A stretch of DNA of 64,000 nucleotides from assembly GCA_902780915.1 (NCBI GenBank), contig CACZHK010000015.1:62001-126000 (forward strand), read 5' to 3'. Under the pieces are notes generated by a model that saw nothing but the letters and a program-made list of their open reading frames with translations, made no database searches and was not told the DNA's origin. Positions 1 to 64,000 of the stretch are shown one piece after another. This stretch comes from Pseudoselenomonas ruminantium. GTDB taxonomy: Bacteria > Bacillota > Negativicutes > Selenomonadales > Selenomonadaceae. The translations under genes and the position numbers were made by a program. Positions within the stretch are counted from its first letter, which is position 1. Each line of letters opens with the position of its first letter.

Positions 1-54
1 TATACAGCGTCCGTAACCAAACTCGTTCCGGTAAAATTCTCCGAGCGCTAGTAT

Positions 55-80
55 AAAAAAGGGCGGCCTGACGACCGCCC
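55..80 (-). terminator. Intrinsic terminator after glgA
   Basis: Read on the minus strand this is a 6-bp GC stem (GGGCGG/CCGCCC) with an 8-nt loop followed by six T. It lies just past the glgA stop and closes the glycogen operon. Confidence 0.85.
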
Positions 81-93
81 TCCCTTGATTCAC

Positions 94-1554
94 TTACTCC
101 TCTTCGGCGCCCGCGATTTCCTTGGCCATCAGCTTCTCGTAGAGCTGCTTGTACTCCTTGGCCGATTCGGCCCAGCTGTAGTCAGAGGTCATAGCGTTGT
201 TCACAATCTGACGCCACTCGCCCGGATTCTCATAGGCTGAGAGCGCACGTTTGAGCGAATACATCATTTCATGGGCGTTGTAGTCCGAGAAGACAAAGCC
301 ATTGCCCTGCTTGGTATACTTGTCATAGGGCACCACCGTGTCCTTGAGGCCGCCCGTTTCACGCACCACCGGGATAGCGCCGTAACGGAGAGCTATGAGC
401 TGGCCGATGCCGCAGGGCTCATAGTTGGAGGGCATGAGGAAGATATCAGCTGCCGCATAAATGCGCTGAGCTAGCTGGTTGGAGAAGTAGATGTTCACGG
501 AAACCTTGTTGGGATAGCGCCATGCCAGGCCCTTGAACCAATCCTCATAGACCTTGTCGCCAGTGCCCAGGAGCACGAACTGGATGTTCTCATGCAAGAG
601 AATCTCATCCATCATGCGCACGATGAGATCCATGCCCTTGGCTGCCACCAGGCGGGAGACCAGAGCCACCATAGGCACCTGGCGCCTGCTGGGCAGGCCC
701 AGCTGGCTCTGGAGAGCCGTTTTGTTGTCCGCCTTGCGGGAAGGATCATCCACATCATAAGTCTCGAAGAGATTCCTGTCCGTGCGGGGGTTGTAAGTGT
801 CATAGTCAAGGCCGTTGACAATGCCAAAGAGGTCGTCCTTGCGGCTGCGCAGGAGGCCATCCAAGTGCTCGCCGAAATAGCCGTACTGGATTTCCTGGGC
901 GTAGGTCTTGCTGACGGTGGAAATGAAATCGGAATAGATGATGCCGCCCTTCATGAAGTTCACTGCATCGTAGAACTCCAAATCGCCATTATTGAAATAC
1001 TTCCAATCCAAAGCCAGCACATCGGACATGACATCCTTGGGGAAGACGCCCTGATACTTGAGGTTGTGGATGGTGTAGAGGGTGCGGATCTTCTCATAGC
1101 GCTCATCACCCCTGTGCTCCAGCTTCAGGAACACGCTGATGAGGCCCGCATGCCAGTCATTGCTGTGGATGATGTCCGGCCAGAAATCCATGGCCGGGAT
1201 GAGGCAGAGCACGGCACGGCAGAAGAAGGAGAACCTTTCCGCATCATCATCGTAGCCGTAGAAGCCCTCGCGGTTGTAGTATTCCTCATTATCCACGAAA
1301 TAATAGGTGACACCCTCGTATTCCAGTTTCTCCAGGCCCACAAACTTGGTGCGCCAGGCCACATTTATCTCGCCGTCATAGACATGCTCCATCTTGGAGC
1401 GGTACTCCTCGGGAATCTTGCCAAACTTGGGCATGATGACCCGGACATCCACTCCCTCCAGGCGCAGTGCCTTGGGAAGAGAGCCTGCCACGTCAGCCAG
1501 TCCGCCGGTTTTAGCAAAAGGCACCGCTTCCGATGCTACATAAAGTACATTCAT
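94..1554 (-). CDS. glgA: Glycogen synthase GlgA
   Basis: ADP-glucose:alpha-1,4-glucan glucosyltransferase (GT5), which elongates glycogen in the cytoplasm. The 486-aa protein has the family's usual length. Its N-terminus VASEAVPFAKTGGLADV carries the K-T-G-G-L ADP-glucose-binding loop, and the C-terminal half has the retaining-GT signature around PSNYEPCGIGQ (E-P-C-G) and RETGGLKDTV. The ATG is preceded by AAAGGAGG at good spacing. It is the last gene of the operon glgC-glgD-glgP-glgB-glgA, 44 nt behind glgB, and is followed by a terminator. Confidence 0.97.
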   Translation of the reverse strand: MNVLYVASEAVPFAKTGGLADVAGSLPKALRLEGVDVRVIMPKFGKIPEEYRSKMEHVYDGEINVAWRTKFVGLEKLEYEGVTYYFVDNEEYYNREGFYGYDDDAERFSFFCRAVLCLIPAMDFWPDIIHSNDWHAGLISVFLKLEHRGDERYEKIRTLYTIHNLKYQGVFPKDVMSDVLALDWKYFNNGDLEFYDAVNFMKGGIIYSDFISTVSKTYAQEIQYGYFGEHLDGLLRSRKDDLFGIVNGLDYDTYNPRTDRNLFETYDVDDPSRKADNKTALQSQLGLPSRRQVPMVALVSRLVAAKGMDLIVRMMDEILLHENIQFVLLGTGDKVYEDWFKGLAWRYPNKVSVNIYFSNQLAQRIYAAADIFLMPSNYEPCGIGQLIALRYGAIPVVRETGGLKDTVVPYDKYTKQGNGFVFSDYNAHEMMYSLKRALSAYENPGEWRQIVNNAMTSDYSWAESAKEYKQLYEKLMAKEIAGAEEE

Positions 1555-1598
1555 GCCTTATGTCCTCCTTTTATGGTACACCTTGTATTTTCTTTTCA

Positions 1599-3623
1599 TC
1601 AAGCACTTTTGATTTTCTGGCTGTCCCCGCGGGCAGCCTCATGGGAAACCCTGGGAGTTTCCTTTTCCTCGCGGCCCTTCACCTCTGTGACCCGCTCAAA
1701 TTCCGGGGCTATGTAGCCCGCCCCGGCCTGGCCCTTGACCCTGAGGAACAAGGCAGCAAGGGGTGGCAGAGTAAGGGTGATGGACTGCTCCCTTCCGTGC
1801 CAGGGCACATCTTCTGTCTGGAGGTCGCCGGCATTTCTCACGCCGCTGCCCCCATAGCCCTTGTCATCGGAATTGAAGACTTCCACATAAATGCCCTTGG
1901 AAGGCACCCCCACCCGATAGTTCTCACGGGTCTCGGGGGTGAAATTGCAAAGCACAATGATGAAATCGTTCCTGTCCTTGGCCTTGCGGATAAAGGACAC
2001 CACGCTGTTCTCATTGTCATTGCAATCAATCCATTTGAAACCTTCCCAATCAAAATCCACCTGCCAGAGAGACTTGGTATCGCAGTAGAACTTGTTGAGT
2101 GTCCTGCTGTAGACCTGCATGGCTTCATGCATGGGATATTGCTCTACCAGATGCCAGTCCAGTTCCTCGTCATAGTTCCACTCGCTGAACTGCCCGAATT
2201 CCCCGCCCATGAAGAGGAGCTTCTTGCCGGGGTGGGCAATCCAGTAGCCGAAGAAGGCCCTGAGGCCTGCAAACTTCTGCCAGTAATCACCGGGCATCTT
2301 GGAAATCAGCGAGCACTTGCCATGCACCACCTCGTCATGGGACAGGGGCAGCACGAAATTCTCCTGGAAAGCATACATGAAGGAGAAGGTCACCTTGTCG
2401 TGGTTCCACTTGCGGTAGATGGGGTCGAGGCTGACATACCTGAGCATGTCATTCATCCAACCCATGTTCCACTTGTAATTGAAGCCCATGCCCCCCATGT
2501 AGACAGGCTTGGAAATGGAAGGCCAGGCGGTGGACTCCTCGGCAATCATCAGAGCCTGGGGATGGTACTTGAAGACAGCCTCATTGAGCTTCTTCAAAAA
2601 GTCCATGGCCTCAAGATTGCCAGTGTCACCATATTTATTGGGCTGCCATTCCCCTTCCTTCCTGCCGTAGTCCAGGTAGAGCATATTGGCAACCGCATCA
2701 ATGCGCAAGCCGTCAATATGGAATTCCTCGAACCAATACATGGCGTTAGAAATCAGGAAGCTCTGCACCTCCGTGCGGCCGTAGTCGAAATTGGTGGTGC
2801 CCCACTCCCAGTTCTCAGCCAGTTGCTCATTGTCAGACTCATAGAGATTCAAACCGTCAAAATGCCTGAGCCCCTGCTCGTCCTTGCAGAAATGCCCCGG
2901 CACCCAGTCCATGATGACGCCGATGCCATGCTGATGGGCTTTGTCCACCAGATAGCGGAAATCATCGGGAGTGCCATAACGGCTGGTGACAGCATAATAG
3001 CCCGTGGCCTGGTAGCCCCAGGAGCCGTCAAAGGGATGCTCGCAAAGGGGCATGAACTCGATGTGGGTGTAGTGCATATCCTGCACATACCTGATCAGCT
3101 CATCCGCCATCTCCCTATAGGAGAGATATTCCCCCTCTTTGCGGCGCCAGGAACCGGCATGGACTTCATAGGTCAGCATGGGACGGCTATAGGAGGAATG
3201 TTTCTTCCTCTCTTCCTGCCACTGCCCATCCTGCCAGTCATAATGATCCATATCGAAAAGGCGGGAAGCTGTCCTGGGCTTTTTCTCCGCATAGAAGCCG
3301 TAGGGGTCAGCCTTCATGATATGAGGGCCGCCCCACTGGGGCTCTATGGCATACTTGTAGATTTCGCCTTCGGACAATCCTTCTATGAAGACTTGCCAAA
3401 TTTCCCCATCGCTGATTTTCTCCATGGGATTCACTCTGGTATCCCAGTTATTGAAATCCCCCACCACGCTGACGGACTTGGCATGGGGCGCCCAGAGGGC
3501 AAAGCGCACACCGGCCTTCCCCCCCCTGGTCTCAAAATGCGCCCCCAGCATCTCGTAAGCATGGTAGTTTGTCCCCTGATGGAACAAATACAAGTCAAAC
3601 TCGCTGAGTTCGGAAGTCTTCAC
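1599..3623 (-). CDS. glgB: 1,4-alpha-glucan branching enzyme GlgB
   Basis: Branching enzyme (GH13) that forms alpha-1,6 branches in glycogen; 674 aa. An N-terminal CBM48-like module (FALWAPHAKSVSVVGDFNNW) precedes the alpha-amylase barrel. Visible GH13 signatures are the region around DWVPGHF, the nucleophile motif GLRIDAVANML, the acid/base motif IAEESTAW, and LPLSHDEVVHGK. The start is GTG, preceded by GGGGG at 7 nt. The last 30 or so residues are charged and of low complexity, beyond the usual end of the family. It lies between glgP and glgA. Confidence 0.97.
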   Translation of the reverse strand: MKTSELSEFDLYLFHQGTNYHAYEMLGAHFETRGGKAGVRFALWAPHAKSVSVVGDFNNWDTRVNPMEKISDGEIWQVFIEGLSEGEIYKYAIEPQWGGPHIMKADPYGFYAEKKPRTASRLFDMDHYDWQDGQWQEERKKHSSYSRPMLTYEVHAGSWRRKEGEYLSYREMADELIRYVQDMHYTHIEFMPLCEHPFDGSWGYQATGYYAVTSRYGTPDDFRYLVDKAHQHGIGVIMDWVPGHFCKDEQGLRHFDGLNLYESDNEQLAENWEWGTTNFDYGRTEVQSFLISNAMYWFEEFHIDGLRIDAVANMLYLDYGRKEGEWQPNKYGDTGNLEAMDFLKKLNEAVFKYHPQALMIAEESTAWPSISKPVYMGGMGFNYKWNMGWMNDMLRYVSLDPIYRKWNHDKVTFSFMYAFQENFVLPLSHDEVVHGKCSLISKMPGDYWQKFAGLRAFFGYWIAHPGKKLLFMGGEFGQFSEWNYDEELDWHLVEQYPMHEAMQVYSRTLNKFYCDTKSLWQVDFDWEGFKWIDCNDNENSVVSFIRKAKDRNDFIIVLCNFTPETRENYRVGVPSKGIYVEVFNSDDKGYGGSGVRNAGDLQTEDVPWHGREQSITLTLPPLAALFLRVKGQAGAGYIAPEFERVTEVKGREEKETPRVSHEAARGDSQKIKSA

Positions 3624-3660
3624 GGCTAATCCCCCTTGTATGGATTGGAAAGCTATGGCA

Positions 3661-6144
3661 TCAGTTGATCATGCAGGGCTTCACGCGCCAGATTTCATTG
3701 GCGTACTCGTCAATGGTGCGGTCTGAGGAGAACCTGCCTGAGTTGGCTATATTCACCGCCGCAGACTTCAGCCAGTCAAAGCGCTGCTCATAGCGGCGCA
3801 TGGCCTCCTCATGGGCCTCGCTGTAGGCGCAGAAATCCTTCATGATGAAGAATTCGTCATTGCTGTGCAGGATGTAGTCATAGAGGGAACGGAAATCGCC
3901 GTACATGCCATTCACCAGCTGATTCATGACACCACGCACCGTCTCATTGCTGTTGAACTCATCCCAGGCGGAATAGCTGCCGTTGGCGTAGTAAGCCAGC
4001 ACTTCCTCAGCCCGGAGGCCAAAGAGGATGAAGTGATCATCGCCGCCCACGGCATCGCGGATTTCCACGTTGGCTCCATCAAGGGTGCCCAAAGTCACAG
4101 CACCGTTCATCATGAACTTCATGTTGCCCGTGCCGGAGGCTTCCTTGGAAGCAGTGGAAATCTGCTCGCTGATATCAGCAGCAGGATAGACGATTTCACC
4201 CAGAGAGACGCCGAAGTTCTCGATGAAAGCCACCTTCAGCCTGTCGCGGGTGACGGGATCGTTGTTGATCTTGGCCCCCACGGCGTTGATGAGCCTGATG
4301 GTCTCCTTGGCGATATAGTAGCCGGGAGCTGCCTTGCCGCCGAAGAAGTAAGTGGTGGGCACCATATCGTAGCTGGTGTCATGCTTCAGGCGGTCATACT
4401 GGTACATGATATGCAGGATATTCATGAGCTGGCGCTTGTAGGAATGGATGCGCTTCACCTGGATGTCAAAGATGGAGTTGGGATCCACCACCAGGCCGTT
4501 GTTGTGCTTCTGTATATAGTCAGCCAGCTTCTTCTTGCGGATGGTCTTGATGTCGCCCAGCTTGTTCAGGAAGGGCTTGTCCTCCACATAGTCATTCAAG
4601 AGGTCAAGCTGCTCCGGATAGCGGTGCCAGCGGCGGCTGCCGATGGTCTCATCGATGAGATCCGAAAGCTCCGGATTGGCCCCCATCAGCCAGCGGCGAT
4701 GGGTGATGCCGTTGGTCTTGTTGTTGAACATGCGGGGATAGAGCTCATAGAAGTCACGCAGGGTGGTGTTCTGCAGGATCATGGAGTGGATCTCTGCCAC
4801 ACCGTTGACGCTGTGGGAACCGATGATGGCCAGGCGAGCCATATGCACCAGGCCGCCCTCAATGATGGAGATGGCGCGCACCTTGTGCTCGTCGCCAGGA
4901 TAGCGCTTCCTGACGAACTGCAGGTGACGGTGGTTGATCTCCTCGATGATCATGTAGATGCGGGGCAGCAGTTCCTTGAACATATCCACCGGCCAGGTTT
5001 CCAGCGCTTCAGGCAGGATAGTGTGGTTGGTGTAAGCCACGGTGTTACGCACCATTGCCCAGGCTTCATCCCATTCCATCTTCTCCTCATCCACAAAGAT
5101 GCGCATGAGTTCTGCCACAATGAGAGCCGGATGGGTATCATTGATATGCAGGGCGATCTTCTGGGGGAAGTTGCTGAGAGCCGAGCCCGTCTTCTTATAG
5201 TGGCGGACAATGCTCTGCACCCCTGCAGACACCAGGAAGTACTCCTGGATCAGGCGGCGCTGGCGCCCCTCATAGCTGCTGTCATCGGGATACAGGTAGC
5301 GGGTGATATTCTCCACGAACCTCCTGTACTCCTCCTTCTGCTGCAGCTGCTCATGGGTGATGAAGCCGTAGTCGGAGAAGTCCCTGTTCACTTCTGCGTT
5401 CCAGAGGCGCAGGTTGTTGACCGTGTTGTTGTGATAGCCTACCACAGGCACATCATAGGGCACAGCCATGACGGTGGTGGGGTTCTCATATACAAGCTCC
5501 AGTTCCCCATTGCCCAGATCCTTCATGTAGGCATTGCCGAAGAACTTGACATCAATGGCCTTATCAGCCTTGCGGTACTCCCAGGCAAAGCCATTCTTCA
5601 GCCAGTTGTCGGGAATCTCAGCCTGCTGGCCATCAATGATCTTCTGCTCGAAGAGCCCGAACTGGTAGTGAAGGCTGCAACCGTGGCCTGCCAGGCGGTG
5701 AGCTGCCATGGAGTCGATGAAGCAGGCAGCCAGGCGACCCAGGCCGCCATTGCCCAGGCCTGCATCAGGTTCTTCTTCATAGATATCAGAAAGCTCCAAC
5801 TTGAAATCATCCTGGAGAACTTCCTGCACAGCCTCTTCGATACCAAGATTGATAAGGTTGGACTTCAAAAGGCGTCCCAACAGGAACTCAATGGAGAAGT
5901 AATAAACCTGCTTTTCCTGACGCTCGTCATAAGTACGATTAGTCTTGATCCAGTTATCGGAAATGTACTGCTTGGCAACCGAGGCCACCGTCTGATAGAT
6001 CTCATTCTTGGTCAGTTCATGCAACTCGCGGCCCCACATGATGTGTACCGTGCTGATGAAGCGGGTCTTCAGCTCTGCCTTGAGCTTCTCATATGCCTTA
6101 TCCTTGACCTTATTGACTTTCTTTTCCTTTGCCAAAAAAAACAC
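3661..6144 (-). CDS. glgP: Glycogen phosphorylase GlgP
   Basis: PLP-dependent alpha-glucan phosphorylase (GT35) releasing glucose-1-phosphate from glycogen; about 825 aa, normal length. The PLP site is EASGTGNMKFMMNGA, whose lysine forms the Schiff base; GLGNGGLGRLAACF is also typical. The start is uncertain: the first in-frame candidate is a GTG at 6144, which sits only 1 nt behind AAGGAG, so the TTG at 6135 (10 nt behind it) fits better. Its place inside the synthetic operon ties breakdown to synthesis. A structured 217-nt spacer separates it from glgD. Confidence 0.96.
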   Translation of the reverse strand: MFFLAKEKKVNKVKDKAYEKLKAELKTRFISTVHIMWGRELHELTKNEIYQTVASVAKQYISDNWIKTNRTYDERQEKQVYYFSIEFLLGRLLKSNLINLGIEEAVQEVLQDDFKLELSDIYEEEPDAGLGNGGLGRLAACFIDSMAAHRLAGHGCSLHYQFGLFEQKIIDGQQAEIPDNWLKNGFAWEYRKADKAIDVKFFGNAYMKDLGNGELELVYENPTTVMAVPYDVPVVGYHNNTVNNLRLWNAEVNRDFSDYGFITHEQLQQKEEYRRFVENITRYLYPDDSSYEGRQRRLIQEYFLVSAGVQSIVRHYKKTGSALSNFPQKIALHINDTHPALIVAELMRIFVDEEKMEWDEAWAMVRNTVAYTNHTILPEALETWPVDMFKELLPRIYMIIEEINHRHLQFVRKRYPGDEHKVRAISIIEGGLVHMARLAIIGSHSVNGVAEIHSMILQNTTLRDFYELYPRMFNNKTNGITHRRWLMGANPELSDLIDETIGSRRWHRYPEQLDLLNDYVEDKPFLNKLGDIKTIRKKKLADYIQKHNNGLVVDPNSIFDIQVKRIHSYKRQLMNILHIMYQYDRLKHDTSYDMVPTTYFFGGKAAPGYYIAKETIRLINAVGAKINNDPVTRDRLKVAFIENFGVSLGEIVYPAADISEQISTASKEASGTGNMKFMMNGAVTLGTLDGANVEIRDAVGGDDHFILFGLRAEEVLAYYANGSYSAWDEFNSNETVRGVMNQLVNGMYGDFRSLYDYILHSNDEFFIMKDFCAYSEAHEEAMRRYEQRFDWLKSAAVNIANSGRFSSDRTIDEYANEIWRVKPCMIN

Positions 6145-6180
6145 TCTCCTTCGGTATAACGACTAGACCACATTCATCCT

Positions 6181-6252
6181 CAGGGGAAGCCTTGTGCGAA
6201 GGTTCGCACAGCTTGATTGCGTGAAAAAGCCCATCAGGCAAAGCTTCCCCTG
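6181..6252 (-). other. Nested stem-loop in the glgD-glgP spacer
   Basis: Outer arms CAGGGGAAGC (6181-6190) and GCTTCCCCTG (6243-6252) pair over 10 bp. Inside is a second perfect hairpin, TGTGCGAA/TTCGCACA (6193-6200 with 6203-6210). No T-run follows on the minus strand, so this is not an ordinary terminator. It could be an RNA-stability or processing element, or a dispersed repeat; the sequence alone does not decide. Confidence 0.55.
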
Positions 6253-6298
6253 CCCTTGGGACTTTCTCAGAAATATTGAATTTATGTAAAGAGAAAGA

Positions 6299-6350
6299 GC
6301 CGCCATAAAGAGGCCCCGCCAAAAGCAGGCTGAAACCTCTTTATAACGGC
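6299..6350 (-). other. Second stem-loop behind glgD
   Basis: ATAAAGAGG (6305-6313) pairs perfectly with CCTCTTTAT (6336-6344), and GCCG/CGGC extends it outside a 2x2 internal loop. It lies just after the glgD stop. On the minus strand it is followed by a CT-rich stretch rather than a clean T-run, so it is a weak terminator or a 3'-end stabiliser at most. Confidence 0.5.
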
Positions 6351-6361
6351 TTGCCTTATCT

Positions 6362-7471
6362 TTAAATAACTACGTTCTTGGTGACGATGAGCGGATAGGT
6401 AGGCGCACCCTTCAGCCACTTGTCCTTGGTGATGACCACATTCTTATCGCAGATGACATTCTCAATGAGAGCGCCCTCCTGAATGTCGCATCTCTGCATG
6501 ATGATAGAATTCTTCACCTTCACGCCCTTGGCTATCTTCACCCCGCGGAACAGGATGGAGTTCTCCACCTCGCCGCGGATCTCGCAGCCATTGGCAATAA
6601 GGGAATTCCTCACATCAGCAGTCTCTTTATACTGAACGGGAACCTCATCCTTCACCTTAGTGTAGATGGAATTCCGCCCCATGAAGAGCTCTTCCCAGTT
6701 CTCCGGCTCCAAAAGATCCATATTGGCCCGATAGAAAGCCGTAGTGGAATCCACATGAGCCACATAGCCGTCATGCTCGCAGGCATAGATATTATACTCA
6801 GAAGCCCTGCGGATAATGCCATCCATCAGGAGATCCTGGCCGCCATGCTCGAAGGTATAGCGCACCATCTCAGCAAAAATCCGCTTCTCCATCAGGTAGA
6901 CACTCATGGCCACCTTGGAGCCGTCATAGACGGCCTGCTTCTCGGAAATATCCTCCACCAAGCCATTCTCCGCAGTCTCGATGACTACATTGCGGCCCGG
7001 GGTCTCATGGGTAGAAGTGTAGTAGACCATGGTGATGTCAGCATCCGTGTTCTGATGGAAGCGCAGGAGCTGGCTGAAGTCTACATTGTAGACGAAACTG
7101 CCGCTGGTTAGGAGTACGTATTTCTGTGAGCTGTGCTCAAAGAAATCAAGGTTGTGATAGAAATTCTTGAGATCGCCTTTGCGTGCTGCTACTGCTTCAT
7201 CGTGGGGTGCAGGGAGATAAAAAAGTCCGTCATGGCGGCGGGCCAGATCCCAATCCTTGCCTGAACGCAGATGGTCAAGCACGGAGCGAGGCTTATCCGG
7301 CAGCATGACCCCGACATTCTGGATGCCGGAATTCACCATGCTGGAAAGTGTGAAATCTATCAAGCGGTAACGACCTGCAAAAGGCAATGACTCAACGGCA
7401 CGGCGATCCGTAAGTTCGCGAATCAGCTTGTTCTCTTCCTGAAGATTGATGATCCCCATTACTGTTTTCAA
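6362..7471 (-). CDS. glgD: GlgD, ADP-glucose pyrophosphorylase regulatory-type subunit
   Basis: Paralogue of GlgC that in Firmicutes partners GlgC in a hetero-oligomeric glucose-1-phosphate adenylyltransferase; 369 aa. It starts KTVMGIINL, as GlgD proteins do, keeps the nucleotidyltransferase fold (PFAGRYRLIDFTLSSMVNSGI) and ends in a left-handed beta-helix of hexapeptide-like repeats. It lacks the G-G-x-G-x-R-L pyrophosphate loop seen in GlgC. The start is TTG at 7471, 10 nt behind GGAG; the next ATG lies four codons in and has no ribosome site. It follows glgC by 43 nt. Confidence 0.95.
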   Translation of the reverse strand: MKTVMGIINLQEENKLIRELTDRRAVESLPFAGRYRLIDFTLSSMVNSGIQNVGVMLPDKPRSVLDHLRSGKDWDLARRHDGLFYLPAPHDEAVAARKGDLKNFYHNLDFFEHSSQKYVLLTSGSFVYNVDFSQLLRFHQNTDADITMVYYTSTHETPGRNVVIETAENGLVEDISEKQAVYDGSKVAMSVYLMEKRIFAEMVRYTFEHGGQDLLMDGIIRRASEYNIYACEHDGYVAHVDSTTAFYRANMDLLEPENWEELFMGRNSIYTKVKDEVPVQYKETADVRNSLIANGCEIRGEVENSILFRGVKIAKGVKVKNSIIMQRCDIQEGALIENVICDKNVVITKDKWLKGAPTYPLIVTKNVVI

Positions 7472-7514
7472 TTTTTATTCACTCCGATCTCATGGTCTTC
7501 CTGTTTGAGAAGCC

Positions 7515-8669
7515 TCAGCCTGCCTGCTTGCCGCTGGCAGCTGCTTCGACCGTCTCGCCCTCAGCCACAACCGTGATGGCACCAAGCTCGCCCGTGACTT
7601 TTGCCCCTTCGGCAATCTCACAGTTCTGAGCCACGATAGCGTAATCCACCACTGCGCCATCCGCGATGACCGTAGACGGCATGATGACAGAATTGGTGAC
7701 CTTGGCCCCCTTGCCAATGCGTACCCCGGGGAAGATGATGGAATTCTCCACCTCGCCCAGGATCATGGAGCCTTCGCTGACCATAGCCTTCTTGATCTTG
7801 GCCTCCTTGCCGATATAATGAGGCGGGAAGGGCTGGTTGGAAGAGTAGATCTTCCAGTCGCCATTCAGCTCGAAGGGCGGCTTGTCCTGCAGGAGATCCA
7901 TATTGGCCTGCCAGAGGCTCTCAATGGTTCCCACGTCCTTCCAATAGCCGTCAAAAGCATAGGAGTAGAGACGGCCCTGATCAGCCAGCATCTTCGGGAT
8001 GATGTTCTTGCCGAAATCATGAGCAGAAGTCTCGTCCTTGGCATCCTCTTCGAGATACTTCTTGAGATAGCTCTTGTTGAAGATGTAGATACCCATGGAA
8101 GCAAGATTGCTCTTGGGCTTGGCCGGCTTCTCTTCAAATTCCAGGATGCGCCCGGTCTTGTCCGTGTTCATGATGCCGAAGCGGGGAGCCTCATCCCAGG
8201 GAACCTCGAAGACACCTATAGTGGCCTCAGCCTTGTTCATCTTATGGGATTCCAGCATCCAGGAATAATCCATGGTGTAAATGTGGTCGCCGGACAGGAT
8301 GAGCACGTACTCGGGGTCTGCCAGATCTATGAAGTTCAAATTCTGGTAGATAGCATCTGCCGTGCCCTGATACCAGTCTGCCCCCTTCTCACGGGCGTAG
8401 GGAGGCAGGATGAAGACACCGCCGTCACTCTTGTCCAGATCCCAGGCACTGCCGGAAGCCAGATAGTTGTGCAGTTCCAGCGGGCGGTACTGGGTCAGCA
8501 CGCCCACCTTATCGATCCCCGAGTTAGCACAGTTGCTCAGCGGAAAATCGATAATGCGATATTTGCCGCCAAAAGGCACGGCCGGCTTGGCGATTTTCTT
8601 CGTCAAGGCCCCCAGGCGGCTGCCCTGGCCGCCCGCTAGAATCATTGCTAAGCATTCTGTCTTTCTCAT
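7515..8669 (-). CDS. glgC: Glucose-1-phosphate adenylyltransferase GlgC
   Basis: Makes ADP-glucose from ATP and glucose-1-phosphate, the committed step of glycogen synthesis; 384 aa. The catalytic loop [12 protein letters not shown], the substrate region [19 protein letters not shown] and [10 protein letters not shown] are all present, followed by a C-terminal beta-helix. The ATG has AAGGGGG 7 nt upstream. It is the first gene of the operon, with 305 nt of AT-rich sequence upstream where the promoter should lie. The last 20 residues are alanine-rich and look dispensable. Confidence 0.97.
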
Positions 8670-8974
8670 AAAAAATCCCCCTTGGATATTTGTGACGACT
8701 GGCTCCCCATTTTATGACCAATTCGCCTTGTTACCTCTATAATAACAGAAAACCCTCTGTTAGTATACATTATTTACACAACCAAAATATTGTATACAGT
8801 ATCTTGCTCAAAAATGTAACCCAAACTCTGTATCAGCCAATAATCCAAGGTTTTCCTTAGCCCTAAATTACGAGATAACAGCGGCAACAGCTTTACTGCA
8901 TACCTACTTATTCTAGCCTTGGCAGGAATCTCCTGCTAGCAAAGAAAAAAAAATATTTTTTGACAATTATGCCA
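8670..8974. other. AT-rich spacer upstream of glgC
   Basis: No gene is seen. This stretch should hold the glg operon promoter on the minus strand. The hexamer GTATAC occurs at about 8763 and 8792, and a TATACT-like -10 can be read on the minus strand near 8762, but no convincing -35 is placed for it. No intrinsic terminator for the gene to the right is obvious. Confidence 0.4.
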
Positions 8975-9310
8975 TCAAAGAAGCACCCAGATAAGGATTC
9001 CCCAGCCCAGCGCCAGGCTGAATCCCTTCAAGAAATTGGAGATAAGCCTGCCCCGTGCCCCGCCCAGGCCCCTGGCCAGGGGATGGAGCAAATAGAGCAG
9101 CACCGAGAAGCTGAAAAGGAAAAGCTGCAGATCTTCAGTCCAGAGAGCATAGCACACAACCAGGCCTGCAAGAAAAGTGCCGGCCCCCTTGCCCACAGAG
9201 AATATCACCTTGGGCCGTTCCTCCTTGTCTTCATCATGCCAGAGGGCACGGGAGACAGGCTGGTCAAACTCATCCTTTTCATCTTCATGGGCAAACCATC
9301 TGTAGCGCAT
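8975..9310 (-). CDS. Small membrane protein of unknown function
   Basis: Protein of 111 aa starting MRYRWFAHEDEKDEF, with a charged N-terminal third and two hydrophobic segments (about residues 45-80 and 90-111) near-continuous to the C-terminus. The ATG at 9310 is chosen because GGGGGT lies just upstream; the open frame itself reaches to 9397. I do not recognise a family. It stands alone between the glg operon and the ABC exporter. Confidence 0.55.
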   Translation of the reverse strand: MRYRWFAHEDEKDEFDQPVSRALWHDEDKEERPKVIFSVGKGAGTFLAGLVVCYALWTEDLQLFLFSFSVLLYLLHPLARGLGGARGRLISNFLKGFSLALGWGILIWVLL

Positions 9311-9630
9311 CAGGAAGCACCCCCAAAGCAAACTTTCCAGGCTCCTGCAACGAGCTCCTGCCTTCCGGCACAGGGATTCCAGCCAGGACAGGCACATTTG
9401 TCAATGTGCTGAAAGCCAGCTGTCCGAAGATGATCCCATCCCCGAACTCCGGGACGCGGGAAGCAATGCCCCATGCTTCAGCAGCAAATTCCTATCAATG
9501 AACACATATATTATAGGCAATAGCGCACAAAAAATCCAGTGAAAAAAGTCATATTCTTGCCGTTTTTACAGAAAGAATTTCCGTGCTTGCACAAACTTTT
9601 TCTAATTCAGCCTCCCCCCCCACTTTCCAT
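9311..9630. other. Spacer with a possible gene remnant
   Basis: No confident gene. On the minus strand, roughly 9290-9500 is GC-rich and stays open in a frame different from the neighbouring small membrane gene, reading FGDGIIFGQLAFSTL and then PVLAGIPVPEG. It is preceded by a stop and has no start codon with a ribosome site. It may be the stump of a lost gene or chance. 9500-9610 is AT-rich and shows nothing. Confidence 0.3.
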
Positions 9631-11340
9631 TCAGATAACGGAAAGCTGCCATCCTCCCTGACCGTCCAGCAGGAGTTTTTCCTCATGCTGCCTGAGCAAG
9701 GTGGAGCGATGGCCTACGCTCATAATGCCCAAATCGGGCAGCTCATCTCTCAGGAGGTCATACATTTCCTGCTCCCTGTCCTCGTCAAGGGCAGAAGTGG
9801 CCTCATCAAGGAAGACCCAGCTAGGCTTTGCCAAAAGCACCCGTGCAAAGGCCAGACGCTGCTGCTCGCCCAAGGAGAGGATGCGACTCCAGTCGTCAGT
9901 TTCCCCAAGCTTATCCCTCAAGGAGGCAAGGCCAACCTTCTCCAGCACGCCCTGCAAGGTTCCCCTGTCTGCCGTCACTTCCCCGGGATAGGAAAGGGCC
10001 TGCTCCAGACTGCCCAGAGGCAGATAGGGGCGCTGGGGCAGGAACAGCACCTTATCGGCAGGCAGGGAAAGCCCGCCCTTGCCATAAGGCCAGATGCCGG
10101 CCAGGGTGCGCAGGAGAGTGCTCTTGCCGCAGCCGGAGCTGCCCATGACCAGCACCCTGCTGCCGGCGGCGAAGTCTGCCCCCAGCCCCTGCACCAGTTC
10201 CCTGCCATCCGGCAGAGCCACCGTCAGTTCCTTGAGTGATAGTTCATCCCCGCCATTTTCCTTGCGGCTGACCCCGTTTTCCACTGCGGCCACCTCCTCC
10301 ATATGGCGGCTGAAGGTGCCCAGACGGCGAATGACTGCCGCCAACTGGGCGATGCTGTCATAAGAAGTGACGAAGTAGGAAAGAGCATCCTGCACCCTGC
10401 CAAAGGCAGACAAGGTCTGCATGAAGCCTCCCAGGGCTATGGTGCCTGCAAAATACTGCGGTGCCGCCATCACGATAGGCACGATGACAGCCAGCTGGGC
10501 ATAGCCATTGATGTAGAAGTTCAGCAGCTTCGTCTGGCGCATGAGCTGCCAAAAATTACTGATGACCCTGCCGAACCTCTCCCTGAAGCCCGTCCCCTCA
10601 GGAGCCTCACCGCGATAGAAGGCAATGCTCTCGCTGTTTTCCCGCACACGCATCATGTTGAAGCGGAAATCTGCCTCATATCTCTGCTGGTCAAAATCAA
10701 GGCCGATGAGCCTCTTGCCCACCAGATGGGCAGCGCCGGTGCCCAGAACAGAATAGAGCAGGGAGAACCAGAACATATAGCCATAGATGACGAACTCGTG
10801 TCCCCCGATGGGCACCGTAAGGGCCCCTGAAAGGTTCCAGAGCACCACGGAAAAGGCCCCCAGGGTGGTGAGTTCCTTCAAGAGGCCCACGAAGAGCTGC
10901 AGGGAAAGGCTCACAAACTGATTGATATCCTCGCTGATACGCTGGTCAGGGTTATCCGTGTCACTGCCCAGTACCTGCAGACGGTAGTAGGACTGGTCTG
11001 CCAGCCAGGCAGTGAGATACCTGTCTGTCATCCAGCTGCGCCATTTGATCTGCAGCATCTGCCTGATATAGATGGCATACACCGCGATGATGATATAGAG
11101 CATGGCAAGGCCTGTGAATTGTCCCACCAGTGGCAGGAAACTATCCTCATCATAGCCCTGCAGGGCATTGTAGAAGGTGTTGTACCAATCATTGAGCAGC
11201 ACCAGCAGATACACGGCAGCCAGATTCAGGGCGATGACCACCCCCAGCAGCCCCAGCGCCTTCCACTTCTCCTCTGACTTCCAGTACCCCCGGCACAGAT
11301 GCCAGAAAGTCTTGAAATAGCTGATTTTTTCCCTCTCCAA
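9631..11340 (-). CDS. YddA/SbmA-BacA-type ABC transporter, fused membrane and ATPase domains
   Basis: 569-aa half-transporter of the COG4178 type. An N-terminal membrane domain of about 330 residues with SbmA/BacA-like features (LNDWYNTFYNALQ, NPDQRISEDI) is followed by an ABC ATPase with Walker A GSSGCGKS, signature LSLGEQQR and Walker B WVFLDEATSALDE. The family exports or imports peptides, cobalamin or fatty acyl compounds; the substrate here is unknown. The start is TTG, 9 nt behind AAGGAG. It is monocistronic, with a divergent gene 82 nt away. Confidence 0.9.
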   Translation of the reverse strand: MEREKISYFKTFWHLCRGYWKSEEKWKALGLLGVVIALNLAAVYLLVLLNDWYNTFYNALQGYDEDSFLPLVGQFTGLAMLYIIIAVYAIYIRQMLQIKWRSWMTDRYLTAWLADQSYYRLQVLGSDTDNPDQRISEDINQFVSLSLQLFVGLLKELTTLGAFSVVLWNLSGALTVPIGGHEFVIYGYMFWFSLLYSVLGTGAAHLVGKRLIGLDFDQQRYEADFRFNMMRVRENSESIAFYRGEAPEGTGFRERFGRVISNFWQLMRQTKLLNFYINGYAQLAVIVPIVMAAPQYFAGTIALGGFMQTLSAFGRVQDALSYFVTSYDSIAQLAAVIRRLGTFSRHMEEVAAVENGVSRKENGGDELSLKELTVALPDGRELVQGLGADFAAGSRVLVMGSSGCGKSTLLRTLAGIWPYGKGGLSLPADKVLFLPQRPYLPLGSLEQALSYPGEVTADRGTLQGVLEKVGLASLRDKLGETDDWSRILSLGEQQRLAFARVLLAKPSWVFLDEATSALDEDREQEMYDLLRDELPDLGIMSVGHRSTLLRQHEEKLLLDGQGGWQLSVI

Positions 11341-11422
11341 GAATATCCACTCCTTACCCTTTTCCTGCCTTTATGATAGAATACCTATTGTACTGTACTA
11401 TCTATCCTCCAAGGAGGTTCTT

Positions 11423-12127
11423 ATGATTATCTGTTCCTTAGGGGCACTTGCCCTGATACTTCTTTTCATCCTTTACAAGAAAACCCGCAGCCGCAAGGCT
11501 TTCTACGGCTTTGCCCTCACCATCGCCCTGGCAGGTGCCATCGCCTACTTCGCCTGGCCCGCTGCCCAATCTCCCCAGGAAAGCATCACCGACGAGCAGC
11601 GCTATGCCATCATGCAGGAACAGCAGGTCTTTGCCGCCTGGTACGAAAGCTACCAGAAAGACCTCAACGAGCTGGACAGGAACTGGCAATGGTACCACCA
11701 TATCCTCGAAAGTTTCAAGGAAGACAACATCAGCCTCCAGACCGTCTACTCCCTGCTGAAGCAGCTGGAGCAGGACAGCAACCAGCTGCGCGACCGCATG
11801 GCCGCCCGCAAGGTGCCCCTGGAACTTTCAGACTACACCTACGACCAGACCGCCCAACTGCTCCAAAAGACCAATGACTACGTGAGCGCCCAGTGCCGCG
11901 CCATTTCCCTCACCCGGGCGGCAGCCGACCCGGCCCTGATGCCTGCTGCCGAGCAGCCCCAGCAGAGCCAGCTCCTGCAGACGGTGATGATACGGGAATC
12001 CCCCGTCAAGCTCTTCATCGCCGATGAGATCAGTGCCATCCGCCACCAGCTGGAACTGCCCAAAGAAAGAACTCCCCTGCCGGAGGAAAATGCTCAGAAC
12101 ACCAGCAATCCCCTGCCCTCCCCTTGA
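11423..12127 (+). CDS. Membrane-anchored protein of unknown function
   Basis: 234 aa. Two hydrophobic segments near the N-terminus (about residues 1-17 and 27-46) are followed by a long hydrophilic, helical region rich in Q, E and L (about 55-150), consistent with a coiled-coil domain outside or along the membrane, and a proline-rich tail. AAGGAGG precedes the ATG. No family is recognised. It is divergent from the ABC exporter and convergent with the amino acid permease across a shared terminator. Confidence 0.7.
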   Translation: MIICSLGALALILLFILYKKTRSRKAFYGFALTIALAGAIAYFAWPAAQSPQESITDEQRYAIMQEQQVFAAWYESYQKDLNELDRNWQWYHHILESFKEDNISLQTVYSLLKQLEQDSNQLRDRMAARKVPLELSDYTYDQTAQLLQKTNDYVSAQCRAISLTRAAADPALMPAAEQPQQSQLLQTVMIRESPVKLFIADEISAIRHQLELPKERTPLPEENAQNTSNPLPSP

Positions 12128-12136
12128 GAGAAGGGC

Positions 12137-12185
12137 AAAAAACTGCCGGTCCGTGCCCCAACGAGCACAGGCCGGCAGTTTTTTC
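12137..12185. terminator. Bidirectional intrinsic terminator
   Basis: AAAAAACTGCCGG (12137-12149) pairs with CCGGCAGTTTTTT (12172-12184), giving a T-run on either strand. It serves the plus-strand gene ending at 12127 and the permease ending at 12194. Confidence 0.9.
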
Positions 12186-12193
12186 TATCTCAT

Positions 12194-13525
12194 TTACCTG
12201 ACCACAGCCGCACGTCTGGCCCTCAGGCGGGCCCTCAGGCGATACCAGGCCATAGGCAGCAGCAGCATGGGCACACCGGCGTAGAGAGCTTCACGCAGAT
12301 CAGGGGTGAAGGCCATCACCGCCAGGCAGAAGACCTGAGCCCAGATGCCGAAATGCGTCACGTAAGGGAAGAAGGGTGTCTTGTAGGCCAGCTTCTCCAC
12401 TTCGCCGGCAGCCTCCAGCACGCGGCGGCGCCTGAGCTGGCTCCAGCAGATGGAAATCCAGGCAATAGCCCCCGTAAAGCCAGATACTGCCAAAAGATAA
12501 GTGTAGAGGGCAGAATCAGGATTGAAGGCATACAGGAGAATCACCAGCCAGCAAGTGCAAATGGAAAACACGATTGCATGGGAGGGCATGCCCTTCTTGC
12601 TGATATGGGAAAGCGACCTTGGTGCCATATCCATCTTGCCCAGGGCATAAAGTGCCCTGGCCGCCCCATAGAGGCCGGAATTGGAGCAGGAAATGGCTGC
12701 CGTCAGCACCACCATGGCGAAGATAGCTGCAAAATTATGGAGCCCATACTCAGCCATAGCAGCTGCAAAGACACTTTCCTCCAAGGTAGCCTTATCCCAG
12801 GGCAGGATGCTTATCAGCAAGGTAATGGGGATGATATAGAGCGCAATGATGCGCCAGGTCACATTCCGCACTGCAATGGGGATGCTCTTTTCCGGGCGCT
12901 CGCACTCACCGGCTGCCAGGCCGATGATCTCCGTCCCCTGGAAATTCACCAGGATGATGACCATGGTCATGACAATGGCCCAGTAGCCATTGGGGGCAAA
13001 GCCGCCGCTGCCCAAGAGCACAAGTGAGCCTATATATCCCTGGTCGCCAATCAGCCCCAGGCAGATGAGACCTGCCACCACGCTGAAGGCCACCAGGGCC
13101 ACAATCTTTACCAAAGAAAGCCAGAATTCGCTTTCACCGAACTTGTCTACATGAAAGAGGTTCACGGCTGTCACAATCAAATTCTCCATGATTATGCCCG
13201 CCGCAATCATCTCCGAAGGGACGTAGGAAACCCAGGTAAGCCAGTAAGCCCAGCCCACCCCGCAGGCCCAGGTAGGGGAAATATTGTCCCGGGCGTAGTT
13301 GACAAAGGAACCGGAAATGGGCTTTTCCACTGCCAGCTCCGCCAGGCACAGCATGACGCACAGCACGATGAGCCCTCCCAAAAGATAGGCAAGTATCGCT
13401 GCCGGGCCAGCCTGCTCCAGCACATACCCCGTGCCAAGGAAATAACCACTGCCTATGACTCCCCCCAGGGAAATCAGCTGCAAATGGCGGTTCTTCAGCC
13501 CTCTGTTCATTTTCGACTCGTTCAT
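12194..13525 (-). CDS. APC-family amino acid permease
   Basis: Secondary amino acid transporter with about 12 membrane helices. The first helix carries the family motif SLGGVIGSGYFLGTG, and later segments (LVNFQGTEIIGLAAGECERPEKSIP) are typical of the AAT/GABA-permease branch. The substrate cannot be read from sequence. The start is uncertain: the frame is open to 13576. The ATG at 13525 (MNESKMNRGLKNRH) has GAGG only 2 nt away, and the ATG at 13510 has none; homologues usually begin near RGLKNRHLQ. It is convergent with the upstream hypothetical gene. Confidence 0.9.
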   Translation of the reverse strand: MNESKMNRGLKNRHLQLISLGGVIGSGYFLGTGYVLEQAGPAAILAYLLGGLIVLCVMLCLAELAVEKPISGSFVNYARDNISPTWACGVGWAYWLTWVSYVPSEMIAAGIIMENLIVTAVNLFHVDKFGESEFWLSLVKIVALVAFSVVAGLICLGLIGDQGYIGSLVLLGSGGFAPNGYWAIVMTMVIILVNFQGTEIIGLAAGECERPEKSIPIAVRNVTWRIIALYIIPITLLISILPWDKATLEESVFAAAMAEYGLHNFAAIFAMVVLTAAISCSNSGLYGAARALYALGKMDMAPRSLSHISKKGMPSHAIVFSICTCWLVILLYAFNPDSALYTYLLAVSGFTGAIAWISICWSQLRRRRVLEAAGEVEKLAYKTPFFPYVTHFGIWAQVFCLAVMAFTPDLREALYAGVPMLLLPMAWYRLRARLRARRAAVVR

Positions 13526-13743
13526 GGCCTCATTAACACAACCTTTCCAGCCCCGCTGCTGTAATGCGTCTTGCATGCCGGAAAATTCCGGTCATCCGCG
13601 GGACTTAAACTGAAGAGATAAAATTCTCCCCTCAAGAATACTACAAAAGGGGAGCAAATACTATAGTTTTGAAAAATTTTATCATGGCAATTTCCTGTCC
13701 TATAAGTTATGATACCAATATATATCCAATCAGGGAGGCACTT

Positions 13744-14385
13744 ATGGAAACTTACCGCACCATAGAGGAAAAAGACGATAGCATCGAGACTCTTTACGAG
13801 ATACAGAAATCCAAGTTCATCACCCACCTGCGCCATGTAGACAGCGAAGAGGAAGCCCGGGAATTCATCCAGTCCATGAAAAAGCGCTATTACGATGCCC
13901 GCCACAACTGCTCTGCCTACATCCTGGGGGAGCGCGGGGACAAGCAGAAGTCCAACGACGACGGGGAGCCGGGAGGTACGGCAGGTGCCCCCATCCTGGA
14001 GGCTATAAAGCAAAATAACCTCACTGACATCGCAGTGGTGGTCACCCGCTACTTCGGCGGCATCAAACTGGGGGCTGGCGGGCTTATCCGCGCCTACAGC
14101 CATGCTGCCGTACTCGGCCTTGAGGCTGCTACGAAGCTTGAGATAACTCCCTTTCAGGAAATCTGCGTCACCCTCAGCTATGACCTGCTGGCAACAGTTG
14201 AAAATTACCTGCGAAAGGAATCCATCCGCACCGGGGAAACGGAGTACGCAGAAAATGTCACCATCCCTCTCCTGCTCCCCCCTGCCGAAGCAGAGCAGCG
14301 GCTGGCCGAACTCACCGACCTGACCTCAGCCAGGTTCACGCACAAAAAAGGCAGGCTCGTAAGCCTGCCCCTCAAGGTCGAATAA
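13744..14385 (+). CDS. YigZ/IMPACT family protein
   Basis: 213-aa protein of the UPF0029/IMPACT family, which is widespread but of uncertain role (linked to translation control in eukaryotes). The N-terminal IMPACT domain shows the conserved core AYILGERGDKQKSNDDGEPGGTAGAPIL and VTRYFGGIKLGAGGLIRAY, followed by a DUF1949-type alpha/beta domain. The ATG at 13744 is chosen over an in-frame upstream candidate at 13669 because GGGAGG lies just before it. Its stop directly abuts the stop of the convergent binding-protein gene. Confidence 0.93.
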   Translation: METYRTIEEKDDSIETLYEIQKSKFITHLRHVDSEEEAREFIQSMKKRYYDARHNCSAYILGERGDKQKSNDDGEPGGTAGAPILEAIKQNNLTDIAVVVTRYFGGIKLGAGGLIRAYSHAAVLGLEAATKLEITPFQEICVTLSYDLLATVENYLRKESIRTGETEYAENVTIPLLLPPAEAEQRLAELTDLTSARFTHKKGRLVSLPLKVE

Positions 14386-15192
14386 TCATTTAGTGATATT
14401 CTTGCCGAACCACTTCTCGGAAATCTTGCCCATGGTGCCATCGGCCTTCATGTCATTGAGAACCTTCTGCACCTCATCCCTGAGGGCCTGGTTATCCTTG
14501 GCAAAGCCGATGCCAAAGGTGCTCACAGGGCCAACGGCCACATCCACGGCATCAATCTTGTCGGCATGCTTGCTCATGTAGTAGCGGCCCACAATCTCAT
14601 CGCCCACTACGGCGTCGATGCGCCCATTCTCCAGATCCATGAAAGCAGACACGAAGTCGGAATACTTCTTGACTTCCTTCACATCCTTCTTGAAGAAATC
14701 ATTGCCGTCCATGTATTCCTCGGAAGTGCTGGCGCTCTGGGTGCCAACCACCTTGCCAGCCAGGCTCTTCTCATCTTTGATGGAGGTTTCACCCTTCTTC
14801 ACGAAGATAATCTGGCGGTTATCCATGTAGGGGTCGGAGAAGAGCATATTCTCCTTGCGCTTCTCGGTGATATCCAGGCCATTCCAGAGCACATCCACGC
14901 GGCCGCTCTTGAGTTCGGCCTCCTTGCTGGACCAGTCGATGGCCTTGAACTCCACCTCGCGGCCCAGGCGCTTGGTTGCCTCCTTGGCCAGGTCAATGTC
15001 GAAGCCCGTGATCTGCCCATCCTCGCCCTTGAAGCCCATGGGCGGGAAGTTGTCATCAAGGCCCACCACGATGGCCTTGCCTGCAGAAGCAGCGGAAGAA
15101 CCAGAACTCGAAGCATTCTGCTGCCCGCCGCAGCCTGCCGCCACCATCATCATAGCTGCCATGCCCGCAGCCAGCAATCTCTGCCATTTCAT
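14386..15192 (-). CDS. Amino acid ABC transporter substrate-binding lipoprotein
   Basis: 268-aa SBP family 3 protein. The lipoprotein signal peptide ends in the lipobox AAGC (MMMVAAGCGGQQ), so the mature protein is lipid-anchored outside the cytoplasmic membrane. The bilobed domain has VVGLDDNFPPMGFKGEDGQITGFDIDL and a C-terminal TMGKISEKWFGKN. The likely ligand is a polar amino acid; no permease or ATPase gene is adjacent. The ATG at 15192 is preferred because GGGAG lies 9 nt upstream; two further in-frame ATGs lie above it. It is convergent with yigZ with no spacer. Confidence 0.92.
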   Translation of the reverse strand: MKWQRLLAAGMAAMMMVAAGCGGQQNASSSGSSAASAGKAIVVGLDDNFPPMGFKGEDGQITGFDIDLAKEATKRLGREVEFKAIDWSSKEAELKSGRVDVLWNGLDITEKRKENMLFSDPYMDNRQIIFVKKGETSIKDEKSLAGKVVGTQSASTSEEYMDGNDFFKKDVKEVKKYSDFVSAFMDLENGRIDAVVGDEIVGRYYMSKHADKIDAVDVAVGPVSTFGIGFAKDNQALRDEVQKVLNDMKADGTMGKISEKWFGKNITK

Positions 15193-15282
15193 AAACATCG
15201 CTCCCATCTCTTACTTTATCATATTAAAGCACTAATATGGATTCATTATACATAATAGTTGCAACATTGTCAAGAAATACAC

Positions 15283-15309
15283 GAAAATAAACCGGTCATT
15301 GATGACCGG
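15283..15309 (-). terminator. Intrinsic terminator after the beta-glucoside operon
   Basis: CCGGTCAT/ATGACCGG (15292-15309) followed on the minus strand by TTTATTTTC, 23 nt past the GH1 stop. Confidence 0.8.
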
Positions 15310-15331
15310 CTCATTTTCATTTCCTCACTTA

Positions 15332-16732
15332 TCAGAAACCATTCTGCTCGATGACCTTTTTCATCCAGTACCCTGATTTCTTGACAGTCTTCTTCTGGGT
15401 CGCCAGATCTACAGCAATGAAGCCATAGCGATTCTTATAGGCATTCTTCCAGGACCAGCAATCTATAGGTGTCCACATATGGTAGCCAAAGCAATTGGAG
15501 CCTTCCGCTATGCCCTTGTGCAGCCAGGCCAGATGCTCTTCCAGGAACTCGATGCGATAGTCATCCTCTATGAAACCATCCTGATTGCAGAATCTCTCTT
15601 CCCCTTCTACCCCCATGCCATTTTCTGAGATGAACCACGGGATATTGCCATACTTTTCCTTCATGTTGATGGCTATATCGTAAATTGCACGGGGATAAAT
15701 TTCCCAGCCGCGATAAGGATTCATGCGCGCCTCCGGATCCTCGTACTCCTCGAAGTACTTTTCCGGCAGCCAGCCGCCTGACTGATCGAAAGCCGTCTCC
15801 CTGGCTTTGGCCCTGAAAGGATGATAATAATTCACTCCCAGGAAGTCCACGGTATTCTCCCGTATCACCTCCAATTCCTCGGACAGGGACTCCCAAAGCA
15901 CGCCATCCTTCTCCAGGATGGAAACCAATTTCTCCGGGAAATGTCCCTTGAGGGCAGGCTCCAGGAAGAGATTGTTTTTGAAATCTTCGGCAAACTCAGC
16001 TGCCCTCACATCCTCTTCGCTGCCAGAGCGCGGATAAGCAGGTGTCAGATTAAGCACTATGCCGATCCTGCCGCCCTGCCTGCCGCAAGCCGAATCACGG
16101 AAGGCTTTGATGGCTTTGGCTGAGGCCAGGTTGAGATTGTATATTACCTGGCAGGCTTTCTTCCCGTCCACCAAGTTGGGGTAGTGGAACTGATAAAGGT
16201 ACTCGCCCTCTGCCACCACCATAGGTTCGTTGAAAGTCACCCAGTCTTTCACCAGATCTCCAAACAGGGCAAAGCATTTCCGGGCGAAGATGACGAAGAG
16301 CTCCACCACCTGCCTGGATTCCCAGCCACCATATTTCTCATAAAGTTCCACCGGCAAGTCAAAATGGTGCAGATTGATGATGGGGCGAATCCCCTGGCGG
16401 ATAAATTCCTCCAGCATGGCACGATAGAACCCAACAGCCTCCTCGTCAGTCTCCCCGGTCTCAAAATCCTTCATCAGCCGTGTCCACTGGATGGAGGTAC
16501 GCACGGAATTCAGCCCGATTTCCTTCATCAAGGCTATATCACGCACATAATCGTTATAAAAATTTGAGGTGACATCGGGCCCTACGCCGCCCCAGAAGGC
16601 TTCCGGCTCCGTATCATACCAATAGTCAAATACATTGCGGTGCAGCTTGTGGAAGCGCCCTTCTGTCTGAGGGCCGGAGGTAGCAGCCCCCCACCAAAAT
16701 CCCTTGGGGAATTCATGCTTCATGGAACTCAT
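15332..16732 (-). CDS. 6-phospho-beta-glucosidase, GH1
   Basis: 466-aa family 1 glycosidase. The acid/base is Glu169 in VTFNEP and the nucleophile is Glu370 in ISENGMG; the N-terminal GFWWGAATSGPQTEG is also typical. Because it is translationally coupled to a lactose/cellobiose-type PTS (its ATG overlaps the IIA stop as ATGA), the substrate is most likely a phosphorylated beta-glucoside such as cellobiose-6-phosphate. A second ATG three codons in (16723) has equal claim as start. It is the last gene of the operon IIB-IIC-IIA-GH1. Confidence 0.93.
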   Translation of the reverse strand: MSSMKHEFPKGFWWGAATSGPQTEGRFHKLHRNVFDYWYDTEPEAFWGGVGPDVTSNFYNDYVRDIALMKEIGLNSVRTSIQWTRLMKDFETGETDEEAVGFYRAMLEEFIRQGIRPIINLHHFDLPVELYEKYGGWESRQVVELFVIFARKCFALFGDLVKDWVTFNEPMVVAEGEYLYQFHYPNLVDGKKACQVIYNLNLASAKAIKAFRDSACGRQGGRIGIVLNLTPAYPRSGSEEDVRAAEFAEDFKNNLFLEPALKGHFPEKLVSILEKDGVLWESLSEELEVIRENTVDFLGVNYYHPFRAKARETAFDQSGGWLPEKYFEEYEDPEARMNPYRGWEIYPRAIYDIAINMKEKYGNIPWFISENGMGVEGEERFCNQDGFIEDDYRIEFLEEHLAWLHKGIAEGSNCFGYHMWTPIDCWSWKNAYKNRYGFIAVDLATQKKTVKKSGYWMKKVIEQNGF

Positions 16733-17052
16733 CCCTTCTTGCCAAGATTCTCATACATATCCACCATCAGCTGCGCCATATCCCGCACAGCCAGGGCCGT
16801 CATGAAATGATCCTGGGCGTGGATGAGCAGGATGGATTTTTCCACCGGCTGGCCGTCACACTCTGCAGAGATCATGGCCGTCTGGATATCATGGGCTTCG
16901 CCTATCTCCTGGCCGGCCTCCTTGATCTTTGCCCGGGCGCCGCTGACATCTCCCGTCCTCAGAAGATCCCGCACAGCTTCTATGACCATAGAGCGTCCGT
17001 TCCCTGCGTGAAGGATCAGTTGCATGGACTGTTCTACCGTCTTTTCATCCAT
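16729..17052 (-). CDS. PTS lactose/cellobiose-family IIA component
   Basis: 107-aa trimeric IIA protein passing phosphate from HPr to IIB. The phosphorylated histidine is His78 in LLIHAQDHFM, the position known for this family. The ATG at 17052 lies 2 nt after the IIC stop and 8 nt behind GGAGGAG; an in-frame TTG two codons earlier is too close to that site. The gene overlaps the GH1 start by 4 nt. Confidence 0.95.
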   Translation of the reverse strand: MDEKTVEQSMQLILHAGNGRSMVIEAVRDLLRTGDVSGARAKIKEAGQEIGEAHDIQTAMISAECDGQPVEKSILLIHAQDHFMTALAVRDMAQLMVDMYENLGKKG

Positions 17053-17054
17053 TG

Positions 17055-18398
17055 TCAAGACTCCTCCTCATCTATCTCTTCATCCTTCATCTTATTGGCC
17101 GCAATGACAAAGGGAGCGTAAATCACGATATCCATCAGCAGCCACACCAGCTGCAGCACCCCGCCCATCACCGAGCCTGTGCCTATGGTACCGCCAAAGA
17201 AAAGCGGCATCGTCCAGGGAACCACATACTTGAACACCGGCACCAGCCCTGCAGAAATTGCCAGCCAGCCTACCACAGTATTGGCCAGAGGAGCCAGTAT
17301 ATAAGGCACCAGCAGGATGGGATTGAGCACAATGGGCAAGCCGAAAGCAATGGGTTCCTGAATATTGAAGAGCATAGCTGGGAAGCCCAGCTTTGCCACC
17401 GCCCTCCAGCTGTCACGCTTGGAAAAGAGGAAAATAGCTATCAGCAGCCCCATGATGTGCATGAGCCCCGCCTCGAAAAAGCCGTTGCTGAATATATAGG
17501 CGGCATCCCCGGCCTGATTGGCCAGCTGGGCAGGCATATACACCATGTTCTGTATGGCAGCCGTAACATTGTGCCCATGTATGCCAAACCACCAGAAAAA
17601 CCAGACAATGCCCTGATACAGGATAGAGAAGCCAATGCCCTGGGAGAATCCCATCAGTGGCGCCTGAATTACAGCATAGATAAGGTCATTCAGAGCCTTC
17701 TTGTCCAGGAACTGGGCCTGGGACAAAATCGTGGCGAACACCGTGAACAGCGATAAAGTTATGAAGACCGGCACCAGCACAGCGAATGACTTGGACACGG
17801 CAGGGGGTACGGTATCCGGCATCTTGATGCGTATCTTCTCATTCTTGGACAGCTTCACGAAGAGCCAGGACGCCGCCGTGGCCACGATGATCGAAGTCAG
17901 CACAGCTTTATTGCCGAAATAGTCCAGGCTGAAAGCTCCCATGACATCGCCTGCCTTGCCGGTCACCTGCTGGGGAGTCATGATGATGAAAGCACCCATA
18001 GAGGTAAGGGCTGTAGCAAACTTGTCACCGCCCCAGATTCCTCCCAGGCGATAGGAAAAAGCTGCCACCAGCAAAAAAGAGAAAATGCCAAAACCCACGG
18101 TCACCACATTGTTGCAGAGGCCCTGCAGCATCTGCATGACAGCCACGAAGCCCGAAGCCTTGTAAGCTTCACCGGACAGCCCCGTGAGAGCCTGCCCCAG
18201 ATTCAGGCCATCCTCGCCCATGATCGTGCCCCAGGGATCCAGCACCACCCACTCAATGATGCCGAAGAAGGAACCCACGATAATGAAGGGCAGCAGCATG
18301 GAGAACGCATCACGCATGGCCAGGAGATACCGATTGCCGGAAATCCTGTTTGCCAGCGGCATCATGACCTGCTCAAATCTTGAGATAACGGAATCCAT
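17055..18398 (-). CDS. PTS cellobiose-family IIC permease
   Basis: 447-aa membrane component of a lactose/cellobiose PTS, with about ten hydrophobic segments. The motifs NIQEPIAFGLPIVLNP and WWFGIHGHNV are characteristic of EIIC-Lac/Cel and include the substrate-binding glutamate and histidine. AGGAGG lies 9 nt before the ATG. It imports and phosphorylates a beta-glucoside together with the adjacent IIB and IIA. An 88-nt spacer with a GCTGGC/GCCAGC hairpin separates it from IIB, which may tune relative expression. Confidence 0.95.
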   Translation of the reverse strand: MDSVISRFEQVMMPLANRISGNRYLLAMRDAFSMLLPFIIVGSFFGIIEWVVLDPWGTIMGEDGLNLGQALTGLSGEAYKASGFVAVMQMLQGLCNNVVTVGFGIFSFLLVAAFSYRLGGIWGGDKFATALTSMGAFIIMTPQQVTGKAGDVMGAFSLDYFGNKAVLTSIIVATAASWLFVKLSKNEKIRIKMPDTVPPAVSKSFAVLVPVFITLSLFTVFATILSQAQFLDKKALNDLIYAVIQAPLMGFSQGIGFSILYQGIVWFFWWFGIHGHNVTAAIQNMVYMPAQLANQAGDAAYIFSNGFFEAGLMHIMGLLIAIFLFSKRDSWRAVAKLGFPAMLFNIQEPIAFGLPIVLNPILLVPYILAPLANTVVGWLAISAGLVPVFKYVVPWTMPLFFGGTIGTGSVMGGVLQLVWLLMDIVIYAPFVIAANKMKDEEIDEEES

Positions 18399-18486
18399 CG
18401 TTCATCCTCCTAAAGATGCTTTGCAGGGAGGGACTGGCAGCGCCAGCCTTGGTCGCCGCACAATCCCTCTGCCTGAAAATAACAGT

Positions 18487-18789
18487 TCACCCCACCAGCT
18501 TCAGGGCCTTATCCAGTACCTTTTCGCCTCTGATCATGCCGTAATCCCTCATATCTATGACTTCCACGGGGCATTTGCCGGCCACAATCTTTTTCACATC
18601 CTCCAGCATATGGCGGATCTGGGGACCCAGGAGCACCACATCTGCCGTATCAGCCTTCTGATCCAGCACCTCCACAGAAAAGGCCTCGATATGCGCATCC
18701 GCCAGCCCTTTCTTCTCTGCTGCCTCCTCCATCTTCTTCACCAGAATGGAAGTAGACATCCCCGCATTGCATACCAGATAAATGTTCAT
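18487..18789 (-). CDS. PTS cellobiose-family IIB component
   Basis: 100-aa cytoplasmic IIB protein. The phosphocysteine is Cys8 in LVCNAGMSTSILV, the P-loop of this family. It is the first gene of the beta-glucoside operon and is read from a near-consensus promoter in the 220-nt region shared with the divergent GntR gene. Confidence 0.95.
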   Translation of the reverse strand: MNIYLVCNAGMSTSILVKKMEEAAEKKGLADAHIEAFSVEVLDQKADTADVVLLGPQIRHMLEDVKKIVAGKCPVEVIDMRDYGMIRGEKVLDKALKLVG

Positions 18790-18845
18790 GATAATTCTCC
18801 TTCCTGAATAGCCGGAATCCCTGCGGCCTTCACCGCTATGACTGT

Positions 18846-18875
18846 ATTATATTCCTTTTCTTATAACTTTGTCAA
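18846..18875 (-). promoter_or_regulatory. Sigma-70-type promoter of the beta-glucoside PTS operon
   Basis: On the minus strand a perfect TTGACA (18870-18875) is followed after 18 nt by a perfect TATAAT (18846-18851). It points at the IIB gene and abuts the palindrome at 18874-18895. Confidence 0.85.
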
Positions 18876-18895
18876 TAAAAGATATATCTTTTATT
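18874..18895. promoter_or_regulatory. Palindromic operator, probable GntR site 1
   Basis: A perfect 22-bp palindrome centred on GATATATC, with outer arms AATAAAA/TTTTATT. It lies directly against the -35 of the PTS promoter. A second GATATATC lies 41 bp away. The adjacent GntR/UTRA gene is the obvious binder; this is inferred, not shown. Confidence 0.7.
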
Positions 18896-18911
18896 TTATA
18901 AAACATCGCTA

Positions 18912-18941
18912 TTGACAAAAGGATATATCATATTTTATCAT
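18912..18941 (+). promoter_or_regulatory. Promoter of gntR with embedded operator-like site 2
   Basis: TTGACA (18912-18917), 18 nt, TATCAT (18936-18941) on the plus strand. The spacer contains GATATATC (18922-18929) flanked by AAAAG and ATATTTT, a less perfect version of site 1. Binding here would block the regulator's own promoter, giving autoregulation. Confidence 0.65.
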
Positions 18942-19017
18942 AGCGTTTGATTTTCTGGTGGAAAAAACAAGGTTATGACGTTATAATGATAGTGAATATC
19001 TTTAAGGAATGATAAGC

Positions 19018-19734
19018 ATGCTGAAATACGAAAAAATTGCGGATGACCTCTTGAAGGCCATCCGCAAGGGCCAATACTCCCCCGGTGAGCAGCTGCCTTT
19101 GGAAAAGGAGCTTTGCGAAAGATACCAGGTGAGCCGCATAACCATCAAAAAAGCCATGGACGAACTGGTCCGGCAAGGCCTGGTCACCAAGCGGCGAGGC
19201 TCCGGCACCTTTGTCAAGACCCTGGAGGAAAACTACGCCAAGAGGCTGAGCCTGGGCACCAGCAATCAATTCTCCGGCTTCAAGCAGACCTATCCGGGCA
19301 AAAAGGTCAGAACCAAGGTCCTGCGCTTTGAAATCGTCCATCCTTCAGAAAAAGTTGCTTCAAAGCTCCAGATGTCCACCAAGGATTTTGTCTATGACAT
19401 CATCCGGGTGCGCTTCCTGGAAGATCTCCCCCTGGTGGTGGAGTATACCATGATGCCCATCCAGCTGGTTCCCGGCATCCGCAATGAAATTCTGGAGGAT
19501 TCCATCTACCAGCACATAGAAAAGACCCTGAAGCTGAATATACAGTCCGCACATCGCACCATCCGCGCTGTCCGTTCCACTGAACTGGAACAGACGGAAC
19601 TTTGCATCCCGCCGGAAATGCCCATCCTGGAAATCGAGCAGGTGGCCTTCTTCAGTGACGGCCATCCCTTTGAATACTCCATCTCCCATCATCGCGCTGA
19701 CAAAAGCGAATTCTCTGCCATCAGCATCCGCTGA
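19018..19734 (+). CDS. GntR-family regulator with UTRA domain
   Basis: 238-aa HutC-type regulator. The N-terminal winged helix (KYEKIADDLLKAIRKGQYSPGEQLPLE..., with VSRITIKKAMDEL as recognition helix and GSGTFV as wing) is followed by a UTRA effector domain that binds small sugar phosphates or similar. The ATG at 19018 is chosen because AAGGA lies 9 nt upstream; the ATG at 19009 directly abuts it. It is divergent from the beta-glucoside operon and is its likely repressor. Confidence 0.93.
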   Translation: MLKYEKIADDLLKAIRKGQYSPGEQLPLEKELCERYQVSRITIKKAMDELVRQGLVTKRRGSGTFVKTLEENYAKRLSLGTSNQFSGFKQTYPGKKVRTKVLRFEIVHPSEKVASKLQMSTKDFVYDIIRVRFLEDLPLVVEYTMMPIQLVPGIRNEILEDSIYQHIEKTLKLNIQSAHRTIRAVRSTELEQTELCIPPEMPILEIEQVAFFSDGHPFEYSISHHRADKSEFSAISIR

Positions 19735-19738
19735 CAGC

Positions 19739-19775
19739 AAAAAAGCCTGCTCTCTTGCAAGAGCAGGCTTTTTTG
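19739..19775. terminator. Bidirectional intrinsic terminator
   Basis: GCCTGCTCT (19745-19753) pairs with AGAGCAGGC (19760-19768), flanked by A6 and T6, so it works on both strands between the convergent gntR and HD-GYP genes. Confidence 0.92.
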
Positions 19776-19779
19776 CTTG

Positions 19780-20844
19780 TCATTTGGGATTGTACTCGAT
19801 GATCTTCAGTTCCGGGTGGTCGTTGAGATTGATGAGCTGCTCATCCTCGTTGCTGATGATGGGCTGACCGGCGTAATCCTTGGGATAGGCGGCGATGACC
19901 CCCTTGGTGCCGTCATTGAGCATGACCTTGGACCCCAGGAACGCATCCGTGATATGGGTGAGCACGGGCATGCAGACACCAGGATCCAGGGTAGTGAACA
20001 TGTGCTCCGTGAGATAGGCAATGGCAGTGAAGGGCGTCTCCTTCACAAAGCCCTCCCGCTCCGTGGTGATGTTGTCATAGATATCCGCAACAGCGATGAT
20101 GCGGGCGTACTCATGGATATCCGCCCCCGTGGAGCCGAAGGGAAAACCGCTGCCATCCATGCGTTCATGGTGCTGGAGCACTGCCAGCTTCACCCCATCG
20201 GAAAGCCCCGGTATGGTGTTCACCACCTGCTGCCCGTCCACCGTATGCCTGATGTACTCCTCATACTCTTCAGCAGTCAGTTTGGAAACATGCTTGTCCA
20301 GCAGCTTCTGGGAAAAATTGGTCTTGCCAATATCATGCAGGAAACCCGCCAGAATGACATCCTGGGTCTTTGCCCTGCCCAGGCGCATCCACTTGGCAAT
20401 GACTCCCGCCATAATGGATACCCGCAGGGAATGATTATAGATGTCGCTGGCCAGATGGTTGAGCTCATAGAGATAGTCAATGGCACCGCTGTTCTTGGCC
20501 AGGGGCGCCACGTCATTTTCTATGATGGCATGGGTTTCCTCCACAGGTACTTCCCCGGTCTTGTTGGTATCCTCGAAAATCCGCTTGGCGCTGCTCACTA
20601 CCCCTTCGTACTCTTGCAAAAAAGCATTGCTCTGATTGAAGATGGAAGTAGCAACCAGATAGTTCTGGCTCAGCTCATATTCGTCCTTCACATAGACCAC
20701 GGGTATATTGAGAAACTCCAGCCGGGTGATATGCGCCTTGGTGAGCAAGGTGTTCTCCGAAAGGACCACGATCATATCGTCATTGATGATGGTCCTTGCC
20801 AGTGTCATACCAGGCTTCAGGTCTTCCACTGATACTGCACGCAC
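19780..20844 (-). CDS. HD-GYP domain protein, probable cyclic-di-GMP phosphodiesterase
   Basis: 354-aa cytoplasmic protein. An N-terminal segment resembling DUF3391 (VSVEDLKPGMTLARTI) precedes an HD-GYP domain with FLHDIGK, the YIRHTVDGQQ region and HHERMDGSGFP, where the GYP tyrosine is replaced by phenylalanine. The metal-binding histidines and aspartates are in place, so hydrolysis of cyclic di-GMP or a related dinucleotide is plausible. The start is GTG with GGAGGGG upstream. Confidence 0.9.
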   Translation of the reverse strand: MRAVSVEDLKPGMTLARTIINDDMIVVLSENTLLTKAHITRLEFLNIPVVYVKDEYELSQNYLVATSIFNQSNAFLQEYEGVVSSAKRIFEDTNKTGEVPVEETHAIIENDVAPLAKNSGAIDYLYELNHLASDIYNHSLRVSIMAGVIAKWMRLGRAKTQDVILAGFLHDIGKTNFSQKLLDKHVSKLTAEEYEEYIRHTVDGQQVVNTIPGLSDGVKLAVLQHHERMDGSGFPFGSTGADIHEYARIIAVADIYDNITTEREGFVKETPFTAIAYLTEHMFTTLDPGVCMPVLTHITDAFLGSKVMLNDGTKGVIAAYPKDYAGQPIISNEDEQLINLNDHPELKIIEYNPK

Positions 20845-20942
20845 GATAAATCCCCTCCTAAAATCCGCCCTTTCTCTAAAAGTATAATTCTACCTTTGGG
20901 AATTAAAACCTGCCACAAAGAAAAATAATCACAGGCACAAGC

Positions 20943-20984
20943 AAATAAAAACCGCAGCCCTCGTACAAAAGCAAAGGCTGCGGC
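20943..20984 (-). terminator. Intrinsic terminator after the chemoreceptor gene
   Basis: CCGCAGCC (20952-20959) pairs with GGCTGCGG (20976-20983); on the minus strand GGTTTTTATTT follows. Confidence 0.85.
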
Positions 20985-21000
20985 TGTTTGCCATGCGATC

Positions 21001-22710
21001 TTACAGTTTGAACCTTGCCACCTGCTTCAGCAGTTTCTGTGTCCCTTCCAGTGAAGCAGTGACCCTCTCCATGATGGTATTGGCATTGCCTGCCATGTCT
21101 GTGACTTTCTCTGCTATGCGAGTGTTGCCCATGGCACCTTCGTGAGCAGCCCTGGCAATCTCATCCATAGCATTGCCCATGTTTTCTATATCCGCATTGA
21201 GCTTGTCAGCAGAGGAAGCGCTCTGGCGGGTGAAGCCATTGAGATAAGCAGCATCCTGCTTGTAGCGCTCAGCGGTCTTGCCCATGGCATCGTAATCCAC
21301 ATGGACAGTGCCATCTATGAAGTTCAGGATATCAAAAGCCCCCTTGGACAGATTCTCCACCGCCAATGTCACCTGGCTGGTGAGGCCCTTGATGGTGCCT
21401 GCTGTGCGGGTAGACTGCTCGGCCAGCTTCCTGACCTCATCCGCCACCACGGCAAAGCCCCTGCCCGCTTCGCCTGCCCGGGCCGACTCGATGGCAGCAT
21501 TCAGAGCCAAAAGATTGGTCTGCTCGGCAATCTCGCTGATATCCCCTGTGAGCTCTTCGATCTTGCCCACCACCTTGGAAGACTCGATGGCCGTCTCAAG
21601 GGAGGCCTTGCTGTCTGCATAGAGTTTTTCTGCTGCCGCAATGGACTTGGCGGTGCTTTCCTGGAGCTTGCCGGCGCGTTCGTCTATTTCCTCCGTGTAT
21701 CTCTGGCTCTTCTTGGCTTCGGCAGCATTCTCGCCTATGGCTTCCTTCAAGTGGTCACTGAGGGTCTGCATATTCGCAGTGGAAGCGGCGGTTTCTTCCA
21801 TGCCTGCTGCCATTTCCTCCGTCACGGCAGACATATCCTGGGCACTGTCGTTGAGGCTGGCCACCAGCTGCTGGATTTCCTCCACCATCTTCGCGTTGTT
21901 CTCAGATTCCTGCTGCACATCCTTCAGCACCGCCCGCAGTGCGGTCTGCATCTTGTTCACCGCCTGCACCACCTGGCCGATCTCATCCTGGCGGCGGGTG
22001 AGGCTTTCAGGGATTTCATGGGTCAGGTCACCATCGGCCACATTATTGAGGCCGACCACCGTGCGTTTGAGAGGATTTGCAATATCCCTGGCGATATAGA
22101 GTGCGATGCCCGTCCCCAGAGCCAGTCCCAGCACAATGATGGCCATGAAGATCTTGATGGAACGGTCATAGGCCGCATTGTTTGCTGCAAAGAGCAGCTT
22201 GCCCTGAAACACATTGTCCGGTGTCAGCACGGACATCTCGTTGGAAATGATGCCCACGCTGCCCAGTGATTCAAAGGCCTTGATGCGCTCCTCGGGAGCA
22301 TTGCCAAGGCTCTCTACGCTCTTGATCTTCCCCTTCACCTCGCCCAGGGAAGCTTCCAGCTGCCCGATGGCCTTCTGTGCCCTTTCGCTCTTATCTATTT
22401 CCTTGACCTTGGCGATATCACCCTCAATGGCGGAAATCGCGCCCTCCATATCTCCCACCAGGATCTTCTTTTCTGCAGGAGAATAGTTCTTCAAGAGCAG
22501 ATAAGCCACATCCACATCCAAGGTGCGGAGCTGGTTGTTGGCATCATTGAGATACTGCGTAGTCATGAGGTTGGAACTATAGAGATCGTCCACCGCCTGC
22601 TTGGACTGGCTATTGTAGTAGATGCCCACCCCGGCGATGATGACGATGATGAAAAGCATCATCACAGTCAAGAGCAGGATTTTTATTCTGACGGATAAAT
22701 TCTCAAGCAT
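21001..22710 (-). CDS. Methyl-accepting chemotaxis protein
   Basis: 569-aa chemoreceptor. One membrane segment at about residues 9-31, a four-helix-bundle-type sensory domain, a second membrane segment at about 187-209, HAMP, and a long signalling coiled coil with the hairpin tip [22 protein letters not shown], which contacts CheA and CheW. AGGGGGGCGGCAC precedes the ATG. It lies 14 nt behind a sugar-binding lipoprotein gene, so the two are probably one transcript and may act together in taxis. Confidence 0.95.
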
Positions 22711-22724
22711 ATGTGCCGCCCCCC

Positions 22725-23651
22725 TTATTTAGCAAACTGGGAGACATTCTCCCTGGTAATGGCCGTAAAGGGCACCAAGATATTCTCAGGCTTCTGCCCC
22801 TGCATGGCCTGCTGCACCAGCTTGAACACTCCTTCAGCCTGCCCCTTGGCATCCTGCTTCACGGTCTGGGCCATCTCCCCTGCCTTGATGGCAGCCAGGG
22901 CATCATCAGTGGCATCCACTCCTGACACCAGCACTCCTGAAAGGCGCCCCGCCCCCTTCAGGGCGGCAATGGCGCCCATGGCCATGCCGTCATTGCCGCA
23001 GATGACTCCATCGATCTTGGGGAACATATCCAGCCACAGGGACATATCCTTCATGGCCTCTGCGGTGCTCCACTGGGCATCTGCAAAAGCCAGGAGCTTC
23101 ACATCAGAGCGCTTGTCCAGGCAGTATTTCTTGAACCCCTCCCAGCGAGCCTCAGCGGCCTGGTTGCCACTGGCTCCCTTCAGATAGACCACCTGGGCAC
23201 CTTGGGGCAGGTTAGCAGCCATGAACTCCCCCTGCATGCGCCCCGCCTCTGCATCATCAGAATAGGACTTGAAGTAATCTCCCCCTTCCGGGAAGCGATT
23301 CACGCAGATGATGGGGATTCCTTCAGCATTTGCCTGCTGTACAGTCGATACAATAGAGGCGCTGTCAGCGGGCAGGAGCACGATGGCTCCCGGCTTCTTG
23401 TCAATGGCTTCTGCCAGCTGATCCAGCTGGAAATTGCCGTCGTTCTTGCCATCCAGATACTCAACCTGCCAGCCGGCTCCCCCCGCCTGGGCCTTGAATT
23501 CATCCCTGAGGGTATCGGTGAAACCATCACCGTCCTTGTAGTTGGCATAAATAACCGTACCGCTGCCGCCCCCCGTTGCGCCGCAACCCGAGAGGCACAG
23601 AACTGCCAGAGCCGAAGCCACCGCAGCCCCCAAAGCTTTCTTCCTGACCAT
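22725..23651 (-). CDS. Sugar-binding lipoprotein, periplasmic-binding-protein type I
   Basis: 308-aa protein of the RbsB/GGBP class (Peripla_BP_4). The signal peptide ends in [10 protein letters not shown] with a lipobox cysteine. The core has [46 protein letters not shown] and [18 protein letters not shown]. Start ATG 23651 follows AGGAGG. No ABC permease or ATPase accompanies it; instead the next gene on the same strand is a chemoreceptor. It may deliver ligand to that receptor, as known for GGBP and RBP with Trg. Confidence 0.9.
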
Positions 23652-23756
23652 AGGAATACCTCCTGTCAAAGCCCTAAACGATATTTCCATATAGGAGTGT
23701 TTCGCTAAGCGATGACATAATTCCTATCAATACGTAAAAAAACATAAGCTGCTGAA

Positions 23757-23787
23757 AATAAAAAAAGAGGCCGTCTCAGACAGCCTC
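23757..23787 (-). terminator. Intrinsic terminator after the histidine kinase gene
   Basis: GAGGC (23767-23771) with GCCTC (23783-23787) plus inner GTCT/AGAC; on the minus strand the stem runs into TTTTTTT. Confidence 0.85.
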
Positions 23788-23809
23788 CTGTGCCAAGATT
23801 TCTTTTGCT

Positions 23810-25264
23810 TCACTCAGGCTTTTCTGCCAAAGGCACCAGCAAATGCATTTTGGTGCCTTTCCCCAGAGCACTTTCCATAGAGATGGCTATGCCATGCTGC
23901 TCAGCTATCCACTTGGCAATGGAAAGCCCCAGCCCCGTGCCGCCTGCTCCCGTCCCTTTGGTACGGGAAGTATCCACCCGATAGAAACGCTCGAAGATTT
24001 TCTTCTGGTCCTCCTGGGCTATGCCTATGCCATCGTCTGCCAGAACTATCTCCAGGCTCTTGCCGTCAGGCACTATCTTGCTGGAAGCCGTGATATGGCC
24101 TCCCGCAGGAGTGTACTTGATGCTGTTCTCCAGAAAAATCCGCAGGAGCTGCCGCAAGGTCACTTTATCCCCATAGACCAGCCCCTCGCAGTTTTCCGTC
24201 AGTTCCACGCTGTGGCTCTTGGTCACCAGCTTCATCTTGCCCATGACTTCTTCAAGGAGCTGGCCCATGTCCAGCATCTCCATGTGGAGCACCTGCCTCT
24301 TCTGGTCAGCCCTGGCCAGGAACAGGAGCTTTTCGATGAGTTCCTGCATATTCTCCGCCTCAGAGCGTATGGAAGCAATGCCCTCATCCAGCACCTTGGC
24401 ATCCTCCCTGCCCCAGCGGGACAGCAGGTCAGAATACCCCAGAATAACTGTGACCGGTGTCCTCAGCTCATGGGAGGCATCCGACACAAAGCGCTTCTGC
24501 TGCTCAAAGCCGCGTTCCAGCCTGGCCAGCATGTGGTTGAAGGTCTCCGCCAGCACCGCCAGCTCGTCCTTGGTCGGTGGCACCTCCAGGCGGCGCCCCA
24601 GCTGGGAAACCTCAATTTCCTTGGCCGAATCCGTGATGCTCCTGATGGGACTCAGAATCCTGCGGCTGACGAAATACCCCACCACCAGGGCCAATATGCA
24701 GCCCACCAGCGTAGTGATGAAGAGGAATTTCTGCAAGGTGGAGAGGAAATTTCTCTCCGCCGTAATGGTGCGGAAAAAATGCAGCTGGTATATCTGCCCG
24801 TTATAATCAACTACTGCCTTGGCGTGATAAATGGAAAAATTCTTGAGCTCCGACACCCGCATATTCTGGTCGGCCCAGAAAGGCGGGTCGCCAATCTCAT
24901 TGGCCTCGACGACCTCGATAGAAGGATAGTGATCATCGTTCTGGTAGATCAGCTGCCCGGCAATATCAGTTATTCTCAGCACCACGCCTGGCATCACGGG
25001 GCTCTTCCGCCAAAAGGCGGGATCCTGAACCCTGCCGCTGCCGAAATCCTCCAGGATGTGCTGCATGCTCATCTGGATTTCCACCTCAGCCTGGTGGTAG
25101 AAGGAGAAGAACACCCCCAGTCCCGTCACCACGCTGGAGAGGATCAGCACCACCATGAGAATGGCGGCATAGAGGACCGTGATCTTGGTGGAAATGCGCA
25201 TGCGCAGGGCCGCCTGTAAAATGACCTTCCCCCTGCGATATTCCCGCCTAATCCTTGATAGCAT
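23810..25264 (-). CDS. HAMP-containing sensor histidine kinase
   Basis: 484-aa membrane kinase. A membrane segment (TVLYAAILMVVLILSSVVTG), an extracytoplasmic loop of about 125 residues, a second segment (TTLVGCILALVVGYFVS), HAMP, HisKA with the phospho-histidine in FVSDASHELRTPV, and a HATPase domain (EIVLADDGIGIA; GGTGLGLSIAKWI). The start is ATG 25264, inside the last codons of the response regulator gene (17-nt overlap), so the two are translationally coupled. Confidence 0.95.
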   Translation of the reverse strand: MLSRIRREYRRGKVILQAALRMRISTKITVLYAAILMVVLILSSVVTGLGVFFSFYHQAEVEIQMSMQHILEDFGSGRVQDPAFWRKSPVMPGVVLRITDIAGQLIYQNDDHYPSIEVVEANEIGDPPFWADQNMRVSELKNFSIYHAKAVVDYNGQIYQLHFFRTITAERNFLSTLQKFLFITTLVGCILALVVGYFVSRRILSPIRSITDSAKEIEVSQLGRRLEVPPTKDELAVLAETFNHMLARLERGFEQQKRFVSDASHELRTPVTVILGYSDLLSRWGREDAKVLDEGIASIRSEAENMQELIEKLLFLARADQKRQVLHMEMLDMGQLLEEVMGKMKLVTKSHSVELTENCEGLVYGDKVTLRQLLRIFLENSIKYTPAGGHITASSKIVPDGKSLEIVLADDGIGIAQEDQKKIFERFYRVDTSRTKGTGAGGTGLGLSIAKWIAEQHGIAISMESALGKGTKMHLLVPLAEKPE

Positions 25265-25940
25265 ATCCCACTCCACGCACCGTATAGATATATTTCCTCT
25301 GGAAACGGTCATCAATCTTGGCACGGAGATAGCGGATGTAAACATCAACTACATTGGTGTCCCCGGTGTAATCATAGCCCCAGACATGCTCCAGGATCTG
25401 ATCGCGGGTCAGCACCGTGCGCTTGTTCCGCATGAGGAACTCCAGCAGGTCATATTCCCTGCGTGTGAGCTGCACAGGCTCCCCCGACACCTCAACCTCG
25501 TAGGTATGGGGATAGAGCACCAGGTCGCCTACCCGATAACTTTCCCCTTGCATGGCATTGTCACTGCCCTGGGATTTTCTCAGCACATTCCTCACCCGGG
25601 CAAACAGCTCCTGAATGGCAAAGGGCTTGGTCATATAGTCATCCGCCCCGATATCCAGGCCGTTTACCTTGTCTTCCACATCGTCCCTTGCCGTGAGCAT
25701 GATGATGGGCACCTGAGAGAACTCCCGCACTTTCTGGCAGATAGTCATGCCGTCCATGCCCGGCAGCATGAGATCCAGGAGGATCAGGTCGTAGTTCTCC
25801 GTTTTGATCAGCTCAAAGGCCTTTCCCCCATTTTCCTCGGTAGTGACCTTGAAACCTTCATGCTCCATCTCGATCTGCAGGAACCTGGCTATGCGCTGTT
25901 CGTCCTCCACAATGAGAATATGTACGTTTTTATTGTTCAT
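25248..25940 (-). CDS. OmpR/PhoB-family response regulator
   Basis: 230 aa. The receiver domain has the acidic pocket VEDE, the phosphoacceptor Asp in LILLDLMLPGMDG and the switch lysine in TKPF. The C-terminal winged-helix domain (LTRREYDLLEFLMRNKRTVLTRDQILEHVWGYDY...VDVYIRYLRAKID) binds DNA. It is paired with the kinase gene it overlaps. GGAGGTAAGG precedes the ATG. No target is apparent in the window. Confidence 0.96.
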   Translation of the reverse strand: MNNKNVHILIVEDEQRIARFLQIEMEHEGFKVTTEENGGKAFELIKTENYDLILLDLMLPGMDGMTICQKVREFSQVPIIMLTARDDVEDKVNGLDIGADDYMTKPFAIQELFARVRNVLRKSQGSDNAMQGESYRVGDLVLYPHTYEVEVSGEPVQLTRREYDLLEFLMRNKRTVLTRDQILEHVWGYDYTGDTNVVDVYIRYLRAKIDDRFQRKYIYTVRGVGYAIKD

Positions 25941-25977
25941 GGAATCCTTACCTCCGAAATCAAAACCTCAACCCCAA

Positions 25978-26010
25978 AAAGAAAAAGGGTATGGCTGAGC
26001 CTATACCCTT
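25978..26010 (-). terminator. Intrinsic terminator after the LysR gene
   Basis: AAGGGTATGGC (25985-25995) pairs with GCC-T-ATACCCTT (25999-26010); the minus-strand continuation is TTTTCTTTTT. It separates the LysR gene from the downstream two-component pair. Confidence 0.75.
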
Positions 26011-26088
26011 AATATATACCGTAACGAACTTCTTGAAAAGAGACTTGATGAAAATTTAACTCATTTTTAACCTTTATTTAATGAACAT

Positions 26089-26991
26089 TTAATATTTCCT
26101 GTCGCCAGCCCGCTCCCCCAGGTACATCTCCCTGAACAAGCGGATGAGATGGGCGCAGGAAGTGGAAAGGGTGCGGTTCTTCAGCCAGGCTATCACTGTA
26201 TGGGTGCTCATTTCCGGCTCCACCAGCTTTTTGTAGATGAGGTTGCCATCCGTCAGCAGCGTCTTGGAGGACACAGGCAAGAGCGCCATGCCCATGCCCA
26301 TTTTGGTCAGCAGCAGATCCTGCACGATGCTGTCGCTGACACAGACGATATTGGGCATGAAACCATGTTTCTTGCAATTGGTGGTGAACACCGACTGCCA
26401 GCGCAGGGGCACCAGGAGAGGCACATCCTTAAGTTCTGACAGCTTCACCTCATGGGCATTTTTGCCGATCTCCTGCTCACGGTTCATGATGACCACCAGC
26501 GGTTCGTTGGGGAGCACGATGGACTCATAGACCTTGGCATCCACCTGGGTGCGGGTGATGCCTATCTCTATGACCCGGTTGTCCAAAAGTTCAAGTATGC
26601 GGGCACCCTCAGCTTCCCAGATCTGATAGGTGACCTGAGGATAGCGCCTATGGAACTCAGACAAAAGTTCCGGCACCAGCATGGCCCCGGAAGTGGTGAT
26701 GGTGCCCAAGCGCACAGCGCCCACCACCCCTGAGCCCATCTCCGTGATCTCCCGCACAGCTCCATCCACTATGCCCAGGATATGCTCCACCCGGGCATAC
26801 ATGACCTTGCCCGCATCCGTCAGCCGTATGCGGCGGCTGCCACGCTCGAAGAGCTGCACTCCCAAGGAAGTCTCCAGCCGCTTCATCTGCCGGGACAGGG
26901 CAGGCTGGGCAATGTCCAGCCGCTGGGCGGCATGGCTGATATTCCCTTCCTCCACGATGGCATAGAAGGCACGCATATCCTTGATTTCCAT
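26089..26991 (-). CDS. LysR-family transcriptional regulator
   Basis: 300 aa, normal for the family. The N-terminal helix-turn-helix (MRAFYAIVEEGNISHAAQRLDIAQPALSRQMKRLE) is followed by a two-lobed effector domain resembling the CynR/CbbR type. GGAAGGAGAT precedes the ATG. It is divergent from dhaL across a 324-nt region that holds a dyad of LysR-box type, so dhaL is a candidate target. Confidence 0.93.
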   Translation of the reverse strand: MEIKDMRAFYAIVEEGNISHAAQRLDIAQPALSRQMKRLETSLGVQLFERGSRRIRLTDAGKVMYARVEHILGIVDGAVREITEMGSGVVGAVRLGTITTSGAMLVPELLSEFHRRYPQVTYQIWEAEGARILELLDNRVIEIGITRTQVDAKVYESIVLPNEPLVVIMNREQEIGKNAHEVKLSELKDVPLLVPLRWQSVFTTNCKKHGFMPNIVCVSDSIVQDLLLTKMGMGMALLPVSSKTLLTDGNLIYKKLVEPEMSTHTVIAWLKNRTLSTSCAHLIRLFREMYLGERAGDRKY

Positions 26992-27151
26992 TTACGAAAT
27001 CTCCTTCCTTATATATGAACCTTCTCACATATATTAGTATAACAGTCAGTTATGCTATCTATAACTTAACATAAATTATTAGATTTATTATACTTTTTCT
27101 GCCAAAAAAGTGCAATAGAAAAAGGGTCTTTTGCATAGAAGGTTGTGACGG

Positions 27152-27173
27152 ATATCACTATAGGAAGTGATAT
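27152..27173. promoter_or_regulatory. Dyad in the LysR-dhaL intergenic region
   Basis: ATATCACT (27152-27159) and AGTGATAT (27166-27173) form a perfect inverted repeat with a 6-nt spacer. Size and T-rich/A-rich ends suit a LysR-type box. It lies about 65 nt upstream of the dhaL -35. Binding is inferred. Confidence 0.55.
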
Positions 27174-27217
27174 ATGCAACTTTGCCAATCTGCTCTCATA
27201 TTTCTGTCAATTCGCAC

Positions 27218-27245
27218 TTGTGCTCTAGCTTATATGTGATATAAT
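27218..27245 (+). promoter_or_regulatory. Probable dhaL promoter
   Basis: A perfect TATAAT at 27240-27245 with a weak -35 (TTGTGC, 27218-27223) at 16 nt, giving a leader of about 65 nt before the dhaL ATG. A poor -35 fits a promoter that needs an activator. Confidence 0.55.
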
Positions 27246-27315
27246 AATAGGACATACGCCCTTAGTCAGAAGGTAAGAAAATACATAGTTATGATATGAA
27301 GGAGAAAGATTTTTC

Positions 27316-27939
27316 ATGACCAGAATCAAAGATGCCCTGGATGCTGTGGCTGCCGCCATCATCGCACAGAAGGATTATCTCTGCAGTTTGGACGCCAAGA
27401 CCGGCGACGGCGACCATGGACTGAATATGGCTCGCGGCTTCTCAGCCGTGCGGGATGCCGTAGACGAGATGGCAGACACCACCAAGCCCGGCCCTGTGCT
27501 TGAGACCATCGGCCAGACTCTCATTGAGAATGTGGGCGGTGCCGCAGGTCCCCTCTACGGCACAGGCTTCCTGAAGGCAGCCAAGGCCTGCGATGATGAT
27601 ACAAGCATGAACATCAAGAGCTTTGAAACTCTGCTTGGTGCGGCCATAGAGGGCATCAAGGCCCGTGGCCGAGCTGAAAAGGGAGACAAGACCATGCTGG
27701 ATGTGCTCATTCCCATCCACCAGTGCTTCCTGCCAGAAAACACCGAGGACAAGAGCCTCTTTGCAGTGCTGGAGGAGGCCAGCCGTGCCGCTAAGGCAGG
27801 GGTGGACTACACCAAGACCATCCCCGCCAAAAAGGGCCGGGCCAGCCTGGTGGGCGAGCGCAGCATCGGCTACGAAGATCCCGGTGCCGTAAGCTCCATG
27901 CTCATGTACCGCGCCTTGTATGCGTTCTTGAAGAAATAA
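27316..27939 (+). CDS. dhaL: DhaL-type dihydroxyacetone kinase subunit
   Basis: 207-aa all-helical nucleotide-binding subunit of the PEP-dependent dihydroxyacetone kinase. The Mg-ADP site AKTGDGDHGLNMARGF with its aspartates is intact, as are GGAAGPLYGTGFLKAA and the C-terminal KKGRASLVGERSIGYEDPGAVSS. DhaL normally transfers phosphate from DhaM to substrate bound on DhaK, but neither partner gene is adjacent. It may work with DhaK encoded elsewhere or with another substrate. AAGGAG precedes the ATG. Confidence 0.92.
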   Translation: MTRIKDALDAVAAAIIAQKDYLCSLDAKTGDGDHGLNMARGFSAVRDAVDEMADTTKPGPVLETIGQTLIENVGGAAGPLYGTGFLKAAKACDDDTSMNIKSFETLLGAAIEGIKARGRAEKGDKTMLDVLIPIHQCFLPENTEDKSLFAVLEEASRAAKAGVDYTKTIPAKKGRASLVGERSIGYEDPGAVSSMLMYRALYAFLKK

Positions 27940-27956
27940 AGACTGAACTCCCCTTG

Positions 27957-27984
27957 CTCCCTCGTATATATGAGGGAGTTTTTT
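27957..27984 (+). terminator. Intrinsic terminator after dhaL
   Basis: CTCCCTC (27957-27963) with GAGGGAG (27972-27978), loop GTATATAT, then T6. Confidence 0.92.
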
Positions 27985-28101
27985 GCTTTTCCCTTTCAGG
28001 AAGGCTTTTTATCATGTCCTTTTCTTTTGCATTATCATGTAGTATACTCTATTAAGTTGAACGAAAATGAACGTGTCTTTTTATTAATAGGAGGAAGTAA
28101 A

Positions 28102-29562
28102 TTGACTGAGAAACAAGTCCGCACCCGTTTCGCCCCCAGCCCCACGGGTTATATGCACATCGGCAACCTGCGTACCGCCCTCTATGGCTACCTGTTCGCC
28201 AAGAGCCAGAAGGGCACCTTCATCCTGCGCATCGAGGACACGGATCGTGCCCGCTATGTAGCGGATGCCGTGGACTTCATCGTCCGCACCCTGGACGCTG
28301 CCCGCATCGTGCCGGACGAAGGCCCGGATATCGGCGGCGATTACGGACCCTATGTCCAGAGCGAACGCATGGAAATTTACAAAGAATACGCTGAGAAGCT
28401 GGTAAAGCTGGGCCATGCCTACTACTGCTTCTGCGACCCGGACGAAAACCATTCCACCGGCGAGTTTGGCGGCTATGACCGCACCTGCCGCGACCTCTCC
28501 CCGGAGGAAATCAAGGCGCATCTGGATAACGGTGACCCCTATGTCATCCGCCAGAAGATGCCCCTCACGGGAGAAACCACCTACTTCGATGTGCTCCACG
28601 GCAACATCACCATCCCCAACAGCGAACTGGAGGATCAGGTGCTCCTGAAGCGCGACGGCATGCCCACCTACAACTTCGCCAATGTCATCGACGACCACCT
28701 CATGGGCGTCACCCACATCATCCGCGGAGCAGAGTTCATTACCTCCACGCCGAAGCATGTGCTGCTCTATCAGGGCTATGGCTGGGAACTGCCCACTTTC
28801 ATCCATCTGGCCCCCGTCATGGGCAAGAATGAAGACGGCTCCGTATCCAAACTTTCCAAGCGTCACGGTGCCACCAGCTTCGACGATCTGGTGAAGATGG
28901 GCTACCTGCCCGAGGCCATCACCAACTATGTGGCTCTCCTCGGCTGGAACCCCAAGACCACCAATCAGGAAATCTTCTCCATGGAAGAACTCATCGGTGC
29001 TTTCTCTCTCGAAGGCCTCTCCAAGTCCCCCGCTGTCTTTGACTATGACAAGCTGGGCTGGCTGAACGGCGAGTACCTCAAGGCCATGAGCGATGAGGAA
29101 TTCGCAGAGCGCGCCAAGGACTTTGTGGAGAATGTGCCAGATTACCTTGAAAAGAACTGGGGCAAGCTCTGCTCCCTGCTGCGCACCCGCGTAGCCCGCT
29201 TCGGCGAGATTGGCGAGCAGATTGCCTTCCTCATCGAGCAGCCCGCCTTCGATGCCTCTCTCTATGTGAACAAGCGCAACAAGGTCACGGTGGAAAAGGC
29301 TCAGGAACTGCTGCCTGACATGATTGCCCTCCTTGAGACCATTGACGAAGATGGCTGGAACAACGACAATCTCTATGCCAAGCTGGAAGCCTACATTGCC
29401 GAGAAGGAGCTGAAGAAAGGCCTGGCCATGTGGGTGCTGCGCATTGCCGTAGCAGGCCAGAGCATCACTCCAGGCGGCGCTACGGAGCTCCTGGAAATGC
29501 TGGGCAGGAAAATTTCTTTGGAAAGATTGAAAAAAAGTCTTGCAAACCTCACAGCTTTGTAA
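28102..29562 (+). CDS. gltX: Glutamyl-tRNA synthetase
   Basis: Charges tRNA-Glu; class I synthetase of 486 aa. The HIGH-type motif is FAPSPTGYMHIGN and the KMSKS-type motif is SKLSKRHG; FLIxQPAFDASLY-like segments form the anticodon-binding part. The start is TTG at 28102, 7 nt behind AGGAGG; the frame is open further up but without ribosome site or homology. It is followed within 50 nt by three tRNA-Glu genes, whose promoter overlaps the gltX stop codon. Enzyme and cognate tRNA are thus neighbours but separately promoted. Confidence 0.97.
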   Translation: MTEKQVRTRFAPSPTGYMHIGNLRTALYGYLFAKSQKGTFILRIEDTDRARYVADAVDFIVRTLDAARIVPDEGPDIGGDYGPYVQSERMEIYKEYAEKLVKLGHAYYCFCDPDENHSTGEFGGYDRTCRDLSPEEIKAHLDNGDPYVIRQKMPLTGETTYFDVLHGNITIPNSELEDQVLLKRDGMPTYNFANVIDDHLMGVTHIIRGAEFITSTPKHVLLYQGYGWELPTFIHLAPVMGKNEDGSVSKLSKRHGATSFDDLVKMGYLPEAITNYVALLGWNPKTTNQEIFSMEELIGAFSLEGLSKSPAVFDYDKLGWLNGEYLKAMSDEEFAERAKDFVENVPDYLEKNWGKLCSLLRTRVARFGEIGEQIAFLIEQPAFDASLYVNKRNKVTVEKAQELLPDMIALLETIDEDGWNNDNLYAKLEAYIAEKELKKGLAMWVLRIAVAGQSITPGGATELLEMLGRKISLERLKKSLANLTAL

Positions 29563-29568
29563 TATAAT
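29540..29568 (+). promoter_or_regulatory. Promoter of the tRNA-Glu cluster
   Basis: TTGCAA (29540-29545), 17 nt, TATAAT (29563-29568), overlapping the gltX stop. Transcription would begin about 35 nt before the first tRNA. A small hairpin (AAGGGC/GCCCTT, 29582-29596) lies in the leader. Confidence 0.75.
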
Positions 29569-29611
29569 TATCTCTGTCACTAAGGGCAATGCCCTTATAA
29601 ACTGAATATGT

Positions 29612-29686
29612 GGCGCCTTCGTCAAGTGGTTAAGACACCGCCCTCTCACGGCGGGTTCATGGGTTCGAATCCCATAGGCGTCACCA
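29612..29686 (+). tRNA. tRNA-Glu (CTC), copy 1
   Basis: 75 nt including encoded CCA. Acceptor stem GGCGCCT/AGGCGTC with a G-U at pair 2-71. The anticodon stem CCGCC/GGCGG encloses loop CTCTCAC, so the anticodon is CTC (29645-29647), reading GAG. T-arm GGGTTCGAATCCC. Overall sequence follows known bacterial tRNA-Glu. Confidence 0.97.
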
Positions 29687-29689
29687 ACT

Positions 29690-29764
29690 GGCTCCTTCGT
29701 CAAGTGGTTAAGACACCGCCCTCTCACGGCGGGTTCATGGGTTCGAATCCCATAGGAGTCACCA
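29690..29764 (+). tRNA. tRNA-Glu (CTC), copy 2
   Basis: 75 nt, 3 nt behind copy 1. It is identical in body to copy 1 except that acceptor pair 4-69 is T-A instead of G-C (GGCTCCT/AGGAGTC): both sides have changed, so pairing is kept. Confidence 0.97.
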
Positions 29765-29767
29765 ATC

Positions 29768-29842
29768 GGCGCCTTCGTCAAGTGGTTAAGACACCGCCCT
29801 CTCACGGCGGGTTCATGGGTTCGAATCCCATAGGCGTCACCA
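29768..29842 (+). tRNA. tRNA-Glu (CTC), copy 3
   Basis: 75 nt, 3 nt behind copy 2 and identical to copy 1, with the same CTC anticodon and encoded CCA. The AT-rich accessory island begins right after it. No clear terminator is seen behind it. Confidence 0.97.
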
Positions 29843-29925
29843 AGAAATTACAGCCCGAAGCATGATACTACTTATCGTGATAAAATCAATATATAAAGCC
29901 TACACACGAAACGGAGGGATACATC

Positions 29926-30249
29926 ATGAAGCTATGGAATGCTGTAGCCAAACCTTTCAAGAACATCCACAGGATTTTCCCTACCCAACAGGCCGAAATA
30001 GCGAAAATGATTGATGTATGCAAGGCAATCCCCAACATCAAGCGTATCATAATATTCGGCAGCAGCATAACCCCTCAATGCAACCCGTGGAGTGACATTG
30101 ACATTTTCTTCGATCTCAGCCAGGAAATGACCAAGCTCCCCGTGGTAAAAGGCACCGAAACTGTCTGGGACAAGTGGGATACCTTCTCCGTGGATAAGAA
30201 CCTGCTGGACGAAATTCTCAGTACGGGGGTAGTTGTTTATGAACGATAA
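29926..30249 (+). CDS. MNT-domain nucleotidyltransferase (MntA-like antitoxin)
   Basis: 107-aa minimal nucleotidyltransferase. The catalytic motif GSX10DXD is exact: Gly45-Ser46, ten residues, then Asp57-Ile58-Asp59. In known MNT-HEPN toxin-antitoxin modules this enzyme adenylylates the HEPN toxin and so neutralises it. The next gene, overlapping by 11 nt, encodes a HEPN protein, which supports that role. GGAGGG precedes the ATG. The N-terminal 20 residues are basic and lie outside the core fold. Confidence 0.85.
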   Translation: MKLWNAVAKPFKNIHRIFPTQQAEIAKMIDVCKAIPNIKRIIIFGSSITPQCNPWSDIDIFFDLSQEMTKLPVVKGTETVWDKWDTFSVDKNLLDEILSTGVVVYER

Positions 30250-30676
30250 ATCATTAACCAACGATACTCTTCTTGGCATGGCCAAGAACAACCTGACCGT
30301 TGCCAGGGAAATGTACAAACTCTACCCTGATGACAACGGCATCGTAAATCTCGTAGCCTATCATCTGCAACAGACCATTGAACTCGCTCTGAAGCATTTC
30401 TTTGAGACCCACGGCATCAAGTACGACCGCACCCACGACATCAGCGACCTCTGCTCCAAAATCCCGGACGAGCACTATGATATGTTCCGCGACATAGACA
30501 TCTACGCCTCTAAACTGACGCAGATGGAATCCAAGACCAGATACCTTAAATCCTATTCTGTAGCAGTGCGTGAAATCAAGCTAGGCTTTGACCTTGCCAA
30601 TGGCATTATAGACAAGCTCACTAAACTAGAAGAGGCAGAAGACGCCCAAAACGCCATTGAACATGAAGATTTCTAA
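30239..30676 (+). CDS. HEPN-domain protein (partner of the MNT protein)
   Basis: 145-aa helical protein of the COG2250-like HEPN class: VAYHLQQTIELALKHFFETHGIKYDRTHDISDLCSKI is the conserved core. The ATG at 30239 lies inside the end of the MNT gene and behind GGGGGT, giving tight coupling. A canonical RX4-6H ribonuclease motif is not visible; the only candidate is R-T-H in YDRTHD, so RNase activity is doubtful. After the stop the same frame stays open for 49 more codons (see 30677-30826). Confidence 0.8.
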   Translation: MNDKSLTNDTLLGMAKNNLTVAREMYKLYPDDNGIVNLVAYHLQQTIELALKHFFETHGIKYDRTHDISDLCSKIPDEHYDMFRDIDIYASKLTQMESKTRYLKSYSVAVREIKLGFDLANGIIDKLTKLEEAEDAQNAIEHEDF

Positions 30677-30826
30677 ACAAGAAAGGCGGCAACAGAGCAC
30701 AATGCGCTGTATGCTTATGTCACAGAGCTGAAGCAGGAAGTGCTGAAAATTCCATTGCAGGGCAACCTGCAGAAGTATTTCAAGAAGTATCTGACCATAC
30801 ACAAATCCAAGCAAATGTTTTCATAA
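30677..30826 (+). pseudogene. In-frame coding remnant behind the HEPN gene
   Basis: Directly after the HEPN stop TAA the same frame reads 49 further sense codons, including ALYAYVTELKQEVLKIPLQG and LQKYFKKYLTIHKSK, before TAA. It has no start codon of its own. It is either a C-terminal extension lost by a nonsense change or the tail of another deleted gene. I do not recognise the family. Confidence 0.4.
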
Positions 30827-31080
30827 AGCTCGGCTTATATCTCAAAAAGAAAAGAAAATATATAAGATTGTTCTATTGCTTTTCCTCCTGTTTGTTCGCT
30901 AGCTTTCAGGAGTGACCGTTTACGAGGGCGTGTCTTGCGAGGCACGTCCTTTGCTATATAATAAAGGTATGTTGAATTGCCTCTCCTTGAAAAGGACCAC
31001 GGATTTGGTCGTAGGCTTTTGTTATGGAAAAATTTAGTTAGAAGCTAGATTGTCCGGAAACATAGTCCCAGCTACCTTCT
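30827..31080. other. Gene-poor spacer in the island
   Basis: No intact gene. A hairpin AGGGCGTG/CACGTCCT (30925-30950, one G-T pair) may end the MNT-HEPN transcript. The rest looks like decayed sequence between two remnants. Confidence 0.4.
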
Positions 31081-31413
31081 CTAAAACCTCCTGGTATTAC
31101 TGCCTCCCAATCTATATAGGAAGGATCTACGCATCTTTTCCAGCGTATCAGGGGGGAAGCCTTTGCCAAAACGATTCGTTAAATCTTTGGAAAGCTTGAC
31201 GATTACATGCTTTCCATATTTAGTTCTTGTTCTTCCGTCCTGCTATACCTCCACAATCCAACAGCCAAGCATAAAATATGTCATGATTTGCAACTTGTCG
31301 ATTTGCTTGACTGCTGCATTACGCGAATACTCGACAAGTGAAATTGCCTTTTGAGCTAACTCGCTTATATCCCCGGCATCGGTGATTTCCTTTAATATGT
31401 TCTCATTCATCAT
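31081..31413 (-). pseudogene. DUF1016 (YhcG-type) N-terminal domain remnant
   Basis: Minus-strand frame beginning MMNENILKEITDAGD. Its body matches the DUF1016/YhcG N-terminal domain: a helical lead, YFMLGCWIVEV, then a TAG at 31243-31245, then QDGRTRTKYGKHVIVKLSKD and LTNRFGKGFPPDTLEKMRR. Intact members read I-V-E-E at the stop, so one base (GAG to TAG) explains it. The C-terminal PD-(D/E)xK nuclease domain is missing; the frame ends 21 codons after the mid-domain. A second frame stays open through the truncation point. The family is linked to restriction-modification and mobile elements. Confidence 0.7.
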
Positions 31414-31425
31414 GTTAAATCACCT

Positions 31426-31680
31426 TCACTCTGGTATCGGGATCCAGCACCTTGAAAAGCTCGCCCACATTAAAATATTAGCCTTTTGATCTCCCCAATT
31501 GAACTCGTAAGCTTCATCGCCCTCTACCACGTCTAAGGAAAGCATTTGCCGGAGCGTGTCGAAGTTGATGGCCTTTTTAAGAGTACCGTCAGCGTCAATA
31601 GTTTCCGTGATGCAGTTGGGGAAGATGGCACTGATTTTTTCTATGTTAGTCAATGTGATGTCTGGTGACTCCATGCACAT
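31426..31680 (-). pseudogene. 5' stump of a type III restriction methyltransferase gene (mod)
   Basis: 84 codons from ATG 31680. The segment SPDITLTNIEKISAIFPNCI followed by DGTLKKAINFDTLRQMLS and VVEGDEAYEFNW is the N-terminus of type III Mod proteins. After that the reading departs from the family (WGDQKANILMWASFS) and stops; the catalytic DPPY part is gone. The ATG sits 1 nt past the stop of the upstream ATPase gene, so the two formed an operon. A GTG or ATG slightly upstream inside the ATPase gene is less likely. Confidence 0.75.
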
Positions 31681-31681
31681 T

Positions 31682-33898
31682 TTATCCATTGGTAGATACA
31701 TCCGTTAATTTTTTAACATCCTGATACAGTCTCAAAAGTTCAACAATATCCATATCAAGAAGTGGTTCATACATAAATGAATTGAAATGTATATTCTCTG
31801 GAGTCATGATATTTACGGCAGATAATATTTTTATCTCCTCCTGATTCCCAATCTGAACAAAGCCATTCATCAGTTTGCGTGTTTGGTTGTCACTAGATTC
31901 AATGTAAGATAGGAACTCGTTGCTTGTACCAGAGATTTTTCCCTTATCCCAATAAAATGTACCGGAATATGCTACAATCTTATCTTTCATGAATTTTTCT
32001 GCTTTATGACGAATGCCCATTGCGAGAATAATCTTGTTTTCAAGTGCAACATCCTTTTCCGTTACATTTGCACATTCTTGGTAAAGAATATTAATAGCTT
32101 TGTCTGCTGTGTTTATATTCTGAGCAAAAGACTTTATACCTACATATTCTTGAAATATGGGAAGTAAATCAGAAAATGTGATATTGGATGTGTCGGATTT
32201 ATCATGAAGCAATGATGTGAGAAATTTAAAGTCTGAGCCTTTGCCGGAAATATCCTTATCGTTTCCGTACTCCACAAGATTTCTAACGAGTGGAACCATT
32301 GCCAATACGATTTTCTTATTAAGGTGTCCCTTCCAATACTTGAATGGTTGATTTTGATATTTTTCCTCGATAAGAATTATCCCGTGTTCACCCATTTCAG
32401 CAAATAGCCTATGTTCTCTAGGAACAGATAATCTGCTAGATACTGTACGATAAAAATCGTAATTGTGGGACAATAGGAGAAGTTTAATTTTTTCATTTTT
32501 GGAGAGTTCGTACAGATATTCTATAATCGCATATTTATTTTTGTAATCAAATGAATCTGCTATATCGTCAACTACAAGTAACACATCTTGTCCTGATTTC
32601 TTCAACTGTTCTAGGTCGAAAATAATATTTAACAGATATAGTGCCCTTTTCTCTCCCTGACTTAGAGTATCTAATTCGTCTAGTTGAGCTCTATTAACTC
32701 GTACTTCAGAATTGTTTTTTGTGAATTCAAATTCCACTTGTGGAATGCTTTCACCAATTATGGCACTTTTAAGATTTGCGACACACATAGTAAACGGAAC
32801 AGAAAAACGCTCATTGAAAATATCCAAAGCCTTTTTCCATGGGGTATCATCCATTGGCATCTTATCTATAGCAGAAGATAACCACTTATACTTATTCAAC
32901 ATATCGTCAAACAAAAGTTTATTTACGCTTATATAAGAAATCCATAGCGTCTTTTTCAGTTCATGAAGTTTATCCTTCATCAAATAAGGAGCAATTGATG
33001 GATTTGTTTCAATGACATCCTTGAGAACCATTCCTTTTGCGTCTGTAAGCATATCCTCGATATTTTTTAACTCTGGTAATTGTTTTACTGCTGTTTCTAT
33101 CGCTGTAATTCGTTCTTCCAGCTCTTTTTCATTAGTAGCACCTTCTGTTCCGGTTAAATATAGTGCATTATCTTTTACAAAGAAAGAGTATTTTGAAAGA
33201 GATTTTTTTATATCTTTTAGTTTAGGAAGTGTGAAACTTCCTTTTTCAAGGAATCCAAACGATTCATAAACACGGTCAGTTTCTTTGATGAAACTTTGAA
33301 TGCCATTTTGAAATTTTTGTGACTCAATTTTTTTAATAACTGACGCATCAAAGATTGCTGCATATTGTACATTAGGAAACAATATGGTGGAAGTTTCTTG
33401 AGATAACTGTTCTGCATTGACCAGTATACTATCTTCTGAATACCCAAAATCCCTAATCAGTGTTTCTTCAAGCTCATAGATAGCTTTTCCACCACTTGTC
33501 TTTTTTATCTTTACACCCGATGAAGCTTCAATTGCTTTTAAGAAATCTATCCTGGCTTTAAGTGCCTCCTTCAGCTTCATCTTAACATCAGAGTTCACCA
33601 AGAGCGAAGATATATCAGATTCATATGAAGTATCCAATGACTTTATCACGAACAAATTTGAATTTGATATATTTTTGCCATCAACTTTTACTTGAGCGAT
33701 ACCAGGTTCTTGAAAAATTATATCTCCAATTTCTTTGTCTTTCTTTCGCTGAATTTTTTCAAAAGTTTTTGCAAGTGACGTTTTCATTAGTCCATTTCTT
33801 GCGTATATAGAGTACACATTGTCATTAGTAAAATCAAATGCGTAGTTTAAGGATTCAATCCCAAAACAGTTTTTCAGTTCGACACTAACATTTTTCAA
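31682..33898 (-). CDS. SMC/RecF-like ATPase with divergent P-loop, candidate defence protein
   Basis: 738-aa ATPase of the AAA_13-like class. The P-loop is divergent: SIYARNGLMKTSLAKTF has Lys39-Thr40 but neither flanking glycine of GxxxxGK(T/S). The ABC-type signature LSQGEKRALYLL (about 412-423), Walker B VLLVVDDIADSFD (Asp444-Asp445) and a switch histidine in LLLSHNYDF are intact, with helical insertions between (100-380). The C-terminal 250 residues have no motif I know. The start is TTG, 10 nt behind AAGGAG. It heads an operon with a type III mod stump, which suggests phage defence. Confidence 0.8.
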   Translation of the reverse strand: MKNVSVELKNCFGIESLNYAFDFTNDNVYSIYARNGLMKTSLAKTFEKIQRKKDKEIGDIIFQEPGIAQVKVDGKNISNSNLFVIKSLDTSYESDISSLLVNSDVKMKLKEALKARIDFLKAIEASSGVKIKKTSGGKAIYELEETLIRDFGYSEDSILVNAEQLSQETSTILFPNVQYAAIFDASVIKKIESQKFQNGIQSFIKETDRVYESFGFLEKGSFTLPKLKDIKKSLSKYSFFVKDNALYLTGTEGATNEKELEERITAIETAVKQLPELKNIEDMLTDAKGMVLKDVIETNPSIAPYLMKDKLHELKKTLWISYISVNKLLFDDMLNKYKWLSSAIDKMPMDDTPWKKALDIFNERFSVPFTMCVANLKSAIIGESIPQVEFEFTKNNSEVRVNRAQLDELDTLSQGEKRALYLLNIIFDLEQLKKSGQDVLLVVDDIADSFDYKNKYAIIEYLYELSKNEKIKLLLLSHNYDFYRTVSSRLSVPREHRLFAEMGEHGIILIEEKYQNQPFKYWKGHLNKKIVLAMVPLVRNLVEYGNDKDISGKGSDFKFLTSLLHDKSDTSNITFSDLLPIFQEYVGIKSFAQNINTADKAINILYQECANVTEKDVALENKIILAMGIRHKAEKFMKDKIVAYSGTFYWDKGKISGTSNEFLSYIESSDNQTRKLMNGFVQIGNQEEIKILSAVNIMTPENIHFNSFMYEPLLDMDIVELLRLYQDVKKLTDVSTNG

Positions 33899-33960
33899 TG
33901 ATTTACAGCTCCTTAATCTTTAACTCTTAACGATTATTGTACATATTAAGCATGAAAGGT

Positions 33961-34290
33961 TTATGTAAATATTAAGCCATAAATTAGCATTACGCCGATA
34001 AATGCAATACCAGACAAAATCGAATAATCCTCTGTTGTAATATCACCATCCTTAATTGATTCTTGTGCAGAATTATCTAAACTCTGTTTAGGATTATTTG
34101 AGAAACTATAGTCATTCATTATCGAAATATTTTCCTTTTCCATTTTGCCAGTATTCTTTTTTAGGTACTCGCTATCATGCAACGCTGTGGTATTAATAAT
34201 TGTTTTCTCTAGTTTTATTGCTTTTGCACCACAGTATATACAGAAATCAACATCATTAGAAAGTTTTTTACCACATTTGTGACAATACAT
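33961..34290 (-). CDS. Zinc-ribbon protein with C-terminal membrane segment
   Basis: 109 aa. An N-terminal zinc ribbon (YCHKCGKK...FCIYCGAK, two CxxC knuckles), a polar linker of about 60 residues, and one hydrophobic segment at the C-terminus (ILSGIAFIGVMLIYGLIF). The ATG at 34290 is behind GGTGG. It is the last of three linked small genes on the minus strand. Function unknown. Confidence 0.75.
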   Translation of the reverse strand: MYCHKCGKKLSNDVDFCIYCGAKAIKLEKTIINTTALHDSEYLKKNTGKMEKENISIMNDYSFSNNPKQSLDNSAQESIKDGDITTEDYSILSGIAFIGVMLIYGLIFT

Positions 34291-34305
34291 AATAACCACC
34301 TTCTT

Positions 34306-34506
34306 TTATAATCCCATAGAGCTTTTAACAGATTCTCTAATAGCTTGCTGGGCTATTGCCTTTATGAGCATAGATATACATAAGAATACAAACATTAAAA
34401 TGACAAAAGTAAACATTTTTCCATACTTTTTTTGTTTATAACTAGTCGATATTGCTTTACAATAGTATGCAAATCCTGTTACAAATATAATCCAGAAAAC
34501 CAACAT
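34306..34506 (-). CDS. Small protein with two membrane segments
   Basis: 66 aa: a hydrophobic helix (about 2-17), a short basic loop (TSYKQKKYGK), a second helix (about 31-50) and a polar tail. AAGGTGAT precedes the ATG. It lies between two zinc-ribbon membrane proteins and probably shares their transcript. No family recognised. Confidence 0.65.
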   Translation of the reverse strand: MLVFWIIFVTGFAYYCKAISTSYKQKKYGKMFTFVILMFVFLCISMLIKAIAQQAIRESVKSSMGL

Positions 34507-34552
34507 TAAGTATCACCTTCTGCTTTTGTTCAATAAGCATTGCAAGTAATCA

Positions 34553-35479
34553 TTAGCCAATCCAAAGAGTGTATAGCACCCCAGCTGCCCAATAATAATT
34601 AGAGATTCTAGCAGGCTTGTCGTTATATGGACATATTTCAGTTATAAAATAAGCGTCATTTTTATTTATTATCAAGTATGTATAAACAGTTTGACGGTCA
34701 TACTTATCTGTCTGTTGTGTCGATAATGTTACATAATATTCTATTTTATTGTATCTAAAAGCTTCAGAATTTTTTATATGTACTCTTGCTTGTCTCCTTT
34801 CTGCTAAATCTTTAATATACTTAGACATTGCTTCTTGAACTTGTTCTTCGTCTTTTACTGGGATATCACTTAATTTCTGATATCCTTTTATAATATCGTT
34901 TTTTGTAAGAACTTCTATTACAAGTCTATGTTCACCATCAGATGAATAATCGCAAAACTCTGCGATGTTATCGTTCTGTTGTGTAGCCTTTAAATCTGTC
35001 AAAAGCTTAAAAGCTATATCTTTAAAATAAATTACTCTTGTATCAAGAATATCTATACCCTCTTTGTCAAAATACATTGAAGTAAATCCAATGTCATCAG
35101 AAAAGATTGTCTTATCGTTCGCAAGTTGCTCTTGCCACTCTATATATTGTTGATGTGCTACTTCTTCTTTATGCTTCTGATAAGCCTGGTTAACAAAAAC
35201 TCCTACAACAAGTATAAATATTATACCTAAAATACACGCTATAATTTTTTTGGGAAGTAATTCATTTTTTATTATAAATTGTGGCCATAAATTCTTAGAA
35301 GATTGTGGTTGAACTTTAGGTGAGCCACACTTTTGACAGAATAACGCTTCCGCACTGTTTTTTGTATTGCACTTTGTACAATTCCAACCATCGATAACTA
35401 ATTTTTCTCCGCACTTTGGACAAAAAATACTTTCATCATTATCTAAATGGATATTGCATTTTTTACAAAACTTTGACAT
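34553..35479 (-). CDS. Double zinc-ribbon membrane protein
   Basis: 308 aa. Two zinc ribbons in tandem (FCKKCNIHL...FCPKCGEK and WNCTKCNTK...FCQKCGSP), a linker, one membrane segment (KIIACILGIIFILVVGVFVNQ, about 78-98) and a C-terminal domain of about 200 residues, outside the cytoplasm if the ribbons are inside. The C-terminal domain is mixed alpha/beta with no recognised motif. Zinc-ribbon-TM-domain architecture is common for sensors and scaffolds in Firmicutes. It leads a three-gene group with the two genes to its left. Confidence 0.75.
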   Translation of the reverse strand: MSKFCKKCNIHLDNDESIFCPKCGEKLVIDGWNCTKCNTKNSAEALFCQKCGSPKVQPQSSKNLWPQFIIKNELLPKKIIACILGIIFILVVGVFVNQAYQKHKEEVAHQQYIEWQEQLANDKTIFSDDIGFTSMYFDKEGIDILDTRVIYFKDIAFKLLTDLKATQQNDNIAEFCDYSSDGEHRLVIEVLTKNDIIKGYQKLSDIPVKDEEQVQEAMSKYIKDLAERRQARVHIKNSEAFRYNKIEYYVTLSTQQTDKYDRQTVYTYLIINKNDAYFITEICPYNDKPARISNYYWAAGVLYTLWIG

Positions 35480-35641
35480 GCTCTCAACCCCATTTTTTAG
35501 CTATGTATTAATAATTATTCTATTTATATTATACCTTCTTAAAAATAGACACTACTGTAAGATAAAATTTTAATATTCTATCCTAATAATACCCGAATAT
35601 TTCCCAGATTCAAAAGCAATGTTAACATAATTTTTTGTTAA

Positions 35642-35814
35642 TTATTTTGGAAAACCAACAATATAGAAAATAGCTGTAATGCAGGAGGCAGTAATATATC
35701 CCCATCCAACCTCCCCGCCTCAAATAAGCTCAACACCTTAGCCGAGGCCTCTGCAAACGACTCCTAGTCTAAGAGAACATCAAGAATTATGTTTGTGTCA
35801 CACATGACTTTCAT
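35642..35814 (-). pseudogene. Broken PIN-domain toxin gene
   Basis: The frame starts at ATG 35814 inside the antitoxin gene and reads MKVMCDTNIILDVLLD, the N-terminus of a VapC-like PIN nuclease with its first catalytic aspartate, then TAG (35764-35766). It continues ESFAEASAKVLSLFEAG and then shifts frame: TASCITAIFYIVGF is found in another frame before a stop at 35642. The remaining two-thirds of the domain is absent. A nonsense codon, a frameshift and a truncation together make it inactive. Confidence 0.75.
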
Positions 35815-36025
35815 ATCTTCCTAGACACTCCTCTCTTATAGACCGCGCAGTTATCCCTGACGGCGCATCCTTCAAAAGACCTCTAAGAGAATCCACGACG
35901 CTTTCCCTTGGCTGTGTCATCTGGGCAACGGTCTTCCCATTTGCCGTTATGAAAATATCTTCCTGACCGACCATGGCAAGATACTTATCCATGTTTGCCT
36001 GAAAGTCCACTGTTGTAACGTACAT
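35798..36025 (-). CDS. Phd/YefM-family antitoxin
   Basis: 75-aa antitoxin of the prevent-host-death class: MYVTTVDFQANMDKYLAMVGQEDIFITANGKTVAQM is the DNA-binding N-terminal fold, and the acidic-basic C-terminal tail would wrap the toxin. GGAGGGAG precedes the ATG. Its stop overlaps the start of a PIN toxin gene by 17 nt, the usual antitoxin-first layout, but the toxin is broken. The antitoxin itself looks intact, so it is an orphan now. Confidence 0.85.
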   Translation of the reverse strand: MYVTTVDFQANMDKYLAMVGQEDIFITANGKTVAQMTQPRESVVDSLRGLLKDAPSGITARSIREECLGRYESHV

Positions 36026-36112
36026 AGTGCTCCCTCCTCATACAACCATACCCTTCTTTGTCTTTATTTTATGACTTTAATCTTCGGAAGACAACCCTTT
36101 ATTCCCATATGT

Positions 36113-36149
36113 AAAAAATAGCGCAGACCCAACAAAGAGGCCTGCGCTA
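36113..36149 (-). terminator. Intrinsic terminator after the 64-aa gene
   Basis: TAGCGCAG (36119-36126) with CTGCGCTA (36142-36149); on the minus strand it runs into TTTTTTAC. Confidence 0.85.
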
Positions 36150-36179
36150 TCGCTTCTGGCAATGTTCGTTGTTATTCAT

Positions 36180-36374
36180 TTATGCTACGCTTTCTGCGGC
36201 CTGCTCGCCTGCTCTATCCAGCCACTGCCCCACGGCACTGCGCTCGTCGCTGCTCTCACCGGCATAAGCCGCAAAGCTCTGACAGCCCATCAGTTTTGCC
36301 GCCTTGCTGAATTGTTTTACCCTGGCGGGGATAAATACGTCTTCCATCCACTGAGAATAAATCTGCATCTTCAT
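36180..36374 (-). CDS. Small soluble protein of unknown function
   Basis: 64 aa starting MKMQIYSQWMEDVFIPARVKQ; mixed hydrophilic, alanine-rich at the C-terminus, no membrane segment or cysteine pair. The start is set by a strong AAGGAGGGAC just upstream of 36374, and a good terminator follows, so expression as a single gene is likely. No family recognised. It marks the right edge of the accessory island. Confidence 0.65.
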   Translation of the reverse strand: MKMQIYSQWMEDVFIPARVKQFSKAAKLMGCQSFAAYAGESSDERSAVGQWLDRAGEQAAESVA

Positions 36375-36665
36375 GATAAGTCCCTCCTTGATCATTGTTC
36401 GATTGACGCCAGCGTCAAAGTGTCATCCCCGACACCATTGCGCCGGCTGCCTTCAGCTTCCTTTACTGAAGCTTCTTACAAATGTTATCGAACAATCAGT
36501 CCCAAAACTTAAGCATCCCAACCAAACATTGCCAGTGAAAAAATAAGTCCAGCAGGGTGGGCATCTCCCCTCCCCCAAGCTCTGGACTTATTATACACTA
36601 AGTAGATGTAATTAGTCAAGAATTTAATAAATTTTCATTATTATTTCATAAATGCGTAACCTCAT
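36375..36665. other. Spacer between the island and the PHP gene
   Basis: No gene seen. It should contain the promoter of the 64-aa gene on the minus strand and the terminator of the PHP gene at 36536-36592. No repeat of the tRNA-Glu 3' end was found here. Confidence 0.5.
36536..36592 (-). terminator. Intrinsic terminator after the PHP phosphatase gene
   Basis: AATAAGTCCAG (36542-36552) pairs perfectly with CTGGACTTATT (36582-36592); the minus strand continues TTTTTTC. The loop is long (29 nt). Confidence 0.8.
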
Positions 36666-37514
36666 TTACACTAACGTCACTAAAGACCGCTCCCGCCGAG
36701 AGAAATTCCACATCTTTGTAAACCCGAAGGAACGGGCGTACTTCACTGCCTCCTGGTGGTAGGCACCACAGTCCTCTGGCTGGTGGGCATCGGAGGTGAT
36801 GATGATGGGCAGATCGTACTTCTCCGCTATCCTCATGAAGTCAGGGTAAGGCGAGATCTCCTCGATGGGATAGCGATAGTAGGTGCCCGTGTTCACATCA
36901 ATGCCCATCTTCGCTTTGGAAAGAGCCCTTGCCACCCTTTCCAGATATGGTGTCACATCGAAGTCCGGCAGAATCTTGAACAGGCGGATATTGAAGGGAT
37001 GCCCCAGCACATCATAAAGGCCGGAGTCTGCCAGCTTCTCTGCCTCCTCCGCATACCACTCATAAATCTCCCGCAGGTCGTGGTTCTCCCACTCCGCCTT
37101 GATTTCCGCAGAATCATAGGCCCAGCCCCGCAGGAAGTGGACGGAGCCAATCAGGTAGTCGAAGTCATAGCCCTTGAGAATATCCGCCACCTTCTTCTGA
37201 TCCTGAAAGTTGCAGACCTCCATGCCGATCTTCACCTGATGGGACTTCTGCAGCTCGCGCACAAAGGCGAAGTATTCATCAATGGTGTACTTGAACTTAT
37301 TGCTCTGCAACCATTTCTGCTGAAAAGAACCCACGAAGGAATCGTCCAGGATCAAGTCCTCATAGTAAAGTTCCCTGAACTCCGGGAAGGTATGTGAGTG
37401 CTCGGAAATGCCGATTTCTTCCAAGCCGCGCTCCCGCGCTGCCTCGAAGAACCCCTCCACCCACTCCTTGTCATAGGAGCCTTTCTCAAAGTGCATATGA
37501 TAATCTGCCTTCAT
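36666..37514 (-). CDS. PHP-family histidinol-phosphatase
   Basis: 282-aa metal-dependent phosphatase of the HisJ/HisK type. The PHP metal ligands are visible in DYHMHFEKGSYD, IGISEHSH, GMEVCNF, IGSVHFL, VLGHPFNIR and ITSDAH. In the family it dephosphorylates histidinol phosphate for histidine synthesis, though no other his gene is near. ATG 37514 has GGGGAA upstream; the frame is open to 37580 but that part has no ribosome site. Confidence 0.88.
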   Translation of the reverse strand: MKADYHMHFEKGSYDKEWVEGFFEAARERGLEEIGISEHSHTFPEFRELYYEDLILDDSFVGSFQQKWLQSNKFKYTIDEYFAFVRELQKSHQVKIGMEVCNFQDQKKVADILKGYDFDYLIGSVHFLRGWAYDSAEIKAEWENHDLREIYEWYAEEAEKLADSGLYDVLGHPFNIRLFKILPDFDVTPYLERVARALSKAKMGIDVNTGTYYRYPIEEISPYPDFMRIAEKYDLPIIITSDAHQPEDCGAYHQEAVKYARSFGFTKMWNFSRRERSLVTLV

Positions 37515-37583
37515 GATCTTTCCCCTTTCATCTACAAAGAAAGGCCCGCAGTTCCCTCTTTTGGAAACCACAGACCTCACTCA

Positions 37584-38402
37584 TCAGTTTTTCTTCTCGC
37601 CGCAGAGACCGCTTCTCAAAAGTTCCCTGATCTGCACCATGACCCCGTGCTCGGCGTTGCTCTTGGCCTCGAATCTGGCCAGCTCCTTCACCTTGGGGTG
37701 AGCGTTGGCCATGGCGTAGCTGTAGTAGACAGAGCTCATCATCTCCGCGTCATTCATGTAGTCGCCGAAAGCAGCACACTCCTTGGGAGTGATCTTCAGC
37801 TTCTTCTGCACCTGCTGGATAGCCATGCCCTTGTTGATGCCGAAGCCTATGACATCCACCCAGTAAGCGCTGGCCAGCACCACCTGCAGGCGGCCATTGA
37901 ACTTCTTCAGATAGGGATAGATGGTCTTGTCGGCCTGGGCACTGGGGTCAAAAAAGGACACCTTGATGATATCATCATCTATATCATCGAAACCAGCCAC
38001 GGCCTGAGCATGGGTGAAATACTTGTGCATCTCTACCTTGAACTCATCTGTATACTGGCGCTCCAGGGCATAGGCGCTTTTCTTGCCACAGGCTACGGCA
38101 TAGCCGGAGGTATTTTCCAGCGCCGTCCTGAGCACCTTCAGGGCCAGTTTCCTGGGCATGGGACTGGAGGAAATCTCCTTGCCCTTATACATCACCATGG
38201 TGCCGTTTTCAGCCACAAAGAGGAAATCATCCTTGTAAGCCGGGAAACTGTCCATCAGAGAATAATACTGGCGACCGGAGGATGGGGCAAACAGCACCCC
38301 ATGGGCCTTCATTTCCTCTACCACCTGGGGAAATTCCTCCGGCAGATTCCCCTGCTCGTCCAAAAGGGTGCCGTCCATATCAGAAAAGATGATTTTTATC
38401 AT
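37584..38402 (-). CDS. Cof-type HAD phosphatase
   Basis: 272-aa HAD-IIB hydrolase. Motif I is FSDMDGTLLDEQG with the nucleophile Asp, motif II is APSSGRQYYSL, and the C-terminal FGDYMNDAEMM holds the acidic Mg ligands; the cap domain lies between. These enzymes dephosphorylate sugar phosphates or flavin and PLP-type cofactors; the substrate here is unknown. ATG 38402 is preferred over a GTG two codons earlier because of the GGGAGAAG spacing. Confidence 0.93.
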   Translation of the reverse strand: MIKIIFSDMDGTLLDEQGNLPEEFPQVVEEMKAHGVLFAPSSGRQYYSLMDSFPAYKDDFLFVAENGTMVMYKGKEISSSPMPRKLALKVLRTALENTSGYAVACGKKSAYALERQYTDEFKVEMHKYFTHAQAVAGFDDIDDDIIKVSFFDPSAQADKTIYPYLKKFNGRLQVVLASAYWVDVIGFGINKGMAIQQVQKKLKITPKECAAFGDYMNDAEMMSSVYYSYAMANAHPKVKELARFEAKSNAEHGVMVQIRELLRSGLCGEKKN

Positions 38403-38423
38403 GGTCACTTCTCCCTGTCACTT

Positions 38424-39701
38424 TCACTTCTTGCTGAGACCCTGGGTAAGCCAGCCAAAATGCTGCTGCAAATACGCCCCTACCCGCTCGCCGATATGCT
38501 TTTTGCCAATATAATCAGGATGCAGACCATCCGTAGTATACTCGGCTCTAAGATTTCCATCTGCATCTGTCAAAGCGGAGGATATATCAATGCTATAAGG
38601 CTGGCTGAGCACCCACTCATTCACATACTGCTGATGCACCTGCCAGTCAGAAGGCGGTACGGCAATGCCGGGAATGCGATGCACCATCATATAGGCATTG
38701 ATGGGGGTAGCCGTAAGGAACACGGGAATAATGCCATAGGCATGGCATTTATCCCGGATGGCAGAAAGATTCTCCACCGTTTCCCAACCCAGAGTGCCTT
38801 CGCGGAAGTCATTGACGCCTCCCATAATGACCAGCAGCCTGGGCTTCCAGGGCAGTACATCACTCTCAAAACGCTCCAGCATAGCCGCCGTGGTGTTGCC
38901 ACTAAAGCCCAGATTCTTGATGGGAACAGCGCTGTATGTCTCCCAATTATACATAGTGTAACCAGGCGGCACAGAAACCACACCACCACCGTGGGTGATG
39001 CTGTCTCCCAGAGCCGCTATAGGCGCAGGCTCCCCGCTGATGGAAAAATGGCTTGGCTCCGACCAGCTGCTCCTGACCCCTGAGGGCTGCACGGAGCGTA
39101 CCCGCCAATAGTATTCCCCCGGCTGGGTGTAGCCGTAATATTCGTATACGTCATACTCCCCGGCTTCGAGAGTGCGAATCTTCACAGCTCCTCCCGGTCC
39201 CTGACGATATACCTCTACTTCGTGCTCCTTGACCCCGGCCTGGGGGATCCAGGAATAGACGGGATACATGGGCATATAGTCCATCTTTTCAAATTCGGTG
39301 GTTGGCTTGGGGGCAGGAGGATTTATCTCGGCCCCAGCCACGGGCTTGGGATCGGTGAAGCTGCCCATATAATTGCCGTGGAAATCCAGGGCGCAGACCT
39401 TCCAGTAGCAGTCCCTGATGCGGCTCCTGAAGCGACTTACTTCCACATCCACGCCATTGGTGTAGATTTCCCGCTGGCGCAGCAGCACATTGTCCTTGGT
39501 ATTTTCTGCACTGCCCAGCAACACGAACTCGTATTGCACCGCCCCCGGCACAGTCTCCCACTGAAAGCGCATCTCGCTTATCTGGCTGGACTCAACCCCG
39601 GCAGCATTTTCTGCCGCCACGGGGCCGGGATTCATGACACCGGCCAAAAGGCACATCAAGCCTGCCAAAATCCTTTTATGACAAGAACCAAAATTTCGCA
39701 T
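38424..39701 (-). CDS. Secreted SGNH/GDSL hydrolase
   Basis: 425 aa. A signal peptide (MRNFGSCHKRILAGLMCLLAGVMNPGPVAAEN) is followed by two fibronectin-III-like segments (about 40-215, each ending near YWKVCALD or YYWRVRSV) and a C-terminal SGNH esterase domain with block I ALGDSITHGG, the glycine and asparagine of FSGNTT and GGVNDF, and the catalytic Asp-His in DGLHPD. It probably deacetylates or de-esterifies a cell-surface or dietary polysaccharide. Confidence 0.9.
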   Translation of the reverse strand: MRNFGSCHKRILAGLMCLLAGVMNPGPVAAENAAGVESSQISEMRFQWETVPGAVQYEFVLLGSAENTKDNVLLRQREIYTNGVDVEVSRFRSRIRDCYWKVCALDFHGNYMGSFTDPKPVAGAEINPPAPKPTTEFEKMDYMPMYPVYSWIPQAGVKEHEVEVYRQGPGGAVKIRTLEAGEYDVYEYYGYTQPGEYYWRVRSVQPSGVRSSWSEPSHFSISGEPAPIAALGDSITHGGGVVSVPPGYTMYNWETYSAVPIKNLGFSGNTTAAMLERFESDVLPWKPRLLVIMGGVNDFREGTLGWETVENLSAIRDKCHAYGIIPVFLTATPINAYMMVHRIPGIAVPPSDWQVHQQYVNEWVLSQPYSIDISSALTDADGNLRAEYTTDGLHPDYIGKKHIGERVGAYLQQHFGWLTQGLSKK

Positions 39702-39723
39702 CTTACAACTCTCCTATAAATGA

Positions 39724-39751
39724 GGCAGGCGGCCCTTTACTGCCGCCCGCT
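39724..39751 (-). terminator. Possible weak terminator after fhs
   Basis: GCAGGCGGC and GCCGCCCGC pair with one mismatch around a short loop; on the minus strand TCATTTAT follows, so the T-run is poor. A second hairpin (CTTTGGG/CCCAAAG) lies at about 39756-39775. Confidence 0.35.
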
Positions 39752-39825
39752 ATACTCTTTGGGACACACCCAAAGGATTTTTCCTCATTCTATTTTAAGA
39801 GCCACTGCCTGCTTTTGTCAAACCT

Positions 39826-41493
39826 TTAGAAAAGTCCCGTAATGCGCCCTTCGGCATCTATATCCATCTTCTCCGCTGCCGGCTGCTTGGGCAGGCCTGG
39901 CATGGTAAGAATGCTGCCGGTAAGGGCCACGATAAAGCCGGCACCGGCGGATACCCGCAACTCACGCACGGTGATATCAAAGCCCTGGGGACGGCCCAGT
40001 TTCGCCGGGTCATCGGAGAGGGAATACTGGGTCTTGGCCACGCAGACGGGCATCTTGTCAAAGCCCAGGGCCTCGATTTCCTCCAGCTGCTTCTGGGCAG
40101 AGGGAGCAAAGATGACCTTGTCTGCCCCGTAAATCTTCTGGGCAATGGCCGTGAGCTTTTCGGGAATGGTCTGTTCCGTGTCATAGGTCAGACGGAAATC
40201 TGCCGGCTGCTCCATGGCAGCGAGCACCTTTTCGGCCAGAGCCTGACCGCCCTCGCCCCCCTTGGCCCAGACTTCGGAGATGGCCACCTGGGCACCGTGC
40301 TTATTGCACTCGTCTTCCACGAACTTCAATTCCTCAGTCGTATCCGTGGGGAAGGCATTCACTGCCACCACGGCGGGCAGGCCGAAGCCCTTGATGCTCT
40401 CGATATGCTTGGAGAGGTTGGCCAGGCCCTTCTTCAAGGCCTCCATATCCACGCTGCCAAGCTGATCCTTGGCCAGGCCGCCGTGCATCTTAAGTGCCCT
40501 GACGGTAGCCACAATCACCACCGCATCGGGGTGAACACCCATAAAGCGGCACTTGATATCCAGGAACTTCTCCGCCCCCAGGTCGGCGCCGAAGCCTGCC
40601 TCCGTCACTACGATGTCGGAGAGCTTCAGGGCATGCTTGGTGGCCATGACGCTGTTGCAGCCGTGGGCGATATTGGCAAAAGGCCCGCCGTGGATAAAGG
40701 CAGGAGTGCCCTCCAAAGTCTGCACCAGATTGGGCTTGATGGCATCCTTGAACAGCAGGGTGAGCGCCCCGGTGACGCCCAGCTCATCAGCCCGCACAGC
40801 CCTGCCGTTGCGGGTGTAGGCCACCACAATCTGCCCCAGGCGCTTCTTCATGTCCTGCAGGTCAGAGGCCAGGCAGAGAATGGCCATCATCTCAGAGGCC
40901 ACGGTGATGTCAAAGCCAGTTTCCCTGGGCACACCGTGGGCCTTGCCCCCCATGCCCACCACCACATGGCGCAGGGCGCGGTCATTTAAGTCCAGCACCC
41001 GCTTCCACACGATGCGGCGCACATCCAGGTCCAGGGCGTTGCCCTGCTGCAGGTGGTTGTCTATGACAGCCGCCAGCAGGTTGTGGGCGGTGGTGATGGC
41101 GTGGAAATCCCCGGTGAAGTGCAGATTGATGTCCTCCATGGGCACCACCTGGGCATAGCCGCCCCCGGCAGCGCCCCCCTTGAGACCGAAGCAGGGGCCC
41201 AGGGAAGGCTCCCGCAGGGCCACGCTCACTTTTTTCCCCATGCGGTGCAGGGCATCTGCCAGTCCCACGCTGGTGGTAGTCTTGCCCTCCCCTGCAGGGG
41301 TGGGGTTGATGGCGGTGACCAGCACCAGCTTGCCGTTCTCCCTGTCCTTTGCCTTCTGCCACACCTCAGAGGTGAGCTTGGCCTTGTACTTGCCGTACAG
41401 CTCCAGATCGTCCTCCGTCAGGCCTAATTCTGCGGCAATCTCTTTGATAGGCTGCATCTTGGCTTCCTGTGCAATTTCCACATCGGTTTTCAT
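39826..41493 (-). CDS. fhs: Formate-tetrahydrofolate ligase
   Basis: Makes 10-formyl-THF from formate, THF and ATP; 555 aa, the usual length. The nucleotide-binding loop is [18 protein letters not shown], followed by [22 protein letters not shown], the signature of the enzyme. ATG 41493 is chosen because GGAGGAA lies upstream; the frame is open to 41559, overlapping folD. It follows folD by 31 nt, so the two one-carbon enzymes are probably co-transcribed. Confidence 0.97.
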
Positions 41494-41524
41494 GGCATTT
41501 CCTCCTAAAGTTTCAGTCAACAAT

Positions 41525-42403
41525 TCAGCCCAGCTGCATTTCTGCAGCCTGCACCACATTTTCCATCAACATGGCCACGGTGAGGAGCCCCACGCCGCCC
41601 GGCACAGGTGTGATGGCACCTGCCACCTCTTTCACCGCCTCGAAGTCCACATCCCCCACCAGCTTGCCCTTGGCTCCCGGTTCGGCAGGAGGCAGGCGGT
41701 TAATGCCCACATCGATGACCGTGGCCCCTTCCTTCACCATCTCGGCGGTGATGAACTTGGGACGGCCCACGGCTGCCACCAGGATATCTGCCTCCCTGGT
41801 GACGGCAGGCAGATTCTCTGTGCGGGAATGACAGACGGTGACGGTGGCATTCTTGGTCAGCAGCAGGTGCAGCATGGGCTTGCCCACGATATTGCTGCGT
41901 CCCACTACCACAGCTTTCTTTCCTTCTATTGGAATGCCCGCCAGCTCCAGCATCTTCAGGCAGCCGTGGGGAGTGCAGGGCAGCAGGGCCTCCTCTCCCT
42001 TCACCATGCGGCCCACATTGACCGGGTGGAAGCCGTCCACATCCTTCACCGGGTCAATGCTGTCCAGGATTTCCGCTTCGGCAGGGCGCAGAGCCTTGGG
42101 CAGGGGCAGCTGCACCAGGATGCCGTGGATCTTACTGTCCTTGTTCAGGCTGTCAATCCTGGCCAGGATTTCCTCTTTCGTGCTCTCCTCCGGCATCTCA
42201 ATGACCTCGGAGTAGATGCCCAATTCCTCACAGGCCTTGTGCTTGTTCCGCACATAGACCTCGGAAGCCGGGTCATGGCCCACGATGATGACCGCCAGCC
42301 CCGGGCGCACGCCGTATTTTTCCTCCAGCCTGTCTGCCCTTGTCTTGGCATCTTCCTTGAACTGCCCCGCAAAAACTTTTCCTTCCAGTAATCTTGCTGA
42401 CAA
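41525..42403 (-). CDS. folD: Methylenetetrahydrofolate dehydrogenase/cyclohydrolase FolD
   Basis: Bifunctional enzyme interconverting 5,10-methylene-, methenyl- and 10-formyl-THF; 292 aa. The substrate-site [22 protein letters not shown], the NADP-binding [12 protein letters not shown] and the C-terminal [17 protein letters not shown] are all present. The start is TTG at 42403, 5 nt behind GGAGGGG; the upstream open frame to 42469 has no homology. It pairs with fhs downstream. Confidence 0.96.
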
Positions 42404-42482
42404 ATGAACCCCTCCATATGATAATAAGCTGTCTTCAATGAGGTGAAGCCAAACCTGTTTAGCTGACACAACTCAAAACGCC

Positions 42483-42529
42483 ACACCTCATCCACCGCTT
42501 CGCGGTCCCCCTTCCCCATAGGGGAAGGC
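42483..42529. repeat. REP-like two-hairpin repeat, copy A
   Basis: ACACCTCATCC, then a first hairpin ACCGC-TTC-GCGGT, then a second, CCTTCCCC-AT-AGGGGAAGG. Layout and flanks match copy B at 50550-50599, while the first stem differs in sequence but keeps pairing. It lies between ubiA and folD, outside coding sequence. Confidence 0.8.
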
Positions 42530-42537
42530 TTTATATC

Positions 42538-42567
42538 AGAAAAACGCCGACAGAAACTGCCGACGTT
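42538..42567 (-). terminator. Intrinsic terminator after ubiA
   Basis: AACGCCGACA (42543-42552) pairs with TGCCGACGTT (42558-42567) through G-U wobbles; the minus strand continues TTTTTC. It ends the tat-ubi operon before folD. Confidence 0.65.
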
Positions 42568-42571
42568 CAAC

Positions 42572-43420
42572 TCAAAGATAATAGCTCACCCAGGCGCAAA
42601 GGCAGATAGCCACGGAAACAATGCCATTGCGCAGGAAATAGCCTTGCGTCACCCGGGAAAAATCCGTAGGGGACACAATGCTGTGCTGATAGTATAAAGT
42701 GCCTGCGGCAATGCCCACGCCCACAAAATAAAGGGAATGCAGGGAAAGCATCATGCCCACGGCAAAGAAACAAACAACACAAATAACATGAAGCACCTTT
42801 GAAATCCTGAAGGCACCTGCACCACCATAGGAAACTGCCAGGGAATGGAGGCCCTGGCTCTTGTCGAATTCCTCGTCCTGTGCCCCGTACATGGCATCAA
42901 AGGCCCCAATCCACAGGGCCACGGCCGTGCACAGCACAAGCATGGGGGCATCAATAGTCCCCCGGACAGCTACCCAGCCCCCTGCGGGAGCCATGGCAAT
43001 GGCCAGGCCCAGGAAAAGATGCACCCAGCCTGTAATCCGCTTCATGTAAGGATAAACCAGGCAGGGCAGCGCAGCCACAGGCAGCAGGTAGAGACAAATA
43101 GGCTGGAGCTGGGCCACGGAAAGCACCATCAGCGCCAGGCAGATGATGATGAACACCACTGCCTCACGCTTGGTAATCTCCCCCCGCACCATGGCACGAT
43201 AAGCCATGCGGGGCTGCTGGCTGTCATATTTGAGGTCTGCCAGATTGTCCATAGCCAGAGCCGCCGCCCTGCCCGTGGTGATGGCCAGAGCCACCCACAG
43301 GAGCACCATAGGCTCAGGGTGGCCGTCTGCGGCCAGCACCGCCGCCATCAGGCCAAAGGGCAGGTCAAAGAGGGTGTGGTGCAGAGCCACATTGTTGATA
43401 TGGGCCTTTATGCTGATCAA
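42572..43420 (-). CDS. UbiA-family prenyltransferase (possibly MqnP)
   Basis: About 282 aa with roughly eight membrane helices. The first aspartate-rich motif is AMDNLADLKYD and the second is DAMYGAQDEEFD, which bind Mg-prenyl diphosphate. With the UbiD homologue directly upstream it most likely belongs to quinone synthesis, and in a menaquinone-making Firmicute the futalosine-type enzyme MqnP is a good match; that is inference. The likely start is TTG 43420, overlapping the ubiD stop and 5 nt behind AGGA; an ATG at 43441 lacks a ribosome site. Confidence 0.87.
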   Translation of the reverse strand: MISIKAHINNVALHHTLFDLPFGLMAAVLAADGHPEPMVLLWVALAITTGRAAALAMDNLADLKYDSQQPRMAYRAMVRGEITKREAVVFIIICLALMVLSVAQLQPICLYLLPVAALPCLVYPYMKRITGWVHLFLGLAIAMAPAGGWVAVRGTIDAPMLVLCTAVALWIGAFDAMYGAQDEEFDKSQGLHSLAVSYGGAGAFRISKVLHVICVVCFFAVGMMLSLHSLYFVGVGIAAGTLYYQHSIVSPTDFSRVTQGYFLRNGIVSVAICLCAWVSYYL

Positions 43421-44877
43421 TCCAGTCCTAGCTCCTTCCATTTGGCATCTACTCGCGCCTTCACGGCCTCAGGGGTAGCCACTTCCTCGGGCCACTGGCG
43501 GGCATGGCCTTCCTCAGGCCAGGTCTTGGTGGCATCAATGCCCAGCTTGGCTCCCCACTTGGCCATAGGTGAGGAATGATCTAGTACATCCAGGGGGCCA
43601 TGCACGATTTCCAGATCATGGTCGGCATCGATATTGTTGAACACACGCCAGGCCACCTGGGCATAGTCCTGCACATCCACATGGTCATCCACCACGATGA
43701 TCATCTTCACATTCATCATCTGTCCCATGCCCCAGAAGGCATGCATGACCTTGCGGGCGTGCATGGGGAACTGCTTCTTGATGGAAACAAGGCAGCAGTC
43801 ATGGAAAACGCCCTCAATGGGCATATTGATATCCTTCACCTCCGGCAGCATCTGCTGCAGGAGAGGCAGGAAAATGCGCTCCGTAGCCTTGGCCAGATAG
43901 GCGTCCTCCATGGGGGGCCTGCCCACCACCGTGGCAAAGTAGATGGGGTCTTTCCTGTGGGTGATAGCGGTGATATGGAACACAGGGTACTCGTCCGCCA
44001 GGGAATAGTAGCCTGTATGGTCGCCGAAAGGCCCTTCGATGCGGCTCTCATGGGGCAGCACATAGCCCTCCAGAATGATTTCCGCCGTGGCGGGCACCTC
44101 GATATCCACGGTCTTGCATTTCACCATTTCCACGGACTTGTGCCTGAGGAAGCCAGCGAAAACCATCTCATCAATGTCCCTGGGCAGCGGCGCGGTAGCC
44201 GCATAGGTCAGCACCGGATCGGTGCCGATGGCCACGGCGCACTCTATTTTCTCACCGCCGGCAGCTTCCATATCCCGGTAGTTCTCCGCCCCGTTCTTGT
44301 GGATATGCCAGTGCATGCCCGTGGTACGGCTGTCGTACTTCTGCAGGCGGTACATGCCCACATTGCGCTTGCCGGTCTTGGGATTCTTGGTGAAGACCAG
44401 CGGCAGGGTCACGAAAGGCCCGCCGTCCTCAGGCCAGCACTTCAGAATGGGGATTTCGTCCAGATTGGGATTTTCCGTCTCCACCACTTCCTGGCAGGGG
44501 GCGGTCTTCACATACTTGGGGAAATTCACCGCATTCTTGATCATGGGGATCATGGTGATGACACTCATCTTGTTCTGCAGGGACACATAGGGCAGCTTCA
44601 GCATTTCCCGCAGTTCCTCTGCGATATCATCCAGTTTCTCCACCCCCAGGGCCAGGGACATGCGCTCATAGCTGCCAAAGGCATTGATGAGCACAGGCAT
44701 GGAGGAGCCCTTCACCTTCTCAAAGAGAATGGCCACATTCTTTTCCTCCGGCCCCTTGGAAATGCGGTCCACAATCTCCGTGATTTCCAGCTCCGGGTCA
44801 ACTTCCGTCTTGACGCGCTTCAAGAGGCCCCGGCTTTCCAGCACCTCCATGAACTCGCGCAAATCCTTATATGCCAA
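43417..44877 (-). CDS. UbiD-family decarboxylase (possibly MqnL)
   Basis: 486-aa prenylated-FMN-dependent decarboxylase. Conserved stretches include TGMHWHIHKNGAENYR, GPFGDHTGYYSLADEYP and VVGRPPMEDAYLAKATERIF, the latter two around the E-R-E catalytic network. It decarboxylates an aromatic acid, probably a menaquinone precursor given the linked UbiA. The prenyl-FMN maker UbiX is not in the window. The start is TTG, 7 nt behind AAGGAGG. It follows tatC by 33 nt. Confidence 0.92.
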   Translation of the reverse strand: MAYKDLREFMEVLESRGLLKRVKTEVDPELEITEIVDRISKGPEEKNVAILFEKVKGSSMPVLINAFGSYERMSLALGVEKLDDIAEELREMLKLPYVSLQNKMSVITMIPMIKNAVNFPKYVKTAPCQEVVETENPNLDEIPILKCWPEDGGPFVTLPLVFTKNPKTGKRNVGMYRLQKYDSRTTGMHWHIHKNGAENYRDMEAAGGEKIECAVAIGTDPVLTYAATAPLPRDIDEMVFAGFLRHKSVEMVKCKTVDIEVPATAEIILEGYVLPHESRIEGPFGDHTGYYSLADEYPVFHITAITHRKDPIYFATVVGRPPMEDAYLAKATERIFLPLLQQMLPEVKDINMPIEGVFHDCCLVSIKKQFPMHARKVMHAFWGMGQMMNVKMIIVVDDHVDVQDYAQVAWRVFNNIDADHDLEIVHGPLDVLDHSSPMAKWGAKLGIDATKTWPEEGHARQWPEEVATPEAVKARVDAKWKELGLD

Positions 44878-44910
44878 TGAGATTCCTCCTTAAAAAAGCC
44901 CGTTTGTTCC

Positions 44911-45705
44911 TTACTTATGCAACACATAACGGACAATGACATACCCCACGCCGTAAAGCAAGAACATGGGCAGGGCAATCATGGACTGGGTGAAGATGTC
45001 CGGCGTGGGGGTGATGATGGCACCTATCACGAAGGACAGGAATATCACGATGCGGAAATGCCGCCCCAAAAAGGCCGAACTCACTAGCCCCATCTTGCCT
45101 AAGATTGTGATAATGAGCGGCAGCTCGAACACAAAGCCGAAGGGCAGCACAAAGGTCAGCACGAAATCAAAGTAATTCCCCACGGAGAACATGGCCTCCA
45201 AATCCGCGCCCCCGAAGCCCATGAAGAACTTCACCGCCGTAGGCAGCACCAGGAAAAAGGAAAAGGCCAGGCCGATGAAAAAGAGCACCACCGAAGCAGG
45301 CACGATAAGCCCCAATACCATGCGCTCCCGCACCGTCAAGGCAGGCAAAAAGAACCGCCACACATGGAAGAACACCACCGGCAGCGCCAGCAGGAAGCCC
45401 ACGAACACCGATACCTTCAGGTAAGTGAAGAAGGCCTCCGAGGGCTGCATGAAGTAGAGCTTCCCCACCGGCAGGGTGAGGTAGTGCATGATGGTCTCGA
45501 TGAAATAATAGCCTACGCAGCTGCCCAGGGCCACGGCAATAAGGCTCTTGATGAGGCGGCTCCGCAGCTCCGTCAGATGGGCCGTCAGGCTCATGCTGCC
45601 GTCATCGTCTGCCTCCGTCACCTCGGAGATGATCTCACCGCCTGCCTGGGCTGCCGGCAAGGCCTGCTCTGCCTGTTTGTTATTTTCTAACTCTGCCAAC
45701 GCCAT
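44911..45705 (-). CDS. tatC: Twin-arginine translocase subunit TatC
   Basis: 264 aa with six membrane segments. The conserved cytoplasmic LTAHLTELRSRL near the N-terminus binds the twin-arginine signal, and SPxxFFTYLK-like QPSEAFFTYLKVSVF and FGFVFELPLI are typical. An acidic, alanine-rich leader of about 40 residues precedes the core. Its ATG overlaps the tatA stop by one base (TGATG), so translation is coupled. Confidence 0.96.
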   Translation of the reverse strand: MALAELENNKQAEQALPAAQAGGEIISEVTEADDDGSMSLTAHLTELRSRLIKSLIAVALGSCVGYYFIETIMHYLTLPVGKLYFMQPSEAFFTYLKVSVFVGFLLALPVVFFHVWRFFLPALTVRERMVLGLIVPASVVLFFIGLAFSFFLVLPTAVKFFMGFGGADLEAMFSVGNYFDFVLTFVLPFGFVFELPLIITILGKMGLVSSAFLGRHFRIVIFLSFVIGAIITPTPDIFTQSMIALPMFLLYGVGYVIVRYVLHK

Positions 45706-45917
45706 CAGCCCTTATCATTCTTTTCGGAGAGTTCCTTGGGCTGCTCCGTCACATTCACCATCTTGTCCTCAGACTTCTCCGGCTCCGTAGTGGCAGACTT
45801 GAACTCCCGTATGCTCTTGCCCAAAGCCTTGCCCACATCAGGCAGCTTGCCGGGGCCAAAGAGCACCAGGCCGATAATCAGTATAATAATAAGTTCCGGT
45901 ACACCTAAACCAAACAT
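45705..45917 (-). CDS. tatA: Twin-arginine translocase subunit TatA
   Basis: 70 aa: one N-terminal membrane helix (GVPELIIILIIGLVLFGPGKLP), the FGPGKLP hinge, an amphipathic helix (DVGKALGKSIREFK) and a charged tail. Forms the pore of the Tat system with TatC. GGGGAGG precedes the ATG. First gene of tatA-tatC-ubiD-ubiA. Confidence 0.95.
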   Translation of the reverse strand: MFGLGVPELIIILIIGLVLFGPGKLPDVGKALGKSIREFKSATTEPEKSEDKMVNVTEQPKELSEKNDKG

Positions 45918-46005
45918 TGATAATACCTCCCCTTCCCCAATATAAACAGATATTATTATTGTAACACTATTGCTCAGATTTTGTCGACAGACAAATTCGC
46001 AGTAA

Positions 46006-46194
46006 TCACTTCTCTACTCTTATCGCTCCCACCGGGCAGTCCTCTGCTGCCTGCATGGCATCGTCTATGGCGTAGTCAGGCAGTTCCCTATAGCCCGCTG
46101 CCAGCCCCTGCTCTCCCATGCGGAACCCTTCGGGGCAGGCCTGGGCGCAGAGACCGCAGGCCAGACAGAGACTCTCGTCCACATATCCTCTCAT
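46006..46194 (-). CDS. Single-cluster 4Fe-4S ferredoxin
   Basis: 62 aa. The motif CLACGLCAQACP and the distant DCPVGAI supply four cysteines for one [4Fe-4S] cluster. Its ATG overlaps the stop of the radical SAM gene by 4 nt (ATGA), so it is probably that enzyme's dedicated electron donor. Confidence 0.9.
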   Translation of the reverse strand: MRGYVDESLCLACGLCAQACPEGFRMGEQGLAAGYRELPDYAIDDAMQAAEDCPVGAIRVEK

Positions 46195-47099
46195 GGCTCT
46201 CTCCTTACGCCCCTGCCGTCGAAGTCCGGCACATATTCCTCGCTGGCGGCTCTCCGTTCCTGGGTGTAGCAGCGGGTAATGCCCAGCTCACGGGCATGCT
46301 CCACCACAGACTCATACTCGAAGGTAGTGAGACGGCGGTTCAGATGCTTGAACTCTCCAGCCCGGTACATGGGAGTATACTGGCTCATCAGGCTTATCTG
46401 CACCTCATAGCCAAACTCCTGCCAGAGCCAGTCGAGAATGGCCATGCTCTCATGGCGGTGGCCCGGCAGCACCATGTGGCGGACGATGACACCACGCTCA
46501 AGGCTGCCATCCTCATGGAACCGCAACGGCCCCACCTGCCGGAACATGGCCCTGATGGCAGCTTTAGCTGCCTCAGGATAGTCCGGTGCCGCAGAATACG
46601 CCCCCGCGCTTTCCCCACTGAGGTACTTCAAGTCCGGCAGGTAAATGTCCACATACCCTTCCAAAGCCTCGATGGTTTCTACACTTTCGTAAGCGCCGGA
46701 ATTGTAGACTACAGGCAAACCAAAGCCCCTTTCCTTCGCCATGGCCAGAGCATGGATAATCTGGGGCACATAGTGGGTGGGGGTCACCAGATCAAGGGTG
46801 GCCGCCCCCCGCGCCTGCTGCTCAAGGAAGATTTCCGCCAGACGCTCCTCCGTCACTTCCTCCCCTTTGCCCCCATGGCTGATTTCATGGTTCTGGCAGA
46901 AGCAGCAGCGCAGGTTGCAATAGGAGAAGAACACCGTGCCCGCCCCCTTGTCACCTGTCAGGCAGGGTTCTTCCCAAGGATGCAGGGATACCAGCGCCAC
47001 TCGCACCTTTTCACCCGCCCCGCAGAAACCGGTCCGCTCATACCTATCCACGCCGCAAGCCCTGGGGCAGAGACGGCAGTCATGCAAGTCAGTAATCAT
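46191..47099 (-). CDS. Radical SAM protein, PflA-related (COG1313 type)
   Basis: 302 aa. An N-terminal cysteine set (HDCRLCPRACGVDR...GFCG) precedes the radical SAM motif YCNLRCCFCQN (CxxxCxxC). The family resembles pyruvate formate-lyase activating enzymes, but no glycyl radical partner is adjacent and its role is not settled. ATG 47099 is behind AAGGAG. It is followed by an overlapping ferredoxin gene. Confidence 0.88.
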   Translation of the reverse strand: MITDLHDCRLCPRACGVDRYERTGFCGAGEKVRVALVSLHPWEEPCLTGDKGAGTVFFSYCNLRCCFCQNHEISHGGKGEEVTEERLAEIFLEQQARGAATLDLVTPTHYVPQIIHALAMAKERGFGLPVVYNSGAYESVETIEALEGYVDIYLPDLKYLSGESAGAYSAAPDYPEAAKAAIRAMFRQVGPLRFHEDGSLERGVIVRHMVLPGHRHESMAILDWLWQEFGYEVQISLMSQYTPMYRAGEFKHLNRRLTTFEYESVVEHARELGITRCYTQERRAASEEYVPDFDGRGVRREP

Positions 47100-47237
47100 A
47101 ATCAAAACACTCCTTGCTAAAAAGGCTAACACCTGCCGCAGCGCTTGGCAAGGGGAATCTTAAAACTTGCAGGAAAAGCCTTCTAAGATATGCCCATGGT
47201 GGTATAATTGAAGGACAATATCCTAAGGAGGAATTTC

Positions 47238-47822
47238 ATGTCAGAAGAAGAACTTGCCCGGATGCGAAGGGACACGCCCCATTTTTTCTGGGAACTTTTC
47301 AAGTCCACCTTTCTCATCAGCGCCTTTACCGTAGGGGGCGGCTTTGTGATTATCCCCCTGCTCCGCGCCAAATATGTAGACGAGTACGGCTGGCTGGATG
47401 ACAAGGAGACCCTCAATCTCGTTTCCATCGCCCAGTCCATGCCCGGGGTGGTGGCCTGCAACTCCGCCATCATGCTTGGCTATCGCATGGCAGGCCTTGC
47501 GGGCACCCTCACCACCCTTTTGGCCACCATTCTGCCGCCCCTCATCACCATTTCCATCATTTCCTGCTTCTATGATCTTTTCGCCCATAACGAATATGTG
47601 CGCTACGCCCTCAAGGGCATGCAGTGCGGCGCCACCGCCATCATCATCAATGTGGCCTATGACCTCTTGAAGAAGCAGCTCAAAAAGAAACTGGCCCTGC
47701 CCATGGCCATTATCGCAGGCACTTTTGTCGCCAATTACTGTTTCGGCATAAACATCATGCTGCTGGTAGTGCTGGACGGGCTTATCGGCCTTGCCTTCAT
47801 GCGCGGCGCGAAATACAACTAA
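47238..47822 (+). CDS. Chromate transporter family protein, first half
   Basis: 194 aa; short-chain CHR protein with about five membrane segments: FTVGGGFVIIPLLRAKYVDEYGWLDDKE and QSMPGVVACNSAIMLGYRMAG are the family motifs (FxxGG, P-G). Start ATG 47238 is behind AAGGAGG. In the family two half-size genes form a heterodimer; the second follows 13 nt later. Substrate (chromate, sulfate or other anion) not proven. Confidence 0.92.
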   Translation: MSEEELARMRRDTPHFFWELFKSTFLISAFTVGGGFVIIPLLRAKYVDEYGWLDDKETLNLVSIAQSMPGVVACNSAIMLGYRMAGLAGTLTTLLATILPPLITISIISCFYDLFAHNEYVRYALKGMQCGATAIIINVAYDLLKKQLKKKLALPMAIIAGTFVANYCFGINIMLLVVLDGLIGLAFMRGAKYN

Positions 47823-47835
47823 GGAGGGACTTGCT

Positions 47836-48408
47836 ATGATTTATCTGCTTCTGTACTTGGAATTTGTGAAAGTAGGCCTCTTCTGCGTGGGGGGCGGCTA
47901 CGCTTCCATGCCCCTCATCCAGGCTGCCGTAGTGGAAGGCAATCACTGGCTCTCCCTCAGTGAGTTCGTGGACATCTTCACCATCTCCCAGATGACCCCT
48001 GGCCCCATCGGCATCAATGCCGCCACCTTCGCAGGCATGAAGGTGGCGGGACCAGGCGGCGCCATCCTAGCCACCCTTGGCTTCGTCACCCCCTCCCTCA
48101 TACTCTGCATCATCGTGGCCAAGCTCTTTTTCAAATACGGTGATATCGGCCCCATACGCGGCCTCCTGAATGGCCTGCGCCCCGCCGTCATCGCCCTCAT
48201 CTGCTCTGCGGGCCTGGGCTTTATCATTCTCTCCCTCTGGAACGAAGAAGCCCTGCCCGCCAGACCCCTCGAAAACCTAGACCCCATCGGCATCATCATG
48301 CTCATAGCCACCTTCATCGCCGTGCGCCTGAAGGTCAGCGTCATCAAGCTGCTGGCAGGCTCAGGAGCCTGCGGCCTTATATTGGGCATGTTGGGAAAAT
48401 TCTTCTAA
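47836..48408 (+). CDS. Chromate transporter family protein, second half
   Basis: 190 aa; partner of the preceding gene with the same fold: GLFCVGGGYASMPLIQAAVVE and SQMTPGPIGINAATFAGMKVAG. ATG 47836 is behind GGAGGG. A terminator follows. The two genes are paralogues arranged in tandem. Confidence 0.92.
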   Translation: MIYLLLYLEFVKVGLFCVGGGYASMPLIQAAVVEGNHWLSLSEFVDIFTISQMTPGPIGINAATFAGMKVAGPGGAILATLGFVTPSLILCIIVAKLFFKYGDIGPIRGLLNGLRPAVIALICSAGLGFIILSLWNEEALPARPLENLDPIGIIMLIATFIAVRLKVSVIKLLAGSGACGLILGMLGKFF

Positions 48409-48426
48409 GTCCCCATTTTCAAAAGC

Positions 48427-48475
48427 AAAGTCCGATCAAACCGACAGTCCACTGCTGATTTGATCGGACTTTTCA
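48427..48475 (+). terminator. Intrinsic terminator after the chromate transporter pair
   Basis: AAAGTCCGATCAAA (48427-48440) pairs perfectly with TTTGATCGGACTTT (48459-48472), followed by TTTCAT. Confidence 0.85.
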
Positions 48476-48546
48476 TATAGCAAAACCAAACCACAGGCGT
48501 TATAATGAACCCATCAGAACATATTTCAATAAGGGAGGTAATTCCT

Positions 48547-48837
48547 ATGCACATCAAAGAAAACCTTCAAAAAGCCCCTCTGGGCTGGCCGTTGGCCATT
48601 GCTTCCGTGGGCACAGTGGCCAGCGTCTTTGCAGGCAAAAAACTGCACCTGGCCTTCGGCACAGCCTGGGGTGTCCTTTCCCTATGGCATGCCTGGCAGC
48701 ATAGCGGCAAGATGAAACACGATGTGGCAAAAGCCCAGGAATTTCTCCGCACAGGCCTTGCCCCTGAAGGCCACAGACCCGATGCCTATACCCTGGCTCT
48801 GGCCAGATATGCCAATCATCAGGCCTCTGGCCAGTAA
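48547..48837 (+). CDS. Small protein of unknown function
   Basis: 96 aa. A moderately hydrophobic first half (GWPLAIASVGTVASVFAGKKLHLAFGTAWGVLSLWHAWQH) could form one or two membrane helices; the second half is polar. GGGAGG precedes ATG 48547, chosen over an upstream ATG at 48505. It has its own terminator. Family not recognised. Confidence 0.7.
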   Translation: MHIKENLQKAPLGWPLAIASVGTVASVFAGKKLHLAFGTAWGVLSLWHAWQHSGKMKHDVAKAQEFLRTGLAPEGHRPDAYTLALARYANHQASGQ

Positions 48838-48849
48838 ATATATCTTGCA

Positions 48850-48900
48850 AAAAAATTACGGGGAAAACGACTCGCCTTGTCGTTTTCCCCGTATTTTTTT
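48850..48900. terminator. Strong bidirectional terminator
   Basis: ACGGGGAAAACGAC (48858-48871) pairs perfectly with GTCGTTTTCCCCGT (48879-48892), with A7 on one side and T7 on the other. Serves the small gene and the convergent nhaC-type gene. Confidence 0.93.
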
Positions 48901-48904
48901 ATTT

Positions 48905-50431
48905 TTAATCTTTGCCTTTATAGTGCGGCTTTACATCTACTTTTGCAACTACCACAGCCATGACCACAGCCAGGCAGGCGAAGCCTGCGCAAAGACCAGC
49001 CCAGCCGTTGCCGGTGAAGCCGTCCACTGCATAGCCAATCAGGCTGCAGGCTCCCACGGTAAGCACATAGGGAAGCTGGGTGCTCACATGGTCAATGTGA
49101 TGGCACTGGGCACCTGCCGAGGCCAGGATGGTGGTATCGGAGATGGGGGAAGCATGGTCGCCGCCCACAGCGCCGGAAAGGATAGCTGCCACGCAAATCA
49201 CCAGCATGGAAGTATTCTCCACTCCCAGGATAGCAATGGCAATGGGAATCAAGATGCCGAAGGTACCCCAGCTGGTGCCGGTAGCAAAGGCCAGGCCGAT
49301 GGCCACCAGGAAGAAGATGGGAGGCAGGAACATGATGATGGAGGCATGGGCGCTGACCACGCCGCCTACGAAGCCACCCAAATCGAGATACTTGTCACTG
49401 CACACGCCGGAAAGGGTCCAGGCCAGGCACAGGATGAAGATGGCCGGGGTCATGGCCTTGAAGCCGCGGCTGAAGCAGTCGCAGAAGGCATTGAAAGTGA
49501 TAATCCCCCGCGACAGATAGAGCAGCCCCGTAAAGGCAAAAGCCACAAAAGAGCCCAGCACCAGTGACTTGGAAGAATCACAGTCCGCGAAGGCATCAGC
49601 CACGCTCTTGCCTTCACCGGCAAAGAGGCCGCCTGTGTAAAGCATGCCGAAGACGCAGGCGCCAATCAGCACCATCAAAGGCAGGAAGAGATCAATGAGC
49701 TGGCCCTTGCCCTCACGGCTGAGAGCTGCGTGCTCCGTATCCTGATACTCCTCCGGCACTTCAAAATGCTCATTGCTGCGCTCCACGCTGCTGCCCATAG
49801 CGCCAAAATCCCTGCCCGTCCAGATGATAAAGGCCATGAAAGCCAGGGTCAGAAGGGCATAGAGATTGAAGGGAATAGTCTGCAGGAACAAGGAGAAGCC
49901 GTCAATCTCGCTGCCCTCCGGCAGGGAGGAACCCACAGCTGCCGCCCAGCTGGACACGGGAGCGATGATGCAGATAGGCGCTGCCGTAGCATCAATGACA
50001 TACGCCAGCTTAGTGCGGGCCACTTTGAACTTATCCGTCACAGGCCGCATGACCGTACCTACGGTGAGACAGTTGAAATAATCGTCAATGAAAATGACCA
50101 GTCCTAAAAGCGCTGTCACCACCAGAGACTGGCGAGGCCCTTCGATTTTCCTGGCTGCCCACTCGCCGTAAGCCCGGGTGGCGCCGGAACGGGTGATGGC
50201 CGCCACCAGAATGCCCAGGATAACCAGGAACACCAGGATATTGACATTGCCCCCCACCTTGTCTCCCAAAATCTGGAACATGGTGAGGATGGATTCCAGG
50301 ATGCTGCCCCCGGTGAAAAGCATAGCCCCCGCAAAGATACCAATCAGCAGGGACATATAAACTTCCTTGGTCCATAGCGCCAAAATGATGGTAATCAAAG
50401 GCGGCAGGACGGCCCAAGCTGTATGTGCCAT
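48905..50431 (-). CDS. NhaC-family Na+/H+ antiporter
   Basis: 508-aa transporter with about 12 membrane helices. GLVIFIDDYFNCLTVGTVMRP and FATGTSWGTFGILIPIAIA and GDHASPISDTTILAS are the NhaC signatures, including the ion-binding aspartates. It exchanges sodium, or possibly an organic acid pair, against protons. The ribosome site is weak (AGTAGGCG). It is monocistronic. Confidence 0.92.
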   Translation of the reverse strand: MAHTAWAVLPPLITIILALWTKEVYMSLLIGIFAGAMLFTGGSILESILTMFQILGDKVGGNVNILVFLVILGILVAAITRSGATRAYGEWAARKIEGPRQSLVVTALLGLVIFIDDYFNCLTVGTVMRPVTDKFKVARTKLAYVIDATAAPICIIAPVSSWAAAVGSSLPEGSEIDGFSLFLQTIPFNLYALLTLAFMAFIIWTGRDFGAMGSSVERSNEHFEVPEEYQDTEHAALSREGKGQLIDLFLPLMVLIGACVFGMLYTGGLFAGEGKSVADAFADCDSSKSLVLGSFVAFAFTGLLYLSRGIITFNAFCDCFSRGFKAMTPAIFILCLAWTLSGVCSDKYLDLGGFVGGVVSAHASIIMFLPPIFFLVAIGLAFATGTSWGTFGILIPIAIAILGVENTSMLVICVAAILSGAVGGDHASPISDTTILASAGAQCHHIDHVSTQLPYVLTVGACSLIGYAVDGFTGNGWAGLCAGFACLAVVMAVVVAKVDVKPHYKGKD

Positions 50432-50549
50432 GAATACGCCTACTTTCTATAATTTTTTAAAAACCACATGGGTCTAATTGTATAACATTTTTTGCATAGT
50501 AGCAAGTCACCAATCGCACTATTTGCAAGTTGATACTGCTCTTGCACTT

Positions 50550-50599
50550 ACACCTCATCCGTCAGCCTTCGGCTGACACCTTCCCCTCAAGGGGAAGGC
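50550..50599. repeat. REP-like two-hairpin repeat, copy B, inside the rsmA 3' end
   Basis: ACACCTCATCC, first hairpin GTCAGCC-TTC-GGCTGAC (arms longer than in copy A), second hairpin CCTTCCCC-TCA-AGGGGAAGG. The rsmA stop (50562-50564) lies within the first hairpin, so the repeat encodes the last 12 residues of RsmA. The hairpins may also end transcription. Confidence 0.85.
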
Positions 50600-51458
50600 C
50601 TGCAAAAGCATCCGCCAACTTGCCAAATTCTTCCAACGACAAAGTTTCCCCCCGGCGGGTGGGGTCAATGCCTGCCTTTTCCATGGCATCCCGCACCTGC
50701 TCCTTGGGGAAGCCGCCCCCCTTGAGGGCGTTGGACAAGGTCTTGCGGCGCTGGCCGAAGGAGGCCTTCACCACCTTGAAGAACATCTTTTCATCCTGCA
50801 CCTGCACAGCGGGAGTCTCCCTTACCTTGCAGGCAATGACCACGCTCATGACCTCCGGGGCAGGGATGAAGGAACGGGGCGGCACATTCAGCACGATTTC
50901 CGGCTCCGTGTAATACTGCACCGCCACGGAAAGCGCTCCGTAGGCCTTGGTACCTGGCCTGGCTATCATGCGCTCCGCCACTTCCTTCTGCACCATGGTC
51001 ACCAGCCGCTCAATGGGCAGGCGTCGCTCCAGCAGGGTCATGATGATGGGGGTGGTGATATAGTAAGGCAGATTCGCCGCCACCTTGAAGGTGCCCTCCC
51101 CCATGATGGCGGGAATGTCCACTTTGAGGATATCCCCCGGCACGATGGTCACATTGGGATAAGCCTTGAGGGTTTCCGCCAGCACCGCCGGCAGTTTCTT
51201 GTCCAGCTCCACCGCCGTGACCTGTGCTCCTGCTTCTGCCAGCCCCTGGGTGAGGGTGCCGATACCGGGGCCGATTTCCAATACCCTGTCCCCGGGCTGG
51301 ATATCTGCCGCATCCACAATGCCCTGGACAATGCCCGCATCAATGAGGAAATTCTGCCCCAGCTTCTTGCTCATGTGAAGGCCGAAAGCCTTCAGGATAT
51401 GAGTAGTCACTTCACGGCTGGCAATCTTGGGCTGTACGATTTTTTCTTCTCTATCCAT
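50562..51458 (-). CDS. rsmA: 16S rRNA dimethyladenosine transferase RsmA (KsgA)
   Basis: Dimethylates two adjacent adenines near the 3' end of 16S rRNA. 298 aa; SAM-binding VLEIGPGIGTLTQGLAEA, catalytic NLPYYITTPIIM and C-terminal FGQRRKTLSNAL are present. The core ends near FGKLADAFA; the tail GLPLEGKVSAEG is encoded by a dispersed repeat that has invaded the 3' end. AAGGAG precedes the ATG at 5 nt. It follows rnmV by 9 nt, a common Firmicute order. Confidence 0.96.
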   Translation of the reverse strand: MDREEKIVQPKIASREVTTHILKAFGLHMSKKLGQNFLIDAGIVQGIVDAADIQPGDRVLEIGPGIGTLTQGLAEAGAQVTAVELDKKLPAVLAETLKAYPNVTIVPGDILKVDIPAIMGEGTFKVAANLPYYITTPIIMTLLERRLPIERLVTMVQKEVAERMIARPGTKAYGALSVAVQYYTEPEIVLNVPPRSFIPAPEVMSVVIACKVRETPAVQVQDEKMFFKVVKASFGQRRKTLSNALKGGGFPKEQVRDAMEKAGIDPTRRGETLSLEEFGKLADAFAGLPLEGKVSAEG

Positions 51459-51467
51459 TCTTGCTCC

Positions 51468-52010
51468 TTAATTCTCTTTATCCAGTTCTGCCACCGCAGC
51501 CTCGAATTCCTCGCGGGTCACGCCATAATGGTTCAGCCGCTTCAAAAAAGTCTTGGCATTGGCAAAGCCCAGGCCCAGCTTCTCACCGATTTGGGCGCGG
51601 CGGGCAGAGGCCTCGTCCCCCCCGGAAAGCCCTGCCATGATGAGGTCGCTGCCGCTGAACTCATTGGACGGCTCAAAGCTCAGGGTATGCACCCTCTCCA
51701 GAGCCTTGCGAATAGCCTCGGGGCCGGCCTGCTCAATGCCAATATCGTCATTGGCAGTAGCCTCCTCCACGGGCACGAAGGCATGCTTGGCTTCTGGGAA
51801 ACGCTTGGTGAGGAATTTTCTGATGCGCTCCCCCGCAGAATCCGGGTCAGTGAGAATGATGATGCCCCGCTTCTTGTAAGCCTGCTCGATATTCTTCAGG
51901 GCGGCAGGCTTCAGGTTGAAGCCCTCGGTGATGATGCAGTCGGCCTCCACCGCCTTGTTGATGGCCACCACATCCATCTTGCCCTCTACAACCAATACTT
52001 CCTTTATCAA
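51468..52010 (-). CDS. rnmV: Ribonuclease M5
   Basis: Matures 5S rRNA. 180 aa with an N-terminal TOPRIM domain: KEVLVVEGKMDVVAI (catalytic Glu), IITEGFN and IILTDPDSAGERIR (DxD), followed by the usual C-terminal domain (GLSGGDEASARRAQIGEKLGLGFANAKTFLKRLN). The start is TTG at 52010, 7 nt behind AAGGAG; the frame is open to 52088 without homology. It pairs with rsmA. Confidence 0.93.
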   Translation of the reverse strand: MIKEVLVVEGKMDVVAINKAVEADCIITEGFNLKPAALKNIEQAYKKRGIIILTDPDSAGERIRKFLTKRFPEAKHAFVPVEEATANDDIGIEQAGPEAIRKALERVHTLSFEPSNEFSGSDLIMAGLSGGDEASARRAQIGEKLGLGFANAKTFLKRLNHYGVTREEFEAAVAELDKEN

Positions 52011-52100
52011 TGTCTTGCTCCTTGTCAGGTAAATCGTCCTCAGCGCCCAAGTATGGACGCAGTTTTTTAGGTACTTCCTTTGCACCAAAGAAAAGCACCC

Positions 52101-52769
52101 CTACCGCAGCGCAGCTTCCACAATCTCATAAACCTTAGAATGTATCTCCTCAACCGGCAACGGCTCACCGCCAGAACTGCACTTGACCCTAGCCCAGCCG
52201 TACTTTTCTGCCAGTTCCAGATAAGCCCCATGGCAGCGGTGCAGGTAGTCCTTGTCTTTTTCGTGGATATCCGACTGGCCGGTTGCCTTGGCTCTCTCGG
52301 CTATCAGCCTGTCTGCCGCCTCCGGCTCCATATCGAGGAAGACCACCAAATCCGGCACAGGCAGCCCCAGCTTGTTGAACTCATAGTCCCAAAGCCAGGC
52401 AAGGAAGCTCTCCCGCTCCGCCCGGTCTGTCAGTTTCACTGCTTGATGAACCATATTGGAGGTGGTATAGCGGTCCGCCAGGATAATATCCCCTGCCTCA
52501 TAATATTTCTGCCACTTCATGCGGTAAGAAGCATAACGGTCTGCCGCAAAGAAAGTAGAGGCAGCATAAGCATTGACATCATCTGCATGAGCACCAAAAT
52601 CCCCGCGCAAGTACATGCGCACCAGCATGGAACCATCTGCTTCATAGTCGGGGAATTCTACTCTGTGAATTCTTTTCCCTTCATCAACGAGCCTGTCATA
52701 CAGTTTTCTGGTCTGGGTGGCCTTGCCGGAGCCGTCCCCTGCCTCTATGATAATCAGTTTCCTTTTCAT
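52101..52769 (-). CDS. tmk: Thymidylate kinase
   Basis: 222 aa; phosphorylates dTMP to dTDP. The P-loop is EAGDGSGKATQT rather than the common EGxDGxGKST: the serine after the lysine is alanine. ADRYTTSNMVHQ contains the family DR motif and lid residues follow. The form recurs in some Firmicutes as a second type of Tmk; whether it is the main one here is not shown. It overlaps the upstream decarboxylase gene by 4 nt. Confidence 0.9.
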   Translation of the reverse strand: MKRKLIIIEAGDGSGKATQTRKLYDRLVDEGKRIHRVEFPDYEADGSMLVRMYLRGDFGAHADDVNAYAASTFFAADRYASYRMKWQKYYEAGDIILADRYTTSNMVHQAVKLTDRAERESFLAWLWDYEFNKLGLPVPDLVVFLDMEPEAADRLIAERAKATGQSDIHEKDKDYLHRCHGAYLELAEKYGWARVKCSSGGEPLPVEEIHSKVYEIVEAALR

Positions 52770-54235
52770 TTGACCACCTTCAGTGTACCGAGGGCCGTAT
52801 CCTCCGGCCCTACTATTTTTCTTCCCAGTGCCTGCTGGGCTTTGAGATAATCCAAAAGCTCCCGGCTTATCCTCTCACCTGGCACCAGCAAAGGTACTCC
52901 CGGCGGGTAGAACATGACCTGCTCCGCGCTGATTCTGCCAGCAGCCTCGGCAAAAGCCACCTGCTCCTTAGCCGCAAAGAAGGCCTCCCGGGGAGTCAGC
53001 TCTGTCTCCTGCCACCGGTCTGCCTTGGGCGGCAGGCCCTCACGCAGGGGCTCATTCCCCAGCTTTCCGGCATAGCCGCACAGGGCTCGCAAGGCCTCAA
53101 GCAGCCTTGCCGCCTGCTCCTCCCCATCTGCATAGGAAATGATAAAGAGCAGGTTCCAGGCATCGGACAGCTCGCACTGCACTTTCTGCTCAAAGCGCAG
53201 GTAGTGCTCCGCCTCCAGACCCGAAATGCCTAGATCCTTCACCTGCACCGTGATTTTCGTCGAGTCAAGCCCACAGGCTCCCGACGAGGTGAAATCCTCT
53301 GCCCCGGGGGACCAAAGGCCCGTCAGGCCGTTGATGGACTGTCTCAGCTTCTGCGACAAGGCCACTGCCCTGCCCACAAGCTCCCTGCCCTGCTCTGCCA
53401 TCTGCAGGCGGGCAATATCCAGCGAAGCCAGCAACAGCTGATTGGGGCTGGTGGACTGTAAGAGGCTCACGCTTTCCCTGAGCCTTTCCCTGTCCAGTTT
53501 AGTTTCTTTATTCACCAGCAGCATAGAAGTCTGGGTCATGGAGCCCAGGATCTTATGGATGCTGAGGGCTGCTGCATCTGCCCCGGCGGCAATGGCCTCT
53601 TGGGGCAGTTCCTCAGAAAAAGGAAGATGAGGCCCGTGAGCCTCATCCACCAGCAGCAGCATCTTCCTGCTGTGCAAAAAATCTGCAATAGCCCGCAAGT
53701 CCACCGTGGTGCCGTAGTAGGTTGGATAGACCAGCACCACCGCTTTGGCTTCAGGGTGAGCCGCAACTGCCGCCTGCAAGGCTTCAAGGCTGATGCCCAC
53801 AGGTATGCCCAACCTTTCGTCCAGTTCAGGCTGCAAGTAGACCGGCCTTGCCCCTGAAAGTATCAGCCCGCCAATAATGGAGCGATGGGCATTCCTGGGC
53901 ACCAGCACCGTGTCTCCTGCTGACAAAGTGCCAAGGAGCATGGCCTGCACCGCCCCGGTGGTGCCGTTGATGCAGAAATAAGCCTGACCTGCCCCATAGA
54001 GCTCTGCCGCCAGTTTCTGTGCTTCGGCAATGCACATGGATGGCTCATGGAGGTCATCCAGTTCCTCCATGAGGGAAACTTCCTCACGAAGCCCCTGCTC
54101 CGTGACCAATTCCCTCAGCAGATAGTGAGCACCCAGCCCCTGCTTGTGTCCCGGAGTATGAAAGGCCATGGCCCCATCCTCCCGGTATTTTCGCATAGCC
54201 TCGGCTATGGGGGCTGTGAGTTTTGTTCTATCCAT
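52766..54235 (-). CDS. Orn/Lys/Arg decarboxylase-family PLP enzyme
   Basis: 489-aa fold-type I PLP enzyme of the short decarboxylase branch (SpeA-like in Firmicutes). HTPGHKQG near the N-terminus, FCINGTTGAVQAML, LVDEAHGPHLPFSEELP and the PLP lysine in SIHKILGSMTQTS are visible; the C-terminal domain ends YPPGVPLLVPGERI. It would make a diamine or agmatine from a basic amino acid; the exact substrate is unclear. It overlaps degS by one base and tmk by four. Confidence 0.92.
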   Translation of the reverse strand: MDRTKLTAPIAEAMRKYREDGAMAFHTPGHKQGLGAHYLLRELVTEQGLREEVSLMEELDDLHEPSMCIAEAQKLAAELYGAGQAYFCINGTTGAVQAMLLGTLSAGDTVLVPRNAHRSIIGGLILSGARPVYLQPELDERLGIPVGISLEALQAAVAAHPEAKAVVLVYPTYYGTTVDLRAIADFLHSRKMLLLVDEAHGPHLPFSEELPQEAIAAGADAAALSIHKILGSMTQTSMLLVNKETKLDRERLRESVSLLQSTSPNQLLLASLDIARLQMAEQGRELVGRAVALSQKLRQSINGLTGLWSPGAEDFTSSGACGLDSTKITVQVKDLGISGLEAEHYLRFEQKVQCELSDAWNLLFIISYADGEEQAARLLEALRALCGYAGKLGNEPLREGLPPKADRWQETELTPREAFFAAKEQVAFAEAAGRISAEQVMFYPPGVPLLVPGERISRELLDYLKAQQALGRKIVGPEDTALGTLKVVK

Positions 54236-55518
54236 TATTTCTGTTCCTTCTTGCCCAGGGCCTTGCGCTCCAGCCTCAGATGCACGCGGGTGCCCTCGCC
54301 CGGTTTTGACAGCACCTTGAGCTGTGCCCCAATTATGCGGGCCCTTTCCTCCATGCCAATCATGCCGAAGTGGCCCATGGCATCTCTTTCTTTGGCTTCC
54401 TTGGCCTCGGAGGAAGCTTCCTCACCGCTGTCCTGTGCTTCAGAAGCGCCGGCATCTTCAGGGCCTGCGGCAATCTCCGCCTTGCGAGCTTCCACGTTGA
54501 AGCCCGCCCCCTTGTCCTCCACCAGCACAGACAAAACCGCCCCAGTATAGAGCAGGCGCAGCTTCGCTTCCTGCACGCCAGCGTGATGGACGACATTGTT
54601 GAGAGCCTCCTGCACAATGCGAAAGACCGCAATCTCCGCATGCTTGGGGAGCTCGTAGACCTCTCCCTCCACGGAAAAGTCCGTGGCAATCATGCCCCGG
54701 GCAGAGAGACGCGCCACCAGCTGCTGCAGGGCAGGCACCAGCCCCAGATCGTCAAGAGCCATGGGGCGCATGTCAAAGATAATCTGCCTGACGCTGCCCA
54801 GGCAGTCCTTGATCTGCCCCCGCAGTTCCCGCAGGGTGCGCTTGGCCTCCTCCATATCCCTATCCATGAGCTTTTCCACAATGGAGGTCTGCATCAGCAT
54901 ATTGGCCATGTCTTGGGCAGGGCCGTCATGTATTTCCCGCGACAGCCTGTAGCGCTCGTCCTCCTGGGCCTTGATGACCCGGGCACCCACGAACTGCTCC
55001 TTCTGCACCGCCTCGATTTTCCACATGACCCCGCTGACCTGGGAGGAAAGGTAGGAAAAAACAGAGCCGATGGCCAGGGCCAGGTGCTCCGCCTGATCCA
55101 GCATGACCCCCAGCTTCCGCAACCGCATTTCCAGCTTGTCCCGACGTTCCCTGAGATCTGCCTCCTTTTCCCGCTCCACCCCGAGAGCCACCTGGACATT
55201 CTTGACCTTTTCGTAGGTGTCCCTTATGTTCTTCTCGGAATACTGGGCAAAGTTGCTGCTCACCCGCACGAGATTCTGCTTCTCCTGCTGCTCCTCCCGG
55301 GCCAGGCTGTCCACCCGGTCGATGGTCTCCCGTGCCTTTTGCTTGAGCTCTGCCAGCAACTGCTTGCTTCTTTCCACCTCGTCCTTGGCTGTCTCGTAGA
55401 TATCAAAGATCTGAGTCTTATTGGACTCGATGGTCTCTATGGTATTGTTCAGGATAGACTTCAGGGCATCTGTGCTCAGATTACCCGCCTCGTCCAGGAG
55501 TTTTTTGCTGCGTCCCAT
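54235..55518 (-). CDS. DegS-like cytoplasmic sensor histidine kinase
   Basis: 427 aa without membrane segments. A long coiled coil (about 20-150) precedes HisKA_3 with the phospho-histidine in RLSREIHDGPAQDM and a HATPase domain (AVFRIVQEALNNVVHHA; LVEDKGAGFN; GMIGMEERA). An acidic insert of about 35 residues interrupts the ATPase domain near EDAGASEAQDSGEEASSE. The usual partner DegU is not in the window. ATG 55518 is behind AAGGAG. Confidence 0.9.
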   Translation of the reverse strand: MGRSKKLLDEAGNLSTDALKSILNNTIETIESNKTQIFDIYETAKDEVERSKQLLAELKQKARETIDRVDSLAREEQQEKQNLVRVSSNFAQYSEKNIRDTYEKVKNVQVALGVEREKEADLRERRDKLEMRLRKLGVMLDQAEHLALAIGSVFSYLSSQVSGVMWKIEAVQKEQFVGARVIKAQEDERYRLSREIHDGPAQDMANMLMQTSIVEKLMDRDMEEAKRTLRELRGQIKDCLGSVRQIIFDMRPMALDDLGLVPALQQLVARLSARGMIATDFSVEGEVYELPKHAEIAVFRIVQEALNNVVHHAGVQEAKLRLLYTGAVLSVLVEDKGAGFNVEARKAEIAAGPEDAGASEAQDSGEEASSEAKEAKERDAMGHFGMIGMEERARIIGAQLKVLSKPGEGTRVHLRLERKALGKKEQK

Positions 55519-55528
55519 CACAGGCTCC

Positions 55529-55741
55529 TTACTTTTCCTCACCGCTGTTCTGGTTGTGCTTCTTGAGGAATATCTTCAGCACCACGAAGGCCAGCAGGGC
55601 TCCCGCCAGCATATAGGCATCGCCTGCATGGAACACCGCGTCCCAGCCTCTGTCCTCCACCTTCACCACAATGGCACCGATGACCAGAATCACTACCAGT
55701 ATATTAGAAATAATTTTGCTGTGCTTCTTCAGGAATTCTAT
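55529..55741 (-). CDS. Small membrane protein upstream of degS, start codon unclear
   Basis: The minus-strand frame reads EFLKKHSKIISNILVVILVI, then GAIVVKVEDRGWDAVFHAGD, then AYMLAGALLAFVVLKIFLKK and a polar tail, about 68-70 aa with two membrane helices. There is no in-frame ATG, GTG or TTG at the front. GGGGGAG lies 6 nt before an ATA (55739-55741), with ATT and CTG nearby. The stop lies 11 nt before the degS ATG, so it leads the operon. Family not recognised. Confidence 0.5.
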   Translation of the reverse strand: MEFLKKHSKIISNILVVILVIGAIVVKVEDRGWDAVFHAGDAYMLAGALLAFVVLKIFLKKHNQNSGEEK

Positions 55742-55903
55742 TTCAATCTCCCCCTATCATTCGTTCATACCAATTTAGTGTATCTCAAGCAGGGCTTTTC
55801 TGCAAGGATAATATAGCCACCGACTTGCTTTTAAGTCCGTTTGCCCTTAAAATAATAAGGAGAGCTTAAATTTTTGCAATTATACAATCGAAAGGTGATA
55901 CAA

Positions 55904-56344
55904 ATGAGCATTTTTTCCCGCTTCCTGCCGAAGCGCAAGCCCCCCGAGATAAAGAACAATATCCCGAAAGAAAAGGCCAATATCCGCAAGACCTTCGGCA
56001 TCTATTGCCACAAGCACCACAACACCGAGGGCGACAAGCTCTGCCCCAAGTGCACGGCCCTTCTCGCCACGGTCATGACCAAGATGAACCGTTGCCCCTA
56101 CGGCATCACCAAGCCCATCTGTGACCGCTGCGACAGGCCCTGCTTCGGCACCAAGCAGACCCACGACTTCCTGCAGATCATGAACTCCACCAGCACCAGC
56201 ATGTTCCTGCGCCATCCCATCATGGCCTTCAAGCACAAGCTGGCCAGCATGGGCGTGGATTATGCCAAGTACCAGCAACAAAAGAAGGTAGACGACAAGG
56301 CCAAGGCCAAAGAGAAGTCCAAGGATAAGAAAGATAAGAAATAA
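55904..56344 (+). CDS. YgbA-type nitrous oxide-stimulated promoter family protein
   Basis: 146 aa. The cysteine/histidine pattern FGIYCHKHHNTEGDKLCPKC, then RCPYG, KPICDRCDRPCF and FLRHPIMAFKHKL is that of the YgbA_NO family (PF11756). Family members respond to nitric oxide in enterobacteria; the biochemical role is unknown but the cysteines suggest metal or Fe-S binding. The C-terminal 25 residues are almost all K, D, A and E. ATG 55904 is behind AAGGTGAT. Confidence 0.85.
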   Translation: MSIFSRFLPKRKPPEIKNNIPKEKANIRKTFGIYCHKHHNTEGDKLCPKCTALLATVMTKMNRCPYGITKPICDRCDRPCFGTKQTHDFLQIMNSTSTSMFLRHPIMAFKHKLASMGVDYAKYQQQKKVDDKAKAKEKSKDKKDKK

Positions 56345-56354
56345 TTGCAAACGC

Positions 56355-56384
56355 AACTGCCGGAGGCTCCTTCGGCAGTTTTTC
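56355..56384 (+). terminator. Intrinsic terminator after the YgbA-type gene
   Basis: AACTGCCG (56355-56362) pairs with CGGCAGTT (56373-56380), followed by TTTTC. Confidence 0.8.
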
Positions 56385-56440
56385 TTTGCACCGAAAGACG
56401 TTTTGTAACATTTATTACGCAATGCCCATCGCTAATGTGT

Positions 56441-56520
56441 TATAGTGGATGCAATATCTGATGTTGGTTTGCCTCCCCCGTAAGCGGGGAGGCAAACCAA
56501 ATATTATTGCGTTCACTATA
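56441..56520. repeat. 80-bp near-perfect palindrome (MITE-like)
   Basis: Outer arms TATAGTGGATGCAATAT and ATATTATTGCGTTCACTATA (reverse complement TATAGTGAACGCAATAATAT) enclose a perfect 13-bp stem GGTTTGCCTCCCC/GGGGAGGCAAACC with loop CGTAAGC. The whole can fold into one long hairpin. Terminal TATAGTG/CACTATA repeats and the absence of coding suggest a small mobile or dispersed element lying between the YgbA-type gene and the flavodoxin gene. Confidence 0.7.
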
Positions 56521-56552
56521 GTATAAGGAAAACAGACAGGAGGTTGCTATTC

Positions 56553-57092
56553 ATGGGCAAGTGGGGTGTATTTTATTCCTCGGTAACGGGGAACACGAAG
56601 ATGATAGCGGAAAAAATCGCGGAGACTGCCGATGCTGCCGATGTACTGCCAGTAGAGGAAATGCCAGACGACCTGTCCGGCTACGAGGTAGTGGCTCTGG
56701 GCTACTGGTTGCGCCTGGGCGGGGCTGACCCCAAGATGATGCAGTACCTGCCCAAGGTCAAGGACAGCACAGTGATTCTCTTCGAGACCCACGGCACCGA
56801 CCCTGGCAGCGAGCACGCCATCACCGCCTTTGCGCGAGCGGCCTACCTGCTGGGGGAGGGCTGCGAAATCCTTGGCACCTTCGGCTGCCAGGGCAAGATC
56901 AATCCCGCCCTCATCGAGAAGCGCAGGAACGCCTCCCCCGATGACCCCCATGGCGGCACCAAAGCCATGGAACGCTGGCGGCGGGCGTCCAGTCACCCCA
57001 ACGAGGAAGACCTGGCCGCCGCCGCAGATTTCGTAGCACAGATGAAGCGCAAGCTCATACTCCGGCAGAAATACCGAGAGCATAAGCAGTAA
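56553..57092 (+). CDS. Flavodoxin-fold protein
   Basis: 179 aa. The FMN phosphate loop is YSSVTGNTKMIAEKI, and the following beta-strands (VVALGYWLRLGGADPKM, VILFETHGTDPGS, ILGTFGCQGKIN) fit the flavodoxin-like fold with FMN-contacting loops. Probably a low-potential electron carrier or NAD(P)H-linked reductase component. AGGAGG precedes ATG 56553. A terminator follows. Confidence 0.9.
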   Translation: MGKWGVFYSSVTGNTKMIAEKIAETADAADVLPVEEMPDDLSGYEVVALGYWLRLGGADPKMMQYLPKVKDSTVILFETHGTDPGSEHAITAFARAAYLLGEGCEILGTFGCQGKINPALIEKRRNASPDDPHGGTKAMERWRRASSHPNEEDLAAAADFVAQMKRKLILRQKYREHKQ

Positions 57093-57116
57093 GTCCATAC
57101 AATTTCACACACGAAT

Positions 57117-57152
57117 AAGTCCCACAGAGTTCACTATCCTCTGTGGGACTTT
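57117..57152 (+). terminator. Terminator after the flavodoxin gene
   Basis: AAGTCCCACAGAG (57117-57129) pairs perfectly with CTCTGTGGGACTT (57139-57151); the T-run is short (TTTCC). Confidence 0.7.
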
Positions 57153-57175
57153 CCATCGCATCATAGATAAATGCC

Positions 57176-58357
57176 CTACTTCACCAAATGAAGGCCGGGC
57201 TTGCTCTCTGCTTGTTTCAGTTCCCTTGGCCTTGGCTCTGGCTGTTCTTTCTTCTTGCCATCCTTGGCGTGGTCACAGACGTTCAAGAGAATCCCCATGG
57301 CACACATGGTGACTATGAGGGACGAGCCTCCGTAGCTGATAAAGGGCAGCGGCACGCCTACCACGGGCAGGAGGCCGCCTACCATGGCCACGTTGGCAAT
57401 GCCCTGTCCCAAGATCAGGAGCATGATGCCCAGAACCAGCATCTGGCCGAACTCGTCGGAGGCGCGGTTAGCGATTCTCACGCAGTAGAGCAAGAGCGCC
57501 GCCAGCAGGAAGAATATCAGCATGGCTCCCAAAAAGCCGTGCTCCTGACAGAAGATGGCGAAGGCAAAGTCCGTGTGCGCCTCGGGCAGATAGTCATACT
57601 TGCTGACGCCGGAGCCAAGGCCCATGCCCCAGAAGCCCCCTGAGCCAATAGTAGACAGGGACTGCACCGTCTGATAGCCCTTGCCCTGGGCATCTGCCCA
57701 GGGGTCGAACATGACCCTGACACGCTCCAGCCGGTAGGGCTGGAGGTAAATCAGTCCAATCGCCCCCACCACGCCAATGCCAATCAAAGGCAGCAGCTGC
57801 CTCTTGGGCACCCCCGCCACTACCAGCATAAAGAAGGGCACCCCGACGATGATGAGAGCCGTCCCCATATCCGGCTCCAGCTCCGTCAGCGCCGCCATAA
57901 TGATGATTATCCCCGCCTGCAGATTCAGCACACTTGGCGCCCTGCCCGCTTTCAGCTTTGACGACAGATATGCCGCCATCAGCAGGAGGGAAATCAGCTT
58001 GGCGAACTCGGCAGGCTGGAAGCCCACGCCTCCGGCATAGAGCCAGCGACGGGCGCCATTGACCTCGGTGCCCACGATGAGCACCGCCACCAAAGCTATG
58101 ATAATAAAGGCCACCATGCCCGGCATGAGGTATCGCCAGCGCATGTAATTGAACTTGCGGCAGAAAACAAAAGCCCCCAGCCCTACCACCAACATGACGA
58201 CATGCCTGGTCAGGAAATAATAGGGATTGTCATAATCTATGGTAGCCATGACAAAGCTGGAACTGAACACATTGAGCGTCCCCAGCACCAGCAACAAGAT
58301 CATAATCACAATCACAGGCTCTGCGTCATTGGTCCACAGAGTCTTGCGGATACGCAT
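57176..58357 (-). CDS. ftsW: FtsW/RodA/SpoVE-family peptidoglycan glycosyltransferase
   Basis: 393 aa with about ten membrane segments. The SEDS signatures are GARRWLYAGGVGFQPAEFAKL, PEAHTDFAFAIFCQEHGFLGA and LPFISYGGSSL; the catalytic aspartate lies in the large extracellular loop near ELEPDMGTAL. It polymerises lipid II at division or elongation sites. FtsW is favoured over RodA by overall pattern, but this is not certain and no dcw genes are near. AGGAGG precedes the ATG. Confidence 0.9.
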   Translation of the reverse strand: MRIRKTLWTNDAEPVIVIMILLLVLGTLNVFSSSFVMATIDYDNPYYFLTRHVVMLVVGLGAFVFCRKFNYMRWRYLMPGMVAFIIIALVAVLIVGTEVNGARRWLYAGGVGFQPAEFAKLISLLLMAAYLSSKLKAGRAPSVLNLQAGIIIIMAALTELEPDMGTALIIVGVPFFMLVVAGVPKRQLLPLIGIGVVGAIGLIYLQPYRLERVRVMFDPWADAQGKGYQTVQSLSTIGSGGFWGMGLGSGVSKYDYLPEAHTDFAFAIFCQEHGFLGAMLIFFLLAALLLYCVRIANRASDEFGQMLVLGIMLLILGQGIANVAMVGGLLPVVGVPLPFISYGGSSLIVTMCAMGILLNVCDHAKDGKKKEQPEPRPRELKQAESKPGLHLVK

Positions 58358-58381
58358 TTCAAAGCCTCCTCAGCTCTCCCC

Positions 58382-59032
58382 TCAAGGGAATACCACCTCA
58401 CAGCGGTTGATTTTCTCCCCAAAGCCGCTGAATTTCCTTTCATACTCGGTCATTATATTGTCCGGGCGATTCTCGGCGTGAAGGTCAAAGGACACATCGC
58501 GCACCTCAAGATGAGCCTCCTCGAACTGCTCCAGGGAGAAGTCAAAGAGGGGTCGGTTGTCGGTCTTGAAGTGAATCGTCCCGCCCTTCTTCAAAAGGCC
58601 GCGGTACTTTTCCAAAAAACCCACGTGGGTCAGACGACGCTTGGCGTGGCGCTTCTTAGGCCAGGGGTCGCAGAAGTTGATGTAGAAACGATCCACCTCG
58701 CCAGGAGCGAAGATATCCTCGATCTTGTTGATGTCAAAGACCAGCAGGCGGACGTTCGGCAATTCCAGCGCCGCAATCTTCTTGGCGGCGGAGTAAAGCA
58801 CATCCTGCTGCATCTCGATGCCGATGTAGTTGATATCAGGTTTTCTCTCTGCCAGCTGGCTGATGAAATCTCCCTTGCCCGTGCCCAGCTCCACCTGGAG
58901 AGGGGCCTGGCGGCCAAAGATTTCTGCCCACTGGCCTTTTTTCTCCTCCCCGATTTCCATATCCTTGCTGAACACAAAGCTGTCAAAGTTATGGATGGCT
59001 TCGTCCACCCAGGGTTTTCTTCTCAGTCTCAC
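58382..59032 (-). CDS. trmB: tRNA (guanine-N7-)-methyltransferase TrmB
   Basis: 216 aa; methylates G46 of tRNAs. LQVELGTGKGDFISQLAERKP is the SAM site, FCDPWPKKRHAKRR the signature catalytic stretch, and HFKTDNRPLFDFS follows. The start is GTG, 8 nt behind GGGAGAAA. It lies between the AcoR-like regulator and ftsW. Confidence 0.95.
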   Translation of the reverse strand: MRLRRKPWVDEAIHNFDSFVFSKDMEIGEEKKGQWAEIFGRQAPLQVELGTGKGDFISQLAERKPDINYIGIEMQQDVLYSAAKKIAALELPNVRLLVFDINKIEDIFAPGEVDRFYINFCDPWPKKRHAKRRLTHVGFLEKYRGLLKKGGTIHFKTDNRPLFDFSLEQFEEAHLEVRDVSFDLHAENRPDNIMTEYERKFSGFGEKINRCEVVFP

Positions 59033-59047
59033 AATCTTTCTCCCTTA

Positions 59048-60973
59048 TTATCTCTTGGTTTCCAAACCGTATTTCTTCAGATAGCGGTAGAGGGTCACGC
59101 GGCTCACATCCAGCAGGTTGGCCAAACGGCTCACGTTGCCGCCTGCCGCCTTCCAGGCCTTCACGAAGACCTCTTTATCCTCTTTCCACTTGTTGTCGGG
59201 CTTCACATCCCCCATGAGAGAAATATCCTGCTCGCGGATAGTGTCGCCGGGGGTGTTGAAGAAAGCATATTCCAGCACGCTCTGCAGCTGCTTGATGTTG
59301 CCGGGCCACTCGTACTGGCAAAGCTTCTGCTCCGTCTCCGGCAAAATCTTCTTCACGGGCAGCTGGTGCTGCTCCGCCAGCTCTGCGATGATGTGTGCTG
59401 CCAGCTTGGGAATGTCCTCCCGGCGGTTGCGGAGAGCCGGTACGCGGATGACGCTCTTGGATACGATCTCGTAGAGCTTTTCGTCAAAAAGGCCACGCTC
59501 GGACAGGCGCTTGAGGTCACTGTCGCAGGCAGCAATAATGCGCACATCAATGCTGCGCATGACTGTGTCCCCCACTCGGGCTACCTTTCCGCTGGACAAG
59601 GTTTCTGCCAATTTATGAGCTATGTTCTTGGGCATTTTCTCGATTTCATCCAGGAACAGGGTGCCGCCGGAGGCCAGCTCCAGCCGCCCCTGATGACTGA
59701 CTTCACTGCTGCGGCTCACGCCGAAGAGTTCCTGCTCCAGAAGTTCCGGGGTAGTATCCCCGCAGCGCAGGGTAATGAGTGGCCCGGCTGCCCTGTTGCT
59801 GGACTGGTGTATGCCGTGGGCCATGCGCTGCTTGCCCGTGCCTGACTCGCCCTGAATGAGCACGTGGTTCTTGTTGCGGGCCACCCGCTCCGCTTTGGAA
59901 CGCACAGCGGCAAAGGTAGTGCCCTCCCCTACCATGGAGTTGATGCTGTACTTGGCCGTATAGCCAGCCGCATGAGCCACCAGCACCCGCAGATCCTCGA
60001 TGGGCATGGAAATGACTACCACGCTCTGCACCAGCTGGTCTTCGTCACGCTCCAGTGGCACCACAGTGGTAATGTCCTCATAGGTCTTGGAGGGGGTAAT
60101 CCAAGTGACCTCCTTGTTGTAGGATGGCACCCCCCGGAACCCCTTGGACACAGGGGTATGCTGATAGTTCAGGATCACATCGTTGAGATTGGATGTATGG
60201 AGGCTGCCGTGGAGACTCTCGTGCTTGGCACCGATGCCCTTGAGCCGCTTGTTGCCAAGTTCGTTGGCATAGGCCACCTCGCCACCGGGCAGCACATGGT
60301 ACACCGCAAAAGGAGCCGCGTCGAGTATAGCTTCCTCAGCCGTGATGCGCAGCTCGGCCTCCAGATGCTGCTCCAGTGCCGTACGCATGGTGAAGAGCAA
60401 GGAAATCACCGCATCCTGGGGCATGGGCACAGGCTCCATGGATACCAGGGTCACGATATAGCGGAATTCGCCGTTGACAAAGACAGGAGCAGAGCAGGCA
60501 TCCCCCAGCTGGCACTCCCTGACCCACATCTCAGGACCGAACATCCAGAAGGGCGCCTTCATTTCATAAGCCACGCTGATGGAGGAAGTGCCCACCTCGG
60601 CCTCGCCTACCCGCACGCCCTCGATTTCCCCCGGAGTCATCTGGTAGAAGGGCAGAGAATAGCTTTTCAGTACCACGCAGTCTGCGTCCACCAGCAAGAG
60701 ACTTAAATTATACTCCTGGAAGAATTCCTTGATGCCCTCGCTGAGCCGCCCCAAATAGTTGATAGCCGTGCTATGGCTCTGCTGGAGCTCGTGGAATTTC
60801 TCAGGCAACAGACGATGAGAAATATCCAGCTTGTCCTGATTCACGCCAAGTTCCTGGCTCCGCTGCCAGGAAGCCGCCACCCAAGGGTGCACATTGGGAT
60901 CCAGCACCCCTTTTTCCGTGTAATTCTGATAATAAGCCTCGAGCTTGGATCTACTGCGATGCTCTCTGATCAT
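59048..60973 (-). CDS. AcoR-like AAA+ regulator lacking the sigma-54 contact loop
   Basis: 641 aa. An N-terminal GAF-like part (about 70-210), a PAS-like part (about 210-330), an AAA+ domain with Walker A GESGTGKQ (375-382) and Walker B GTLFLDEIE (437-445), and a C-terminal Fis-type helix-turn-helix (SRLANLLDVSRVTLYRYLKKYG). ELFG (415-418) runs directly into GRLELA (429-434): the GAFTGA loop is missing. The arginine-finger region reads FDEKLYEIV instead of FRxDLYYRL. It probably regulates transcription without sigma-54. AGGAGG precedes the ATG. Confidence 0.88.
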   Translation of the reverse strand: MIREHRSRSKLEAYYQNYTEKGVLDPNVHPWVAASWQRSQELGVNQDKLDISHRLLPEKFHELQQSHSTAINYLGRLSEGIKEFFQEYNLSLLLVDADCVVLKSYSLPFYQMTPGEIEGVRVGEAEVGTSSISVAYEMKAPFWMFGPEMWVRECQLGDACSAPVFVNGEFRYIVTLVSMEPVPMPQDAVISLLFTMRTALEQHLEAELRITAEEAILDAAPFAVYHVLPGGEVAYANELGNKRLKGIGAKHESLHGSLHTSNLNDVILNYQHTPVSKGFRGVPSYNKEVTWITPSKTYEDITTVVPLERDEDQLVQSVVVISMPIEDLRVLVAHAAGYTAKYSINSMVGEGTTFAAVRSKAERVARNKNHVLIQGESGTGKQRMAHGIHQSSNRAAGPLITLRCGDTTPELLEQELFGVSRSSEVSHQGRLELASGGTLFLDEIEKMPKNIAHKLAETLSSGKVARVGDTVMRSIDVRIIAACDSDLKRLSERGLFDEKLYEIVSKSVIRVPALRNRREDIPKLAAHIIAELAEQHQLPVKKILPETEQKLCQYEWPGNIKQLQSVLEYAFFNTPGDTIREQDISLMGDVKPDNKWKEDKEVFVKAWKAAGGNVSRLANLLDVSRVTLYRYLKKYGLETKR

Positions 60974-61222
60974 TTTCTTCCTCCTAAATTCTTCGAGCCT
61001 ATCCCACCAAGGCCTTCTTTCTTGTACTTGGGATTTCCCTTCCTGTTACAAAATTTCCGGGCACAAGAAGAATATTGTAAACCTTATTGTACCAATACAA
61101 AACACCATCTGCAACGTCTTTCGAGAAAAAGTTTACAAAAAGTTTACAATCCGAAAAGAAAATTTACAAATTTGTCGCATATTCCCTCAATATCTTATTA
61201 TACGACCTCGTTTCGCCATAGT

Positions 61223-61253
61223 TTTACAGTAATGTTGAAAAATATGCTATAAT
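61223..61253 (+). promoter_or_regulatory. Extended -10 promoter
   Basis: TGCTATAAT (61245-61253) is a perfect extended -10 element; a TTTACA at 61223-61228 gives a 19-nt spacer. It points at the 174-aa gene starting at 61307. Confidence 0.7.
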
Positions 61254-61306
61254 ACTATGGTGATTTTCAGCAACCCAAACGCAGTCTTGATTGAGGAGTA
61301 GGATAT

Positions 61307-61831
61307 ATGCGCAATCCATGCAAGAACTTCATCTTTATCTTTGGCATCATCTGTATCATGGCCGGTATCTTCGGCCTTTCCTATACCTATCATATCGACC
61401 ACCGCACGGCAGAAAGCCTGTCTGCTTACTGCCGCATAGACTTCCAGAGTTCCTTCACGGACCAGGGCAAACTGGAAGGCGCGGTGCTGTCCATCTGGGA
61501 CTTCCGCTATGATGGGGCGAAGCTCCTGCCCAAGGCGGTGCTCTACACCGATGGCGATGCTTGGGAGATGAATGCCGCCGTGAAGCAGCTCAGCCCCCAG
61601 GAACGTGAGGAGGCCCAGGATCCGGACACCTCCGCCATCAACGCTGAGCACCCCTACCAGTATGAAAACAAGCTCTTCGTGGAAATGCCCCGTTCCAGCC
61701 TTCCGGCCATCAAAAAAGCGGAAACCGTCCGTTTCCGCTTCTACTACGACAACGGGCAGACCATCGACCTGCCCCTGAATGAACATGACCTTGAATACTG
61801 GAAGGCCCAGCTCATCGACCATAAAAATTAA
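61307..61831 (+). CDS. Membrane-anchored protein of unknown function
   Basis: 174 aa. An uncleaved signal anchor (NFIFIFGIICIMAGIFGLSYTY) is followed by an extracytoplasmic domain of about 145 residues, rich in beta-strand pattern (LEGAVLSIWDFRYDG, VRFRFYYDNGQTIDLPL). GGAGTAGG precedes the ATG. No family recognised. Its stop overlaps the stop of the convergent alr gene. Confidence 0.75.
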   Translation: MRNPCKNFIFIFGIICIMAGIFGLSYTYHIDHRTAESLSAYCRIDFQSSFTDQGKLEGAVLSIWDFRYDGAKLLPKAVLYTDGDAWEMNAAVKQLSPQEREEAQDPDTSAINAEHPYQYENKLFVEMPRSSLPAIKKAETVRFRFYYDNGQTIDLPLNEHDLEYWKAQLIDHKN

Positions 61832-62943
61832 GAACGCACATACACGCGAGGTATCCTGGCTGACACAAGGCAGGTTACCTCGTAATTTATTGTGTCCAGA
61901 ACACGGGCGGCATCATCTGCCGTGAGCTCCGGCGCACCGAAGAGGACAGCCGTATCCCCCTCATGCACCTCAGGCAGGTCTGTCACATCCACCATCACCT
62001 GATCCATGCAGACCCGACCAGCCACAGGCACCAACTGGTCATTAACCAATACCTTGGCACCGCCTTTGCCGTAGGCGCGGATATAGCCGTCCGCATACCC
62101 CAAAGGCAGAGTGGCGATGAGGCTTTCGCGTTTCGCCTCCCAAGCCCTGCCATAGCCAATAGTCTCCCCCGGGTGCATCTTCTTCAAAAAAACTATCTGA
62201 GCGCAGAGCTTCATAACGGGACGCAGCTCAACAGGATGCGTAACCTCCTCAGATGGCCACATGCCGTACTGGATGACCCCTGCCCGCACCATGTCAAGGT
62301 GGGCCTCTGGCATTTCCAGGATAGCGGCAGACTCGGCAATATGACGGATTTTCAGGTCAACGCCCATAGCCTTTACCGCCTCACAAGCCGCCAGGAAACG
62401 CTTCAGCTGCTCCCTGGCAAAGGTCTTGTCCTTGCAGTCTGCCGTGGCAAAGTGGGAGAACATGCCCTCAATCTCAATGTTGGGCAGTTCGCTCACAACC
62501 GCAGCCAAAGCAGCCATTTCCTCCGGGCGGGCACCGATGCGCCCCATGCCCGTCTCCACCTTCAGATGGACCTTGGCCGTCTTACCAAGTTTCGCAGCAG
62601 CTTCGGAAAGCGCCTTGGCCAGGGGCAGTTCGCAGACTGCCTGGGTGATATCATGCTCCACCACCAGCGCCGCTTCCTCAGGCAGGATAAGTCCCAGCAG
62701 GAGAATCGGCACTCTAAAGCCGGCCTCCCGCAGTTCAACGCCCTCGGAAATGGTAGCCACCGCCAGATAGTCAGCCCCTTCCGCCAGAGCCACCTTGGCC
62801 GCCTCTATGGCCCCGTGGCCGTAAGCATCAGCCTTCACCACGGCACAAAGTTTCGCATTCCCTTTGATGCAGGACTTGATGGCCCTGTAATTATGCTCCA
62901 AAGCCCCCAAATCTATTTCAGCCCAAGCGGCACGATTACGCAT
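61828..62943 (-). CDS. alr: Alanine racemase
   Basis: 371-aa PLP enzyme making D-alanine for peptidoglycan. The PLP lysine is in AVVKADAYGHGA, the second catalytic tyrosine is in IGYGRAW, and GRVCMDQVMVDVTDLP is the other signature. AAGGAG precedes the ATG. It is convergent with the anchored hypothetical gene, sharing stop-codon bases. Confidence 0.97.
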   Translation of the reverse strand: MRNRAAWAEIDLGALEHNYRAIKSCIKGNAKLCAVVKADAYGHGAIEAAKVALAEGADYLAVATISEGVELREAGFRVPILLLGLILPEEAALVVEHDITQAVCELPLAKALSEAAAKLGKTAKVHLKVETGMGRIGARPEEMAALAAVVSELPNIEIEGMFSHFATADCKDKTFAREQLKRFLAACEAVKAMGVDLKIRHIAESAAILEMPEAHLDMVRAGVIQYGMWPSEEVTHPVELRPVMKLCAQIVFLKKMHPGETIGYGRAWEAKRESLIATLPLGYADGYIRAYGKGGAKVLVNDQLVPVAGRVCMDQVMVDVTDLPEVHEGDTAVLFGAPELTADDAARVLDTINYEVTCLVSARIPRVYVRS

Positions 62944-63131
62944 GATAAACGCTCCTTTATCCCTATTATGGTCTTAAATGGCCCAATGTCAGCAAGTTTA
63001 CGCAATATGCACCTATCTTCCCACACTGCCATAAATAAGTCAAGTTATCTGCTATAAAAGATTGCATAACAAACACGCGTCAACTAAAATAGAAGAAAGT
63101 TATACACTGGAATGTCTAGGAGGAACAGTAA

Positions 63132-64000
63132 ATGCTGACACCAGCTAATTTCAAGAACGCTCTGGAAGCCATGGGTTTCCAAGCAAGCAATACTACATAT
63201 GAAAAGAAATATCCTACATTCGGCGTGTCCCTCAAAGTCGACCTTGACAAGCGTAAGTTGTTTTACCCAGAAGAAATCAAGGGACGAGAGCGCAATGACT
63301 TTTATGATGAATCTCATAAAGAAAATCTAGTAGTCTTCGAATGCGTCAACAGGCTGCTTATAAAAGGCTATCGCCCAGAGCATATAGAACTTGAAAAAGA
63401 ATGGCATCTTGGACACGATGCTAAAGGCGGGCGTGCTGACATCTGCGTGACTGCCCCCGATGGCAAAATGCTATTCATCATTGAATGCAAAACCATTGAC
63501 AAGGAATATCAATCCGAATACCGCAAGACAAAAGCCGATGGTGGACAGTTGTTCTCCTACTGGCAACAAGAACGAAGCACCCAGTGGCTTGTTCTCTATG
63601 CCTCAGATTATGCTGACGGTAAGGTTATCTACCAAACCGACAGTGTTGACTGCCACGATGACCAAAATATCCTGCTCACCGCCAAGAAGGACAGTTCCAT
63701 AAAGCTCTATCAGGATGCCCATACCACAGAAGAACTGTTTGCCGTATGGGACGAGACCTACGAAAAACGCTTCTGCGGCGACATTCTTTTCCATGATGAC
63801 ACAGTTGCCTATAAGATAGGCGTAAAGCCCCTGCGCAAGGGCGACTTGAAAGACTTTGCCGAAAAGGACGGCGTGGTAAATCAATTTGAGGAAATTCTGC
63901 GCCATAATAACGTCTCTGATAAGGAAAATGCATTCAACCGCTTGGTGGCTCTCTTTATATGCAAACTAGTTGATGAAATGCAAAAGGGCGACCAGGATGA
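63132..64000 (+). CDS. N-terminal part of a restriction-modification type protein (cut by window end)
   Basis: 289 codons from ATG 63132, behind AGGAGG, still open at the edge. A PD-(D/E)xK nuclease core is visible: GGRADICVTAPDGKMLFIIECKT, with the catalytic Asp and Glu-x-Lys, preceded by NLVVFECVNRLL. This resembles the type I HsdR-like N-terminal domain found fused ahead of N6-adenine methylases in single-chain restriction enzymes; the methylase part would lie beyond the window. The helical part (ENAFNRLVALFICKLVDEM) matches the usual methylase-domain entry. Confidence 0.75.
   Translation, partial: MLTPANFKNALEAMGFQASNTTYEKKYPTFGVSLKVDLDKRKLFYPEEIKGRERNDFYDESHKENLVVFECVNRLLIKGYRPEHIELEKEWHLGHDAKGGRADICVTAPDGKMLFIIECKTIDKEYQSEYRKTKADGGQLFSYWQQERSTQWLVLYASDYADGKVIYQTDSVDCHDDQNILLTAKKDSSIKLYQDAHTTEELFAVWDETYEKRFCGDILFHDDTVAYKIGVKPLRKGDLKDFAEKDGVVNQFEEILRHNNVSDKENAFNRLVALFICKLVDEMQKGDQD

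Follow-up and report, generated by a model that had tools for sequence, protein, structure and literature searches.

What does a 738-residue SMC-like ATPase do when the type III methyltransferase gene beside it has been destroyed? The question is raised by a 64,000-nucleotide stretch of Pseudoselenomonas ruminantium DNA (the window), in which a sequence-only reading had picked out this ATPase as its best candidate for a poorly described defence component. The description holds: the protein belongs to the PADLOC phage-defence candidate family PDC-S46 (PDLC05023), and a literature search for this name found no paper on the family. Other PDC genes appear in the literature as untested candidates, and two others, PDC-S04 and PDC-M63AB, have been assayed and gave no defence. 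The gene and its ATPase motifs are listed here.

31682 to 33898, minus strand: PDC-S46 ABC-type ATPase, 738 aa, TTG start (PADLOC PDC-S46 E value 1.5e-204; 28-sequence alignment)
33909 to 33914, minus strand: Shine-Dalgarno sequence AAGGAG, 10 nt ahead of the TTG start
33776 to 33802, minus strand: Walker A/P-loop ARNGLMKTS, residues 33-41 (family form [AS]xNGx[ML]K[TS]S)
32651 to 32665, minus strand: ABC signature LSQGE, residues 412-416 (S413, G415 and E416 invariant in 28)
32546 to 32584, minus strand: Walker B and D-loop LLVVDDIADSFD, about residues 439-451
32465 to 32467, minus strand: switch histidine H478 (28/28)

Residues 1-731 of the protein align with positions 1-718 of the 719-position PADLOC model; the candidate family thus has the length of the window protein, and the window copy differs by the relic of a type III restriction-modification (R-M) system at its side. 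All 18 members of our first alignment also matched PDC-S46, and relatives align from residue 1 of the window protein. Pfam and NCBIfam gave weak SMC/RecF/ABC matches at most. The ABC signature, Walker B, switch histidine and unusual P-loop were all found as first read. The P-loop (A33-R-N-G-L-M-K39-T-S41, with K39 as the Walker A lysine) is not a chance or degenerate copy, a possibility that we rejected on finding the same form throughout the family, with no exception among the 28 aligned sequences. Members share this P-loop together with a C-terminal ENIHxNSFMYEP block, and the window protein has both. The Walker B/D-loop VVDDIADSFD is intact, with Asp replacing the catalytic Glu, as it does in Pfam AAA_13 proteins. 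Altogether 50 of the 51 residues that are invariant across 27 relatives are present in the window protein.

Relatives share 29-56% identity with the window protein and come from Firmicutes, Proteobacteria, Bacteroidota, Spirochaetota, Actinomycetota and prophage contigs. The nearest is from Ruminococcus albus, with an ATPase 56% identical to that of the window; it was also the one match when contigs were searched with the window protein as a single sequence. Few full-length relatives turned up in 380 genomes from the class and 398 from the phylum, which marks the gene as rare and patchily distributed. A Providencia PDC-S46 gene matched 45 of 5426 E. coli genomes at the DNA level, full length in 6 only and partial in the other 39 of the 45; one cut copy that was inspected carried IS1 at the break. 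The PDC-S46 copy of another genome, G355, is broken or cut short.

Downstream of the ATPase lie the remains of its former partner and a further damaged gene.

31474 to 31689, minus strand: 5' end of mod, the type III methyltransferase gene, surviving as codons 1-72 (72% identity with R. albus Mod; PADLOC MTase_III 9.3e-14)
31415 to 31471, minus strand: 3' end of mod, out of frame with the 5' part and reduced to the final 18 codons NVGELFKVLDPDTRVKVI with the stop, marking a deletion scar
31153 to 31413, minus strand: fragment of a DUF1016_N gene, interrupted by a TAG (Pfam PF17761, 2.3e-13 on read-through)

The ATG at 31689 is the start of mod supported by homology, so that mod overlaps the ATPase stop codon (31684-31682) by 8 nt in ATGGATAA, in place of the 1-nt gap reported earlier. 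The same reading called mod truncated; it is indeed broken, more exactly by an internal out-of-frame deletion that has kept both ends. The last 18 codons (31471-31418), 78% identical to R. albus Mod, directly abut codons 1-72 in another frame, from which it follows that the middle of the gene was lost in one event. The 90 codons of the scar are free of further lesions, and their identity to R. albus Mod (72-78%) exceeds the 56% of the ATPase itself; the deletion therefore looks recent.

That the ATPase once belonged to a type III operon, as had been proposed, is borne out by this scar and by R. albus, where the same order survives in an operon of SNF2-type helicase, DUF4391, PDC-S46, Mod, Mrr-like nuclease and Res. 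The R. albus mod (L002, 12228-14578, plus strand) is itself split over two overlapping frames, by a sequencing error, phase variation or a real frameshift. Nothing similar to the R. albus-type helicase, DUF4391 or Res was found elsewhere in the window; with Mod internally deleted and Res absent from the window, the ATPase is the sole part still whole. Judged by its sequence, it is an orphaned PDC-S46 member whose cognate type III system was lost through the internal mod deletion. A literature search on DUF4391 with type III systems returned nothing useful. Four relatives from the class (L107, L109-L111) carry a type III operon of the same layout without PDC-S46, composed of a protein of about 1075 aa, one of about 220 aa, Mod and Res. 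In a further locus (L112), two other genes lie between a protein of about 216 aa and Mod, and this position in the operon may thus be a cargo slot.

The scar and the ATPase lie within a segment that differs from its surroundings.

30745 to 35656, no strand: low-GC insert (30-42% GC versus 52-57% in the flanks), approximate limits of the variable segment, missing from genus relatives

The site is a variable spot: in one genus relative (G265) the sequence passes almost straight from the HEPN gene to the region at 36108, another (G264) has an antitoxin/PIN pair there, and a third (G263) has other genes. No attachment repeats were found flanking the insert. Three near-identical tandem tRNA-Glu (CTC) genes (29612-29842, plus strand) stand right after gltX and beside the insert, an arrangement also present in genus relatives. 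They are followed by an MNT nucleotidyltransferase gene (29926-30249, plus strand; Polbeta, 1.9e-7) and a HEPN gene (30233-30676, plus strand; PF05168, 3.4e-12), which likely form a toxin-antitoxin pair; this stretch is complete in G263 and G265, and in G264 only its first part, to about 30287, is present. On the far side, an orphan antitoxin-like gene (35657-36025, minus strand) has a counterpart in G264 with a PIN toxin gene behind it; the window has the first part only of that toxin gene, and homology to G264 stops at about 35657. Upstream of the ATPase the insert also encodes two zinc-ribbon proteins (33961-34299 and 34553-35479, minus strand), and a G263 protein from the same variable spot begins with a similar zinc ribbon.

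Linkage to restriction genes recurs among relatives. On a viral contig (L048) the order is helicase, DUF4391, Mod, Res and then PDC-S46, and on a Providencia plasmid (L034) a type III Res fragment lies immediately upstream of PDC-S46. Type I genes accompany it in the orders HsdM, HsdS, DUF3644, HsdR, PDC-S46 (L072) and HsdM, HsdM, HsdS, PDC-S46, HsdR (L052), or as HsdM and HsdS 4 kb upstream (L046). Other neighbours include LlaJI genes (L069), McrBC (L067), a methyl-directed nuclease (L039), Avs2 (L070), a Mokosh gene (L037), Shango SngB/SngC (L130 by profile, L133 by the same annotation) and, in E. coli, a BREX/Hma-like methylase and helicase (L113). R-M or other defence genes were close by in roughly half of about 37 loci, a raw hand count of loci as the searches returned them, without a background rate for comparison; in about half of the relatives no R-M or known defence gene was near. 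Relatives are therefore not consistently outside defence loci, the outcome that would have spoken against a defence role. On a tree of PDC-S46 the contexts are scattered, with type III linkage in three separate branches and type I in three.

A whole-protein model (pLDDT 81.9, pTM 0.60) has an SMC/Rad50/PtuA-like head, and its best structural matches are the heads of SMC, Rad50 and RecN. A PDB sequence search with the single window protein gave nothing, and the sole PDB match of the family profile, a nucleoporin coiled coil at E 0.13, was discarded. In profile-profile comparison by hhalign with Pfam AAA_13 proteins, labelled PDC-S06 by PADLOC and mostly with secondary PrrC matches, PDC-S46 scored Prob 97.8 and E 1.2e-12. 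By this comparison the head is distantly homologous to the PrrC/RloC-like family AAA_13. The alignment reaches past the head, where R539xxxE543 falls, unforced, on the RloC-type R-x3-E. The Pfam AAA_13 model itself did not match the window protein and matched 1 of 18 relatives, at 1.5e-7; a zinc-hook CxxC, invariant in the AAA_13 set, occurs nowhere in the window protein.

Beyond the head, the C-terminal domain was modelled separately.

31685 to 32362, minus strand: C-terminal helical domain, residues 513-738, of which 600-738 resemble HEPN folds (model pLDDT 85.6, pTM 0.85)
32204 to 32284, minus strand: first conserved set, R539-N-x2-E543 ... H565 (alignment and profile alignment)
31997 to 32011, minus strand: R630-x3-E634, a candidate catalytic pair on the long helix (619-643) within the HEPN-like region (each 28/28)
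31766 to 31789, minus strand: H704-x-N706 ... E711, invariant C-terminal loop, H704 being the candidate catalytic His (28/28)

The top three VIA-align matches of this domain were HEPN proteins, namely 2q00 (Z 6.4), 2jpu (Z 6.3) and the HepT toxin 6m6u (Z 5.7), values that chance alone can produce between helical domains; 2q00 and 2jpu are one PaREP1 HEPN protein. AbiA and Csm6 were among the first eight, and the HEPN alignments ran over residues 600-738. 2q00 is classed as HEPN (PMC3710099). Foldseek of the domain against PDB and a viral library found nothing below E 0.35, and when the C-domain profile was compared by itself with those of RloC C-domains no match was significant (E 0.03-0.5). 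Among the HEPN RNase folds (HepT, PaREP1, AbiA, Csm6) that match predicted residues 600-738 best, the likeness is tempered by modest Z scores and by the canonical Rx4-6H motif, which is absent from the 28-sequence alignment.

The only conserved histidines of the family are 478, 565 and 704, and the only conserved arginines 364, 484, 539 and 630. R539, H565, R630, E634 and H704 are each present in 28 of 28 sequences and E543 in 27; the switch histidine H478 is the only near-invariant His besides H565 and H704. H704 comes after the next conserved helix following R630-x3-E634, at a spacing from E634 that is x51-55 for most of the family and x69-72 for the clade of the window protein. Two R-x3-E/H sets thus compete, and the profile alignment picks R539/E543/H565, which lies outside the HEPN-like part. 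The model and the conserved residues suggest a HEPN-like fold with candidate catalytic residues.

PrrC is an anticodon nuclease linked to type Ic R-M systems. One PDC-S46 relative (L052) occupies the PrrC position between hsdS and hsdR, and the R-x3-E...H pattern is common to both; PDC-S46, however, is about twice as long, has a spacing of E-x51-72-H against x31 in PrrC, also stands beside type II, III, IV, BREX-like and Shango genes, and has no direct PADLOC PrrC match. Like RloC and PDC-S06 (AAA_13) it has an ABC head with a DD Walker B and an R-x3-E...H pattern in the C-domain, and it too mostly stands alone and at times lies beside R-M relics. It differs from them in lacking the zinc hook and the usual P-loop glycines, and in a longer C-domain with two R-x3-E/H sets. 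The RloC triad is R-x3-E-x36-52-H, each residue being required for tRNA cleavage activity, and that of PrrC is Arg320-Glu324-His356 (PMC2610378). A close parallel to the window locus is Geobacillus (G. kaustophilus) RloC, which lies beside an hsdR relic (PMC2610378). From sequence, predicted fold and recurrent neighbours, PDC-S46 looks like a distant cousin of these RNA-cutting back-up weapons. It is best regarded as a variant on the PrrC/RloC theme, short of proven membership, because the Pfam AAA_13 model, the zinc-hook CxxC and the HEPN Rx4-6H motif all gave negative results. Nor is the family covered by any characterised system, the other outcome that would have spoken against the earlier reading.

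The reading that we favour, with confidence evenly balanced for and against, is that PDC-S46 is an R-M-coupled single-chain ABC-HEPN RNase, distantly related to PrrC/RloC and orphaned here after the mod deletion. The data show the family assignment, the conservation, the operon relic, the recurring R-M linkage and the distant homology of the head, and models predict the fold and residues of the C-domain; its RNase activity, tRNA target, trigger and abortive outcome are what we infer from these comparisons. The two ABC heads would dimerise upon ATP, and the helical insert and head would monitor the condition of DNA or of a partner defence system that processes DNA; example triggers are DNA ends and a restriction enzyme that an anti-restriction protein of a phage has blocked. 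ATP hydrolysis or release would free the C-terminal domain, which would then cut RNA, most likely tRNA, via R630, E634 and H704, possibly also R539, E543 and H565, so that translation stops and the infection is aborted. Such a protein would usually serve R-M operons as a plug-in back-up module. The R. albus relative is embedded in a type III operon with helicase and DUF4391, to whose Mod the window scar is 72% identical. A broader form of the proposal is a tentative possibility: PDC-S46 may be a general plug-in back-up ABC-HEPN RNase whose ATPase works without the customary P-loop glycines and which has docked independently and repeatedly onto type I-IV restriction, BREX/Hma-like, Shango and Avs operons and guards against phage anti-defence proteins.

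Rather unlikely, in our estimate, is that the protein lacks a nuclease and is an accessory SMC/Rad50-like ATPase that handles DNA: it would scan phage DNA or hold it, in aid of the restriction or helicase machinery next to it, and its C-domain would be a protein- or DNA-binding platform. The SMC, Rad50 and RecN heads that top the whole-protein matches fit such an accessory, as does the missing HEPN motif, and where PDC-S46 shares an operon with helicase, methylase and nuclease genes such a role would be natural. Against it, the invariant polar set R/E/H/N/E of the C-domain looks like an active site, and PDC-S46 often occurs alone, without R-M genes, so it probably carries its own effector.

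Quite unlikely, and a matter of this genome only, is that the ATPase is a decaying passenger, a functionless and partnerless remnant of a recently broken operon whose intact frame reflects little elapsed time. The undamaged mod scar speaks for this, as do the loss of helicase, DUF4391 and Res from the window, the broken DUF1016 gene and the damage to other copies (G355 and the partial E. coli genes, one with IS1 at its break). The sequence-only reading had taken an intact ATPase beside a destroyed methylase as a hint of a function of its own; with a deletion that looks recent, the intact frame is weak evidence of retention for its own sake. An independent function is better supported by the many relatives with no methylase nearby, and these, which seem to stand alone, count against the passenger, together with the good ribosome-binding site and the 50 of 51 invariant residues retained. 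Very improbable is an ATPase akin to Septu/PtuA or OLD whose partner, a separate nuclease or toxin, would be recruited from a gene at another place: the head aligns with PtuA of retrons Ec83 and Ec78 at Z 14-15, a match that is unspecific since many SMC heads reach comparable Z, no consistent PtuB/HNH or TOPRIM partner stands beside relatives, and no HNH gene adjoins the ATPase in the window.

If the RNase reading is true, an unexplained candidate family would gain a mechanism testable at R630, E634, H704 and K39, the state of the partner restriction system would be the likely class of trigger, and the family would be placed next to PrrC and RloC. It would also pose the biochemical question of how an ABC ATPase works with Met in place of the glycine before the Walker A lysine, and restriction back-up by RNA cutting would extend to many more types of system.
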